DNA of 64,000 nucleotides from Bryum argenteum (lineage: Eukaryota > Streptophyta > Bryopsida > Bryales > Bryaceae): assembly GCA_037043015.1 (NCBI GenBank), contig CM073330.1, forward strand, positions 8,326,012-8,390,011, read 5' to 3'. Shown one piece after another: positions 1 through 64,000 of this stretch (the stretch's first letter is position 1; each line of letters opens with the position of its first letter). The position numbers and the translations under genes are program-made. The notes under the pieces were generated by a model that saw only the letters and a program-made list of their open reading frames with translations, searched no databases and was not told the DNA's origin.

Positions 1-862
1 AGAGTTTGTAATTACAAAGACACTATCAAAAAAATCAAAACTTAGTAGTGAATATTGTACCAAGAACTTTTTATGTTTGAAGAAGATGATCACGAAGAAA
101 TTTGAGTGGTTGCTTAAGACACTAGAAACTTTGATTGAAGAGGTTCAATTTTGTAAATCATTTGTACATTTGATTGATAAAAATAGTCTTGTTCAGTATT
201 TTGTTTTCAACAACATTCTTATTACATTCATTGGGTATTCCAAAAAATATCAATTCATTGGATAATTTTCTCTCGACTATTTTCCTCACTTTTAAAGGCA
301 ACAAATTAAATGATAATGTTTCTAGAAGATCATACTTTGAGATTTTTCCAATTTATCATCAAGCATTTCATGCAACAACATAAACATCAATACATGAACA
401 ATTGAGATACATACTTCAAATTAAGCACTAATTTACCTACAAACACTATTAATTTGACAAGATATTGGGACCATTATTCACTTTGTATATTTACATGCTA
501 CGAGAAGCTCATTTAATAACGAATTTAATATTCGTAATCTACCCAATATGTGAGCTTGAAAAAATTGCATTCAATTTAAATTGTTAAAAAAAATTTATCC
601 TCTCTTCAAAAATAATGGTATGTTCGTCGTTAAATAATTTGGAAAATTCCAAGATATTCCTTTTTGGTATATAGAACGCTCTAAGAAATCGAAGCCAACA
701 TCTTAACAATTTTATTGTTCCTATGTTGTTTGACTTAATATATAATTTAAGTTTCATAATGTTGTAAACACAAACTTGTGAGCAAAGTTTCTATAGCTCA
801 TGAAAAGAAGATTACAAATCTATTTGTTGCTGTATGGAAAAACTTTAGAATTGTGAATCTAA
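1..862. other. AT-rich intergenic DNA, no gene seen
   Basis: Only short, low-complexity open frames are present. I see no splice structure, no recognisable protein motif and no inverted-repeat element in this stretch. Confidence 0.5.
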
Positions 863-1507
863 GTACAATAGGGTGACATTCAAATTGGCCGTTTCTATGT
901 TTTGCAATCCCCTCCTCTCGGATTCTATGTTTTGCAATCCCCTCTTGTACTTTTTTGTGTACATCTTTTGGCTTTGAGATTTATCTCATATGTTACCAGC
1001 GTAGAGATGATCTTGTGCCAATAATTTCACCATGTATCAACAAAAACTCAATCCTAAGGAGGGCGTCAAAGTTGGAAGTAGTAAAATGGTTTTCCCCTTT
1101 GTTTTTCAAAACTACACATGTTGATAGATTTGGAATATTATTTTTTGTATGGGTCTTTTGGACTTGAAATTTTCCACACATGCAAACAACATAAAAATGT
1201 TTTTGCTCCAAAAATTTCATGGGCAAAAAAAATTTCCTCAATTCTTGGGAGGGTGTCAAAGTTGGCAGCTGTAACACTTTTCTCACAGCTATCCCATGTT
1301 GGTAGATCTTGCATAAGTTTTTTTGTATAATTCTCCTGGACTTGAAATTTGGTATGCATGTTTTCAACATAAAGATGATGTTGTCCCCAAATTTTCATGG
1401 TAAAATAAAAATTTCTCAGCTTTGGAGAGGGTGTCAAAGTTGGCAGCAGTGTAGGACACTATCCCTGGAACTACTAAACGGCCAATTTGAATGTCACCCT
1501 ATTGTAC
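863..1507. mobile_element. Non-autonomous inverted-repeat element with three internal tandem units
   Basis: Positions 863-894 and 1476-1507 are perfect inverted copies over 32 bases; the inner part reads GGGTGACATTCAAATTGGCC. If the outer TA on each side is the target duplication, the element starts CAATAGGG, which fits a Tc1/mariner-like MITE (inference). Between the ends lie about three diverged direct repeats of roughly 180-190 bp. Each contains a GTCAAAGTTGG motif, starting near 1065, 1255 and 1433. The short open frames inside follow the repeat units in both strands and look like by-products of the repetition rather than genes. Confidence 0.8.
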
Positions 1508-4380
1508 ATAACAAAAAAATCCATTTATTTTTTTCTTTCAGGAATCCACTTCTTATTCCAATTATCAATTTTCTATGATGCTTTTATGTTATTTGGTATT
1601 GTGGCTATTTTGTATTCAAATAAATCTTATATAAACCTTAACCCCTAAACGTCTCTAGTGTCGAAAAATGATATTTTGGTTGAAATGGCAGAAACTTTGA
1701 AGAGCCATGACTTTTGTTACTTGAGCTGAAATTATGTCCACTATCCAACACTCCACACACACCAACACCCACATCTTCTAAGGCCCACTTTATACTTGGG
1801 TCCCAATTGAGGGCCGGCCCAAACTATTGAAATTTCGACCAATGGGATCACTCAAATTTTTCAAATTGGGCCCAAGGGCTTTATACTAGGGTTGGACCCG
1901 AACTCCCTTTTATCCTATGTGGCGTCCTACGTGGTAGTTTTTTGGCGCCAAAACTTTTGGCCCATGCGAGGCAATTGGGACAAGGTTTTTCCAAGCCCAA
2001 ACTTGGATCTTAGGCCCGATCATGCATCTCCATCAGATCTTGTGAATCTCCACCGTCGATTGGACGATGGTGAAATCCCTAATCCCTAAACCCTGGTAAC
2101 AGTAATTTGATCTGGCGTAGCTTTTGGTCGGATTCTGAATATGACGCGACCACATGGCAGATAGTCTACCCCAAATGATCCTCTAGTTCTCTGGCTCGGA
2201 GCTAATTTTAGTAGCTACTGTTTGACACGATTTAGGCCCGATTGGGGGCTGGAGCTTGGCCAAATTCCGGCCCACCTTCCGCCCAGCCCCACAGCATGTG
2301 TAAAGTGGGCCTAACTCCAAATCTAGCTCTCGAGAGAGACAGGGAGCGCTTACTCTCAAACTCCCTCTAAACCCTAGCCGCCAACCTAGCCGCCACTTTG
2401 GTCACCGAAGCCTAGTTGCCTTCATCCATCCATAGGATTTCATCTAGCAACCTGAATCATGGTGATCCAAAAGTTTAGGCTAGCACTTTGACTACCGTGG
2501 TAACGGAATTACCAGGTTACTAAGGAATTACCAGGTTTCTAGCTAGGTAAATACCTAGTTAACAATAGATTGCAAGATTAAATTTATTTTTTAAAAGAAA
2601 AATAACACTAAATTTTAAAATTTTCACTTTGAAGTGAAACTGCTACTATTACACCAATTGCAATGAAAATATCACTAACTTGTAAGTTTTTCACCTTCAT
2701 CTCAATGACACCTTTGTACTAAAAATAATCATGAGGGATATTTGTTTGCGCAAAAATTGACCTTGCTATGGTGAAAACTGCCTCTAAATCTACAAAGGAA
2801 AAAAGTACAAAACTAGACCCCTTGCACTTAAATGCATGTCAACCTTCCTTTATTTATGTCAATGAAATAAGATGTCTTATAGTTGCCTTTGAGTTTGCTT
2901 GGAAATGGAACGTGCATAATAATTGAGCTAAGTGTCCATTGGCAATCTTCGTTTTGGCAGTTTTTTCAAAACTTTGAACTCCCTCTATCTCTGAAGAATA
3001 CCATGATATGCTATTATCCCTCATCTCACAAAGAAACCAAGATCTGTTATCAATGAGTAATCCAAACCATTCAAACCATAATATTGAGTGATCTTGACCA
3101 TTAAAGAGAATCCAACCATTTTTAGCAAATCGTTGTTTCTTCAAAGATACACAAAGTATTTGATATAATTACATCTATATTGCACCTACAACAAATTGAA
3201 TCACTCAAAATAGAATAAAAAATGAAAAGTAAAAGTAAAAATTACACAATTTTTTATGGTTGTTGAAGATGAACATAACTCCTAATTATCATTGCCCTAG
3301 AATTTGTAATCATTTGAGTAGGTGCCAAGCATGGAAATTTCAACTTTGTGCATTGACTATATACAAGGATTCATTGGTTGTTGAGATTAATGCCATTGAT
3401 ATTTAACTAAATTGAGACTTATTTTGTGATATTAGACTAGAACTAATTCCAAAAAAATTAGTTATATGAAATACTTACTATGCCAATTCAAGATTACTTT
3501 CAAGATATTTGAGCATTTATACATTTCACAAGTAGTTAATTTTTGATTGGTGATATCTTGTTCATAGGGTTGTTAGAGGAGCCCCCCATGTGTTACTTTT
3601 GAGTTGCTCCAAATCTAAAAGTAGTTAAATTTAGCATATTACAATATTTTTGTTGTACAATTAATCCTTCACTTGACCAAGAGTCCTAATTATGTGTGAT
3701 TTTCGGTCAACGTGAATTTAAGCTTGTACATCATGGTTTCTAAGATAATCTCTTAACATATATAATTTCTTGATTATCCTCACAATGAGATGATCTTAGG
3801 AATGAGAAAAAAGAAAACAAAAAATAGAAAAAGAAAAAAGAAAAAAGAAAAAAGAAAAAAACCTACTATCAAACATTAAGACAATATAGGATTCATATGA
3901 AAATTCTGTTATTAGTACTACCTTGACATAACTTACTTATGTATCGCAAGTGTATTTTATAGTTTCATGAAGAAGAAATTACAATCACGTAATAGAAGTG
4001 CTCATGCAAAATTCACAAACCCTACCATGATAAAGGGATTTAACCCACTATATACACTTGAACTTCGATGAATACAATGAACTGCCCAATACTCTAATAG
4101 GTACCACACATGCGGAAGATAAGTATAACATGGCTTTGAAAAGTCAAGCGCTTCCTTCCATGAACTCTCGTTAATTTTTCTCTCGTAGTCACTCATGTGA
4201 TACATAACCATTGGCAAAGTGACGAAGTATAAACATTTGCCACGAAAAGTTGCTAGAACTTTACTCCAGATGACTTATTCCAATTGCCATAATGTAATAA
4301 ACCTATGTTAGTGAGCACCACGCCGGTAGGGGGAGTGGAACCCACCTCCTCAACCCCCCACCACCGATTCCAGCCCCTCC
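1508..4380. other. Gene-free AT-rich stretch
   Basis: No recognisable gene is present. The part from about 1,740 to 2,460 is richer in GC and contains several GGCCC and AAACCCTA motifs of the kind found in plant promoters, but no linked coding frame follows. Around 3,805-3,860 there is a purine-rich GAAAAA tract. Confidence 0.45.
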
Positions 4381-4522
4381 ACCGGAAGACCCTCCATCGA
4401 AGGAAGACCCTCCACCGAAGAAAGACCCTCCATCGAAGGAAGACCCTCCACCGAAGGAAGACCCTCCATCGAAGGAAGACAGGAAGACCCTCCATCGAAG
4501 GAAGACCCTCCACCGAAGGAAA
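4381..4522. repeat. 18-bp minisatellite upstream of PEX16
   Basis: About eight copies of an 18-bp unit containing GACCCTCCAYCGAAG lie in tandem, with one shortened copy near 4480. Because 18 is a multiple of 3, both strands stay open and give repetitive open frames (KTLHR-type and EGLPS-type peptides). I take these to be artefacts of the repeat. The array ends about 330 bp before the PEX16 start codon, so it may lie in the promoter or leader region. Confidence 0.8.
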
Positions 4523-4849
4523 GAGGCTCAATATAGGCAAAGCAAAGCAATCCTACCACTCGCACGCACTCCCCACCGTCCGGCTGCTTCATCCAACCCA
4601 ACAAACCTTTCCTTTCCACTTTGCCTGGAAGGTTGCCCTTCCAACAATCAATCGCGCACATTGCCTCATCACTCACTTCCTCCATTCCTTCTTAGATTCC
4701 ATTCCTCCCACCATGTCGGACGCCTCTTTCTTAAACCCTTACTCACTCGGCAGGAACCCAATTAGGGCTTAAGAAATGAGTTTCGATTGATTGATTGGGG
4801 ATGGGGAGCAGTACGTAAGGAGGAAATTGGAGTTTTGGGTAGGGAGACT

Positions 4850-6951
4850 ATGGAGGCGTATAAGGAATGGGTTCGTCGCAACCGCCTCTGGCTCTCTTCC
4901 ATCGAAAGCCTCGCCAATGTAACCCACCTCTCTCACACCTTTCATTGATTCATTAGCGCCCCGAATTCGAAAAGTGTCGTGCTTTTTATCCCACTCGACA
5001 CTCGACTGATTAGGGTGTTTGAGATTCTTAGACAATAGCCTCAATCTCAGAAAGTGTTCACTCGGGCCTGATTCTTTGGTCGTATTAGAAGAGCTTTTTC
5101 TTACGATAGTCTGATCCTCGTGCGGGGGATTCATTGCACCTGATTTGGATACTGATCTTCGTAAGTAGTATTCGAAAGGGGGTTTGTTTGGATACTGTAT
5201 GTAATAATTTCAGTCTTTAGGGTTCAATTTTATTGGAATTGAGCGTTGTAGATTTTTGGTGTTCGGTAAGCGAGGGTTTAGAGCTTAATTTGATGTGCAG
5301 ACATTGACATGGTTCTTGCCGGAGCGATTTGCGGCTTCGGATCTGGCACCAGAAGCTGGTAAGTGACCGAACTTGTTTGTGTGTGTGGATGATAATATTG
5401 ATCAGACACGTTGCTTGCTAAAATTGATGATGGTACTGGATGCTGCAGTGTCGACGGTGGTGGGATTGGTGACGGTGATGAACGAGCATATAGTTGCCAC
5501 GGCGCCAGAAACCACGCCCTCGGGGTTACAAGACTCACCGCCTGTAGATCCAAGCTTCCCGTGGCCACTCCTGCTCTCGGTCGTGAAGGAGGTGGAGGTT
5601 TTGGTGGAGATGAGCGCCGAGCATTACCTGGGCAGAGATCACAAGTGGACTCCTGTCGCCACTGTTGAAGGGCTCAAGTACTGCTCACTCAAAACTTAGC
5701 ATGCTTCTTTCATTCAAGCTCAAAGCTCCATTCCTACTGAATTTTCATTGATGAAATTCATTGTCTGTCTGTCTGCAGGGCATTTATACGATTGCTGGTG
5801 CTCTACAAAAGTGGCTGCAAGATGCTCCTTGACGGAGGCGAAACTGCCAATATTGAAGAGAAGCCTGAATCCTCTCACTGTGATGTTGTTCCTAGACCTC
5901 GAGCGAGTTCCAGTCATCAGCAACCCCGAGCTATTCAAGCTATGAATAAGTACCGGGACAACGCTGGTCCGAGGCCTTCATGGCTCGCAGCTAAACCATT
6001 GTCACCCCCACCATCTCCACAAGTTTGTAAGTGCCAGAATTTCACTTTTTGCAAGAGAATTTTCAAAGCACGAATTTCGAACATTGTTGATTAGAGTTGT
6101 GCAGGATTTTGAGCTTGTTGTTTGTAATGCAGTCGAACCTAAGCCGTCTACACCGGCAGATAAAGTGATGGTGCTTGGGGAGATTCTCCTGATTCTGAGG
6201 CCTTTTCTTTACGTTATGATGATTCGACGCCATGGGCTCCGATCGTGGAGGCCATGGTTGTCAGCATTAGCTCTAGATGCCACTGGCATGGGCATCTTGT
6301 ATGCTACCACTCTATTCTCTGAGCAAGTATTCGGCAGCAAGTCAACAGCAGTTACTACTCCCTCAAAGAAAGAGAAGAATGAGGTAAGGATATCAGTTCG
6401 GTTGGGTTCTTTTTACTGTCATGAGCAGGTCATATTCCAGTGCCGTAATCTTCTCATCTGCAAGCTAATTATTGTATTTCACTTTCGTAATGTGGCAGCT
6501 CACGAGGAGGCAAGTGCTGTGGGCTCTTTACTTGATGCGAAGTCCTTTCTTTGACCGATATACGCAGTAAGTTCATAACTCGTACTCTGATTTTCCGGTT
6601 CCACACTTGGTCGTCGCAAACGACGAACGTTTATAGGGTATGATTTCTGCTTTTAATAGCTCGGAGTTGGCCTTTATTTAACCTCGTGAATTGTTCGGCT
6701 TTGCAGGAGACGCTTGAAACGTGTTGAGAAAACCCTTGCGCCTGTTCCTCTTTTCGGTTCTCTCGCTGGTAATTTTGTCGAAATGCAACCCTGGATTCAG
6801 AGATGGGCCTTTTCTTGTTAATCGTTTGTTGGCAAGATGAGGTATTTACTGACTGCTTTTGCTCTTGTTTGCTTCGATCCTTTTTTCAGGGAAAGCGGTA
6901 GAGCTTATTCAAGGCGTCCAAGCTTTTTACACATACACTGCGGGATCTTGA
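4850..6951 (+). CDS. PEX16: Peroxisomal membrane protein PEX16 (peroxin-16), 8 exons
   Basis: PEX16 is an integral peroxisomal membrane protein needed for peroxisome biogenesis; the Arabidopsis member is SHRUNKEN SEED 1. Exons by eye are 4850-4918, 5301-5358, 5449-5677, 5779-6026, 6133-6383, 6499-6566, 6707-6768 and 6890-6951. All introns are GT-AG and phases agree, giving 348 aa, close to the family length of about 340-370. Family hallmarks are the start MEAYKEWVRRNRLWLSSIES, then TWFLPERF, then VGLVTVMNEHIV (exon 3), then LYKSGCKMLLDGGE (exon 4). The hydrophobic LGEILLILRPFLYVMMIRR (exon 5) is a likely membrane segment. The C-terminus runs through SPFFDRYTQRRL and PVPLFGSL to a tail ending TYTAGS. 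The start is the first ATG and matches the conserved N-terminus. The gene is intact and converges on the kinase gene downstream. Confidence 0.95.
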
Positions 6952-8464
6952 ATGACTGCAAGTATGAGAGATTCTATACATATGCTACTCCTGCCCTTAT
7001 TTACCTCAACTAGTTGGAGGTGTTGCTACCTCAATGGTTACCATGTGCAATTCTTACTCAAGAGGACTGCTGATGTTTTAGAGGAAGTTACTCTTTCACG
7101 CTACCGGAGTGGAGTCTTGGGACAGTCTGAGGTAATTTCGATCCCCCACAGGAGGATGCAACTCTACTGTCATTCATATTTCAGAATGCCATCAAACATA
7201 AGCTCAAGATTGAAAAAACCATATTGAAATTCCCTAAGCTAGTGATGAGTTATAAAACATCGTGATAATTTTCTTCAATCGGGACCGTTTTGTCTTTTTT
7301 TAACTTCAGTCACCGTAGATAATCACATTCTCATGCCTTCAAAAATTTGATCGATTGCATGTGGATTAGGTGCTCATTAATTTTGAATGTCGTGTTTATG
7401 GGAGCAGGGCTTGGAGGAGCTTGGCTTGGAGGAGCTTGTCTTGCAGACTGAGGAAGTAGGACGCCACATACTAATTGTATACTATTGCTCTCGCTTACCA
7501 TTTAGTGTCACTTTAGCTGATTCTTGATATAAGTTAGTAAATATCAGGGGTTCGAACAGGTGGGAAATGAAGAAGAATTCAAGCTATTCATCATCCAAAT
7601 AATTTAAATCCAGCTTGGAGATTCTTTTCGAATGTTTGATTCTTGTGACATTGTTTACAAATTGAGCATATTGCTTGTAACATATTAACTGTGCATGGGG
7701 AAAGCTCAGAAGAAACCCACGAAGGACGCCAAGATTAATCATCAACTGCCTGGCTTTCAAAGAGGGGCAGTTATGCAATCCTTACTTCGAACTTTAGTAC
7801 TTTCTACCTCGCCAATGTAAACCTGTAGGTGCTATGGTTCTCAGGCTAAATTGTAATTCTGACGTCCAATATTCCTTCTGTTAACTAAACCAAAGAAAAC
7901 ATGAGTTACTCTATTCAAGACAGCCAACCAATAATGATCAACAATAATTTAACTTGAGGTTAGCGTGAATAATTTAACTTGAGGTTAGTGTGGATAGCGT
8001 GTTCATTTAACCTAGCTTTGGATGCATGCCCAAAGGTCATAACACCAATGGCTGGACTACTATCTCCTCTCAGAGTGGACACCATAACACCATACTAGTT
8101 CTGACCTAGCCACTAGTGCCTTAGAGATACCCGATGTAGAATCCCCTAAGGGCAACACAACCAACTATGATGAGTATATACATGTTTATACAATCTAGAT
8201 ACATGCACTCATGTACAAATCTCTAGAATGCTAATCATATCCACAATTCCATATCAAATCATACTAGACTATGGGTCACATCCATCTTGTGATCGATCGA
8301 TAGCTTTTCTGCCATGACTTGATATGTACTGTACAACTCAGAAACAATAAAAGCACCAGTCCTCCATCGATCACTGGAGCTTCAATCACCGACACCCAAG
8401 CTTCTTGTACAAATTTTCTTGCATACCCAAGTTCCGTAGAAAGATGATGGGTTCTGCATCCTGA
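6952..8464. other. Space between convergent genes; PEX16 3' region
   Basis: The first few hundred bases probably hold the PEX16 3' untranslated region. A short duplication of GGCTTGGAGGAGCTTG lies at about 7408-7440, and a 20-bp-scale repeat containing AATTTAACTTGAGGTTAG is at 7947-7989. No further gene is supported. Confidence 0.4.
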
Positions 8465-9878
8465 TCACGTGTACTGGTAATCAGGTTTCGGTTTGATGAG
8501 CATCTCGACAGCTTCCTCGGGCACTTGAAGCTCCTCCATCATGATATGGGCCATTCGTGTGACAATGTCCGAGAATTCGGGCCTCTCATCGGGAACGGCA
8601 CGCCAACACTGACACAGAAGATCCTTGACCGGATGGCTCAGGTCTGCCGGCAGCTTGGGTCGATTGCCATCGATGACAAAATCGTAGTCCTGCCGTAGAC
8701 TCTGTTCGAGAGGAACCGATCCTGTCAGAATCTCGTAGCACGTCATCGCGTAACTGTAGACGTCCGCTTTGGTGGTGAACTTTGGTTCGCGGCTGTCTTT
8801 CAACGCTTGCAGCACTTCCGGTGCACGCCAGAATCCCGTGCCTTTCACTCGCAGCGAGCACTCGTAATCTGCCACTGCGCAGTAGTTGTGCTCCTCGCCC
8901 TCTTCATCCTTTTGTAGCCACACCAGGATGTTTGATGCCTTCAAGTCTCGGTGAAGCGTGTCCTTGGAGTGTAGCATCCTCATTCCGCAGGCTATTTGAA
9001 GCATGTACCGGAAGGCTTCGATCGCTGGAAACGGCGGACCTACACCCTGTCCACAATTTGTCAACACAGAACCAGAGTCATAGTTACTATTCGGAAACGA
9101 TGGCTGCTCAGGATCCCCCGGCGGATTGATTCATTTCCTACGTAAACAAGGACTACGAATTCCTCATCCACTTTGCAAATGAAATTCATTGATGTGCACA
9201 ATCGGTTTGTACAGGACGATTCTCATTTGAGTTTTATGACAGTACTAGTTTCTCCGTACCAGTCAAACACATCATATCCTTTGAGGAAATCAGTACATGA
9301 ATACAGTTGGGTGTACTATGGTAGTGAGTAAGGACACCTCGGCTGGGTGAGTGATGTACCTTGTTAGCCTTCATGTTGTCGTCGATGATTTTGCGTAGAT
9401 CAGCCGGGTACTGCAGCGTCAGGAACGCGAATCTTCCGTCATCGAGGATCGCTCCAGCAAGGACACGAATGATGTATTTGCAGTCGCCTTCGAACTGAAA
9501 GATGTGAGCGGGGCATTGAAGCTGCAAAGCAAGCGGGTTCCGTTCTTTGAACACTTTCGCCGCCAGAAGACAACCGCCTCTACGAAAGTACAGAGCTTCA
9601 TATACATCAGCTTGTCCTCCCCCACCCAGTTTTTGGCCCAAACTTATCCCATTCACGAGAGACAAGGACCAGTCCCTGCACATCTCCTTGATCTTCGCAA
9701 GCTCTGAAGGAATGGCATACTCAGGAAGTCTCCTTGTCTCAGGCTCCTCCGCCAACTCTGTCCAGTGACACTTGGCAAACGCGGTGCGAAACTCAAGCTC
9801 GGATGAAAACTCGCTTCTGTGATCACTCATCTCCTGGATCCGCGCCGAGTAGTACTCCGATGTGGTTGCCATGACCAT
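8465..9878 (-). CDS. TKL-type protein kinase with DYE in place of DFG, 2 exons
   Basis: Two exons, 9878-9360 and 9046-8465, join in phase 0 through a 313-bp GT-AG intron and give 366 aa. Visible kinase features in order: a glycine-rich loop LGGGGQADVYE (about residues 84-94), the ATP-binding lysine in AAKVF (108), the catalytic loop LHRDLKASNIL (about 204-214), VADYE where DFG is expected (233-235), GTGFWRAPE (activation segment and APE, about 242-250), DVYSYAMTCYEILTG, and the closing CWRAVPDERPEF. The tyrosine-kinase-like layout resembles a plant group that carries DFE at this site (from memory of the family). The Mg-binding Asp is kept and only the Gly is lost, so it may still be active. 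A second ATG two codons in (MATTSEYY) is an equally good start. The substrate is unknown; the product is likely cytosolic, as no signal peptide or membrane segment is seen. Confidence 0.88.
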
Positions 9879-10711
9879 CCAATACTGATCTAAACTACGA
9901 GATAATATACATCATAATTCCCGACTTAGGTATGCAGATTCGGAGTTTTTGGCAAGTCTAACTTATGGACTGATGACGCATTCGCCACAAGACGTCTCCA
10001 GACCATCGTGGAAAGGCGACTAAGAGGGCACCTGCAGAATTGCACGCGACTGATGTCATGAAGCCGATCATGAAGATCTACAAAAGCGAAGTATCGATCA
10101 GACTGATGAGGATGTGCACACAAGTCGAAAGCTCGATTGCAGTGGAAGCAGAGGGGAGCGACTGGCACCGTGATATATAAAATGATCGACACAAACTGTC
10201 TGTTTGGTGGCGTGAATGCTTTGTACCGAATCGCGGTAACTATGGCGGAGGAGCTATTCGAAAAGAATATAAAAAAATTCACTTCCCCAAATGCGCAGTG
10301 GTACTAGAGTAGGGAGGTAGCAGAATCGTAATGTTCACTCGTCCTCCAAATCATTGTTTGTTGATTGTTGGTTGGCTGGCAATCGATGCACGCGGGCTTG
10401 CGTACGAACCTGAAGGTCTGGATTCGTGCAAAAAGCGAGCAGCTTGCAGCTTGTGCGCTCATCATTGAAAGCTTCCAGGCACGGTAGGGCCTCGATTCTA
10501 CTATTCCTGCCGTCGCTGGTAGGGCCGAGATCATCGATCGGAATAACAACGCTTTGGGAAATCCGGCGAAGCATTCTGTCGGTATTGACTTGCGTGTTCG
10601 GGTTTCCGTATTGGGTTGTGCACGCGTGTGAAGTAAGCCGGGCAGAGACCGGTCGGAAGCACCCTAAGGTTTTCCAGGCATTCTGCTAAAGTGAGAGTTC
10701 ATGCATCAGCA
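9879..10711. other. Kinase upstream region, no recognised gene
   Basis: Presumed promoter and leader of the kinase gene. Overlapping open frames on both strands (for example 9926-10282 minus, 10426-10689 plus) show no recognisable motif. A non-coding 5' exon of the kinase could be here but cannot be fixed from sequence alone. Confidence 0.4.
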
Positions 10712-11049
10712 ATAACCCTTATACGCCCAAGCAAGCCCCAGGTGCTTTTTCCAACAGAATCTGCTTTGTAGCTCTCACTGTACCCAACTTTTCACTTATA
10801 TTTTGATGTCAATTTGATCACCTTCTTATGATGCATTCAGAAAGTGAAATTTTACAATTCAAATCTTAATTTGTATGAGTGATTTTGTGCTTTGAAAGGA
10901 TTGTGGTAGGTAGGTTGGGGTTGTGCATAACCTTGTAGGAGGTTGCAAGCTCATCATTGATCGGTTCATTCCTGATGCCTAAATCCAAGAGATGCTATGA
11001 TTCAATTTTGGGTTGCGCGTTTCAGATCCTATAGGCGTTCCGGGGTTGA
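10712..11049. mobile_element. Decayed piggyBac-like MITE, copy of the element at 45633-46002
   Basis: The left end reads ATAACCCTTATACGCCCAA and the right end is its imperfect complement (TTGGATT side followed by GGGGTTGA). The interior is recognisably the reverse complement of 45633-46002: both contain a stretch around GTGATTTTGTGCTTTGAAAG and another around CACCTTCTTATGATGCATTC. The terminal TTAA has mutated on both sides, so this copy is older. Confidence 0.7.
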
Positions 11050-13400
11050 GCGCACTCTCTGTGTATAATGGTCAAGCTGTGAGTGTGTAAAATGGGCTTT
11101 GGGTGGGCCTTACTCAAAGTCTCACTACGACCGTGCAATCCTTAGAATACAAACTAGATAATGTTCATGTAATATGCCATTACGGTGGGTAAGTGAGTAA
11201 TTGACATGTTCGAGTTACGATAGCAATGAGATAGTTTCAGGTCAATTATTCACCTTAATGGCAAACTGCATGAATATTATTGTTTATAACTGGCCACGAC
11301 TAGAAAGTACATGAGCAAGTAGATTAGGATTCATAATGGAGCTGGCCTAGCCAATTAAGAATTGGTACGTTGTCAAAATATGCAGCTCTGGCAGTTCTAG
11401 AACGAAAGCTTTACATGAGGGATTTATGGTCGAAGTACCCATAACCACCAACATAAGAAAATTCGCCCATTTGTAGCTGGTCTATTTATAATGGGTAATT
11501 TTTTTTTGGGTGGCAAGATACTTTTTAGGAAGGTTAACTTTGCAATTTTTTAATATTTTTTTGTAAAACACACGAATTAATACAAATTTTTAAACAGTAA
11601 AGTACTGCAGGACCCGTAATCAACCTATAGGGCATGCAAAAACCACCTTAGTTGGTACAAATTTCCATTCATGATTTGACCCAAAACCACAAGCTTTTTG
11701 ATTGATTTGATTGGTCAATTTGAATTGAGTGTTCCGACAATGCTAGTTCAGGCTAGGTGCGGTTATGGGGAGACCTATATGTTGATAGTGGGGGTGCTTG
11801 TGGTTTTAGGTACTTCTACCATAACCTAAATGAGCGCAAAATGTAGAAAATAACATTTTGGATGACAAGTAGCAACTTTGAAGGACTCTAAGTTCTTCGT
11901 TTGAAGTCCATTTCAAATAAAATTGTTTGATTTGAGTCTCACATCAAGTCTAGATTGTGTAGTAAAAACGGCAAACCCATACAAGAAAGTATAGATTAAC
12001 GGCATTTATATTGGTGAAGGCAACTCTAATCTTCAATTAGAGGGCATGTCTTATCAGTGCAAACCAATCATGTGAAATCCAATTTAGCTTTTCATTAATG
12101 TTCTTACATAATCATGATTTTATTTCTTTTACATAATCATGAACTTTAGATGAGACCTAACAACTGACATTGTAGTCGAGAGGTTTTTGATTTGATTAAT
12201 TTTGATATTTGAATTTGCAATGATGTTTCTACAGTGAAAAAATTGAGAAAATATATGGTTTTTGAGGAAGTGTTACTCCTTCATCCACTGTTGGATTTCA
12301 ACTTTGTTCAGTGAGTTGGATTCCAATTCGGATCTAGTTTATGTAGTAGAAAACTTAATTCCACCAAACAAGTGATGAATACATGACATGCGTTTTAGTG
12401 CAAGGAGGCGAGTTTTGGGCTCTTTTTCTCTTGTAAATTTTGCAACACAATTTCACCATTGTGTAAAGGGAGAAATTTCTTTTCTACCAAGCATGTTATT
12501 GAGATGGAGGTATACAACTTCCTAGTTGGTGATTTTCCATTGCAATAAGTCTATTGACAACAATTTCACTTCAAAGTGAAAATGACGAAAATTTGTGACT
12601 TTTTTTTTGGTACTAATACATCATCATCTTGCAACCTATGAGGCCTCATGACTCAAACTTTGACCACATGAACCACACTAAGTCTACAAGAAGATAATAT
12701 AGTTGACATGTAAATAACTTACCTTCATTTCCATCTATGTCAATTTTTTTGGAAATGTGTTTTTTGGGTAAGAACAAACGAGGTCTTGTAGGGGTTCATC
12801 AAACAAGAGACCCATTAAAGGAAGAATTGTACTTTTAAAGAATCTTGTTTTTTACGAGCTACAATATCATAGACAAATACAATGAAAATGAAAACAAGAT
12901 AAATGAGTGAACAAACCCAAGATCAATAAAAAGGGTTCAACAAAACTCTCTACCCTAAGCTCTACTCATAAGGTTCTCAATAAACCTACAAAAAGAATGA
13001 ACGAAACTCCCCATCATACCATGGAGGTAGAGAAGACAAGCTATCTATCTTCCTCTCCGAGCTCTAATGACAAGGGCGTCCGTATTTCAATGCTACCAGC
13101 GTTTCTCGGAGCCCCCATAAGCCAATGAGATTTTTTCTTCAAAATCCTTGGAATTTTCCATTTGGAACCCAAACAACTGTTGTTGATAATTTTGAATTAA
13201 AATTTGAGGCCTGCGACCCCAAATTACCCTTGGAGCCAATTCCTTGGCACTTAAAACCTATACATCAAAATATTAGGGGGCTCTTTACCCATCCCCTCTC
13301 TTGCCCCCGAAAAATGCTCATAGCACTGAAATACGGTGATCCCAATGATAAGGATTAGAAACTCTAGTTCTTATTGAATCCATTTACTTTGTTCTATTTA
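11050..13400. other. AT-rich intergenic DNA
   Basis: No gene or clear element is seen. Two short open frames at 12907-13358 have no recognisable motif and no good splice partners. Confidence 0.4.
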
Positions 13401-13439
13401 TACTGCCAATGTCGTACAATTACAATCCCTAGTGTTATG

Positions 13440-13625
13440 ATAAGATTATTAAACTCCAAGTTACTACAATTAGTGTCACCTCGAAGTTTACGAACTCTTA
13501 GCCACTACTTTTAGTTTCACTTCAAAGTTAACGAACTCCATGTCACTACTTTCAATGCCACCTTGAAGTTAACGAACTCCAAGTCCCTAAATTTAGTGCC
13601 ACCTTGAAGTCACTAGTCCAGTTCA
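13440..13625. repeat. Degenerate tandem repeat, about 55-60 bp unit
   Basis: Three to four diverged copies of a unit containing GTTAACGAACTCC, then a TCACTAC-like stretch and CACCTTGAAGT. The copies differ by substitutions, so the array is old. It has no coding potential. Confidence 0.65.
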
Positions 13626-16360
13626 CTTAAGTTGTTCGCCCCATACACACTTACAAGGTGCAATCTTCTCTATGCACACACTAATCATCCATTTGATAAT
13701 CGATATATTCCTCCAGGTACATAATACTACACTAAATAGGTAGATTAGTGTTAGATTTTTATAAGATTTGAAAATGCTACAAGTTGGTAAAAATAATATT
13801 ACCAAGAATATTGATTCCAATACTATAAAGGATCCCCATCTTGACCAATGTAGAGGGTAAATATATTTACTAACATTAAAAACTTATAACATGTTCATAT
13901 AAATTATTGTATTTAACACTAATCTACCTATTTAGTGGAGTAGGCTATAGTTGTAAGAGAATGACACCCACAAAAGGGAAACAAAGTTACATATTTGCAT
14001 CTTAATTTAGTTTAATTTAGACTATCGTTCATTCGAAAAGTAGAAAGCTGATGTGTACTTGAGTTATTGACCAACTTCATTGAGATACAACTGCAACAAA
14101 AGGCAATGTGCAAAAATAAAGCGTTTATTTAAACTAAAGTTGCTATGGAAAACAACTTATAAAAGCTTGCGGGTGAGCTTTTGGAAGTCTTTTAAGTTGG
14201 AAACTTTTCTTCTTTGTGCTTGCTGAGGTAAGAACAATGAGTGACCTAGGAACTTCTTGATTGATCCATCCCTTGTGACTAGAGTTCACCTAGAGTTCAT
14301 TCATAGTTAAACCTAGAGATTGATAATAACTATGTAAGTTTCAACCAACCAAGTTGGTAAGTTGAGTTAAGCTAGAGTTACAAAGATAGTAAAGTTAGTA
14401 AGGTTGAGTTAAACGGGAGTTACACAAGTAGTATCAACTCTTGTTAGTTGGACCTCCTAGATGTATATAAGGATGGACCATGGGTAATATCAATTCACTT
14501 CTTTCTTGCAAGTTTGTCTACTTTCTCTCTCTCTCTCCTCTCAACAGTAGTCAAGTTGAGAGCTTTTGTAGACTTCTCTTTTGATTGGGTTTTTATTATT
14601 TACTATATGGTTTTGTATGGTTATGATTTTTCAACAAACGTAAGCGGAGGTCATCAGGTTGTTACAAATCTAAGCATTTTTTGACCTTCAACACCAGAAT
14701 GTGTTATCTTCTACCACCTTGGTAGAAATAAGGTATGGGTAATTCTCTATTGTTTTTTTGATACTTTCTTGAACTTAGTTATCATCACAAATATTGTGTA
14801 AATTTTCAGTCGTTAGATCATAACTTTCAAAGTTGATGCGAAACATTTTTTTTGCAACCTTTGAAATACCTAATTTGTTGTGTGCAAATTGTACTGAAGG
14901 ATTGTTACTCCATATTGCTCATATTGTTTTCCATGTGAATAATTTAATTGAGTAAAATGCAAAACTGTAAAGACTCTTTGGTTTTTCAAACCTTCATACA
15001 ATATATTTTCCTAGAGAAGGTATAGGAACAACGATTTATTAAAACATTTATCACCTTAATTGTATGTGATTTTGTATGTGATTTTGGGAAAAACATGAAC
15101 GTTGAGTAGATGCCTCTACGGGTTCTTGAAATTCATGAAAAAAAAAAGAAAAAAAGTTTGAAAATTTCCTAAATCTTAAATTTTGACAAAAATTAGACTT
15201 AAATTGGAAAATTGCCTAAAAACTGTACAGCTTAGCTTGATACATTTTTAGCCCTGCCCTTGTGAAATAGGTAAAAGTTTCAATTCTGGTTACTGAAAAA
15301 TTTGTTTAGAAAATTGATTTTAAACTAATTGTGAAAAAATAAATACAAGATAACGATCAAACCAAATTGATTTGGCATGAAAACCAAAAACTACATTAAA
15401 TAATTCAAAAACCGGAATTCGACTTTGCAAATTTTACTACGTATACTTTGCAGTATAAAGAACCGAGTCAAAAATTTAGGCTAAAAATATTGAATTTAAT
15501 CTCTTCATTTAGGCTCGCCAAGATAGCAAGAAGCCGTTTTGACTTTCTTAAATCTATACGTGTTCGGGAAGGCCCTGACAAGACTTTGTACACGGCCGAG
15601 AAATGTTTAGCCGTTGTACATTTCAGAGCATGACAAAGGCCCAAGAGAGGCCTTGATGATGGAAAAGGATTATACTAAGGATACAAAAAAATGTAGTACA
15701 TGTTTCATATACGATCGTTTTGTTTCTTTTTCCAACTAGAACGATTCGAAATGTGTTTTGGGCATCGTACTTAAAGTGATCTTGCACAAAATGCTAGCAA
15801 AATCACTCAAATCCTCCAACCGTTTGACAAAGTTTCTTGCTTGTCAAAATGTTTTGGAACCAACTAATATTCTTGATAACCTACCTTATAATAAATTATA
15901 ACTTGATCCATTATAGAAATCTTAAATTTTCTTTCTCTACCAATAATTCTAATTTTTAAAAACCAAAACCTCGATAGTTTGAATAACTAATTTCTTGGTC
16001 CGAACAAACTTACCTTAAATGAAAAATTAATGGTATTGAAAGCTAGATAATAAGAGCGTCACCACTTAGTTACAAGAAGAGCTGATTGAAAATAAGTCAT
16101 CCTAAGTACTTTCAATTTTGAGGTCTTGAAAAATTTTGAGGGCTACAATAATTACCTTGTAAGAAACAAAAATATGATAGGTGCTAAGCAATTAGAAATT
16201 AGTAAAGAAGAAGGTTCTTTCCATATATGATAGGATTGCTTGCTAAAGGACATTCCAAAATGGTGCAGAAGAGGAATCGTTTGTAGGATAAACGGTGGCA
16301 TCGCTTCTCAAAGCGCTTGTACATAAAATAATACTGCATCGAGAGAGCACTTCTATTGAC
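13626..16360. other. AT-rich intergenic DNA
   Basis: No supported gene. The open frames at 14448-14684 and 15448-15633 show no known motif and lack clear splice context. Confidence 0.4.
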
Positions 16361-16369
16361 AGGCGGCAA

Positions 16370-16995
16370 TACTTCCCAAGTAAGTGTATTCTATCATGTG
16401 CCTCGAACTCGTTAATACTAAAGTTTGTTTGTTTTCATTGATCAATTATTTCATTATTGATTAAAGATTTTTTTTTTTTTTTTTTTGCCATATACAAGGA
16501 ACGTAAAGCTCCAAAGTTGTTCTCCTTCTTACGTTTTGTACAAGCCAATACTAACATTTTCTTATTGCTTTTAGTGAGCCCTTTGTAGATTTAACTCCAA
16601 ACGTTGGGGTGCCTTGACACCTTCTATCGACGAGTCATGCTCAACAGGCACTTTTTTTTACTGGATCGTAAAAACCCCAAGTAAGTGTATTTCATGATGT
16701 GCCTCCAACCTCTTAACACTTAAAGTTTATTTGTTTTTATTGATTAAGTGTTTCTTATTGTTTGATTGTTTGATTTTTTTTATTTTTTTATTTTTTTATT
16801 TTTTAAAATTTATTTTTAGGTGTATACAAGAAACGTAGAGCTCCAAAGTTGTTCTCGTGCTTACATTTTGTGCAAGCCAATACATTTTCTTATTGCCTTT
16901 ATTGAGCCCGTCACATATTTAACTCCAAACGTTTGAGACGTTTGAGAGCCTCGACATCTTCTATCACCCTAACAAGCTCAAGAGACACGTTGTTT
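16370..16995. repeat. Tandem duplication, about 305 bp unit, two copies
   Basis: The segments beginning near 16372 and 16676 both start CCCAAGTAAGTGTATT and run through shared stretches such as GCTCCAAAGTTGTTCTC, GCAAGCCAATAC, ATTTAACTCCAAACGTT and CACCTTCTATCGAC-like sequence. Each copy contains a poly-T tract (16471-16487 and 16777-16803). It is non-coding. Confidence 0.75.
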
Positions 16996-17307
16996 TTCAT
17001 GTTGGGAGCTTTAGGTTGTATGTACCAAACGTCTTAGTTACAAACCACTCCATTAATTAGACACTCGATTAAATCTCGTTAAATTCAAATTCAAACACTA
17101 AACTCGTATGAAGAGACGTGTGGAAAGGAAGGTGCACCAAAAGGGCTTCACAAATTTGTTACGTTGAAAGCACTCGTGACCTATTTTGGAGCTTTTGGTG
17201 GTAAATTAAAATGGGAGAATTAGCACTTTCACTCCTTTTGTATTCCGAACACCAAAATTGTACTCGCGTCCAAAGTTTGGTTTATTGAATGATGGTGATA
17301 GAGTTCC

Positions 17308-17436
17308 TTAACCCTAAAACGTCGAAGCGCACACAAAGTGTGCGGTACTCGACGATAGACAACGTTTTTTCATGCGAAATCATCTTCCCAACTTCCTCAT
17401 CATCCACAGTCATGAACTCCGACGTTTTAGGGTTAA
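17308..17436. mobile_element. 129-bp hairpin MITE with TTAACCCT ends
   Basis: Positions 17308-17324 read TTAACCCTAAAACGTCG and 17420-17436 are the exact reverse complement. The ends are TTAA followed by CCCT, as in piggyBac elements, whose target duplication is TTAA and whose inverted repeats start CCC (family knowledge). Minus-strand and plus-strand open frames run through it but neither is recognised. Confidence 0.7.
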
Positions 17437-17599
17437 ACATGCACAAATCTATTACCCGCACTTTCAACGCTTGAGAACGTTCCGGATGCCGCAAATTTTG
17501 CACATTTCACGATAATAGGGTTTTTGCAATCATAGGTCTCGCCCTTGGGGCTTGCCCGCCGTGCGGAATCTTCCGGGATCAAAGATTACACTTCCACAA

Positions 17600-20359
17600 T
17601 CACCAAAATGTGTAATCGGCATGGATTGTAGGGTGGCTCCACCCTAACGTAGACCTTGAAGGGATTTCGGCGAATTTGCTCAAGAAGAAATCTCGGGGCA
17701 AATCTCGCTCGTAAAGGCGCCGTACCTCCATTGTCACCTCCGCCATTTCCGTCCCAGAGTTGCAACATGCACAGATGATCGCTCCTCCGTGCCGATCGTA
17801 GTGCAAGGCTCCGCAGCTGCCGACTGTGAGTGAGTGTAAGTGAGTGCGCACTTTCGTCTCTTTCTCTTCGCGCTCTTTGTGGACTGATTCTTTCCTTCGG
17901 AGTGTGCGCAAGTGGTGCGCAAGAGTTTCGCACAGCTCAGGTAAGCTGGCTTTGCTTCCTAGGGTTTCGTTGCAGAAGCATTTCGTGGAAGCATTTCGTG
18001 GATACGGAGTCGATTCGGTAGTGTCAGGTAGGATGTGCGTTTTTCTTAGTGTACGCGCACCGATTCGCCTATTTCTTAGCGGATGAGCACCGATTCTCTT
18101 CGTTCTTTGACGCTAGAGGTGAGAATCCTCCGTGCCGGTGATGATTGTTTTCGAATTCCGAATTGCAACGTTTTTGGCTTCGTGGATTCGAACGGATCCG
18201 TGCAATTCGTAGTGAATATGCGTGTTCTTGGTAGTTCTTTCGTGTTATGGTGGTTCCTTGGTGTTACGGTAGCGATTTCTACAACGGTTTGTTGTTGCTC
18301 AGGCTTGAATCGAAAGGATTCACTTATTTAAATTAGGTGTCATTTGACTTAGGTGAGCAGGAATTACGTGTCTTTCTTTTAGTGTATATCAGCAAGTACA
18401 CGAATGTGTCCTTCATTACGTTAGTTTTCATTGAATTGCCCTCGTTGTGCAGTAAGGCCTTCTGAAACGTGGTTGTCCTCTGAAACGTGGTTGTCCTGGT
18501 AATAGATGCGAGTTGTACTCAGTTTTCATTGCTTTTGTACTGAGGAGTACTCATTCAAGAGCTGGATACCGGAAGTTATTGGATACCCGTGTCAATCAAT
18601 CAACTAAGTGTACGTAATGTGAATGCAGATTAGTGATTCTACATGGAGCTGAAGGTGTTGGTGTCGAACAGACTACAGTGGTGGCATGATAATTGTCTTC
18701 AATTGTAGGTGGTGAATTTGGAAGCAGCTCCAACTCTGCTGTGGCTAGTAGTATCACAGGTACTTGCACACGATTTTTTGAATGAGGACATGGAAGTAAG
18801 GATGGTTTATGTTGCTTATTTTGTGAGAGAGTAGTAAGTTTATTAGATGATGCAGGTGGTTTGCAACACATTTCAAAGCCTTACCAGGCTACCTAAATAG
18901 CAGAGTTATGCAACATACTTAGTATGGTTGTAGACTACTCACACTGGTTATGACCAGTGTTTCTCTTTTTCTATTTTCTTCTGGAAGATCCATTTCAGTC
19001 TTTATACATCAAGTACATGTACCATCATGCCATTTTAGTAACAAAGACGCATTATGTTCATCAAATTAATGCTCAGTTTCATAAGGTTTTGTCCACTTTC
19101 TTATCCAACTTATATCCACATTTTATACATTCATCGTGGATTCATATATGGAATGGCTTGACTCGAAGGGTGAAGCATAATTCATTCGTATATGAAGTGT
19201 AGTCCTATATTAGGGAACCCTAGAAACCCTAATGGAACCCTAATAGAACCCTAAGAAACCTTAATAGAACCCTAAGAAACCTTAATAGAAACCTAAGAAG
19301 CCGTAAAGTAGAAACTGCCTCACGGTTGCTTATCGTATCTTTCCTCCTCTTTCCTCACATGGGGAGGAATTTTGGTTCATGATTTGTGGATTTTAATTAT
19401 GTTCCTTCCGTTTTATGAAGAGAGTTCAACTCAAGTTATTTCTCTAAGTTCTCTACAATGAATTTCATCCTTAAAGTATGGAGAACAAAGTATGAAGTAT
19501 TTGTTCACATATTCAAATAGCTGTTGATGATCATGGGAATATGATTCCCATGTAGAGTTGAGGCAGTGAAACAAACTTTATGACCAAATTGTAATGTGGA
19601 GTGTGGGGTTTGTAATTGAGGATGGTATAATCAATCATCTCTTAATTCTACAAGGCTTGTTGGAGTGAGGATGAACTTAAAATGTCTACTTACTAAGCTA
19701 CTTTGGTATGGGTGTGTTGGTTTGCTCAGAAACGAGGGCCTTTTTTGGGGAGTCCGATTGTGATTTTTAGTTGTGTTTAATGTGGTTTAAAGTATTGTAT
19801 TTAAAGGCATGTAGATTTTTAATATAGGGAGACTTTTGTGAATTTGAGATGTATGGAATCTTTTGAAGCACCTCTAAGTCATTGGAGATTTTCTAAATTG
19901 CGTGAAACCTCAAGAGAGGATTATAGTGAATTCTCCACAATATTGTGTTTCTTATGTAATGTAGTTGTAGTTAGGTTGTTGTAAATCATTGGGGACAAAA
20001 GTATGATCTCTTGTTATGTTTTGTTGTAGATCACAACCATACTAATATACAAATAGGTCTTAATCTTAGTGTTACTGAGTCTAGAATGTGAACTAAAGAG
20101 TTCATGTCTAACTTTGCCCTGATACTATTCTGGTGCAATTGCAAGGGTCTTGAATGCTTGATAAAAGCATAAGATCGGAAGTAACAGTGTCTTAAGACTA
20201 TGGTTATCGTTGTTGTAGAATGATCTTTGATTCATGAGTTTTGAAAGTGCTTGTGCAATACATCCTTGTACACGGGATCCAACGACTTGGACTTCAGTCA
20301 TGCTTCCACTGATGAAGTGATTGTTGTAAACAGGAAGTGAGACTGCGCATGTGGGCTCC
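17600..20359 (+). promoter_or_regulatory. Probable SUVH upstream and leader region, with a GC-richer tract at 17.6-18.4 kb
   Basis: A GC-richer tract with possible splice sites (for example CAGCTCAG before GTAAGC at 17941, and AGTGTCAG before GTAGGA near 18027) lies 2-2.5 kb upstream of the SUVH coding exon. Intronless plant SUVH genes often carry introns only in the 5' leader, so this may be the first non-coding exon (inference). Open frames here on both strands, including 17586-17933 minus, show no recognisable motif. The rest, to 20359, is AT-rich and includes a short array of AACCCTAAT-like repeats at 19210-19300. Confidence 0.35.
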
Positions 20360-22165
20360 ATGGAAACAAACAGACCGCTTGCTCATAGAGACTTTCCTCC
20401 GGGATGCCATCCTGCCCCATTGCATCCAGGGCGAATCCCGCAAGGGCCTCCGCAAGTGCTACAACAACAGCAGGGGGCAACTGTGACTCGTCGTAGAAGC
20501 AGATCTCCACGGCCCTTTAGTGAGGGTCGAATCCAGCGAATTCCATCCCTACCCAGGCCTTCAATAGATTCCGTTTGGAACTTCGTCATTGACCCCAATG
20601 ATACCCCCGAGGAGCTTTACCTCAAGAGACGAAAGCGGTATGCGGCCCTGTTGCGTTATTTTCAGCAAATGCATGAATGTGGCGAACTTTCGTCGGCCAG
20701 AGCACGACCTGATCAGGAAGCTGCGAAGAGGATGAATGATGACAAGCAAGCCTCAGACTGGAAAGGATTAGGGCATGTGCCTGGAAGTAGTGTGGGAGAC
20801 TTTTTCTATTACAGGTCTGAGCTTTTCATTTTGGGCATGCACCGTGCAACTCAAGCAGGGATTGCGTATTTAAATCAAAATGGGCAGAAGATTGGGTGCA
20901 GTGTTGTGGCTTCCGGCGGGTACGAAGACGACAAAGACGAAGGGGAGACTTTTTTTTACACTGGATGTGGTGGGAGTGATAAAGTCAGTAAACGGCAGGT
21001 GCGGGACCAGGTTCCAGAAGGAGGAAACCTTGCTCTCCAGAATAGCTGCTCCAGGAAGCAGCCTGTGCGTGTGATACGTGGTCATTCAGATATTGCCACA
21101 ATCCAGAGCCCTTCAAAGAAGGTATACTCGTACGATGGGCTGTACAACGTTGTACAAGAGAGCCTCCAACCGGGAAATGCAGGATACAAGGTTTTTCAGT
21201 TCAAGCTGGAGAGACTACCCAACCAGACCGAGTTGGGCTCGAGGTTGGTCTCTTTCGTGGGGAAGCTGAATAAGGCACCCGCAGAACGAACTGGGTTGTT
21301 GATTGCAGATATCTCTCATGGTCAGGAGCCTATTCCTGTTGGGGTGGTAAACACAGTGGACAACTCCAGCCTGCCATCGTCGTTTCAGTACACCACTAAG
21401 TTGATGTATGATAAAGGAATTGTTTTGCCAACTCGTCCGTCCTCGCAATGCACGTGCAATGAAGCTTTCAAATGCCACGATGTAAACCATAGTTGCTCGT
21501 GCATTGCAAGGAACACCGGTCGAGTGTTGCCCTACAATCAATACGGGCTGTTGATTCGCGCTGTCCCGGCTGTCTACGAGTGTGGTCGCCTCTGCAGGTG
21601 CCCCGACGACTGTCACAGCAGGGTGTGTCAGAAGGGGTTGCGGTATCGGCTTGAGATCTTCAAAACGGAGAACAAAGGCTGGGGGGTAAGGTCTTGGGAT
21701 TTTATACCTTCTGGTGGGTTTGTGTGCGAGTACACGGGCGAGGTAATGGATACAAAAACGGCCGATGAGCTTGACGATGACGAGTACCTCTTTAACCTGG
21801 ACATGAAGCAGGGTAACGAAGCACGTTGGGGAGATAAACTAACAGACGTCTTAACTGATGTGCCGGGGCCAGGTGCACTGGACACTAAGCCAAAGTATGT
21901 CATTGATGCCAGCAAATTTGGTGGTGTCGCAAGGTTTATCAACCACAGTTGTAAGCCTAACCTGTTTGTGCAGTGTGTCCTGTATGATAAGTGTGATCTT
22001 GATATCCCACACGTAATGCTCTTCGCTGGCCGTGATATTAGACCATTTCAGGAACTTACATACGACTACGGTTACGCTCTGGACTCGGTCTTCGATGCAA
22101 GTGGAAATCCCAAGCAGAGGGCTTGCTACTGTGATGCGCGCAACTGTCGGAAGAGGCTTTACTAG
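20360..22165 (+). CDS. SUVH-family histone H3K9 methyltransferase (SRA + pre-SET + SET + post-SET), intronless
   Basis: SUVH proteins bind methylated DNA through the SRA domain and methylate histone H3 lysine 9 in the nucleus. One exon of 601 aa starts at the ATG at 20360 (METNRPLAHRD). The N-terminus (1-70) is Pro/Arg-rich and disordered-looking. The SRA/YDG domain spans about 145-290, with SELFILGMHRATQAGI, VVASGGYEDD, GNLALQNS and VYSYDGLYNV. The pre-SET is Cys-rich at about 364-425 (CTCNEAFKC to CRCPDDCHSRVC). The SET domain follows, with NKGWGVRSWDF, GGFVCEYTGEV, RFINHSCKPNLFVQ (528-531 is NHSC) and ELTYDYGY. Post-SET is CYCDARNC near the C-terminus. All catalytic motifs are present, so the gene looks intact. 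It resembles the SUVH1/3-type intronless genes. Broken fragments of a closely related gene flank the large transposon downstream. Confidence 0.96.
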   Translation: METNRPLAHRDFPPGCHPAPLHPGRIPQGPPQVLQQQQGATVTRRRSRSPRPFSEGRIQRIPSLPRPSIDSVWNFVIDPNDTPEELYLKRRKRYAALLRYFQQMHECGELSSARARPDQEAAKRMNDDKQASDWKGLGHVPGSSVGDFFYYRSELFILGMHRATQAGIAYLNQNGQKIGCSVVASGGYEDDKDEGETFFYTGCGGSDKVSKRQVRDQVPEGGNLALQNSCSRKQPVRVIRGHSDIATIQSPSKKVYSYDGLYNVVQESLQPGNAGYKVFQFKLERLPNQTELGSRLVSFVGKLNKAPAERTGLLIADISHGQEPIPVGVVNTVDNSSLPSSFQYTTKLMYDKGIVLPTRPSSQCTCNEAFKCHDVNHSCSCIARNTGRVLPYNQYGLLIRAVPAVYECGRLCRCPDDCHSRVCQKGLRYRLEIFKTENKGWGVRSWDFIPSGGFVCEYTGEVMDTKTADELDDDEYLFNLDMKQGNEARWGDKLTDVLTDVPGPGALDTKPKYVIDASKFGGVARFINHSCKPNLFVQCVLYDKCDLDIPHVMLFAGRDIRPFQELTYDYGYALDSVFDASGNPKQRACYCDARNCRKRLY

Positions 22166-23487
22166 CTTCTCTGCTAGCGTTGGAAGTACTAAGTGTCGCT
22201 CGCTTCAGAACCGCCTGCATACCTTGTGTCTGACAGGCAACCCGTTGATACCTATGGTATTCAGGATGTAATTTTAGTTGCATTTTCGATTGTTTTCCTG
22301 AGAGAGCAAAGAGAGGTAAACCCTCATACTTTCGTGCGTGGAGATTCTCTCCCTTTGGAAGAACTCTCTATAATCTTCTATTCGAAGGCATTTTGAAGCT
22401 TATGGGTCCTATTACCAAGTGAAACATATTTGAGGAGGTAGTCGAAAGTGGATACTGTATCATCACTCGAGTTCTAGTGACAGAACAACAGGTACTAAAG
22501 AATGCTGCTTCAAGAGTAGGTCCAAAAAGCAATGGATCACCTCATCATAGTCTTTTCCTCAGCTTACTTGGGGTTTTAGTGGTCGACGAGGGGTTCTTGA
22601 GTTGTGAGTGATCTTTCATCAACTATGTTTTGTATATGCCTTTTATAGACGTGATTTAGAGTTCGCACAATGAAAATCATGTGAAGAGTTCAAGATGGAG
22701 AATATGTGAGGACGAACATATACAACATAGGTACATGATAGTGGGTTGGCTTGTTATGTTTTGTAGTAGGTTGGATTGTGGTATTAGTTACCTGACGTGT
22801 TTCAAGGAAATTTCAAAGCTTTGTGTGTATGGTGAAATGTTTGGTAGTTTTTGATTGTGTTTTATTTACTTCCTTTTTGATTCCTTGGTTGCTTTTACTA
22901 CGAAGTTGAAAGTACAATGTTAACTCTAGTTGGAGTTGTCTTACTATATTGCCAATTCGACCTTGATTGGTCTTGTTTGGGATAACAAGATAGTTGCTTG
23001 CAATGAATTTACATCAAACATGCTCATTACATTTATTGTGTTTGTTGTGTTTATGAAATGTGAAACACTTGATCTTGCATCTAAGTAGTTGTGGCTCCTT
23101 TCGCACTCAAAGTTGTGCTTAATATTTTATATAATATTTGTCATGTGGAGGAGATTGTACATTTGCCTTGAGTAGGACATATTCACTCGTGATACATGAG
23201 CCTAGATTAAGATATGGGTGAATTGACTATTGAATAGGTGAATGTGCTTTGTATTAGTAATTTTGCATTTCAAATGCAAAATTTATGGTTGAGGTTTGTG
23301 CAAAGTTATAGTAAGATTCAACTCACCTCGTAGTGTTTCTAAAATGAACCTATACAAATGTGAAGTCAAACTTGAATAAAGGTGGATGTAACTTGGACAT
23401 GAATTACGAGGAAGGTAACTTGGAGTTGGTTTTTAAAAGATTGGGTAATTGTCTGGACTTGTAAAGTTTAGAATTGTAAGTAGAAGA
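22166..23487. other. SUVH 3' region and intergenic DNA
   Basis: The first few hundred bases are likely 3' untranslated. Nothing else recognisable. Confidence 0.4.
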
Positions 23488-23751
23488 CACTACTAGAATA
23501 AACGGGGGTTTGCAACGCCACAAATGTTGCTTTTGTGAAAACGTTGTTCTAGTCTAGTGACCTTTCGAAACTTTGCTTGAGCAATGTTCTCAAGAAAATA
23601 AGCAATCTTTTCAACTAGATTATAAATGACGTTGCTTGGTGATTCGATAACATTGCTCAAGCAACTTCCAAAACGTTGCTAAACATGAATGTTTTTGGGA
23701 AGAAAACGTTTGGGAAGAAGATGTTGCAAACCCCCTCAAACTATAGCAGTG
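23488..23751. mobile_element. CACTA-type MITE with 3-bp target duplication AGA
   Basis: The element starts CACTACTAGAATAAACGGGG and ends CCCCCTCAAACTATAGCAGTG-complement style, so the two ends are inverted copies beginning CACT. AGA sits directly outside on both sides (23485-23487 and 23752-23754), matching the 3-bp duplication of CACTA/EnSpm elements (family knowledge). The interior holds repeated AACGTTGCT/AGCAACGTT motifs and no coding capacity. Confidence 0.8.
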
Positions 23752-23754
23752 AGA

Positions 23755-26039
23755 GTTTGAAGTGATTGTTGTATAGTGTAATAAGGAGGTAGGCTATGTT
23801 TTTTGTCTTTTTCTTACAAAAATCTCTGAATTAGTGATGTAGGGTTGATCTTGTGTAAATTGAAACTTTTCTTGTATACATATTTCTCTTAGCAATTACA
23901 TGAACTTCCCTTTTTCTCAAGAACCTTGGCTACTAGATGATTATATAAGTTCTAGTGACAAAAGAACAAATATTGATGAAACCTGCTTGAAAGATAGGTT
24001 TGAAAGCAATGGATACTCATTAGCTTGCATCAAGAGGTGGTGGGAGTTTTTGTGGTTGATGAGAGGTTTTCGAAGTTCTAAGTCATCTTTGATCAACTAT
24101 AATTAAACCATGCCTTTTTTAGAAATGTTTTAATTTAGAGTTTTCAATCTTTAAGTTGCGTATAGAGATGATTATGTAGAGAAGACTTTAAGATACATAA
24201 CATGCAAGGATGAACATAGAATAGTTGTATAAGAGTTTGTGGATTGTTTTTGTTATATTGTGAAGTAGTTTGGAGTAATTGTGAAAGGAAATTGACCTTT
24301 TTCGAGAAAACTTTGTGTGTATGGCAGGTATTTAGAAATTGGTGTTGATTCTGATTTGTATGTCTATTTGTTTCTTTTTTTGTTATACTAGAAATTTAGA
24401 GGTGTATATTGAGTGTTCTTGCTTGAGTTAAATATTTCTAGATATGCGCGTTGTATTGTTATTATTATCCCTTGGCTCAGATTATGAGAGTTATGTAACC
24501 TATAACACTTGTTTTCTGAAATAACCCCTAAATGTTGACAGGGTACTAAAATGAGCAAGTCGATGGACTAATTTTTAGAACTTTCTAAAAGACGATCTAA
24601 GAAATCTCAACCATAGAATTATGTTGAACACTACTACTAGATGTTGCATAATTTTTTCATATTATTTCATTGTACAATTTGAGAGATCTAATGTTTGTAT
24701 GCACTTTGGGCACTTGGTATAATTATGGGCCGTAGACTTCGATTGAATATTTCCAAGCGTTATAAGTTCCATACATAGTCAAAAACGTATCATTTCTCAA
24801 AAATATGTTAAACAATAGAATTGCCTACAATTCATCTAGGTCATAGTAGAAGCATTGGAGGCGTACACAATGATCCATGAAGCTTAGAATGTGCACATGT
24901 TCTCAAAAGCTCAACATTTCATATGAACAATAAAGAATATGATAATTAATTTGATTTTTTTTGAAATATAGGGTTGCCAAGAGGGACTGTTTATTTGACT
25001 TGCACTTCAAGCACATAGTGAACTAATGTGACTATTATTGTAAGTAACATTTATTGTGATTTTTGAGTGAATTATGGTGTTTAGACACACAAGGGCTTTC
25101 AAGATTCGAAACAAAGTGACCATTCATGACCGCCATATCTTTTCAATCTATTTTTGACACATATAAGTATAAATATTGATCCCTTTTGACTACACAAGTT
25201 GGACTGTGACAGAGTGAATTATAAGTGTCTCTTATGTTTGTTGTCCATTTCTATAACTGTGCTGTTGCCAAAATGGCTTCTTGCTCTTTCGGGTAGCTTA
25301 AATGAAGAGGTTAAAGTTCATAAATTTGCCCAAGATCTTTATTGAATGTTCCTTATACTACAAGGTGTATGTGAGAAAAGTTGCAAAGTCAAATATCATT
25401 TTTTTGATGGTACCTATATGAAAAAATGAAAACTACAAATATTGATGGTACCTATATCAGAAAAACTCATAAATCTACCTATTTATCATCATTTTTTCCA
25501 CTAAACCAAATTCAATTTAACGTGATGATTGTTTTATTGAATTGTGGTTAGATAGCTTTACGTAGGAAAAGAATTGCACGAAGGTTCAAAAAACATAATC
25601 CATCTCTAAAGAATTTCATGAGTGTATTCAACTTAGTTACCTTGATGGAAACAAATATGAGCAAAACATTTGGCTAACAATCATTCTGCATAAAGTAGAC
25701 TATGTCGTCCAAACAATGCCTAGGAAAAACTTTACACCAAGTTTGAATATTCATATCTCACAAATGGTAAAAATTCAACTATTAAAATTTTCTAAGGTGG
25801 TAATGATAGTAGGTAGATTTTAGATCCTACGGATGGAAGTTTAAAAGGAATGTAAGTTTTTCTATTATACTTTGAAATGGAAGTATGATAGAAGATTGCA
25901 TTTTCAAGTTTTGGAAGTCCTACAAATGCTTGGATTTATAGGGTTCAAATGAGTGTAGTGAACCCTAAATCATCTTAGGCTATGAATATTCTAGAAAGGC
26001 TCATTTTTCAAATTCTCGTAAATGAAAATTAAGATGAGC
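23755..26039. other. AT-rich intergenic DNA
   Basis: No gene supported. The frame at 23900-24106 is short and has no recognisable motif. Confidence 0.4.
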
Positions 26040-26403
26040 TACCGTAGCCTACTAGCAGCTTCGTTCATAAATAATTAGAAAAACAGAAGTCGAATTTTTT
26101 TGGAAATTACACTTGCAGGTTGCCGAAACAAAGAGATATTACAATATAAGAATTCCGAAATATTCAAAATAAAGGAGCAGCCACCCGTCTTTAAATGAAG
26201 GAGCAGCCACCAGTCTTTAATGCATACTGTACAAAGCGCCCATGAAAAATGAACAGTATTCTGGATGAAAATTGAACTTATGAATATTTATTTTCCAAAA
26301 AAATCGATTTAAAAAAAATCATTTTGGAGGTGTCGAACATCACTTTTTCAAAATAATTAAATATTCGACGGAGCATGGTCGAAGCTGCTAGTAGGCTACG
26401 GTA
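26040..26403. mobile_element. 364-bp MITE with 24-bp perfect inverted ends
   Basis: Positions 26040-26063 and 26380-26403 are exact reverse complements; the core is CCGTAGCCTACTAGCAGC. TA at both outer edges could be a target duplication, which would fit a Tc1/mariner-like MITE. Inside there is a direct repeat containing AAGGAGCAGCCACC at 26173 and 26201. No coding capacity. Confidence 0.8.
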
Positions 26404-27811
26404 TTTAGATCTCACCTATAAAACGTTTGACATTGAGTTCGGAATAGTGAGTGTAAGGGACATATTCCAAATTTCAAAATGTACCAATCGTAAGTTTTTT
26501 ATTAAAGAATAAAAAGATTGCATCGTTTATAGTTGAAACAAAGCTCCTCACAAGACCAATAATTCCTTTGTCATGATTGGTTGAAGTCAATAGTGATACT
26601 TTGTACCACTCGAGCAAGTTAACAAGATGAGAATGTTGATAACAAAATTTCTTATGATGAAAAATCTTTTGATTTTAATATTTCTTTTAAATGTAAGTTT
26701 TTGTAAAAAAATAATTTGGACAAAAACTTTTAATAAAGTAGCTTGAACTTCACAATAGGCATCAAAGGTCCCATATGATACCAACCTCAAATTAGCAGTT
26801 TTTGAGTTTTTCCTCAGTATATGGTCTTGTTTCCTTGTATATGGCCGTTCCATTAATAAAAGGAATTTTATCATTGATTCTCACATCAGCGGTTTGACCT
26901 TCGGACGTTTTTGACACTAAAGAGGTTCAAGACTTTTCTTGAATTTTTGACACTAAAGAGGTTCAAGACTTTTCTTGAAATCTTGGTGACCTTTCACATC
27001 TTCCACCCATAGAGTTGAAAGCTTGAGCGGGTCCTTTTGGATCTTTGAGGCTCCTTCGTGGCTATGCAACATATGCTACGCCTTGGTTTTTGTTTGGTTT
27101 TTTCTTTTACTTGGAGCAGATAATATTGAGTTCTAACAAATGATTTTTGATGGTTTGGAGATATCAATATTACAAGGCATGAAAAATTTGTAAAAATCTT
27201 AGAATTTTATAAAAACATTGGATTTTGTAAATATTCTTTACGTGTATAAAAGAAATGTAGGCTAACTCCTAAACTTCTATTTGATTTTCTCAAAGCTTCA
27301 TTTCCACCAATCTTGACCAACACTATCATGTAAACAAGAAAAAAAAAAAAATCCAATTTCAGTATATTCAAAGATTTTAACTTTATATCTATGGATTAAT
27401 ATGAGTTTAAAGAAGATGTTGGTATACATGACTTCGGTTGAATTTGTTTCTCGCTTAGTCTCTTTCATGTTACCAATTGCATTCTAAAATTGTTCTCTTC
27501 ATGGAAAAGAAAACTCTTATAGTAATACACTTTTTGAAGGTAGTATTATTGCATCCTATCTCAAAATCAAGGTACAAAATTTGTGAAATAAATCAATACA
27601 CCCTCAGTCAATCAGAAGATAATATGCATAGTAATGTTCAATATAAACTTTTAAAGAAATAAGATTCTTTGTGAAAGTGGATAAGGAAATACTTTTCTCA
27701 TCACTGAGATGTACGTTTGATACAATGAAGATGTACATCTTACCTAAATTGTTTTTGACAAATGAGTAGGAATTTTGTTTGATAAGACAACCCTGCTTTT
27801 AATATGATCTT
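26404..27811. other. AT-rich intergenic DNA
   Basis: No gene supported. A perfect short duplication of TTTTTGACACTAAAGAGGTT occurs at 26909 and 26945. Confidence 0.4.
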
Positions 27812-27972
27812 AACACGTAATTCGTTATAATGGTAACATTCACTAATTTTGAGAAATGGGGGTTTAGCTCGAGTCGAGCTAAATGTATCTACAGAGTACA
27901 TTTGGCTCAACTTAAGCTCAATTGTCATCGATTTGATAATTTGAATATTCCCATTATAACGAATTACGTGTT
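27812..27972. mobile_element. 161-bp MITE, family 1 copy A
   Basis: The ends are a perfect 22-bp inverted repeat, starting AACACGTAATTCGTTATAAT. The centre holds the near-palindrome TAGCTCGAGTCGAGCTA. A second copy lies at 31479-31632 in the same orientation, and a decayed one ends near 58012. Confidence 0.85.
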
Positions 27973-28196
27973 TGACTTGAAATCATGTGAATGACAGATG
28001 TAAGAGAAATAATAATTTGTAGAGTAAACAATTCACAATTAGAAGAGTAAGTTATCATCCACTGCACATGTATGTGTGAGTACATGATCAAACTATCTTG
28101 AAGCAATTTAAGTCTAATGGTTAATTCAGACTTCTTGTACAAATTACATACCGATATCTTTCATTCATTCTCTATTAGTTCTCAACCAGTACAATC

Positions 28197-28454
28197 AACC
28201 CCAATTTTGTTAAAATGGCACTATGCCATGTGCCATTTTGCCACACTAGATTTTACATTTGTGCTCATACAAAGTGGTGTATTCTGTAATATCACAATTT
28301 TTTTTTGTAATATCACTTCTTTACATACATTGTCACTCATTTTCCCTAATATTATCTCAAAATTCTGTTATATCACATGGTTTATGAACTGAAGTTTATA
28401 AAGTTGAAGTGTGCCATTTTACTGGAATAATGCCATTTTAACGGAATTGGGGTT
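28197..28454. mobile_element. 258-bp MITE, family C copy
   Basis: The left end reads AACCCCAATTTTGTTAAAAT and the right end is its near-complement (ATTTTAACGGAATTGGGGTT). AATC sits directly outside on both sides (28193-28196 and 28455-28458), suggesting a 4-bp target duplication. Related copies are at 46250-46655, 49977-50340, 54834-55597 and 56398-56920. All share GCCATTTTGCCA-like and TAATATCAC-like interior motifs. Confidence 0.75.
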
Positions 28455-28977
28455 AATCTTGTAATATTTAGTAGATATTTTGTGAGGGCATCTTACTTCA
28501 CTTTGTGAACTGTGAATTGCATCTTAGATGGTTTTTCAAGTTCTAAATTTCTAATTATTAAAAGAGAACTGAACTCAAATGGTTGGAAACCATTTGAATC
28601 TGGTATACCTGAATTTGGAAGGTCGCCCTTCGTACTGTGTTCGGTCGACTCAAACCTGGGAAGTACACTTCCACGATCTGTTACCAACATCAAATATTTT
28701 TGAATAACGGATTTTATAAGAACGATATCCGTGGAACCTCAATCAAATCGATTCCGTAAATAAGTCAATATTTCAAAAAGGCATGAAACAAATAATGTGA
28801 AATTGACATAGCATGACATGATAATGTGAACGGTCACTTAGAGGAGATTGTTGCAGTACACAATCTATTTTCACTATAGCCCCCACAAGATTGAACGTCT
28901 TCTCCAAATCTCTCTCGGTCGGGTTTACCTTTGCAATGATCTCATTACATCTGAGACCCGAGTCAATCTGTTCTTAG

Positions 28978-29152
28978 CCAAAACATTTTCAAGACTCTTG
29001 AAGACCAATCATAAATAATGTTGCTTAGTTTTTTGAGAACGTTGCTCAAGCAAGTTCCAAAACGTTGCTAAACTTGGGCAACTTTTGAGAAGAGAACGTT
29101 GCAAATCCCCTCAATTTGTAGTTGTAAAATACGCTACCACCACCTTAACTTG
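28978..29152. mobile_element. Partial CACTA-type MITE
   Basis: Shares AACGTTGCTCAAGCAAGTTCCAAAACGTTGC-type interior sequence (in shorter matching blocks) and GTTGCAAATCCCCTCAA at the right end with the full element at 23488-23751. The left end is not recognisable, so the copy is truncated or decayed. Confidence 0.55.
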
Positions 29153-29749
29153 TAGTAGTGAAATACGCTGCCACCATGCAGGTTGGATTCCATGGTCTTG
29201 GATTCCGAAACCTTGGATTCCTTAGTCTCCAATTGATCGGGGAGTGGATTTCGTAGTTCCATCCAAAATGTTAACGAAATGTTAACGAAGTTACTATTAA
29301 CTAAAGCTTGAAATCATGAATTGAAACAACAATGTTAAGCATTTGTAACACTCACCATGTTTGGCCGGAACGCAACTTAAATGTTGGGGCTTTCTCAAAA
29401 GACGAGCGTGCTATGTCCAAGAAGTCAATTACAAAAGCTTTCTTCTTGTATTCGTTTCCTTCAACAAGACCTCAAACAACTGCAAACCTCTACAAGTTGC
29501 TAGTTTGCAACTAAAGGGATCGCTCCGTTGGATTCCTTCATTGCAATTGAGGAAGTAACTGTCAAGCACAAACGTAGATGCATTGTGGCTTTTCATAGTC
29601 CCCATCAGTGATGGGAACCAACCTACCCACGCGACAAAGATACCATCTGTGATGTGATTCCACAGTCATTTGAGGTCTCTCTAACTTTCAACGAACCTGT
29701 CAGCGAACCTGTCAGGAACGATTAATTAAACAGCAACGAATTCAACAAC

Positions 29750-31290
29750 GAATTTGGGGAAGCGGAATAGAACCGTGTCTCGAACCGTCCTGCAAGCGGG
29801 CTCTGGCGGCGGCTCTCGCAGAGGCAACAGGGCAAGACTCGTGCGCCGACCTTTCACGCACCACGCCCGCATTATCCCACCCGATTACCGCAACAGCTCA
29901 CAAAACACGTCACACCCACACACACTCCTTGCATCTCCAATCCCAAGGCACTACTTCGATGTTCGCCACGCGCACGCCACGCTCACACCAGGCTCCAGCG
30001 CGAACTCACTTTCGCAAGCGCAACCCTCGGCTAGCGCAACCCTCATGCACCGTTATCATTGCCGACTACACAGCACTCCTTGATCCAGTTGCGCTCTTGC
30101 TCGCCCTTAATCACTCCGACTCTAATTCACATAACACAAAATGGGACTCGTGTCCTGGCGCGCACGCACAACTGCCGCACTGATGATTCAGCCCGTCTGA
30201 GACCACGTGGGGCAAACAAAGTCAAGACATGGTCCTACGACAAAACCAGCAAACAATCGGTGCAAGTAGTCTAAATCAGAACACACAAGGGGCAATGGTA
30301 TGAGCGCATACTCGGACAGAAATTCCACAACGGGCAGAGCTGGGGTTGAAGATGGTGGCTCACGATACTTCCGTGTGAGAGGCGAGACTAGACTAGAAAC
30401 AGAGCAGCGCCACGACGATGTAAGTTGGGCTTGTGAAAGCATGAAAGGCCGTATAGAGGGTTAAAGCGTCGCCGTCCCTCCGTGCTTGGTCTAGTCTTGC
30501 GCGCTCAATGCGACTCTGTTGCTGGTCTTCGCTGGCTGGTGCTGGTGCTCGTTCGCAGGTGCTGGTTCCGCTGCGGGGCTGCAACCCCAATCCCTCCCAG
30601 CCTCTCTTTCCCAAAGGGCTCGTTGTATCTGCCTTTTCTTACTCCCTTCCTCCTAGATCTTTAATCTATAGAATGATCTTCGATGGCCTCAGAGTTTTCT
30701 GCTGTTGTCGCTTTTGCGGGTCTCGCCTCCTTGCCCTGAAGCTCCCAAGGCAGGCTTGGATGGGGAGAGTCTGGCCTACGTATCACCCCCTCTCATTCAT
30801 TGCAAATAATCTGAATCACCAAACCTGTCACACACCCAAACACGATTTGGTTCCAATTCGATACCAAGCTTGATCCTCGAATGCTGTCCGGAATCTGGAT
30901 TGAGGCTTGATTGAAGCTTGAGTCAGGCCATGCGACTACACCGATCTCCTGGTCAATCACAACACCGTCCTCAAAGATCTTACATTATCATCCTGGATTC
31001 CAGCGGATCTCAAATACATACCTCTTCAGCCCTCTCGATCTCCACCAACACAAACGCGATGCCAGCTGTAGAAGCAAAAGCAGTAGATTGCTTCGGTCTC
31101 CTAGAGGAGCAATCTCTCACCATGGCCACGCACACACAGCCTCTAATGCTTCTTCACACCAGAATCGCTTGTCGCCGCCGCCCAAGAAGCCCAAGAAGCG
31201 CTCCTCCTGAATCGCTCTATGCACACAACCACAATTCTCCGAATCGAACTCCTCCTCGAGTAAACCCTCGCGTTATCATATGCTATCAGA
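29750..31290. other. GC-rich tract, possibly a long terminal repeat of an old retroelement
   Basis: This 1.5-kb tract is much richer in GC than its surroundings and is open in several frames on both strands (for example 29754-30083, 30508-30873 and 30918-31388), which is typical of GC-rich DNA. No conserved domain is visible. At 31291-31304 the sequence TATGCTATCAGAAC resembles the plant retrotransposon primer-binding site TGGTATCAGAGC, and it is directly preceded by CA. That would make the tract upstream a 5' LTR (inference, weak). Confidence 0.3.
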
Positions 31291-31740
31291 ACTTCAACTG
31301 CGTTACCAAAGTGGTTACCAAAGTGGTCAAGAGAAATTGTTACGAAGCTGTTCATTCATATGCTCACAACAGCCCGAGTGCAAGATGAGAATTGTGCTCC
31401 CATATTCAAGCAGGATAGGGTAACTCTATCTAACGAAGAGTTCAACCTCTTACTTGTGCAGGCTAAAGAAAAGTTTAAAACACGTAATTCGTTATAATTA
31501 TGGTATTATTCACTGATTTTGAGAAATGTGGGTTTAGGTGGAGTCGAGCTAAATGTACCCACACAGTACATTTGGCTCAACTCAAGCTCAATTTGATAAT
31601 TTGAATATTCCCATTATAACGAATTACGTGTTTTAAAGCTGCGCATACCGAGGAAGAGGTTGAATGGTAACATAATAAGGAGTCTCGCTTCCTGCAAACA
31701 CCAATTCGTTCTTTACTAAGAGTTTTCTTTTATGACTAGT
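31291..31740 (+). pseudogene. Retroelement gag-like remnant split by a MITE
   Basis: After the primer-binding-like site, a frame reads VTLSNEEFNLLLVQAKEKFK up to 31478. It continues directly after the MITE with AAHTEEEVEW before a stop. TTTAAA is present on both sides of the inserted element, so removing it and one TTTAAA restores the frame. This suggests the host was coding when the MITE arrived. The gag assignment rests only on the nearby primer-binding-like motif and is tentative. Confidence 0.35.
31479..31632. mobile_element. 154-bp MITE, family 1 copy B
   Basis: Same inverted ends as 27812-27972 (AACACGTAATTCGTTATAAT) and the same interior order: ATTTTGAGAAAT, the GTCGAGCTAAATGTA block, the CAGTACATTTGGCTCAACT-type block and TTTGATAATTTGAATATTCC. 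TTTAAA flanks it on both sides, or TTAA if the element is taken to start AACACG. Confidence 0.85.
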
Positions 31741-32606
31741 AAAGAGTTACTCATAGGTTCATAAATAGAAGTGAAGTATAAGATCATATACTAGTTCCCA
31801 CCACATTTTAAATGTGATCTCTCTGGTACTTTTGTGTATAGCTTCCAAGATGCTCCTATTCCTTGTGATACTTGCAATTTCTTCCTTTGTCGTATTTCTA
31901 ACAAACATATATGATGGTCTCGGTGGTGAAAATTCCCACTTAACAAAGAAACCTTAAAGCCTTCCAAAGAGATGAAACAAATAAGAATATTGATATCCAA
32001 ACCTTTTCAAGAGATTGTTTTGTACCACAAGTAGAAAATGGCACTAAAAGTGACGGCTGTAATGACTTGACCGTAATAAGACATAGTGCATATTCCAATT
32101 GTGCTTCTAATGACATCACAATAAATTATTATATTTGTCACTTTTCCTTAAATTTTTACTGCTCTATTAGGGTATATGGTATGCTTATTACAAACCTGTA
32201 GACTCAAGCCATTAAACCCCAGTGAGCTAGTGATCCCCTCGATTTTTTTTGCTAATGAGGATCTGCCTGGCAAGATCCCTCTTCCATTCCGGATTTCAAA
32301 ACCAACAAAGAAGTGAAACTTAAGAACCGCAGAGAATGGGTCTATACACTAATTAACCATTACATGACTAATAGTGTTGTGACATGATTGAGGTGACTAC
32401 ACTATTTGTCATCCAACACTAAATATAATTTTTAGTGTAGTGTACAACTTCTCTTTACAAAATGCTTGCCGATAACATGAATGCAATTCATGTGTAAAAC
32501 TTTAATCTTTTGAACTTGACAAAAAAGTTGCCACACCATGCAAGTGTAGATCTATTGTTGTTGTAGAATGAGGACATAATTTTTGGACACTTGCAGGAGC
32601 ACATAA
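31741..32606. other. AT-rich intergenic DNA
   Basis: Nothing recognisable; the short minus frame at 31791-32000 has no known motif. Confidence 0.4.
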
Positions 32607-32648
32607 TTTTTGGACTTCATATCTCCTGATGGGTTTGTGTGCAAGAAT
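32607..32648 (+). pseudogene. SUVH SET-domain fragment, left half, cut by the transposon
   Basis: Reads LDFISPDGFVCKN, matching WDFIPSGGFVCEY of the intact SUVH gene (nucleotides 21697-21735) without gaps. The DNA match is strongest at TGGGTTTGTGTGC. It stops exactly where the transposon inverted repeat begins, and its last four bases are GAAT, the duplicated target. Alone it is a short match; with the right-hand fragment at 45412 onwards it is convincing. Confidence 0.65.
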
Positions 32649-32670
32649 GGGTGGAAGCACACTACGGTGG
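32649..32670 (+). repeat. Left terminal inverted repeat of the transposon
   Basis: 22 bases beginning GGGTGGAAGCAC, matching the reverse complement of 45390-45411 at 20 positions (differences at positions 13 and 17). The next seven bases inward still share TCA and TT. Confidence 0.85.
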
Positions 32671-33525
32671 ATCACTTAGTACGTCTTTTTTGATTTCTGC
32701 AGGGGGTCATAAACTTCAACGACCGGTTTATAAGTCCTCCAAATGCAAAAGTACTTGTTTCTTTGGCGACGATGGTGACAAACCCAATTAACAATATGAT
32801 TCTATTGTACTTCACCTCGAAAAACATAGGGAACAAACATATATTTGTACTATTTTGCCATTCAGAGAGTAGTTCATGGTCTGCTAAAAACCATCAAAAG
32901 TACAAAATTCATGTTGTTTAAGGGAGGGTAGTACAAATCAACACATTGATCGTGAAACTACATGTTTAAAGCCTTCAAATGCACACTTGATATGCTAAAT
33001 AACTTGCATCGATGATTGTGATTTTTCCAGTCAAAGGGCAAAAATTATTTTTGGGCATATTTCACTCAAAAATTATCCAAACTTTGATTTTTTTGGCTCA
33101 AACAGTGATGATTAGGGTATAGGGATGTGGGTAGCATGCTGCTTTAGTTGAATAACCAGTAGTTTTTGGTAAAAAGAGACCCCTTCCATAGTTGATCTAG
33201 TACAGAACGGTACCAAAAGTACCTTGCTTTTGCTGGGAAAGCGAATGCCGCCTCTCATAAAGGCTTCTGACAGCGCATGGCTGGTGTCAAATTCATTTAC
33301 GAGGCGTCATTTTTTCATGAGCTTTCCTGCATTCTGACAGGGCATGCAACTTAATTTCATTATCTTCATGGCGATGGCTATCGGCGGCTGTTTCTCTTCC
33401 TCCGAGGTAGTGAGGAACAATCGAAGGCAATCCGAGTGTGTGCATGCAATTCCTGCCGTTGAGGTGGTGCGAGATCCGTTGCGGTTGATCGAAGCTTGCT
33501 ACAAGACTGCGTGGAGTAGCAGACA
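32671..33525. promoter_or_regulatory. Left arm of the transposon, presumed transposase promoter
   Basis: 855 bp between the left terminal repeat and the transposase start. Several open frames on either strand at 33293-33839 overlap the start of the transposase exon in other frames and are not credible genes. No TATA assignment is attempted. Confidence 0.4.
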
Positions 33526-36500
33526 ATGGAGTTTGCGGCAAAATTGTGCAGAAGAACGTGTGTGTGCAAAGTTGACGCTGAAGAGATGGGGAACGAGCGA
33601 ATGGCACAGCGCCGTCTAGGGATTTCTCGTCCAGGACCCCAAGTCCGAGCAGCAACGGCTGCTGCAGCGGAAGCACGAAGATTGCTGCGCCTTGAAGGGG
33701 ATCGAATCCGGCACGCAAGGAGGCGGGCAAAACTTGCGGCTACGACAGAGGCTTTGCGTAGCATGCCTGAAGGTGATGGCTCCAATCGAATGACGGAGCG
33801 TTCATTGTCGAGGGTTTCTAACAAACTTGCCGACGCCATTAACAGAGAGCTGAGTTTCTGTCCAACCCTGGATTGTAGGCGTGTTGTTTTAGAAAAACTT
33901 ATGAATCACATCACCATTTGGCCACAACTGCCTGAATATTATCCTAGGCCGCCTGAGGCAAAATCGCAGTTTGTGTTTCTCGAAAGTTTTAGAACTGAGT
34001 TGCAGTCTGTGAAAACTGCCCATTCGAAAGTGTTTTTAGCTAGGAAAGGAGCTCTTCTGGACGCTGCTGTTAGCGAAGGTTGCGATGGTGCAAGGGCTCT
34101 CTCTCGTGTGTTACAGGTGCATCCACGGAACATTCGGACTGCTATGGGAAGGAGGGTCGGCGTTGATCCTGTGAACCAGTTTGCTCTTCTGGAGAGGAGT
34201 AAGCGCGTTGGATTGACCGAATATGTAAAAGAACAAGTTCGCTTGTGGTGGAATCAGAACACTCGAGTGAGCCCTAACAAAAAAGATGTCACTCGAAAGC
34301 GGATCGGGCCAAAGGAATATGCGGAGCATGCTACGCAGTACCTTGTCGACACTCAGGTGTGCATTCTATCATTTCTTGTGGACTTCTTGTTGTTGGTTTT
34401 TATCTGGTTGTTGACATAGTGTTTACAACCAGATGACTGTGTGGTGTGCTGCTTGCAGCCACTTTTACAATCATGCTTAAAGTGTTCCTCGTTTGTTCGG
34501 AAGTAGTTGTTTAGAGTCTCAGCTTTCAGAACAAAATGAATAACATGGGGTTTGTGTGTAATTAGTGCATGTTCATCGCTACTTTTGATCTGTGAAATGT
34601 GTTAGATATCAATTGGAGTCTCCATATCGAGTCATTAGGGTTCTGCAGTGATCCTTTGTAGCTTCAAATTGACGTAGAAGAATTCCAAGTGTTGTAAGTA
34701 GACATGCTGCGTATTAGGTATATAAGTGGGCTGCGAGGTCTCGTTACGGATAAGCTATCTGGATTTGATGTACAAATCACCCTGCACCACCATTTCTGCC
34801 GTGCGTTGCTAGGTAGGGATTCATGGTTTAGGGTCACACATCACTTGCAGTGCATGTCCTCTAAATTTGAGTCTTAAAATTTAGGGTAATAGATTGACAA
34901 CTGAAGCTTTAATGGTTTTTTTTGTTTTCATCTTCAGAGTAATTATGGTCATGTCGTCATATTTGTTCAGGTCTATGTTCATATACGATTGATACAGGTA
35001 TTAGAGTGTGAAATGTTGACTGTTTGCAAATGTTGTGATCACAATATTCTTTCGAAGTGTGGTTCAGGATTTGAAGTACATCTGATTAAATGAAATGTGA
35101 AACGTGAGTGGGCAAAAAGTGGTCAATTTACTTGTTGTCGTACAATCTGTACAAGAAATTGATTATGTGAGATGATGGATTTCGTAGGATACGTGTACTT
35201 TACTTAATGTTTTCATACTCGGTGATAGGGATACAAAAGTGTTGACAATGTAGTACTTTTATGTTCGTTGCCAGTAACTTACACTACCTATTAGCATTCA
35301 CTTGTTGTGGTTAAGTACATACCACCTGCTAAGTGGTACAATCTGGGTAAGGAAACTTCTCATGAGTATCATCAGTGGTAAGGCCTGAACAGCTTTTGGT
35401 GACAGTGGCTTCTAAGTACTTAGACTGCATCTCTTTTGTAGTAAGGCTTCTACACCTTTCGGTGACAGTGGCTTCTAAGTACTTAGACTGCATCTCTTTT
35501 GTAGTAAGGCTTCTACACCTTTCGGTGTTAGTGGCTTCTTAGTACTTAGATTGCATCGTGCGCATAGGGTGTTCTGGGTACTAGTACAAGTCATTATTCA
35601 TTCTACTTAAAGTGTTGAAATATCTGGCTAGAATAAGTACTTTTGGTGTGAAGTACATAGTTGAATATTGCTAATTTAGTTCAATGTACTGAATGTGATC
35701 TAGATGTGGTATAGGTACAAGATTATATACTTTTATTTGTACTTCTTTCTTGGGCAGTGAAAATTTTAGTTCAGAAAAGAATGTGCTTCACTTACTAATG
35801 GTTGGATGTGTTTTGGATTGGACAGACCCAACTATTTCTAAGTTTCAAGGAAGCCCATCCGGAGTGTCGCATCAGGCAAAGAGCGTTTGAATACTTAAAA
35901 CCGTGGTATATTAAGACCCTCAAAGATCAGAATACATGTTGTTGTGTCTATCACGTAGAGATGGACTTGTTGAAAACCGGGCTAAATTCTCTTAGGTCTG
36001 CTATGAAAGGTTTGCATTCATCTCAATCTTGTAATTGCATATGTGTTGTTTGTGGGGACGGTTTGGGGGATTGCAAGGCCCATTCTCATTCTTATGATCG
36101 ATTAACCATGTTGTGGACGGCATGTCTATGTCCGAAAGGCGATTTGGATAAATTCCATAGGTTGGACTGTTTAATGGGCCGTTGTGCTGACTGTGGGGTG
36201 AAAAAACTTGATTTCTGTCCACAAGAATTGGATACCAGTAGTGATCAAAAATTTAAGTGGAGGTGCTTCGATCATGTAACGTACGGGGTAGATGAAGCTA
36301 CGGGCCGGGACAAAAGAAGGATAGAGGAGGTTTACCGGGACACTTCGCCGGGTGAGTTTGTTGCTTATCTGAAGTCTAAAGTTGGAACATTCATAACACA
36401 CAACTTTGTAGCAAATTGGCAAGATGGCGCATGTCGAAAGATGGTAGAGAATGTACCACCAGGTGTATTAATATCTCATATTGACTTTGCTGAGAATTAC

Positions 36501-38242
36501 ACCTTTGCAATCCAGAATGAAATACAATCCATGCATTGGTATTCAACTGGTATCTCAATTCTGGTACACATAACCCTTTACAAGTTACCCCCTACAGAAA
36601 ATGGTGATGATGGGGGGTTGTATAAACATACACATTACTATATTTCTGATGATAAGAAACACGATAGCTTGTTTGTGCAACATTGCCTGCTTCTCCACTG
36701 GAATTGGATGTTAGCAGAAGGGATTCGGCCATCAGAGCATTGGGTGTACTCAGACGGGTGCGCTGCCCAGTTCAAGGGAGCTCGCGCTATGTACTTCGTA
36801 GCACGCTACCCTGGTTTGACAGGCTGTAAGATGATGTGGAACTTTTTTGGAAGTGGGCATGGCAAAGGTAATCTTATCTCTACCATCTTGAATCTGTATT
36901 GAGGTTGGCATTGTGTTTTCTCCATTTGAATAACTTAGTAAGTAGAAATTTAGTAAATTTGGAGTACTAACTTAATGAATGTTCAGAGACGTGTACATTA
37001 CGGGGAGATAGAATTGTAGGGCAGATGGTAGAGTGTTTTGCTGCGGTAGATTACTTCTACTTGTAGTGTAAATACTGGTTTAGTAATTGGTAGAATGTGG
37101 TGATAACCGAGTATGGTGAGTACATATAATGTATTCCTTGCGCAATTTTTATACAATTAATACTGTAAGTCTTGTATCATTGATTTGTTTTCTACATTAT
37201 ATTTTGGTACATTAGGTATTCTTGCTTAAAAATCTACCTCAATCGTGATGTGTGCTTCTATGAGAGTAGTAAGTAGTAGTAATTTATGTACTTTTCTTGT
37301 ATTCAGTGTACTGAAGTCATTGAAATTGGTCTGTTGATGACTAATTCACCAGGTGAATGGGACGGGGCAGGAGCTGTGGTTAAGAGGGCTCTTCGAACGC
37401 ATCAAATTCAGCATCCAGAGGATGAGATGACTAACGCTCAGCATTGTGTTGATTTTCTGAAGTCTAGATTCTCACAACGCCCTTTAAGTTCATACGAGCA
37501 GTCTAAGGAGGTCCCAGTAAACCGCGAGTTCTGGCACATTGGAGTAGACGATGTGGATAGATCTAACGGCTGGGATTGTAAAGGCATTCCAGGGTCCAGA
37601 GGATTCCATTCCATTTTAGGGTCATCTGAAATTGACCCTACCTTACTCATGGTTCGTGATCTCACATGTTTTTGTGCTCCTTGTATAAATCAGGACTGGG
37701 TCCATTGTGAGCAGCAAGCGTATGTTCCAATGTGGCGTATAGTCCGATTGAGGCCGAAGGCAGGACCTGTACAAGCACAGTTTGCTGCCGTAGAGGAAGA
37801 GCCAGAAATTCTAGCTCACGAGGGAGGCCATGGAGGACTTGGTGATATTGTGAAGCTTGGAGACAATTTTGTTATACTAGCAGAGGAGGGAAATGACGAA
37901 GGCGTTGAATTCTACATCCTACAGTGCACAAAGCCCAAGTTTCTGGTGGAGGAGGATTTTGATTGTCCTTGGGGTAGTGAGTTCACCAAGGGTGACTTTG
38001 CTATTCAAGGTACTTACTATCAGAAATACGGGAGGGCCTCTGATACGTATGTGTTGCTTGATAGAGGTGTTAAGGCTCACGTAGATGCTCACTTGGTTAG
38101 GCATTGCAAATTTGCAATGGTGTTAGCTTCCCACGTGGTTAGGGGAAATCAAGCTGTTTATAGGCTTGGCGTAGATGTGGAGGCAGTTATCAAAGAGCAG
38201 CTAAGAAATTGGTGGGCATCGGACCCAAACGCAGAGGACTGA
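33526..38242 (+). CDS. DDE-type transposase of unassigned superfamily, 3 exons, 920 aa
   Basis: Exons 33526-34356, 35826-36867 and 37353-38242 join in consistent phase through GT-AG introns of 1,469 and 485 bp. Residues 1-277 are basic, with an Ala/Arg-rich helix near 40-75 (likely DNA-binding). A Cys/His-rich part follows (about 315-425: CCC, CNCICVVC, CLC, CADC, FC). The catalytic-like core has HIDFAENY (Asp near 497), then VYSDGCAAQFKGARAMYFV (Asp near 587), then NFFGSGHGKGEWDGAGAVVK (Glu/Asp near 626-628, spanning intron 2). This DFxENY / SDG / GHGKGxxDGxG pattern also occurs in uncharacterised animal and plant transposon proteins (memory, not searched). The C-terminal 270 residues hold a second Cys-rich patch (FCAPC, HC) and a beta-rich GDIVKLGDNFVIL module that may be chromatin-reader-like (speculative). 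The role is presumably excision and integration of this element. Confidence 0.85.
35378..35558. repeat. 63-bp tandem repeat, three copies, in transposase intron 1
   Basis: Copies with GTGGCTTCTAAGTACTTAGA start 63 bases apart (35404, 35467, 35530); the last has TTAG changes. It lies wholly inside the 1,469-bp first intron. Confidence 0.85.
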
Positions 38243-39353
38243 GGTTCTGGCTTTGAGCCAACCTATTTAGATGTACTTCTCTGGTATTAAATGACAGAGT
38301 CTGGCTACGGTGGTAAATATTCATTTTTGAAGCTAACTCCACCAATGCATGACATATAGTGCTGATTACAGAGCCCCTTTTCATATGAATTTCGGAGGGT
38401 TCCATTTGATTTGAATGTGAGTGTCCCTTTTGGTTGAGTCTAAAGTGATCTGCAGTTCCTTTACGCACCCATCACTTATCATTGATGCTTACACTCAATG
38501 TACAAAATGAAATTCAGCCTTGTCAATGTACAGAATGAAATTCTGCCTTGTCACATCTGCAATGTAATTTGCATCATACACTAAGTGTAAAGGAAAACTA
38601 AACTTCTGTACAGTACATTGAATCGAAGTCTTCAGACTTATAGACTATGAATGAGCTTATACTTCTCGTAGTATAATTGAATGCAAATTTTTGGACCATA
38701 ACTCGCCCAACCTTACTTAGAGGTTATATCAAACTGCCGAATCCTACCCATGGAGAGGTAAAAGTCTATGTAAGGAACTCAGTTTAAGGAGCATTATTAA
38801 AACCACAAGCTTCTTATACTAAATGTGCAATGATATGCTTTTATTTCCCCTACTACAAAACAATCCAGTTTCTACTTTCTACTCGGTTCTGATAAAATAA
38901 GATACAAAAATACACTGCATAAGATACAAAACTACCCCGCATAAGATACAAAACTACCCTGCATAAGATACAAAACTACCCGGCATAAGATACTATACTA
39001 TCCTACATGAGATACAAAACTGCATAAGATACTAAACTACCCTACATAAGATACTAAACTACCCTACATAAGATACTAAACTACTCTACATAAGATACAA
39101 AACTATGCATATCGGGCCCTCTATTAACACAAAAGCTGCAAAACTACCGAGTTCCATTTTAGTCTTCACCTTATTTCACTAACTGTTCTCTGTATATTTT
39201 GACACTAACCAACTCGAGGACTACAAACTAACTATGTACAATCTGTAACCATATACTTTTCCAGCATTCGCCCTTGCTCATCTTCGGACACTTGGATTTG
39301 CTCGCAGCACCTCCATTAGCTCGCAGCACCTCCATTGGCTCGCAGCACCTCCA
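38243..39353. other. Intergenic space between the two convergent transposon genes
   Basis: Presumed 3' untranslated regions and terminators of both genes. The segment 38895-39105 is a tandem array (listed separately). Nothing else is recognised. Confidence 0.5.
38895..39105. repeat. 22-bp tandem array between the convergent genes
   Basis: Eight to nine copies of a 22-bp unit containing CATAAGATACAAAACTACCC, with some shortened and changed copies at the right side. It sits where transcripts of the two genes would meet. Confidence 0.85.
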
Positions 39354-39360
39354 TTAGCTC
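39300..39360. repeat. 19-bp tandem repeat at the end of the SET gene
   Basis: Three copies of CTCGCAGCACCTCCATTAG in tandem; the last overlaps the stop codon of the minus-strand SET gene at 39354. Confidence 0.8.
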
Positions 39361-42300
39361 TGTACCTTTCCTTTTCTTGACTTGCTGCCCAGCCATCTCC
39401 CTCTGCATAACAGGCTCCCACACGCACAAGACAACCCTCCAGATTCCTCCCAGAAAGATGTCCCGTAATCCTGGTACATAAAACCGCAACCACAAATAAA
39501 ATTCAACAAGTTACAAATAAGAAAAAAACCGCAACCACAAATAAGAATCAGCAAACAAATAAGAAACTTGCTGTGAAGGCCATCGATCCTTACCCAAGTT
39601 AACTCTTCAAGAGTGCAAATGTTCCTTTTTGCAAAAAAGGCGACATGGTAAATATGGAGGTCGGATTTCTCAATCTTCACTGGAAAATCAATCAGATTAG
39701 CATCTGAGCATCGGTGGTTCAAAAAGCGTCCCACATTTCCATAAGCTAACCCGTCAATACATAAAGCATTTGCATCAGACACGCCCGCTTCTGTCTTCCA
39801 ATCTGCATTCAAGTCTAAAGTGTAATCTCCATGGACATGTGACTTGTCATATCGCTTAAGAAGCTCTACGTTGTTGACCACCTCCCCTACATACTCAAAA
39901 AGAAATGTCCCTCGAGTGATTGACTCAAAGGTCCTAACCCCCCAGCCCCGTACCCCTGTCCAAAACACTCCGACCCTGACCTTCATACCTCGCTGGACGA
40001 CCCTATTTGGGCAGGACATATGACAACCACAAGTTGAATTGCACTCCCAAATAAATTTCCTAGGCACATGCCCCTCACACTGCTGTCTTCTACTCCCCGG
40101 TCTCCCACCACCTCCTGTGTAACACCCCTGCCGTCGTTCACAGAATACAAATTCTGGTTCCTTCTGCAAGACACAACGAACCCACATCAGCTTTTAAATA
40201 CACCTAAACCCCTACCTCTAAACCTTAACATGAAAGTAATTCAACGTACCTCATGCAACATGTGTTCAGCCAACCGACCGAATACTGAGTAGGCCAATTG
40301 ACCACCATTCTTAACTGCACATTCACAACTGTTTCTATCGAGAATACAACTTCTTGTACAACAAGTGCACCCCGCTTCCACACCTTTCCTTATAACCACT
40401 TCATTAGAGAGAATGTTTTGAGTTATGTATGTAAATGGAATCATGGGGCAATGGCCGTCCACAGGTCCAAATACTCGAACTTGATGTTGTTCTTTGCCTT
40501 TAGATAAATCCAAGCTATTCTCTATCCATGAAACCTGGGCACCCAAATAGAGAAAGGGTGAGACAATTGCTTACGGTAAAAGCCAGCATGTTATATTCAT
40601 AGTAGATAAATAGATAAGCAGCCTTATCTTACAAAATTGGAAAACTTGAAAACAGGGCTACCTATGCAACAAAATTGCTATCCTCATGCAAATAGCCAAA
40701 TACTAGAAGGCCAAGTCACCGTTTTACCCCTTTCTTTTTGGCTGCGGCCTTCGTTTCCACTTGCTTCTCGTTTGCTGAAGCAAGCGACATCATCTTCTTC
40801 GTCTTTTTCCTTGGACCTTCACGCCCTGCATTGTCAACCTCCATGGCCTGTACAGCGTCTTCCCTCAACACGTGTGCCCGTCGTGCTCCGCTCAGTCGGC
40901 GCGTGCCCTCAGCATCCACCTGCATCGGCTCACTCACATCAGGCAGTGAGCTCCGCGTTTTTCGGCCCTCCGCTGACTTAAGTGGAGAATTATCGTTAGC
41001 GTCGTCATCCTCCGTCGCTCCCCTTTGCCGACCTCGAGCTCCAGCACGCACCTTAACACAAAAATCTTGAGCAGCTTCTACGATATTCGCTTCACCTGCC
41101 GGAGTCATATTAGTATCCTCCATAGAATTGGAGACAAGAGGAGAAGACTGGCCATGCTCTAATGCCTCGACTGGGCATGCTGTTTGCATCTTCGGTGATG
41201 CTACAACTGCTTGGTTGTCCTCACTCAACTCGGGCAACGTCTGGTCATCCACTGTACTCGCCCCCGGCAACGTACGCCCATGTGCACCTTGGGCTTCTTC
41301 AACTTCTAACACTTGCAGTTCGTGGTTGATCACATCCGACATATCCTGGCGTCCATCAATGACATCCTCTTTGTTGCCCTCGTCGATTGCTTGAATCTCG
41401 TTCGTTGTAGTCTGAGATGGTTGTTGGATTGGCAGCGCACATGGTATTCCTCCCTCAACAGCAGACACTTTATGCACTGCAAGTGCTTGTTCTGGCCTCG
41501 ACCTCCCAGCTATGGCATCCTTTAGAGGTGATGGAATCCCCACCTTACTCGCCTTAGTGTCGGATGGACCCAGTGCTTTCTTCATGGCTGCTACGCTAAC
41601 TGTAGAAGAGCCTCTACCCTCGATAGGTGGTGGAGTCAACGATGAAGTACCCACTTTTTTGGATGCTGGTCCATACGGTTCGCCGGTGACAAGCTTTGAA
41701 CCCTGCACATGACCTGTTTAAGCCACCACATTAATTGAAAGAACTGAAACTTAAGTACCGCACAGAAAGCTAAGTATCTAATGTATAATGTGTAATATAA
41801 AAGCACTCCTACGCACCCCTGCTTTGGAATCAGAGTACAACACAGCATAAAGCATATACAAAAAGCAGATTAGTATTAGATTTGTACACAAGTAGCCAAA
41901 TATACTACATATCCTACTCCTAAAGCTCCATGCGGAGACATTCACACACACTAAGTACTGAGATATGGTTAACCTATGCAACTTTGTACATGTATTATAT
42001 CCATGTACTAAATATTACTCCTCTTTTTACTCTACCGTCGTCGTAGAAGTACTACTATTGGTTAATGTGTTTCTAATGTTTACATACTCGTTTTACACTT
42101 ACTAATTTGGATACTTCTAGGTACATAGTAAAGTATAGACACTACAAGCATTGCATCGACAAGTACTAAATGTTAAAAATACAGTAAGTGACCGAAGTTT
42201 TACACAACACCAGTACCTAAGTACCACAGGAGTTCCATTCTTTTACCTAAACTATACAACTGATACATCCAAGTACAGACACTACAAGCCATTGCGTCAA

Positions 42301-43977
42301 CAAGTACTAAATGTGAACAATACACTAAGTGTTCAAAGTTTCACACAACACCGAGTACCAAAGTACCACATGAGTTCCAGTCTTTTACATAAACTATAGA
42401 ACTGATACATTCATACAGTAAAATTCGTACCTGTGAGTAATGGTGTCTTGCCCTTCGGCTCTAATGGCACTTCCTCTATATGCGCCGGTACCTCTTGTAC
42501 ACAAGGTTGCTGACCCATCTCCTCAGGTACAGAACCCCAGCCAAAACTCAACCGCCACTCTCGCTTGGCTTCCCCCTCGCATTTTGGTTCAACGCATTTG
42601 TTCCCTTTGCTAAATACTACCACTGAGCACCATGGGTGGTATAAGTGCTGACAACTAGCCACAATAACATCAAAATCAGGAAATTCGTTTGCACACAATG
42701 AGCAATGCGTAATCAAAATGTAACTCTTGTCTAACTTCGACCTGTCGGTTTTGCATATGACATGGGCCAAGGCTGAATTCCCAACGGTCGGCTGCCACTC
42801 TGCAACCTCGACAATTCCTCGTTCAATGCTTGGAGCTGCCTTTGCTTGAGGGTGATACTGGACTCCAAGGACTGAAGCTCCTCCATCAAATTCTCGCGGT
42901 CACGCTTGGCGTCCCTCAACTTGGCTTCATGATCACCCTTCATCATCTCCAAAATACTCCGCTTTGCCTCGAGCATGTCAACATCGTCCGTGCCCACTTC
43001 TAAACTCGCTGTTACGGCCTCCAGCTGTCCCTCCAGTGAATTTACGAGTAACTCCATGCTCCTCGTCTCCTGGACAGAGATGTCACGCCTTGATTGGGTT
43101 GGTGCCAATAAAGCCCTTGCGTCGCTGATCTCTTTGGCGAGCACCTTTATCCTAGCGTTGAGGTGCGACACCCTCTCTCCTGTACATGAGTCCATGTCCT
43201 CTTCCATTCGTGATGGGATCCTCGATGCACATACCTCAGACTCTTGCTGCAGGATAACCACACAATGCAGTTAGTCAGTGCGAAGACTAAAGTAACCATA
43301 AAACAAATTCGTGAAAAAGAGGTGCTAAGTTTCCTTACCCGCCTTGACGATCCAGCAAACCGAAACCCTGTTGCACCGCCCTTCTCAAGCTTCACTTTCT
43401 TGAAGCCGTCGCGTGTCAATTCGACACCTTTCTGTTTGCAATGGAGCAACTTTGCTCTCTGCGAGTCCCACCTCCCACGCTGCGTATGGTTCGTTTCTTG
43501 ACCATATGCAGCCCAGTTCACTGTCCCCAAGCCCTCAGCATGCTCCAAAGCAATACCTTGTGCAAATTTTATCTTCAGAAAACTTGGCATCTGGTCTTTG
43601 TCGTGCTGGTAAACGATTGGGTGCACATGCTTCACCCTCGCCAATACTTCTTTGTTGGTGCAGTCCTGCCATTTGTACCCCGATCTGCCATCCTTCCTGC
43701 ATCGCCTCCCAAACAAACTGCCCACGAGCTCCTCCGGTACTTCACGATTTTTGAACCGGTGTGGGTTCCGGCCAGTACCTTCAAGTTGGAAATCTTGAAC
43801 AAAATCCTCATAGTGCAGCGCCACCGGTGGCTCCTTCAGCTTCGCCAAGGCACCGTCAATGTCATACAGGTCGAGCTCCTCATCTGAGTCCGATCCACCT
43901 TCGTCTTCCTTCACCCTCCCGACCTCCACCTCGCGATCTGCAGGAGACTTGTCTCCACCCTGTTTTCCTCGGCCCAT
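39354..43977 (-). CDS. SUVR1/2/4-class SET methyltransferase fused to coiled-coil and RING-like domains, 7 exons
   Basis: Exons by eye: 43977-43339, 43246-42859, 42772-42431, 41713-40728, 40534-40250, 40163-39594, 39470-39354; phases agree and give 1,108 aa. Order: acidic start and a novel domain (1-213; HYEDFVQDFQLEG, ARVKHVHPIVYQHDKDQMP); a long coiled coil (about 225-342); a RING-H2-like finger (CSLC from 366, CQHLYHPWC 383-391, CVEPKC 402-407); a charged, low-complexity linker with RKKTKK (about 457-785); Cys-rich pre-SET (CTCC to CGCHMSCPNRVVQRG); SET with RGWGVRTFES, LFEYVGEVVN, RFLNHRCSDANLID (NHRC 1029-1032) and ELTWDYG; post-SET CACGSLLC. NHRC-x-DAN and ELTWDY mark Arabidopsis SUVR1/2/4, nuclear H3K9 methyltransferases or relatives acting at transposons (family knowledge). 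The second intron is only 86 bp with a weak donor (GTATCA); without it a frameshift joins the coiled coil to the RING. Unlike SUVR4, no WIYLD domain is evident. Confidence 0.8.
42122..42420. repeat. 150-bp tandem duplication in an intron of the SET gene
   Basis: Two copies, offset by 150 bases, share GACACTACAAG, CAACAAGTACTAAATGT and TTTTACMTAAACTATA-type blocks. They fall in the intron between the RING exon and the linker exon (42430-41714). Confidence 0.75.
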
Positions 43978-45389
43978 GGTGGTGAACCCTAAACTCTACT
44001 AACAAACCACAGACGTAGTATGCACGAGAGAGGTAAGCTAGAACAAAAAGCATCAAACATGAGAGCTCACTTCAGTCTCCGGCAAACTACAGCATACAAA
44101 AGCAAAAGCAGGCAATGTGGAAATTTGAAACAAGTTCTTCAGCCTTGTAGCAGAAATGAGCACTGTAATTAATAGCCATTAAAGCTCTCCCAACAACTCT
44201 CAAGAAAGATGTCAATTCGAAGCCAGCGGCCTTTGGTCCTGTACTCTAAGTACTCAACGTGGAATCGACCGCAAATCGTGGAATCGACCGCAAATCGTAG
44301 GACAAATCATCACAAATATTTTCTAAGATTCACTCGTGTCTAATCTCTACCATCTAATCCTACTAATCCTACGTCTGTCCTACTTACAGTACCTCCCTAA
44401 ACAAGCAATCCCTACAAACTTCACAGCAAGAGCTCCAGTTCAGCAAAATGCAAAGTAGAAATCAAAGATGCAAAAGTACCTCAAATATACCTCAATGCGA
44501 TGGCCTCGAGAGTAGCTCCGCGCTCGCCTCGACAGTGGCTCCGCGCTCGCCTCGAGAGCTGCTCTGCGCACTTCGCAATTCTCCCGCCACGCCCCACGCC
44601 TCAAGCTGCTCCTGAGTATCAGCGGCATTCAAAATTTTCAAACTTCTAACCCTAACTATCTAGAGCAGCCGGTGGACTCTTTCCTCGTGGACGCACGGTA
44701 GCAAACCCCAACAATCAGACTTGCTGGAAGCGGGGAGAGCTCTCGCGTTTGCTCAACTAACCTGCGTACCCCACCTAACGCTGCATTGCAAACACCGTAC
44801 CTACAACCTTGATCAGCACTACAACGGCGCATTCAAAACTGCCCCCAAACACAACAATGCAACCCCAACGCTACTACGCACAAGTTCTTCTACACTGATG
44901 AACACTACAAGCTCTCTTTCTTCGCTGCAGCCTTGAACAAAGAACCAACCCTAAACCTCGTAAAAGCAATCGCTACGTACAAACCTAACCGAAAGACTTG
45001 CGCCCTTAACCTCCCTCCACAACAGCGTCACAGCTTCTGAGCTTCATGAGCACACACAGCAGAATGAGCATTCCAACGAACACCGAGCCGCCAGCGCCAG
45101 GTGCGAGAAGAAGACGACCGGTGATCACCGGTAGGGGGAGGTGCGACAACTGGTGATCACCGGTCAAGCTGTCAGACACAATGAAGGCCAGCCTCCATAT
45201 TAATTCCACCTCACCTGACCTCCCGCTCCCTAATCCGCGCACTGAAAGCTCTGCCAAGAAGCCCACTTCCCAATACAGTTTAAACAAATAAACTAATCCC
45301 CTTATACTCACAGTACCTCAAAAAATTGCCTCCAAAAATTCAGTTGACTTTTACTAGAAAAATTGTACAATGGGCTGTCCGAAACTGAG
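43978..45389. promoter_or_regulatory. Right arm of the transposon, presumed SET-gene promoter
   Basis: Upstream of the SET gene, reading on the minus strand. It contains short repeats: GTGGAATCGACCGCAAATC twice at 44261-44299, GTGGCTCCGCGCTCGCCTCG in about three diverged copies at 44510-44570, and TGGTGATCACCGGT-type blocks at 45119 and 45151. Open frames here have no recognisable motif. Such repeated blocks in the end regions of a transposon can be transposase-binding sites (inference). Confidence 0.4.
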
Positions 45390-45411
45390 CCACCCTAGCG
45401 TGCTTCCACCC
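45390..45411 (-). repeat. Right terminal inverted repeat of the transposon
   Basis: 22 bases ending CGTGCTTCCACCC; see the left repeat. The following GAAT (45412-45415) equals the four bases before the left repeat. Confidence 0.85.
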
Positions 45412-45632
45412 GAATGTGAATAAGGTTGTTACCTCAATTCCATTAAAATGGCGGTATTTCATATGTCATTTTGCCAAATCCCCTATGAGCCATTTTGCTC
45501 GCATTCTTAAGCATGCCATTTTACAAGCATTTTATCAAAAACGATTGTAAGCCTAACATGTTTGTATTGTGTGTTTTGTATGATGAACTTGAGGTTGATA
45601 TCGTGGATGCAAATGGGAATTCCATGCAAAAC
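45412..45632 (+). pseudogene. SUVH SET-domain fragment, right half
   Basis: From 45412 the sequence GAATGTGAATAAGGTTGTT could continue the left fragment (FVCKN then VNKVV against FVCEYTGEVM), weakly. After a family C element piece (about 45430-45530) the match is strong: NDCKPNMFVLCVLYDELEVDI against NHSCKPNLFVQCVLYDKCDLDI of the intact gene. It then jumps to DANGNSMQ against DASGNPKQ, so the segment with the ELTYDYGY motif is deleted. It ends at the TTAA of the next MITE. The gene is non-functional. Confidence 0.75.
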
Positions 45633-46002
45633 TTAACCCTTAAATGCCCATGGGGTGTGAAACGGGCAGCCCAAAATTGGATTACAGCATCTTTTGGACT
45701 TGGGCATCATGAATAGTGCACTTTTTGAACAAGGGCATCATGAATGCACCAATCTATGATGAGCTTGCAACCTCCTACAAGGTTATTTACAACTCCAACC
45801 TCGCTACTACAATCCTTTCAAAGCACAAAATCACTCATACAAATTGTGATTTGAATTGTAATATTTCACTTTTTGAATGCATCACAAGAAGGTGACCAGT
45901 TTGACATCAAATTATAAGTGAAAAGTTGAGTACAATGAGAACTACAGAGAAGATTCTGTTGGAAGGTGACTCCTCGGGTCACCTTGGGCGTTTAAGGGTT
46001 AA
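45633..46002. mobile_element. 370-bp piggyBac-like MITE with intact TTAA ends
   Basis: Left TTAACCCTTAAATGCCCA and right reverse complement TTAACCCTTAAACGCCCAA, with TTAA at each extreme. The interior is an inverted copy of 10712-11049. The open frame 45926-46171 that crosses the right end is not credible. Confidence 0.8.
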
Positions 46003-46249
46003 GCTTCTTTCTGTGATGTGGAAAAGTGTCGTACTAGGTAAAAAGGGAGACCCTACCCAGGAGGGCGGGAGCAGGAATCAGGTGCAGTGGATCCTAAAGG
46101 AGAATTGGAACATTTTAGTGTGGGTGCAATTGAGTTCTAATTTAGTACATATCAATTCGTTAGCGGTATGACCTTTGACACTCAAGAACCCAGTCACTAC
46201 AACAGTTCCTCTCAAGAGTTTTAGACGAACGAGCGATTATAAATCAACG

Positions 46250-46655
46250 ATTATCCGTTAAAAAATTAAAATGGCGTTCTTACATAATAATAGGGCGTTT
46301 TGGGGTCCTTAAAATGAAAAAAATAAATAAAAGAAAGATATATTGATTTAATTTGACTTTGACATCGAAGGGAAATGTTTTTAAGCGGTCGTTGAGAAAT
46401 ATTTGAATATTGACGAAACATTGCAATTTAGAAATTTTGCTTTTTTCCCGCTATCAAAGCTTCAAACCCATTAGGTTGTGTGATATTTCAGTTGATAATT
46501 ACGAAGAATTTGCGTGATATTAAAAAACGTTCCATTTTAGAGGCATAATTGAATAGGCGTGTGGAATGGCACGTCTTAGAACATAGCTAAAATGGCACAT
46601 GAGGGCAGTGTCGCAAGGAATGAATAACGCCATTCTAACAAAATTGATGTTTTAT
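46250..46655. mobile_element. Diverged family C MITE
   Basis: Left side reads TTAAAATGGCGTTCTTA and right side AATAACGCCATTCTAACAAAATT, inverted relatives of the family C ends. Interior motifs such as GGGCGTTTTGGGGTCCTTAA and GGCACATGAGGGCA match other copies loosely. Confidence 0.55.
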
Positions 46656-47794
46656 TCTCCATTACAACAGTGTATACTCAGTGTATCCTCACTCTATCCT
46701 CCATGCCTATGTTGTGACAATTTCTTGTGACATTTGACATCCTCCATTTCAGGAATGGAAAAGCTTGCTCTCTTGATCTTTGGGCACCTTGGTATCTACA
46801 TATTATATGCTATACCATTGTTTTCCTTTAAATTCTAGGAGTAACACTTAGCTCTCTCTAATCACCTTTATTAGTTTGGAAGTAATAATTTTCTAATGCA
46901 TAACATCTTCTCGTTGTCTAAGTTAGACCAATTGTACAAATTGTATGAAGTTTATGTAATTTCTTCGTCGTCATGTGAAAGAAATAGAAAAATCACCCTC
47001 ATATAAACAAATTTATTTAAGTCAAACTTTTTGACGAGAAAGAGGTTTTCTCTTTATTCAAGAATACAATGTGGAACAGTGGAAATCGTGATGCGTAAAA
47101 ATGAAAAGAGATTATTTTATTGCACATCTCAAAGTACCAAGTATATTGAAAATATTACAAGTACCATGTTGAATTTGGCTTAGGGTGTTACAAGGTGATA
47201 CATGCTTGGAGATATGATAGTTTAAAGTGACCATTGCTCTTGTATACACTCACTATTCCAAAGAAGATGTTGCTTTGAATTTAACTCTTCCTTCTCACTT
47301 GATGTGATATCTCTATAGCATTCGTTTTCTTTTTTGCACCTTTGTTGAGGTTCTTGCTCTTATGACACATTTAACTACTTCTCGACTGGAATTTAGAAGT
47401 AAGGCAACGAGGGATTCCGGTACTCTTGTCAGTAAGATAGAATGTGAACACGAAAATGTAAATCGAGGGATCCTTGGAGAATATAAAGATACTCACATTC
47501 CTGATGTAAATTTTCAGTTGGTTTAATGATCATTCCACAAAATTGTAATTTCCAAAATTTGCTTCAGTACATAATTTGTGAATTTGCTTTTGTACATAAT
47601 TTAGTTAAATGTGGCATTCTTTGCTTCTTTTTGTTATTTTTGGTGGATGTTTTGTTTAGACAACATATTCCATCTTATTATTCAAAAGATGGCTCTTTAA
47701 AATTAATAATAGGTCTTTTATTCTAGTTTCAGATTCAAATTACAAATTACTATGATATAATTATTCTTGTACAAAGTAAGAATAAATTTTTTTT

Positions 47795-49470
47795 AGGAAT
47801 AATGTTGAAATTAGTAAAATGTCAAATTCAGAAACTATGGCATCGTTACAAAAATAAATTTGCAAGGTTAAAAGTATTAGGATTGGGGGGTTTGCAGCTT
47901 ATTCGTACTTACTTAAGAAGGCTTTCAACCAAGTAATTTTTGTAATATTTGTCATAAGCAATGTTGTTAGAAATTTCATAAAATTGAGGTTGAAAATGTT
48001 ATTAGAGCAAGTATCAAGAACTTTCACTCAAGTAACATAAGTAGCATAAGTAACATAAGTAACATAAGTAACATAAGTAAACCAAGGATAACAAAGTCCA
48101 AGAAGAATGTGTATTGCACTTAGGTGGTCCTATGAAGACAACCCTAATATAAATGATTTGTGTAATATCACCAAAATTTCCATAAAATCACACATTTTTA
48201 TGGTTCGTTACCTTTGGATATAGTCAAAGGTCAATATTTCTGAACGGCCATTGAAAAACTCGAAGGGCAATATTTCTCAAAGACCATTCAAAAACATTGA
48301 TGTTTTTAAAAATAACTTAAATATTTAAACTAAATTTTTCAAAAAATAACTTAAATGTTTATTTTTTGTCGAACATGTGTCACTTGATAGTTGGCTAGGG
48401 AAAGGTTGGCCTCTTTCTAGTATTCTTTCTTTATTTGTCGTTGTGCATGTTGCCCTTCACTTGGTTTCGACATTTATGAACACCTCCAATAGCTTCTTAC
48501 TATTCCCTTATTCTTTGTCCATGTAATTAATTTACTTTGGAGCGCCCGGACGAGGTTGCTGCTTCACTTTGCGAATGCTTGGAGAGGCATTTTTATTCAC
48601 GTGCAAACTACAAGGAAGCGTACAGAAGGTAGATTACTCCTTCTCAAGCTTTTGCCAAACTCATGTGTGTAATCTTTCACTTTTTTTCACAATAGTTGAA
48701 TTTACGATCATGTATTGTTTTACTATAGTTTGATTTTTTGTTGTGTTTAAGTTGTAGGTGAAAACCTCTTGTCTAATATGGTAGAGAAATGTCCAATTTG
48801 CTTGGGAGATATTATTAAGCTTGTCACAACCTCTTGCAACCACTTCTTTTGTCGGGAGTGCTTGAGGGTATGGCCCGCCTACACACCTTAGAAGTTGATT
48901 TAGCAATACCAGTAAGAGCTTGTGAAGTCATCATGGTGCTTAGTACGGTGCCCGTGTCCAAAATGCAATGAATATACACTTCTCCAACAAACCCCACCCG
49001 GAGCATGTTCTACCTGCAATCGACTTTTCACTGGATTTTTTTGTGTCCCCAATCCTCATTAAAGACCACCTCCAAACCGTCTTGGCTAGCATCCTTGCTA
49101 CAAATGACTTAAGGGCGGCTAGGGTTGACTACGACGGCAAGATAAGATTCATTGTTTAGAGATCGCGCGGCGACTATGGAATCCGAGATTGAGTTGAGTA
49201 CAAAATGTAGTAGAAAATAGAGTCTAAGAATTTTGATTTATGATGCATTGGAACTTCCAATAATGCTTATAGTTTCATTAGATGGACCTACGTTGTATTT
49301 CATACTTCTTTGAATACATTTGCTAGTAAGCCCATACTCTTTCCTCTCTACAAACTGACCTTGCTTCTCTTTATTGCCAATGCATGAATTACAACATTTT
49401 AAAATTAGTCTTCTTTTTAAAATAGGATGATAAGTACAAGTTCAGCCTCTACTAAAATTAACTAAGTATT
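47795..49470. repeat. Duplicated block, copy 1 (holds a RING fragment)
   Basis: Diverged duplicate of about 52795-54650: both begin AATGTTGAAATTAGTAAAATGTCAAATT-type sequence (in shorter exact runs). They share GTATCAAGAACTTTCACTCAA, a TTGGCTAGG segment, the RING exon and the downstream AGGGTTGACTA segment. A 10-bp array of ATAAGTAACA lies at 48036-48080 in this copy only. Confidence 0.7.
48777..49158 (+). pseudogene. RING-finger gene fragment, copy 1
   Basis: Reads MVEKCPICLGDIIKLVTTSC then NHFFCRECLR, a clear first half of a C3HC4 RING, followed by a stop. Further on, another frame gives CPCPKCNEYTL, which looks like the last zinc-binding Cys pair of the same RING, so the frame is broken between the two. 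The upstream TTGTAG before GTGAAAACC could be an old splice acceptor. A related copy is at 53931. The parent is probably an E3 ligase or RAD5-like protein, but the match is too short to say. Confidence 0.65.
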
Positions 49471-49639
49471 GTTCATGCTATCTCGCGATCTCACAACGTT
49501 CAATCCTTCATTGCGTTGGTTTGCACTGAGGTCACAACTCGCTCTTTATGAACTTCCTGCCTTAACCAGTCTTGCTCTCTTCTTCCCCCCAAAAGCTCCT
49601 CTCAAAACCAACACTTTGCGCAATTAGCATCTTTTGTTT

Positions 49640-50390
49640 ATAAAGTTTATTTAGGCATAGTATAAATGCTCAAATGGTACTTGAAGTAGTGTGAAGTTCC
49701 CATCCTTTGTTCTCGGTTCCCCGTCCCCCAAATCCCCTTCTTAGTTTTCATCAATTGATCCTGGTTCCCATCATTGTTCCTAGTTCCTACTATTCGTTCC
49801 TAGTTCTCATTATTTGTTCTTGATTCCCATTCTCTATTTGAATTATAATTACTATTTCATAAGTGCACCATCTCATCAAGGCTTTACCAATCTACCAAAA
49901 TCATGCTAGGATCACATCATCTCACCAAAGGCTTTCCACTTGTGAAGATCATAATAAGATGTGAAAAATACTACCAACCTCAATTCCGTTAAAATGGTGA
50001 TAATCTTTTGTGCCATTTTGCCAAATTCTCTATGAGCCATTTTTGGTCGCGTTCTAAACGTGCCCTTTTACAAGCATGTTTTCGAACTCAAATTCAAGCT
50101 AAGAAAAATTTATGCTTGCAAAATGGTATGTTCATTATTATCACACATGTGCTCTGTAATATCAAATGATTATTGTAATATCACCAGAATTTCCATAACA
50201 TCACACATTTTTTATGGTTTTTGTCAAGTTTTGACATGATAGGGTAAATATTTCTAACCGCATTTCAAAAACAACAATGTTTTTGGACGGTTGTTCAAAA
50301 TTATTTACCCTATCACATGTGTCAAAATTTGACAAAAACCAACTTTGAATTTGGCTTGTGGTGTTACAAGGTGATACATGCTTGCAGATA
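49640..50390. repeat. Repeat mosaic: GTTCC-rich tract plus family C MITE part
   Basis: 49640-49975 matches 56040-56395 (shared GTATTTAGGCATAGTATAA, AAATGCTCAAATGG and GTGTGAAGTTCCCATCC). It includes pyrimidine-rich GTTCCTAGTTC-type repeats. 49977 onward opens CAACCTCAATTCCGTTAAAAT, a family C left end. Its right end is not intact; 50239-50330 instead carries an inverted ACATGATAGGGTAAATA repeat. Confidence 0.6.
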
Positions 50391-50399
50391 TAATATTTC

Positions 50400-52790
50400 A
50401 AAGTGACTATTGCTCTTGTATACACTTTGTATCCCTAAGAAGATGTTGCTTTGAATTTACACTCTGCACCCTTTATTGTCACACCTTGGGTGACCAAAAT
50501 GCATGTGATAGTGAAGAGGTCTCTAGTGTTAATTTCGATCTGTGATTGTAAAGAATTAATTGTAAGTGTGATATTATGGAAGTGTTTAGAAATGTAAGAG
50601 GAAGCACTACATTCAATGTGAGTCGGCTAATTAAGACACAATGACGGCGCTTCTTTATTAGCACATTTGAACGGAAGTGCTTGTGACATTATCGGAAGTG
50701 ATAGTGACAGTTCGGAAGGAATTTTAAACGGTGCACATCTGTTCCCTAGGGTTTCGTGATACTACAGAGGATGTGATAATCCAGAATGTGACAATAAAGG
50801 GTGCAGGGTGTACCTCTTCCTTCTCACTTGATGTGATATCTCTAAAGCATATGTTTACTTTTTTGCACTTTTGTTGGTGTTTTCGCTCTTTGCATGGGTT
50901 TTTATTTTTAGTGAATGTTTTGTTTAAACAACAAAATCCATCTCCAGGTTTAAAATTAATTTCTAAAATATTCACAAGATGGGTTATTATAATTGATAAT
51001 ATGTATTTTTATTCTAGTTTAAGAATTAAAGTATAAAGTACTATGATCTAATTATTCTTGTACAAAAGTAAGAATAAAAAAAGTTTAGGAATAATATTGA
51101 AATTAGTAAAATATCAAATTACGAAACTATGGCATGGTTACAAAAATAAATTAGCAAGGTTAAAAGTATTAGGATTGGTTTGCGGCTCATTGGTACTTAC
51201 TTCCTAAAAAACTATATATATAATTCTGTATCTACTTCTACAATAAAATATTGTTCGGCGATTCTTCCTACCCACCAATATACCAACCTACCAACCTACA
51301 GACTTACCAACCTATCACCTACAAACTTACCAACCTACCTACCTTCTTTTATGTTTTTTAGATTATGTAAAATAATAAATAAATAAAAACAAAACACAGG
51401 TATATATCTAAAATAATAAACATAATATTGTTTAAGGAAATGGTAAACATCACATAGTTTTTTAAAAGTACCATATACAGAGCTTCTCCGTCTGGGCGAC
51501 GGGGATCTTATTAGTATTTAATAAAATACTATACGACAATCCTTCGTACCCACCAACTTACCAACATGCCAACATACGAACTTACCTACCTTGGTCTTAC
51601 CAATCTAGACATGGGATATTTTTTTTTCTTGTCTGGACGACAGGGATCATACTATTAAGATCTTACTCGTTACTGATTGACATGATTGCATTTTCACTTG
51701 ATTTAGATACAACAGGAGAAAAATGCTGCACCAAAAGTAACAATGAAATCTCTTTAGATATTTATTGATTCTTCTATCAAAGAAAGCCAGGAATTATAGG
51801 TTTAGGAGGACGTCTTGGCAAGTGGGGTTGTCGTGATAGGATGACTCCATGAGGAGGGCTGATAGGCTTTGCTTTCATATCAGAGAGCCTAAGATGCATC
51901 TTTCTCAGGTTGCGGAGTAGAGGGATTGCATAAATGTGAAGGTCACTAGATAATGTGATGTAAATGTAGCACGTTTTTACACAGCTAAACCAAATTACAC
52001 GTTTAAGGTAAAATACATACCTCTAGATCTCCACAAATGAAGTGCTCTACAGATTCGGTTGTGAGCAGCACGCCTAGAGCTGCAACAGATTGGCTATTTA
52101 TCAAACCGAATGGTGAAATCTTTATCAAGAGGTCCCTCAATAGGAACACATACAGACATGAGAGCCATCGCACGTGCGTTAGAGAGAGAAACACATTCGC
52201 TAACATAATTGAAATAAATGAACACAAAATACACATTTAAGATCGCACAAACAAAAAGAAAACAAAAATTGTACATTGAATTGAAGGAATTAAGCACAAA
52301 TAAAAGTTTTTACTAGAAAAGAACATATGTATATACAATATGAGCACACAATGAGCGGAAGGTGCAAAGAGCATAAAGCGAATCTCAAATCATTTTCTAA
52401 GATGAGAGAAAGAGGATTTCTGGAAAAGAGAGCTTTACCTCAATTGAGGCCGATGCAAAAAGTGAAAAGCCAAGGTGCGAAGGCAAGAGGATGTTTGATC
52501 AAATTGTGGCCGCTGCAACATGTGCGAAGTTTAAAAAAAAAGACAAGGGAGTTATAACCTAATCAAGGTCAGTGCTAGAAAAGAAACATGTAAGGTATTT
52601 ACGCAATAAGGAGGTTTTTCAAACTAAGACCGATGCAAAAGGTGGAGAGTGTGAAGGCGGACAAGGAGAAATGTACCACCAAAAAACTCCGAGAGATTCT
52701 TTTTGTAGATCTATTTATTGTCAATGTATGGTTATATTTTTATGTCATAGTAAGTGCATGACTGCCAAGTTTATACAAAGGCATGACTTT
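50400..52790. other. AT-rich repeats, no gene
   Basis: Contains a partial copy of the duplicated block (51085-51190). Degenerate ACCAACCTACC repeats lie at 51265-51345 and 51545-51600. Two related tracts with GTCTGGRCGACRGGGATC lie near 51491 and 51638. Degenerate repeats around GGCCGATGCAAAA-like motifs lie at 52440-52650. None gives a supported protein. Confidence 0.45.
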
Positions 52791-52794
52791 GCTT

Positions 52795-54650
52795 AAAATG
52801 TTGAAATTAGTAAAATGTCAAATTAAGCACCTATGGCATGGTTACAAGAATAAATTACCAAGGTTAATATTATTAGGATTGGAGGGTTTGCAACGTCTTC
52901 GCACTTATTTAACAACGCTTTCAACCAAATAATATTTGTAATATTTGTGATAAAAGCAGTGTTGGAAGAAATTTCATAAGATTGAGAGAGATTGAAAATG
53001 TTATTAGAGCAAGTATCAAGAACTTTCACTCAAGTTACATAAGTAACATTTGTATAAAACATTGTAAAGAACCGTTACAAGCTCCTTAATTCTAATTGTG
53101 AAACGATAACAGTATTTAAATAATTAACGTTATTCATTCACCCTTGATAAAACAAAGAGTGTAGTGATGAATCTGTACAAAAGCTTACAATGTCAACCTA
53201 ACTGAGCATGCACTACAAAATTGGCAAAGCAATCTAATATGAAAACAAGGTTTGCATATCAGCTCCATAGAAAGTTACCGAACAAACCTGTTGGACTTAG
53301 AAGATTTGTGCGGGATGCATTCGAGCTCCCGTTATGTTTTCCAAGCATCGTTATCTTATCAAACAAAATTCCTTTGCATTAGTTGGACACAATTTAGATG
53401 AGATGTACATTTGATAAATTGATGACATCTTAGATGTCGTCATTAAGATGTCGATGTTCATTTTGTTTGTAAAACGTTCATAAGACTTACATGACTTTAT
53501 AATTATTTTCAGCCGTACATGTGTGACATGGTAGTTGGCTAGGCCAAGGTCAGCCTCCTTCTATAATGAGATACTAGACATTTGTCGTCGTGCATGCTGC
53601 CCTCCACTCCACTTGGTGTCGACATTTATAAACATCTCCTATAACTTCTTTGTGCATGTTCAATAGGGCGGCTAGGTTGTTACTTTACTTTGGAGAGTTG
53701 GGGCTAGGTTGTTGGTTCAATTTGCGAATGTTGGAGAGGCATTTTTATTCACGTGCGGACTAGAAGGAAGCGTAGAAGGTAAATTACTCCTTTCTAAAGC
53801 CTTTGCCAACCTCATATGTGCAATCTTTCACTTCTCTTCACAATAGTTGAATTTTGCGCTTATGTATTGTTTTACTATAGTTTGTACTTTTGTTGTGTTT
53901 ATGTTGTAGGTGGAAAACCTCTTCTCTAATATGGCAAAGAAATGTCCTATTTGCTTGGGAGATATTATTAAGCCTGTCACAACCTCTTGCAACCACTTCT
54001 TTTGTGGGGTGTGCTTGACGACATGACTTGCCTACAAGCCTTGAAAGCGCATTTAGCAATATCGGGCACAGATAGTGAAGTCATCATAATGCTTAGTACG
54101 GTGCATGTGCCTGAAATGCAATGAATTTACACTTCCCAACAAACACAACCAAGAGCATGTCCTATCTGCAATCGACTTCTCACCGGATTTTTTCATCCTT
54201 AATCCTCATCCAGGACCACCTCCAAACCGTCTTCACTAGCATCCTTCCTACAAATGCCTTGACGGCGGCTAGGGTTGACTATGAAGGCAAGATAAGCTTC
54301 ATTTTTTGCACATCACGCGGAGACCATGGAATCAAAGGCCGACTTGAGTATAAAATGTAGTAGAAAATAGAGAGTAAGGACTTTGATTTGTGATGCATTA
54401 GAACTTCTAATAATGCTTAGAGTTTCATTCATCCGATGGACTTACGTTGTATTTCATACTTCCTTGAACACAGTGGCTAGCTAGTGAGCCCATACTCCTT
54501 CCTCTCTGCAAACTGACTTTGTTTTTTTTTTTTTTTTGTTCCTAATGCATGAGTTACAACAATATTGAATTAGTCTTTTTTCTAAAATAGGATGATAAGT
54601 ACAAGTTTAGCCTCTACTAAATTTGCAAAGTATTTTTCATGCTATCTCGG
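52795..54650. repeat. Duplicated block, copy 2 (holds a RING fragment)
   Basis: See 47795-49470. The part 52795-53310 is also duplicated at 57370-58215, where the shared CCCTTGATAAAACAAAGAGT and AGCTCCATAGAAAGTTACCG are easy to see. Confidence 0.7.
53931..54357 (+). pseudogene. RING-finger gene fragment, copy 2
   Basis: Reads MAKKCPICLGDIIKPVTTSC then NHFFCGVCL before a stop. The later Cys pair seen in copy 1 (CPCPKC) has become CMCLKC here. A shared downstream frame ends VDYEGKISF. Both copies are broken, so neither is likely to be functional. Confidence 0.65.
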
Positions 54651-54833
54651 GATTTCACAACGCTGGGTCCTTCATTGCGTTGGTTTACATTGAGATCACA
54701 ATTTGCTCCTTATGAACTTCCTGCCTTTAACTACTCTTGCTCTCTTCTTCCCCTCAAAACCTCCCTCTCGAAACCCATACTTGGCACAGTTGATATCTTC
54801 AGTAAGTAAGTACGAAAAGAGGCTACAACCTCA

Positions 54834-55597
54834 ACTTTGTTAAACCCTAAAGATCCGAGAAAGCCGAAATGGCTTTTTGGGGTTTCCGCAGCGACAAAAG
54901 TCAGCTAACTTTGACCATTATAATCTCAAAATCGGAAAAAAATTAACGGTTCAAATTTGACATATGAGTATAGGGTCGAGTTCACTTCAAGATCCTATGG
55001 TTAGATCTTCTAATTAATACTTAGATTGAGTTTTTTTGGGCCTGAAGTAGAAGAGGGTCCTATGTGATAATTTAGACCATTTTGTATCAAGGATCTTTAG
55101 GGGTTAAAATGACGTCATTCTAATAAAATGGTGCGTTTTGGGTGCTTAATATGAAAAAAATAATGTTGGTTTTTGTCGAGTTTTGACATGATAGGATAAA
55201 TATTTCTAACCGCATTTCAAAAACAACAATGTTTTTGAATAGTCGTTCAAAAATATTTACCTTTAATGAAATTTTTGAACCGTAGTACAAAAATAGTGAT
55301 ATTTTTGAATAGCCGTTCAAAAATATTGCCCTTTGACTATGTCCAAAGGTCAAAAACCATAACATTGTGTGACATTATGGATATTATGGTCATATTACAG
55401 AAATCAATGGATATTATGGAGTACATGTGTGATATTAATGAACATGTCATTTTGTAGGCATAAATACTTTTGAACTTTAGTTCAAATATATGCTTGTAAA
55501 ATGACACATTTAGAATACGACCAAAATGGCTCATAGGGGATTTGGCAAAATGGCTCAAAGAATACCGTCATTTTAACATTTCAATGGAATTGAGGTT
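54834..55597. mobile_element. Family C MITE with a nested element
   Basis: Left end CAACCTCAACTTTGTTAAA and right end ATTTCAATGGAATTGAGGTT are inverted relatives. Interior motifs (ACATGATAGGATAAATAT, GACCAAAATGGCTCATAGGG) match other family C copies in order. A smaller TTAA element sits inside at 54840-55107. Confidence 0.7.
54840..55107. mobile_element. 268-bp TTAA-ended MITE nested in a family C MITE
   Basis: Left TTAAACCCTAAAGATCC and right reverse complement TTAACCCCTAAAGATCC. It lies directly after the family C left end, so it inserted later. Confidence 0.75.
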
Positions 55598-55599
55598 CC

Positions 55600-56039
55600 A
55601 AGTAAGAGCCACCAAAAACTCTGAGTGATTCTCTTGTAGTTCTGTTTATTCTCAATGTATGGTTATATTTTCATGTTCTAGTAGAAAATCCGCTAAGTAG
55701 TCCCGAGTTTGGACCCCAATTAGTCTCAGTGCGTGGAGTCGTGCCGTGTTTTCAGTTATCCACTAAGAACGGACTGGAGACCAAATGCACTAAGCTGGGC
55801 CAAATCACTCGGTCTTCCGCACATCATCTTGCAGTCTGGGCACCAAGTTGAATTGGGGACCAAACTCAGAAAACCATCAAAATCATGCATTTTTGAGTTT
55901 AGTCCCCAGTTTGATCTTTGAGTAAAAATATGGTGCCCAGATTGACATTTTGTCCCTAGTCCTACCAAAACATGGTGTTATGGTCCCTATCCGTCGTACG
56001 TGCATTACTACGAAGTTAATGCAAAGGCATGACTTGCTT
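55600..56039. other. Unclassified stretch with an inverted repeat
   Basis: 55690-55990 holds imperfect inverted segments around CCAGTTTGATCTTTGAGT and ACCAAGTTGAATTGGGGACC, suggesting a decayed element. The opposing open frames 55733-55921 and 55756-55968 overlap and have no known motif. Confidence 0.4.
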
Positions 56040-56395
56040 ATAAAGTGTATTTAGGCATAGTATAAATGCTCAAATGGTTCTTCAAGTAGTGTGAAGTTCC
56101 CATCCTTTGTTCTCCGTTCGGCGTCCCCCAACTCCCCTTCTTGGTTTCCATTACTTGATCCCGGTTCCCATCATTGTTCCTAGTTCCCAATGTTTGTTCC
56201 TAGTTCTCATTATTTGTTCCTAATTCCCATCATGCTTTCAAATTATAAAAACTATTTCATTAATGCACCATCTCATGGAGGCTTTACCAATCTACCAAAA
56301 TCATGCTAGGATCACATCATCTCACCAAAGGCTTTTTCTTGTCAAGATCATAATAAGATGTGAAAAATACTACTAAGGATTTAAGAAAGGGCCTA
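56040..56395. repeat. Copy of the 49640-49975 repeat
   Basis: Colinear match with 49640-49975, including the GTTCCCATCATTGTTCCTAG tract and ATCATGCTAGGATCACATCA. Confidence 0.7.
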
Positions 56396-56397
56396 TA

Positions 56398-56920
56398 AAC
56401 CTCAATTATGTTAAAATAGCCGTATTCCATGTGCCATTTTGCCAATCCCCTATGAGCCATTTTGCTTGCATTCTAAAACATGCCATTTTGCCAAATCCCC
56501 TATGAGCCATTTTGCTTGCATTCTAAAACATGCCCTTTTGCCAAATCCCCTATGAGCCATTTTGCTTGCATTCTAATATGTGCCATTTTTACAAGCATAT
56601 TTCCGAAGTGAAGTTCAGAAGTATTTATGCCTGGAAAATGCCATGTTCATTAATATCACACATGTACTCCGTAATATCATGTATTTCTAAGAAAACACCA
56701 AAATTTTCATAATATCACACTTTTTTATGATTTTTGACCTTCGAACATACTAAAAGGGCAATAGTTCTGAACGGCCGTTCAAAAACATTGTTGCTTTTAA
56801 AATGTGGTTAGAAATATTTACCCTATGATGTCAAAACTCTTCCAACGTTAATTTGTCATTTTAAGCACCCAAAAAGCATCATTTTCTCGGAATAACACCA
56901 TTTTTACAGAATTGAGCTTT
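56398..56920. mobile_element. Family C MITE with internal triplication
   Basis: Left AACCTCAATTATGTTAAAAT, right near-complement ending AATTGAGCTT, with TATAA just outside on both sides. The segment containing AAATCCCCTATGAGCCATTT is present three times in tandem (about 56440-56580, unit about 60 bp). Confidence 0.7.
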
Positions 56921-57369
56921 ATAAGAAACCTCGAACTTTATCGTCTTTAACATAAACTCCAAACAAACCCTCATTAAGGTTAATGCATCATCTAACTAAA
57001 TATGGACTTTGGGCTTATTTATGGACTTTAAAACATGGGGAGATCCCTCCATCCATGACCTTAAAATCTACATATTTGAAGAGTATCTTCATAGAACCTA
57101 AATTCTAAAAATCATTTTGCAACTATTGTTCTTAATTGTAGACCGTGGACTGTCCATATTTAGTTAAATATGTCATGTTACTACTCACACAATATATATT
57201 TGGAAGCACAAAAGTGCACACTCTTCACATTGACCTTTGTTACTTTATTCTTTTCTTCAAAGCTTTACTGTGGGATACAACAATAAACATGGACGGCCAT
57301 TTTTATTTAATAATCAAATGAAGTAGTATGGGTAAAATTATTCTTGTGCAAAAGTAAGAATCCAAAAAG
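56921..57369. other. AT-rich intergenic DNA
   Basis: No gene or element recognised. Confidence 0.4.
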
Positions 57370-58215
57370 TTTAGGAATAATGTTGAAATTAGTAAAATGT
57401 CGAATTAAGCACCTATGGCATGGTTATAAGAGTAAACTACCAAAGTTGATATTATTGGGAGTGGGGGTTTGCAACGTCTTGGTACTTATTTAACAACGCT
57501 TTCAACCAAATAATTTTTGCAATATTTGTGATAAGCAATGTTGTTAGAAATTCCATAAATTGAGGTCGAAGATGTTATTAGAGCAAGTATCAAGAACTTT
57601 CACTCAATTGACATAAGTAACATTTGTATAAAACATTGTAAAGAACCGTTATAAACTCCTTAATTCTATTCAACTCCATATTCAATCTCCCAATTTAATT
57701 ACACTTTAGGATGAGTCAGCTAAACTACACCTGCAGATTGGATACTTCATAGAAAGTGGACAAAACTTCAAAATGGCAATAACTTACTCAAATAGTCAAA
57801 TATTGTTCAAATAAGGCATATGAGGTATTTTTTGACATTTATGTTTTCTGTAGATGTCAAAAAGTTTGAGTTTAAGTTATGACCATTTGAAAGTTTTGAC
57901 AATTGGTTGTTACTTGCAACTTAGTATCCTAATTGCTGGTACAGTTTAGCTCGACTCGAGCTAAACTGAATTTTCCCAAAATTGTGGAATTTTCCCAATA
58001 TAATGAATACCGTGTTATTCGTGAAACTATAACACTATTTAATGTGATTAATCCACCCTTGATAAAACAAAGAGTGTAGTGTTGAATCCGTACAAAATCT
58101 TACAGCGTCAACCTAACTCATGCATACACTATAAAATTGGCAATGCAATCTATTATGAAATCAAGGTTAGCATATGAGCTCCATAGAAAGTTACCGAACC
58201 AACCTATTGGACTTC
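57370..58215. repeat. Partial third copy of the duplicated block
   Basis: Matches 52795-53310 in two parts separated by an insertion at about 57670-58020. The insertion ends in a decayed family 1 MITE (TAGCTCGACTCGAGCTA palindrome at 57951, then an AATATAATGAATACCGTGTT end). Confidence 0.6.
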
Positions 58216-58678
58216 GAAGCGTGGGATGCATTCAAGCCCCACTATGTTTTCCAAGTAGTTGTTTCCGGTCAGATTATTGCAAGGACTTTCACCTACAATC
58301 AAATTGAAGCTTCTGTATCTGTTTACAAGCTCGTTTCTCTGAGGTGGCGCACATCGTGGAAGGTTATGTCGAGGAGGCCGCTTTGTTTCGTTAACCCTTA
58401 AATGTCAGAGCATGCCCCTCGGGCTTGGTTTCCAGTGTATTTTTAGAGAGGCTTGACATTTAAGGGTTAAACCCCACCAAGTGTGCAGGCTGCTACTGCG
58501 AGCTCCACGCTTACCACCGCGTTCATTGGGATGGCACAATTGTCTAGAGCTACTTCGGCACCTCCTTTTCCCGAAAAAAGGGACAGTACATAACTTGGGA
58601 TACAACCGCTTCAACACCGAGAAGTGGTGTGCCACTCTGAAGACTGAGAAGCTGTTCGTCCTCAATGCTTTGTACTGA
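58174..58678 (+). pseudogene. Unrecognised open frame broken by a TTAA MITE
   Basis: Frame 58174-58394 (MSSIESYRTNLLDFEAWDAF at its start) is stopped by the small element at 58391-58470. Removing the element and one TTAA joins it in frame to 58471-58678, which ends with EKLFVLNALY and a stop, giving 142 codons in all. I recognise no domain. The start is uncertain because it lies at the edge of a repeat copy. The minus strand is also open here, so coding status is not proven. Confidence 0.35.
58391..58470. mobile_element. 80-bp hairpin MITE with TTAA ends
   Basis: 58391-58407 reads TTAACCCTTAAATGTCA and 58454-58470 is its exact reverse complement. It is the smallest member of the TTAA-CCCT set in this window. 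Confidence 0.75.
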
Positions 58679-58921
58679 ATGCGTGTGCCCATAACAAGAC
58701 CTAGTGTGATCTTTGTCAAATCCTAACATTGACTCCATCATCAACATTCCACGGGACGATTGAACTTCTCAAGGCATAGCGGATTAGACACGCACATTAA
58801 TTGGTACCGTGGAGAAAGTGTGGACCAAGATGTTGACATTCGGTTGGCAACATTATTAACAACAAGATAGATGATGGTGGTACCCTGGCGTTCTTGATGG
58901 TGTATTAATTTGAGTCCCTTG

Positions 58922-59182
58922 CACTACTACGTTTTGAGGGGGTTTGCAACATTTTCTTCTCAAATGTTGCTAAAGTCTAGCAACATATTGGAACTTGCTT
59001 GAGCAACGTTCTCAAGAAAATAAGCAAAGTTTTTGGATTGCCAAGCAATATTATTTAGAATCTAGTTGAAAATGTTGCTTATGAACGTTCCTCAATCAAG
59101 TTCCAAAACGTTACTAAAATTAAGAAAGGTCTACACAAAAGCAATGTTCACAACAATGCAAACCCCCTCTTTTCTAGTAGGG
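58922..59182. mobile_element. CACTA-type MITE with 3-bp target duplication TTG
   Basis: Starts CACTACTACGTTTTGAGGGG and ends CCCCCTCTTTTCTAGTAGGG. TTG lies directly outside on both sides (58919-58921 and 59183-59185). The interior GCTTGAGCAACGTTCTCAAG matches the element at 23488-23751. Confidence 0.8.
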
Positions 59183-59479
59183 TTGGAGACTTGCAGCAGT
59201 TACTTTAATAGGGGCTGCTTTGAGCCAAAAATGATTTCCAAGTGGAAAAGGATGAGTAACTCACCTTCCGCATGTCATTGGTGACGTTCGACTCTACACC
59301 AACTGATTCAGTAGAATGTACAACCTATTCATGTTTGACTTCTAGAGTGTGAAGTATAGTCTAGAACTTCTCCCAATGGCGACACAGTTTGTATATGCAT
59401 GCGTATGACGCTTTGATAAGCTCCTTTTGCAATGTCTTCAACCTAAGATCTACAATTTAATAGATTTGAGGTTGGAACA

Positions 59480-59578
59480 TTGCTTATTTTTTTAAGAAGG
59501 GTGCTAAAGCATGCCCCAAGACATTGCCCAAGTAAGCAATGTTTGTCACATTGCTTACCCCCTTCTTTTCTAGTAGTG
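59480..59578. mobile_element. Fragment of a third CACTA-type MITE
   Basis: Ends ACCCCCTTCTTTTCTAGTAG followed by TG, the same right end as 58922-59182; GCAATGTTTGTCACATTGC just inside is palindromic. The left end is not seen. Confidence 0.5.
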
Positions 59579-59784
59579 ACCCTACCAATACATCCCGACT
59601 CCCAAGGCCGTGCATTAGCACAACTTCTACTCCTTCGGACGGCAATCCTCCAACCATTTCTCCACAGCCTCCTTAGAAACTCTCTTCTCATGATCTTCAA
59701 CATCGTTTACCTACTCACCCAAGTTGACCTGAACAATTGCCATTCACTTTTCTGATGTGTGAAACCTGATTATGCCGTTAACAT

Positions 59785-61110
59785 TCAAATGCATTTTAAA
59801 ACAGAGCTACAGCAGCAGTTGTGCGGTATTGATCGTACCGTTGGAGTGTCAGCTAGTGTCGTCGTGGTTGTCTCCACAAGTGCAGGGAGGTAGGTAGGCC
59901 ATCTCCAGCACTGGTACATCCACCCATGTTGGTGTTTCGACTTGCACTTCTGCAGATACCTGAATGCTACTCGAGACCCCAGCACCTGTTACCGATGCGA
60001 TTCTCGTGTACTTCCTCTTTGTACCAGTGACCTTGAACGGCTCTGGAGACTTCAGTTTCTTTTCCTTCTCACTTTGCAGCATGTGTTTGATCCGGCTGTG
60101 GTGAGTCACTCGTCGGCTTCCCTTGCTAGCGAGCCTGGTGGAGTCACAAAAATCTCCTCAGCACGAACACTAGGGCCTTGAATCACCCCGATCTCAACTT
60201 GAACATTGTCCCTCACTGTTAAAAAGGCTCATTGCAAGGTAAATATGTAGGAAGCGCGCAGTTCACTATCGTATCTTAAAGTTGCTTACCTGAGGTCTTC
60301 CTCTGAATCTGTGGTGTCTCCCTCTTGCCAACTGATATGCAGAGTACTGACGCCTGATGTCTGCGAATACGCTCAAGAGCTCCCGTTCTTGTATTGGAGT
60401 GAGTCCTGATGCCGCAGGGACATCCGGAAGGGTGTGGCACTTGCTCACTTGTAACGTTCCCACTTAACTCCTCCTCAGTAAGTGTGACATGCGGATCGAT
60501 GTATGTCACCCGATGTAAAAAATAAAACTGTAATTCAACGGTACAATCAACGATTAAACCGGTAGATAGTAAACAGCTGAAAGAGTAGCACTATATCGAT
60601 TGAATAAGACCTCGACTTCCGGATAGGCTTCTGGTAGTGGTTCTGATAGCGGCTTCTGGATTTGTTCTGCAGTGGCATTTTCAAGCTCGTGTTGCAGTCG
60701 ATCTGGAAATTGATCACAAGGATTCAGAACATCGCAGTTGAACGTGTGGTGAGATTTATCGTCCATGGCGTGCAAGATGGTTATAAGCGACTGGATACTC
60801 CGGCCTTTCTCACTAGAACGTTCGGCTCATTCAGATTCAGACGAAATCAAATGCTTGGGTCTACTGGCTCACTTAAAAAGAGTGAGTGAAAAAGCTGAGT
60901 TCTTAACACTATCATTTAATGCTATCAATCGACTTGAACTATAAATAATTTGCATAACTTTGATGAACCTGAATGCAGGGTTGCACGAAGTCGTTGATTG
61001 TGAATGAACGTTCCTGTTCGCGTTCAGGAACAGCCTCGTTGGACTGCGAATAAGTTGGCCCCTGAGAATCGTTCGGATCGTGAGCCTGCTCGTCCTGAAC
61101 GTTGGCCATT
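59785..61110 (-). pseudogene. Possible multi-exon gene or gene remnant, function unknown
   Basis: Coding-like pieces on the minus strand: 61109-60982 (MANVQDEQAHDPNDSQGPTY then ERSFTINDFVQPCIQ, before a weak GTTCAT donor); about 60820-60557 (AMDDKSHHTFNCDVLNPCDQ and ENATAEQIQKPL, ending YYLP before GTTTAA); 60520-60290 (open in two frames; one gives TPIQERELLSVFADIRRQYS before a GTAAGC donor at 60289); and 60215-59849 (EPFKVTGTKRKYTRI, then a stop after DNHDDTS). Base composition is higher in GC than around it. I cannot join all pieces in one frame, and I recognise no domain, so it may be a decayed or transposon-derived gene. Confidence 0.35.
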
Positions 61111-61388
61111 CCTGAAAGAGAGAAGAGAAGATGGAAATGAGAAACATTGTGATTATACATCCATAATTCAGGAAACAACGGTTTAATGACACTAGAATTA
61201 AGGATTCGTGTATAAGATTGGAACACCAGTTTGAAACGGCAGTCTGATCAAGAGTAACCAGTTGAAAGCAACTCACAAACATGATTGACGATTCAAAACA
61301 ACTTTTCAAGGACGGGAGCAATCAAAACCTTTACAATAATGTTCTTACCCTTCCAAGAATGGAAAACAACTAATTATGTTGTTTAGTT

Positions 61389-61832
61389 GTGTTGCGTTTA
61401 AAACATAATATACACGGGTGCACAAAAACAAAATTAATAAAGAAGTGCGAGAGAGCAAAATACTCGAGTAGCAAAAAAACATTAAATAGGTTGAAGGAAA
61501 TGGGGCTTGCAAGTCCAACCCTTGATCATTTAAAGACAATAGATCAACAAATACAAACAACACGAAGAAAAACTAGTTAAATGGTGACTACATCAAGACG
61601 TGCAACTTTCCGCTCTTTGGAATCATTGACAGCCCTTGTTGAGAGAGAAAGGAACTCTGACCCTCATATGCTATCAACGATCTGTCAAGCAACAATCACG
61701 TACGTAACGGTGTACAATGCTTGCAAGGAGGCACCACCCACCAATCAAAACTTTGTTGCATCCGCATTGCACGAACAAGTTATGCAAGAGAGATGGGAGG
61801 ACGAAGAGTGGCATAAGGAAGTTGTGCTGTGA
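61389..61832 (+). other. Two adjoining unrecognised open frames
   Basis: 61389-61580 (ending QQIQTTRRKTS) is followed directly by 61581-61832 in the same frame after one stop codon (MVTTSRRATFRSLESLTALV at its start). The second has a plausible amino-acid mix with an acidic end (QERWEDEEWHKEVV). No motif is recognised. It may be an old single frame with a stop. Confidence 0.3.
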
Positions 61833-62385
61833 TGCTCGAATTATATAGGTAGGGAAAAAAATACAAGAGGAGGGGCATGGCAAGATGGGTAGTCGATCAA
61901 TGAAAACAAAATTGAAAATTCCATCATTGTTGATCAATGTGCGACTCGAGTCCAACCTTATAAAGTCAACAAAGCATATTCTAACTTATATTATAAGAAA
62001 TCAAAAGGACGGCGCGTTCATCTCCTATTTTTGTTGAATGTACCCAAATAATTGATATGTTTTTGTATTTATTACAAGGTCTTGCCTTATATGGTAAAAA
62101 AATCTATTATGGTAAAAACTTTTAGTGCTACCTTAAATGCATCTCTTGAGATGAAACCAATTGCATATCTCCTATCAAAAGCTCACATCTACTACTGATA
62201 AGAGATTTATTTCATAACTTTAAGCTCAAGAGCTCTCTTACTAATTTTACAAGGGCAAGCTTCAAAGTTTTGGAAAAAACTTTTGATTAAACTATGAACA
62301 TTATGATCTTAGAAATGGAAAATGTTATGATCTTAAAGTATGTGCTTTTTAAGGTTTATAGCATGTCTCATTCTCTAATTTTTGT
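61833..62385. other. AT-rich intergenic DNA
   Basis: Nothing recognisable. Confidence 0.4.
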
Positions 62386-62700
62386 TAATCTCCAAACTCT
62401 CGTTCCCGGTTCCCACCTTATGTTCCAGGTTCTTCATCTCCCAACTCCCCTTCTTAGTTTCCATCATTCATTCCCCGTTCCCCATTCCCCATCCTCCAAC
62501 TCCCGTTCTTAGTTTTCATCATTTGTTACCCGTCCCCCATGGCCCCATCCCCCAATTGCACTCTCTTCTTATTTTCCATCATTCGTTCCTACTTCTCAAC
62601 ATTTGTTCCTGGTTCTCATTATTTGTTCATCGTTCCAATCCTCCATTCCGAGTTCCTCTCGTATGTTCCCGGTTCCTAGTTCCTCTCAAATAATTCTTTG
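62386..62700. repeat. Pyrimidine-rich GTTCC repeat tract
   Basis: Degenerate repeats of GTTCCCATCATTYRTTCC-like units. The same kind of tract occurs at 63320-63680, 49690-49850 and 56095-56235. Open frames rich in Pro, Ser, His and Phe in it are by-products. Confidence 0.65.
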
Positions 62701-63015
62701 ATCTCCTATACACTATTTATTTGTTTCCATTTTCATGTACCATATTCCTTGTCCCTTCGCCTTCTTTTTATATTAAAAGGATCTAATAAACTTGTAATAA
62801 ATATAAAATAGCACTTACGAGAACTCTTCAAAATCTTTAGAACTCTTCATGAATGCGGTATATATAGCCAAGGTCCGTTTAGCTTTTTTTGCCACCTTTT
62901 TTCAAATGCTTTTTGGTAAGTTTAGGCTCTTAGAGGGGCTACGGGCTCTCTAAATCTCTAATGGGCTTGTAAATTAACAAATATCTACAAAAACGTATTC
63001 TATTATTAATAGTAT

Positions 63016-63135
<120 letters not shown>

Positions 63136-63319
63136 GTCCTTACCCATGTCCTCTGGATACACACATCAAAAAGATCAGATTAAAATATATAAAATGTATA
63201 AAAAATCCACACCTAGGTTTTAAAAAGATACAATGTTGGAGGTTTTTGGTGATGTTGAAATTATGGGATATGCAAGCAATATGCAAGTTTCTTGCTTCTC
63301 AAGTTGAAATCCTTGTTGT

Positions 63320-63680
63320 TTAAGATTTTTAGCACATCCTCCATTCCCCATTTTCTGGTTCTCCGTGTTTCTTTAAGATTTGTAGCATATCCTCTGTTCC
63401 CTCGTTCCATTGTTCCCAATTTCCCTCCTCTATTATGGTTCCCCATTCTCCATTCTTTTCTTATTAGTTCTCTAGCTCCAAACTCTTGTTCATGGTTCCC
63501 ATCTTTTGTTCCTAGTTCCCCATCCCCGAACTTCCCTTATTGGCTACCATCATTTGTTCCTGATTTCCATCATTCATTCCTAGTTCTCATTATCTATTTT
63601 TAGTTCCCATCCTCCATCCTCAGCTTCTATCCTTGATTCCCCGTTCCTAGTTTCCTTCATCCTCTTCACTTCGTCTTTGT
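63320..63680. repeat. Second pyrimidine-rich GTTCC repeat tract
   Basis: Same degenerate units as 62386-62700 (GTTCCTAGTTCCC, CATCATTTGTTCCTG and the like). The two tracts are followed by a shared segment with CCATTTTCATGT and ATATTCCTTGTSCCTTYGCC, so the whole 62.4-62.8 kb unit is repeated at 63.3-63.75 kb. Confidence 0.6.
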
Positions 63681-64000
63681 TCCCATTTTCATGTTTCATA
63701 TTCCTTGTGCCTTTGCCTCCTTGTTATATTCTTAAAAACTAATAAGCTATTAATAATAATAATCAAGTACGACTTATGGGAACTCTTCATACCATGTATA
63801 GTTGTATACATGACCACCGGCAACCGCCCTACCACCGGGAAGGACGCCAATAACAGACAAAACCCTAATCAAGTTCTTTTATACATAGAGATATATATGA
63901 GAAAAATCCTTTGAAGTAATAGAAATAAATAGTTGTCTTTATTGAGCTTAAAAAATAGAATTTGTGATAAAAAATGTCTTGTTTTGGATTTGAATTTGGA

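Follow-up and report, generated by a model that had tools for sequence, protein, structure and literature searches.

Does a DNA transposon of the plant Bryum argenteum carry a histone methyltransferase gene of its own and, if so, what might the enzyme do for the element? The question is raised by positions 32649-45411 of a 64,000-nucleotide stretch of contig CM073330.1 (the window). The element occupying these positions is real: it is flanked on both sides by GAAT, an exact 4-bp target-site duplication, its inverted ends (32649-32670 versus 45390-45411) agree at 20 of their 22 positions, with 29-nt arms that are 86% identical, and between them lie two convergent multi-exon genes, modelled from the sequence with GT-AG introns. 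Ends, duplication and gene pair had all been described in the first-pass annotation of this DNA and were reproduced here. A chance origin of the ends is excluded by an expectation of 0.01 occurrences of the end pattern per shuffled window. The features of this copy, as modelled, are the following.

32645..32648, no strand: target-site duplication, left copy GAAT
32649..32677, plus strand: left terminal inverted repeat, 22-nt core 32649-32670
33586..34356, plus strand: transposase exon 1, putative start codon; frame open from 33520
35826..36867, plus strand: transposase exon 2, carrying invariant Asp at exon residues 220 and 310
37353..38242, plus strand: transposase exon 3, starting with invariant (G)EWDGAG
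39354..39470, minus strand: SET gene exon 6, DYG and post-SET cysteines
39594..40163, minus strand: SET gene exon 5, last part of pre-SET, then SET domain; EELTW at the exon end
40250..40534, minus strand: SET gene exon 4, pre-SET
40728..41713, minus strand: SET gene exon 3, fast-evolving linker; acceptor 41713 in frame with the RING-like part
42431..43246, minus strand: SET gene exon 2, coiled-coil-like stretch followed by RING-like finger; frameshift in the window copy
43339..43977, minus strand: SET gene exon 1, family-specific N-terminal region without a confident Pfam match
45383..45411, minus strand: right terminal inverted repeat, 22-nt core 45390-45411
45412..45415, no strand: target-site duplication, right copy GAAT

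The plus-strand gene had been regarded as encoding a DDE-like transposase. An invariant D-89-D-38-E (or D-40-D) arrangement across 7 and 6 aligned rows may point that way, but searches against Pfam, NCBIfam (exon 2 only) and PDB sequences returned no match. A pattern search for relatives gave 103 matches in viral contigs and 45 in prokaryote genomes, none of which was confirmed. A 4-bp duplication is characteristic of the Sola superfamily, and the duplications of Academ elements are 3-4 bp long. The value given for Academ in an excerpt of PMC5199201 is 3 bp; the present element, with 4 bp, was compared with Academ by this length only.

The predicted product of the minus-strand gene is a protein of the KMT1 (SUV39) type, combining pre-SET, SET and post-SET regions with catalytic motifs. 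Pfam recognizes the pre-SET (E=8e-12) and SET (E=5.8e-15) domains above its cut-off, and the best match among PDB sequences is EHMT2/G9a (E=5.4e-38), the best plant chain being SUVH6 (E=6.1e-36). The motifs NHRC, EELTW-DYG and CxCxxxxC are present in the window copy and in copy C11a, with variants in other copies. A more specific assignment, to the SUVR1/2/4 class, had been proposed, and SUVR-type SET motifs are NHRC.DAN, ADW and ELTWDYG. Descent from this class is suggested by ADW and NHR, which the element SET has in common with an exon of the WIYLD-type (SUVR1/2/4-like) gene of the same genome (SUVH has NHS and EHMT2 NHL), and by one intron position common to the WIYLD gene and one element clade. 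On the other hand, the WIYLD domain is absent from the Pfam matches of the element exons scanned, and the element SET is 37-48% identical to the WIYLD gene, which does not stand out from its 38-46% identity to EHMT2. A tree of about 90 SET residues does not group the WIYLD gene with the element SETs either: the gene joins SUVH and EHMT2 (support 51), and most deep nodes have support below 65. The SRA domain, a mark of the SUVH class, is absent from the element exons; one was found in a separate gene of the window, at 20330-22165.

Upstream of the SET region, exon 2 appears by eye to encode a coiled-coil-like stretch. The RING-like finger reported to follow it retains its Cys/His pattern in 9 of the 11 exon-bearing copies (C8a and C4a differ by one residue each), whereas none of its Pfam matches, the best of which has E=0.011, reaches the curated cut-off. 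No known DNA-binding domain was found in exon 1; a match to Myb_DNA-bind_8 (E=0.024) came from a single row out of eight. The earlier statement that the frames stay open across all exons does not hold for the window copy: its exon 2 lacks one base relative to C5a, C9a and C11a, where the exon is open throughout, and its starting frame contains six stops, beginning after 171 codons. Because of this frameshift, the window copy is not expected to yield a full-length SET protein; it is one damaged member of a large transposon family.

The extent of this family is apparent from the 258.8-Mb genome, in which ends with at most three mismatches occur 512 times (4 times for the reversed control) and the end pattern is matched 74 times (control 0). 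Fourteen long copies were seen, and all 11 examined at both ends have exact 4-bp duplications, each different; the inward end pairs C3, C5 and C7 (31 to 84 kb apart) were left out, and the duplication of C6, CCCC, lies inside a run of C and is hence weak. Exact 4-bp duplications also flank eight of ten short inward end pairs, the exceptions being L027 and L037. Related unoccupied sites, gapless at the junction, were identified for one SET-bearing copy (C8c) and two short ones (L003 and L005), that of L005 having three of the four duplication bases. The joined flanks of C6 align to L032 across the junction, but with a gap there, and this candidate was rejected as a precise empty site. With terminal inverted repeats on many copies, a duplication of constant length and empty sites, the family is a class II (TIR) transposon of the cut-and-paste type that has been mobile in the past and has reached a large copy number. 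The first-pass annotation had proposed looking for many copies with the same ends, both genes and 4-bp duplications, together with empty sites, and these were largely found. The exception is the empty site of the window copy itself, for which none was found: the left flank is unmatched elsewhere (40 of 264 candidates scored), and the right flank, from about 15 bp off the junction, is part of a dispersed repeat.

The position of the SET gene in other copies strongly supports the view that it is a gene of the element itself. Among the matches listed, a SET exon lies within 15 kb at 93 of the 117 transposase loci, and all 93 pairs are convergent; random placement, with approximate lengths for contigs C2 and C3, gave a mean of 2.35 pairs and a maximum of 8 in 1000 runs. 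Of the 143 merged loci of SET gene exon 1 among the matches listed, 98 have a SET match no more than 20 kb away, in 97 of these 98 on the same strand and with SET downstream. All these counts are lower bounds, and absences carry little weight, the candidates scored being 150 of 336 for SET, 117 of 413 for the transposase, 150 of 271 for exon 1 and 150 of 270 for a second SET search. The first SET search yielded 158 matches, of which 150 were used; second-search matches that were left out overlap, by reading, loci already included. No SET match was listed in either SET search at 24 of the 117 transposase loci. Conversely, 37 of 165 merged SET loci among the matches listed occur without the other genes of the element. 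A SET gene found as an ordinary host gene without the ends had been named beforehand as an argument against the element's ownership; this outcome was not obtained, as the lone loci do not explain 93 convergent pairs out of 93. One of the 37 adjoins the sole match to a WIYLD-type gene (C2:8745808), 1.5 Mb from any listed element gene.

The association also appears to be long-standing. In 15 between-subfamily pairs (at least 265 codons, the decayed copy C5a left out), pN of the SET exons is 0.25-0.37 versus a pS of 0.71-0.83, i.e. synonymous sites are saturated and the SET exons conserved. When the element was compared with six copies from other subfamilies, exons and ends, which constitute 48% of its length, held 87-99% of the DNA that could be aligned; at the DNA level, no alignment was obtained for the SET exons of C6. 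The unrooted trees of the transposase and of SET share the topology A, C10d, ((C6,C9b),C8c), with supports of 99-100 for shared groups, C9b being represented in the SET tree by 80 codons only. The identities of the two genes to the window copy are correlated (Spearman 0.58 for 74 pairs; 0.49 for 69 pairs, subfamily A excluded), and the convergent layout persists with transposases down to 53-54% identity. At the level of sequence, these comparisons demonstrate purifying selection on both genes between subfamilies, with conserved SET motifs. Within subfamily A, dN/dS is 0.39-0.72 for SET and reaches 0.56-0.95 for exon 1 in pairs with C4a, which indicates that many copies are decaying; a hand count of the first 76 SET rows among the matches listed gave 49 stop-free and 27 stop-carrying ones.

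Subfamily B lacks the SET exons, yet its copies are 97.7% alike. Neither SET exon 5 nor exon 6 had a match in four of its copies, whereas exon 1 and the RING-like part are kept, and exon 1 has a dN/dS of 0.07-0.16 in five of six pairs. Since SET-less copies are this similar, SET is not strictly needed for movement. The retention of exon 1 and the RING-like part after loss of SET suggests that the front half may provide a core accessory function, on which SET would be superimposed as a regulatory layer.

What, then, might the methyltransferase do? Its most likely function, as far as the sequences allow, would be H3K9 methylation of the element's own chromatin, and we moderately favour the view that this is a DNA transposon family in which a transposase and a convergent KMT1-type, probably SUVR-derived, methyltransferase together make up an element that writes its own H3K9 chromatin. 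The second protein would be recruited to the DNA or chromatin of the element through its N-terminal region and/or the transposase, and may oligomerise; methylation of H3K9 there would set the chromatin state of the element, which could limit or time its expression or shape where and when it moves. H3K9 activity of the protein is not assured, because SUVR1 and SUVR2 show none in vitro and SUVR4 does, according to an excerpt of PMC7218100. More tentatively, a clade of plant transposons may long have carried an H3K9 methyltransferase from the host toolkit as a strategy of self-tuned silencing, with the SET-less subfamily as a natural control.

Two-gene plant transposons are known, En/Spm and MuDR being examples, and the second protein could instead be an accessory or targeting factor that assembles the transposase or steers integration to chromatin, SET serving mainly as a chromatin-binding module. 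The convergent layout kept at great transposase divergence and the front half retained by subfamily B would both fit; we nevertheless deem this rather unlikely, given that the SET-bearing subfamilies have largely retained the catalytic and zinc-binding motifs, beyond what a binding module needs. The same conservation speaks against a protein that competes with or titrates host SUVR as a dominant-negative or decoy and so relieves silencing, in a manner comparable to VANC in effect, not in kind: a decoy would not need conserved catalytic motifs. Such interference, which we hold to be unlikelier still, would agree with a SUVR-like SET accompanied by a coiled-coil-like stretch and a RING-like finger in many copies, and with the single WIYLD-type gene found in the genome. 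Anti-silencing proteins of plant transposons do exist, as described in an excerpt of PMC5735166.

A passenger gene, captured once by an ancestor and carried along without function, might account for the many broken copies, including that of the window, and for the multiplication of subfamily B after SET loss. It is strongly disfavoured, and we reject it, on the purifying selection across saturated between-subfamily divergence, the invariably convergent pairing and the congruent trees. The notion that two ordinary, unrelated host genes happen to lie between inverted repeats has hardly any probability left; the host, too, has SET genes, but the arrangement recurs in long copies with exact duplications and in 93 convergent pairs, where about two would be expected at random.

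How novel is such an element? SET-carrying HarbingerS and MuDR families of Phytophthora were reportedly described by Kojima and Jurka in Repbase Reports in 2014. The first-pass annotation had known of no plant transposon family with such a gene pair, which agrees with the literature searched as far as plants are concerned, no earlier report of a plant DNA transposon with a SET gene having been found, but SET-carrying DNA transposons are known from oomycetes, namely the Phytophthora families cited in PMC12730594. As far as the description in excerpts of that citing paper goes, these share with the Bryum element a SET histone methyltransferase gene of their own, and they differ in their oomycete hosts and in belonging to other transposase superfamilies; the Bryum element is set apart by its plant host, 4-bp duplications and a SUVR-like SET with a coiled-coil-like stretch and a RING-like finger. 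In the brown alga Ectocarpus, the DNA transposon Sola1-1_Ec32 is likewise large and has an accessory gene for an epigenetic writer, encoded on the other strand from its transposase. The writer is a ParB/DNA-methyltransferase rather than a SET histone methyltransferase, and the authors of the study suggest that proteins of this sort may bind to the transposon that encodes them and modify it (PMC12477816, in excerpt). Fungal transposons with TET/JBP dioxygenases, from several DNA transposon lineages, also carry an enzyme acting on epigenetic marks; according to the excerpts of PMC12730594, this enzyme acts on DNA 5-methylcytosine and is proposed to aid escape from silencing, in contrast to the histone methyltransferase of the Bryum element, which is of a type that usually represses. 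SETMAR is a SET methyltransferase tied to transposon biology that acts at transposon ends, but it is a domesticated single-copy fusion gene of primates, whereas the SET gene of the Bryum element moves. To our knowledge, VANC of the Arabidopsis transposon VANDAL21 has no SET domain. It resembles the present protein as the product of a plant DNA transposon that alters the epigenetic state of its own family and differs in stripping DNA methylation throughout its targets (PMC5735166, in excerpt).

The presence of SET-bearing and SET-less subfamilies in one genome makes the benefit of self-written marks directly testable. H3K9 methylation is usually viewed as an action of the host on transposons; here, a transposon family carries a predicted H3K9-type methyltransferase beside its transposase at no fewer than 93 places, conserved between subfamilies. 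The apparent number of SUVR genes in a plant may in part reflect genes of transposons.

The element in the window (12,763 bp; positions 32649–45411, contig C10) belongs to a mobile transposon family. As the first-pass annotation had described, its terminal inverted repeats are identical at 20 of 22 positions and it is flanked by GAAT on the left and on the right; identity is 86% over 29-nt arms. In the genome searched (258.8 Mb, 25 contigs), a degenerate 22-mer of the end has 74 matches (none in the control), rising to 512 (four in the control) when up to three mismatches are allowed, and 14 inward-facing pairs of ends lie less than 100 kb apart among the matches listed. Eleven long copies from these pairs, C6 and C8c among them, were inspected at both ends, and all 11 have exact 4-bp target duplications, all different, the one of C6 (CCCC) being weak as it sits within a C run. 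The anticipated multitude of copies with the same ends and duplications is thus real. Exact duplications also occur in eight of the ten short inward pairs (up to five mismatches, 0.56–2.2 kb) among the loci scanned, a matching 4-bp duplication being absent from the other two (L027 and L037). Empty sites, likewise anticipated, were recovered for the SET-bearing copy C8c and the short copies L003 and L005, but the junction of the window copy gave none, its left flank matching nowhere else among the 40 of 264 candidates scored. The joined flanks of the three align gap-free over the junction to related sequence (75–76% identity), with the duplication single at the sites of C8c and L003 and three of its four bases present at that of L005. 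Window positions 62843–62566 resemble the unoccupied target of C8c.

Between its ends, the window copy carries two convergent multi-exon genes, their exon structures read from the DNA sequence. The plus-strand transposase gene has three predicted exons with open frames and encodes 900 aa from the predicted start. The minus-strand SET gene (gene 2) has six predicted exons, encoding, in this order, an N-terminal region, a coiled-coil-like stretch (judged by eye) and a RING-like finger, a long linker, pre-SET, SET and post-SET; EELTW-DYG is formed by splicing exons 5 and 6. The gene pair stands as first annotated, but the assertion that frames are open across all exons has to be withdrawn for the SET gene: its exon 2 lacks one base relative to three sister copies (C5a, C9a and C11a), where it is fully open, and runs in its starting frame into a stop after 171 codons, ahead of the regions for the RING-like finger and SET. 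This marks the window copy as damaged. Its DNA divergence from the sisters is about 9%, and that among the sisters themselves 3–5%. Where the 3' ends of the two genes face each other, a 22-bp unit occurs in 9.7 successive copies (38897–39105), possibly a binding array or terminator region.

The SET gene belongs to the element. Transposase and SET exons are both present in seven of the 11 long copies (the window copy, C4a, C5a, C9a, C11a, C6 and C8c). Genome matches number at least 117 for transposase exon 2, at least 152 for gene-2 exon 1 and 158 for SET exon 5 (150 of them listed, a lower bound). Among the matches listed, a SET locus lies within 15 kb of 93 of the 117 transposase loci, convergent in all 93 cases and with a median gap of 2,336 bp, versus a mean of 2.35 pairs and a maximum of eight in 1000 runs of random placement, so the proposed association of the two genes in many copies holds. 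This count draws on an additional SET query, taken from a deep clade (L041); the first query alone pairs 83 of the 117, with exon 1 nearby in 64 of those. The 24 loci with no SET match include four copies of one subfamily, termed B here, and a similar locus at C3:26890767, and the rest include diverged loci, where a SET match may have gone undetected. Some SET loci stand apart from the element's other genes: of the 165 merged SET loci listed, 37 have neither a transposase nor an exon-1 match nearby, 128 have one or the other, and for 94 a transposase match lies within 15 kb. A few SET exons forming a small group (L042 at C1:28397230–28397800, C10:13369522, C10:8987997, C1:3407549 and C1:38247777), 35–41% identical to the element SET queries and with no transposase or exon-1 match nearby among the matches listed, represents either host genes or another mobile family.

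Substitution patterns in the predicted coding regions show selection on both genes. Between subfamilies, SET gives pN of 0.25–0.37 and pS of 0.71–0.83 (15 pairs with at least 265 SET codons, the stop-ridden C5a left out), and the transposase of the window copy gives pN of 0.20–0.33 and pS of 0.79–0.88 against other subfamilies. The predicted proteins of the family show conserved SET motifs, and constraint is local to the domains, since the exon-3 linker is merely 21–34% identical between subfamilies. The element DNA alignable to six copies of other subfamilies amounts to 1.5–3.8 kb, 87–99% of it exons or ends, which form 48% of the element; it includes SET exons for C10d, C8c and C9b, and none for C6. 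Unrooted trees of the transposase (13 copies) and SET (nine copies) are concordant, with the topology A, C10d, ((C6,C9b),C8c), where A is the SET-bearing subfamily that includes C4a. Transposase and SET identities to the window copy have a Spearman coefficient of 0.58 (74 pairs), or 0.49 without subfamily A (69 pairs). Within subfamily A, the dN/dS of SET is 0.39–0.72, a range to be expected should many copies decay once inserted.

Four of the 11 long copies, constituting subfamily B, contain the transposase together with the front half of gene 2:

C1a, loci L009-L010
C4b, loci L013-L014
C8a, loci L017-L018
C8b, loci L019-L020

They retain gene-2 exon 1 and the RING-like finger, and no match to SET exons 5 and 6 was found in any of the four; two of them are 97.7% alike. 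A weak exon-4 match in C8b and a short pre-SET-like stretch suggest a remnant of the SET part, and the position of subfamily B between SET-bearing groups in the unrooted transposase tree (support 91) argues for a loss of SET. Exon 1 itself is under strong selection even without SET, its dN/dS being 0.07–0.16 in five of six subfamily-B pairs (0.76 for C1a–C4b) and 0.06–0.12 in five of six subfamily-A pairs without C4a (the sixth having a dS of 0); pairs including C4a give 0.56–0.95.

The SET protein had been assigned to the SUVR1/2/4 class, and this SUVR-type reading of its motifs leans on what we take to be the Arabidopsis SUVR signature. A search of the genome for WIYLD, the N-terminal domain of that class, gave one match (C2:8745808–8745891), with a same-strand SET exon (L043) lying 2.3 kb downstream and the nearest transposase or exon-1 match listed 1.5 Mb away; we read this predicted gene as the host's SUVR1/2/4-type gene. 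ADW and NHR are common to L043 and the element proteins; in place of NHR, SUVH shows NHS and EHMT2 shows NHL. The L043 exon stops at NHR, an intron position found also in element clade E (L041) and the L042 group and missing from subfamily A. These shared features suggest descent from that class, but the identities are not distinctive: over an 89-residue segment, the WIYLD gene is 37–48% identical to element SETs, 38% to the window SUVH and 43% to EHMT2. Because of this overlap, and because the SET tree from the same segment lacks resolution at depth, SUVR descent of the element SET is likely but not settled. A PDB sequence search with the element SET returned EHMT2 as the best hit (E=5.4e-38) and SUVH6 as the best plant chain (E=6.1e-36). 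Our main claim is independent of SUVR descent. The window also has, at a distance of about 10 kb from the element, an intron-free open frame of 611 aa of the SUVH type (20330–22165, plus strand; SRA, pre-SET and SET). Given what is generally known of the two families, we take this SRA-SET gene and the genome's WIYLD domain as signs that the host is a green plant.

As for function, our first choice is that the element may regulate its own chromatin, on which the second protein would act. Since selection on exon 1 persists without SET, targeting or cooperation with the transposase would be placed in the exon-1 part and chromatin writing in the SET part. An accessory or targeting role for the second protein is our second choice, and interference with the host the third. 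Subfamily B offers a natural comparison for SET function. The open-licence literature, searched mostly as titles and abstract openings and with Repbase outside its scope, yielded no case of a SUVR gene in a plant transposon. VANC shows that a transposon protein in plants is able to alter the epigenetic state of its own family (PMC5735166). Among the class itself, SUVR4 is active on H3K9me1 in vitro, and for SUVR1 and SUVR2 no activity was seen (PMC7218100).

The right flank of the element sits in a dispersed repeat (window 45431–45533 and 56399–56601, and at least 38 other places), which is also tandem at 56432–56589. Window positions 63018–63131 are an uninterrupted tract of the dinucleotide AT, 57 units long.
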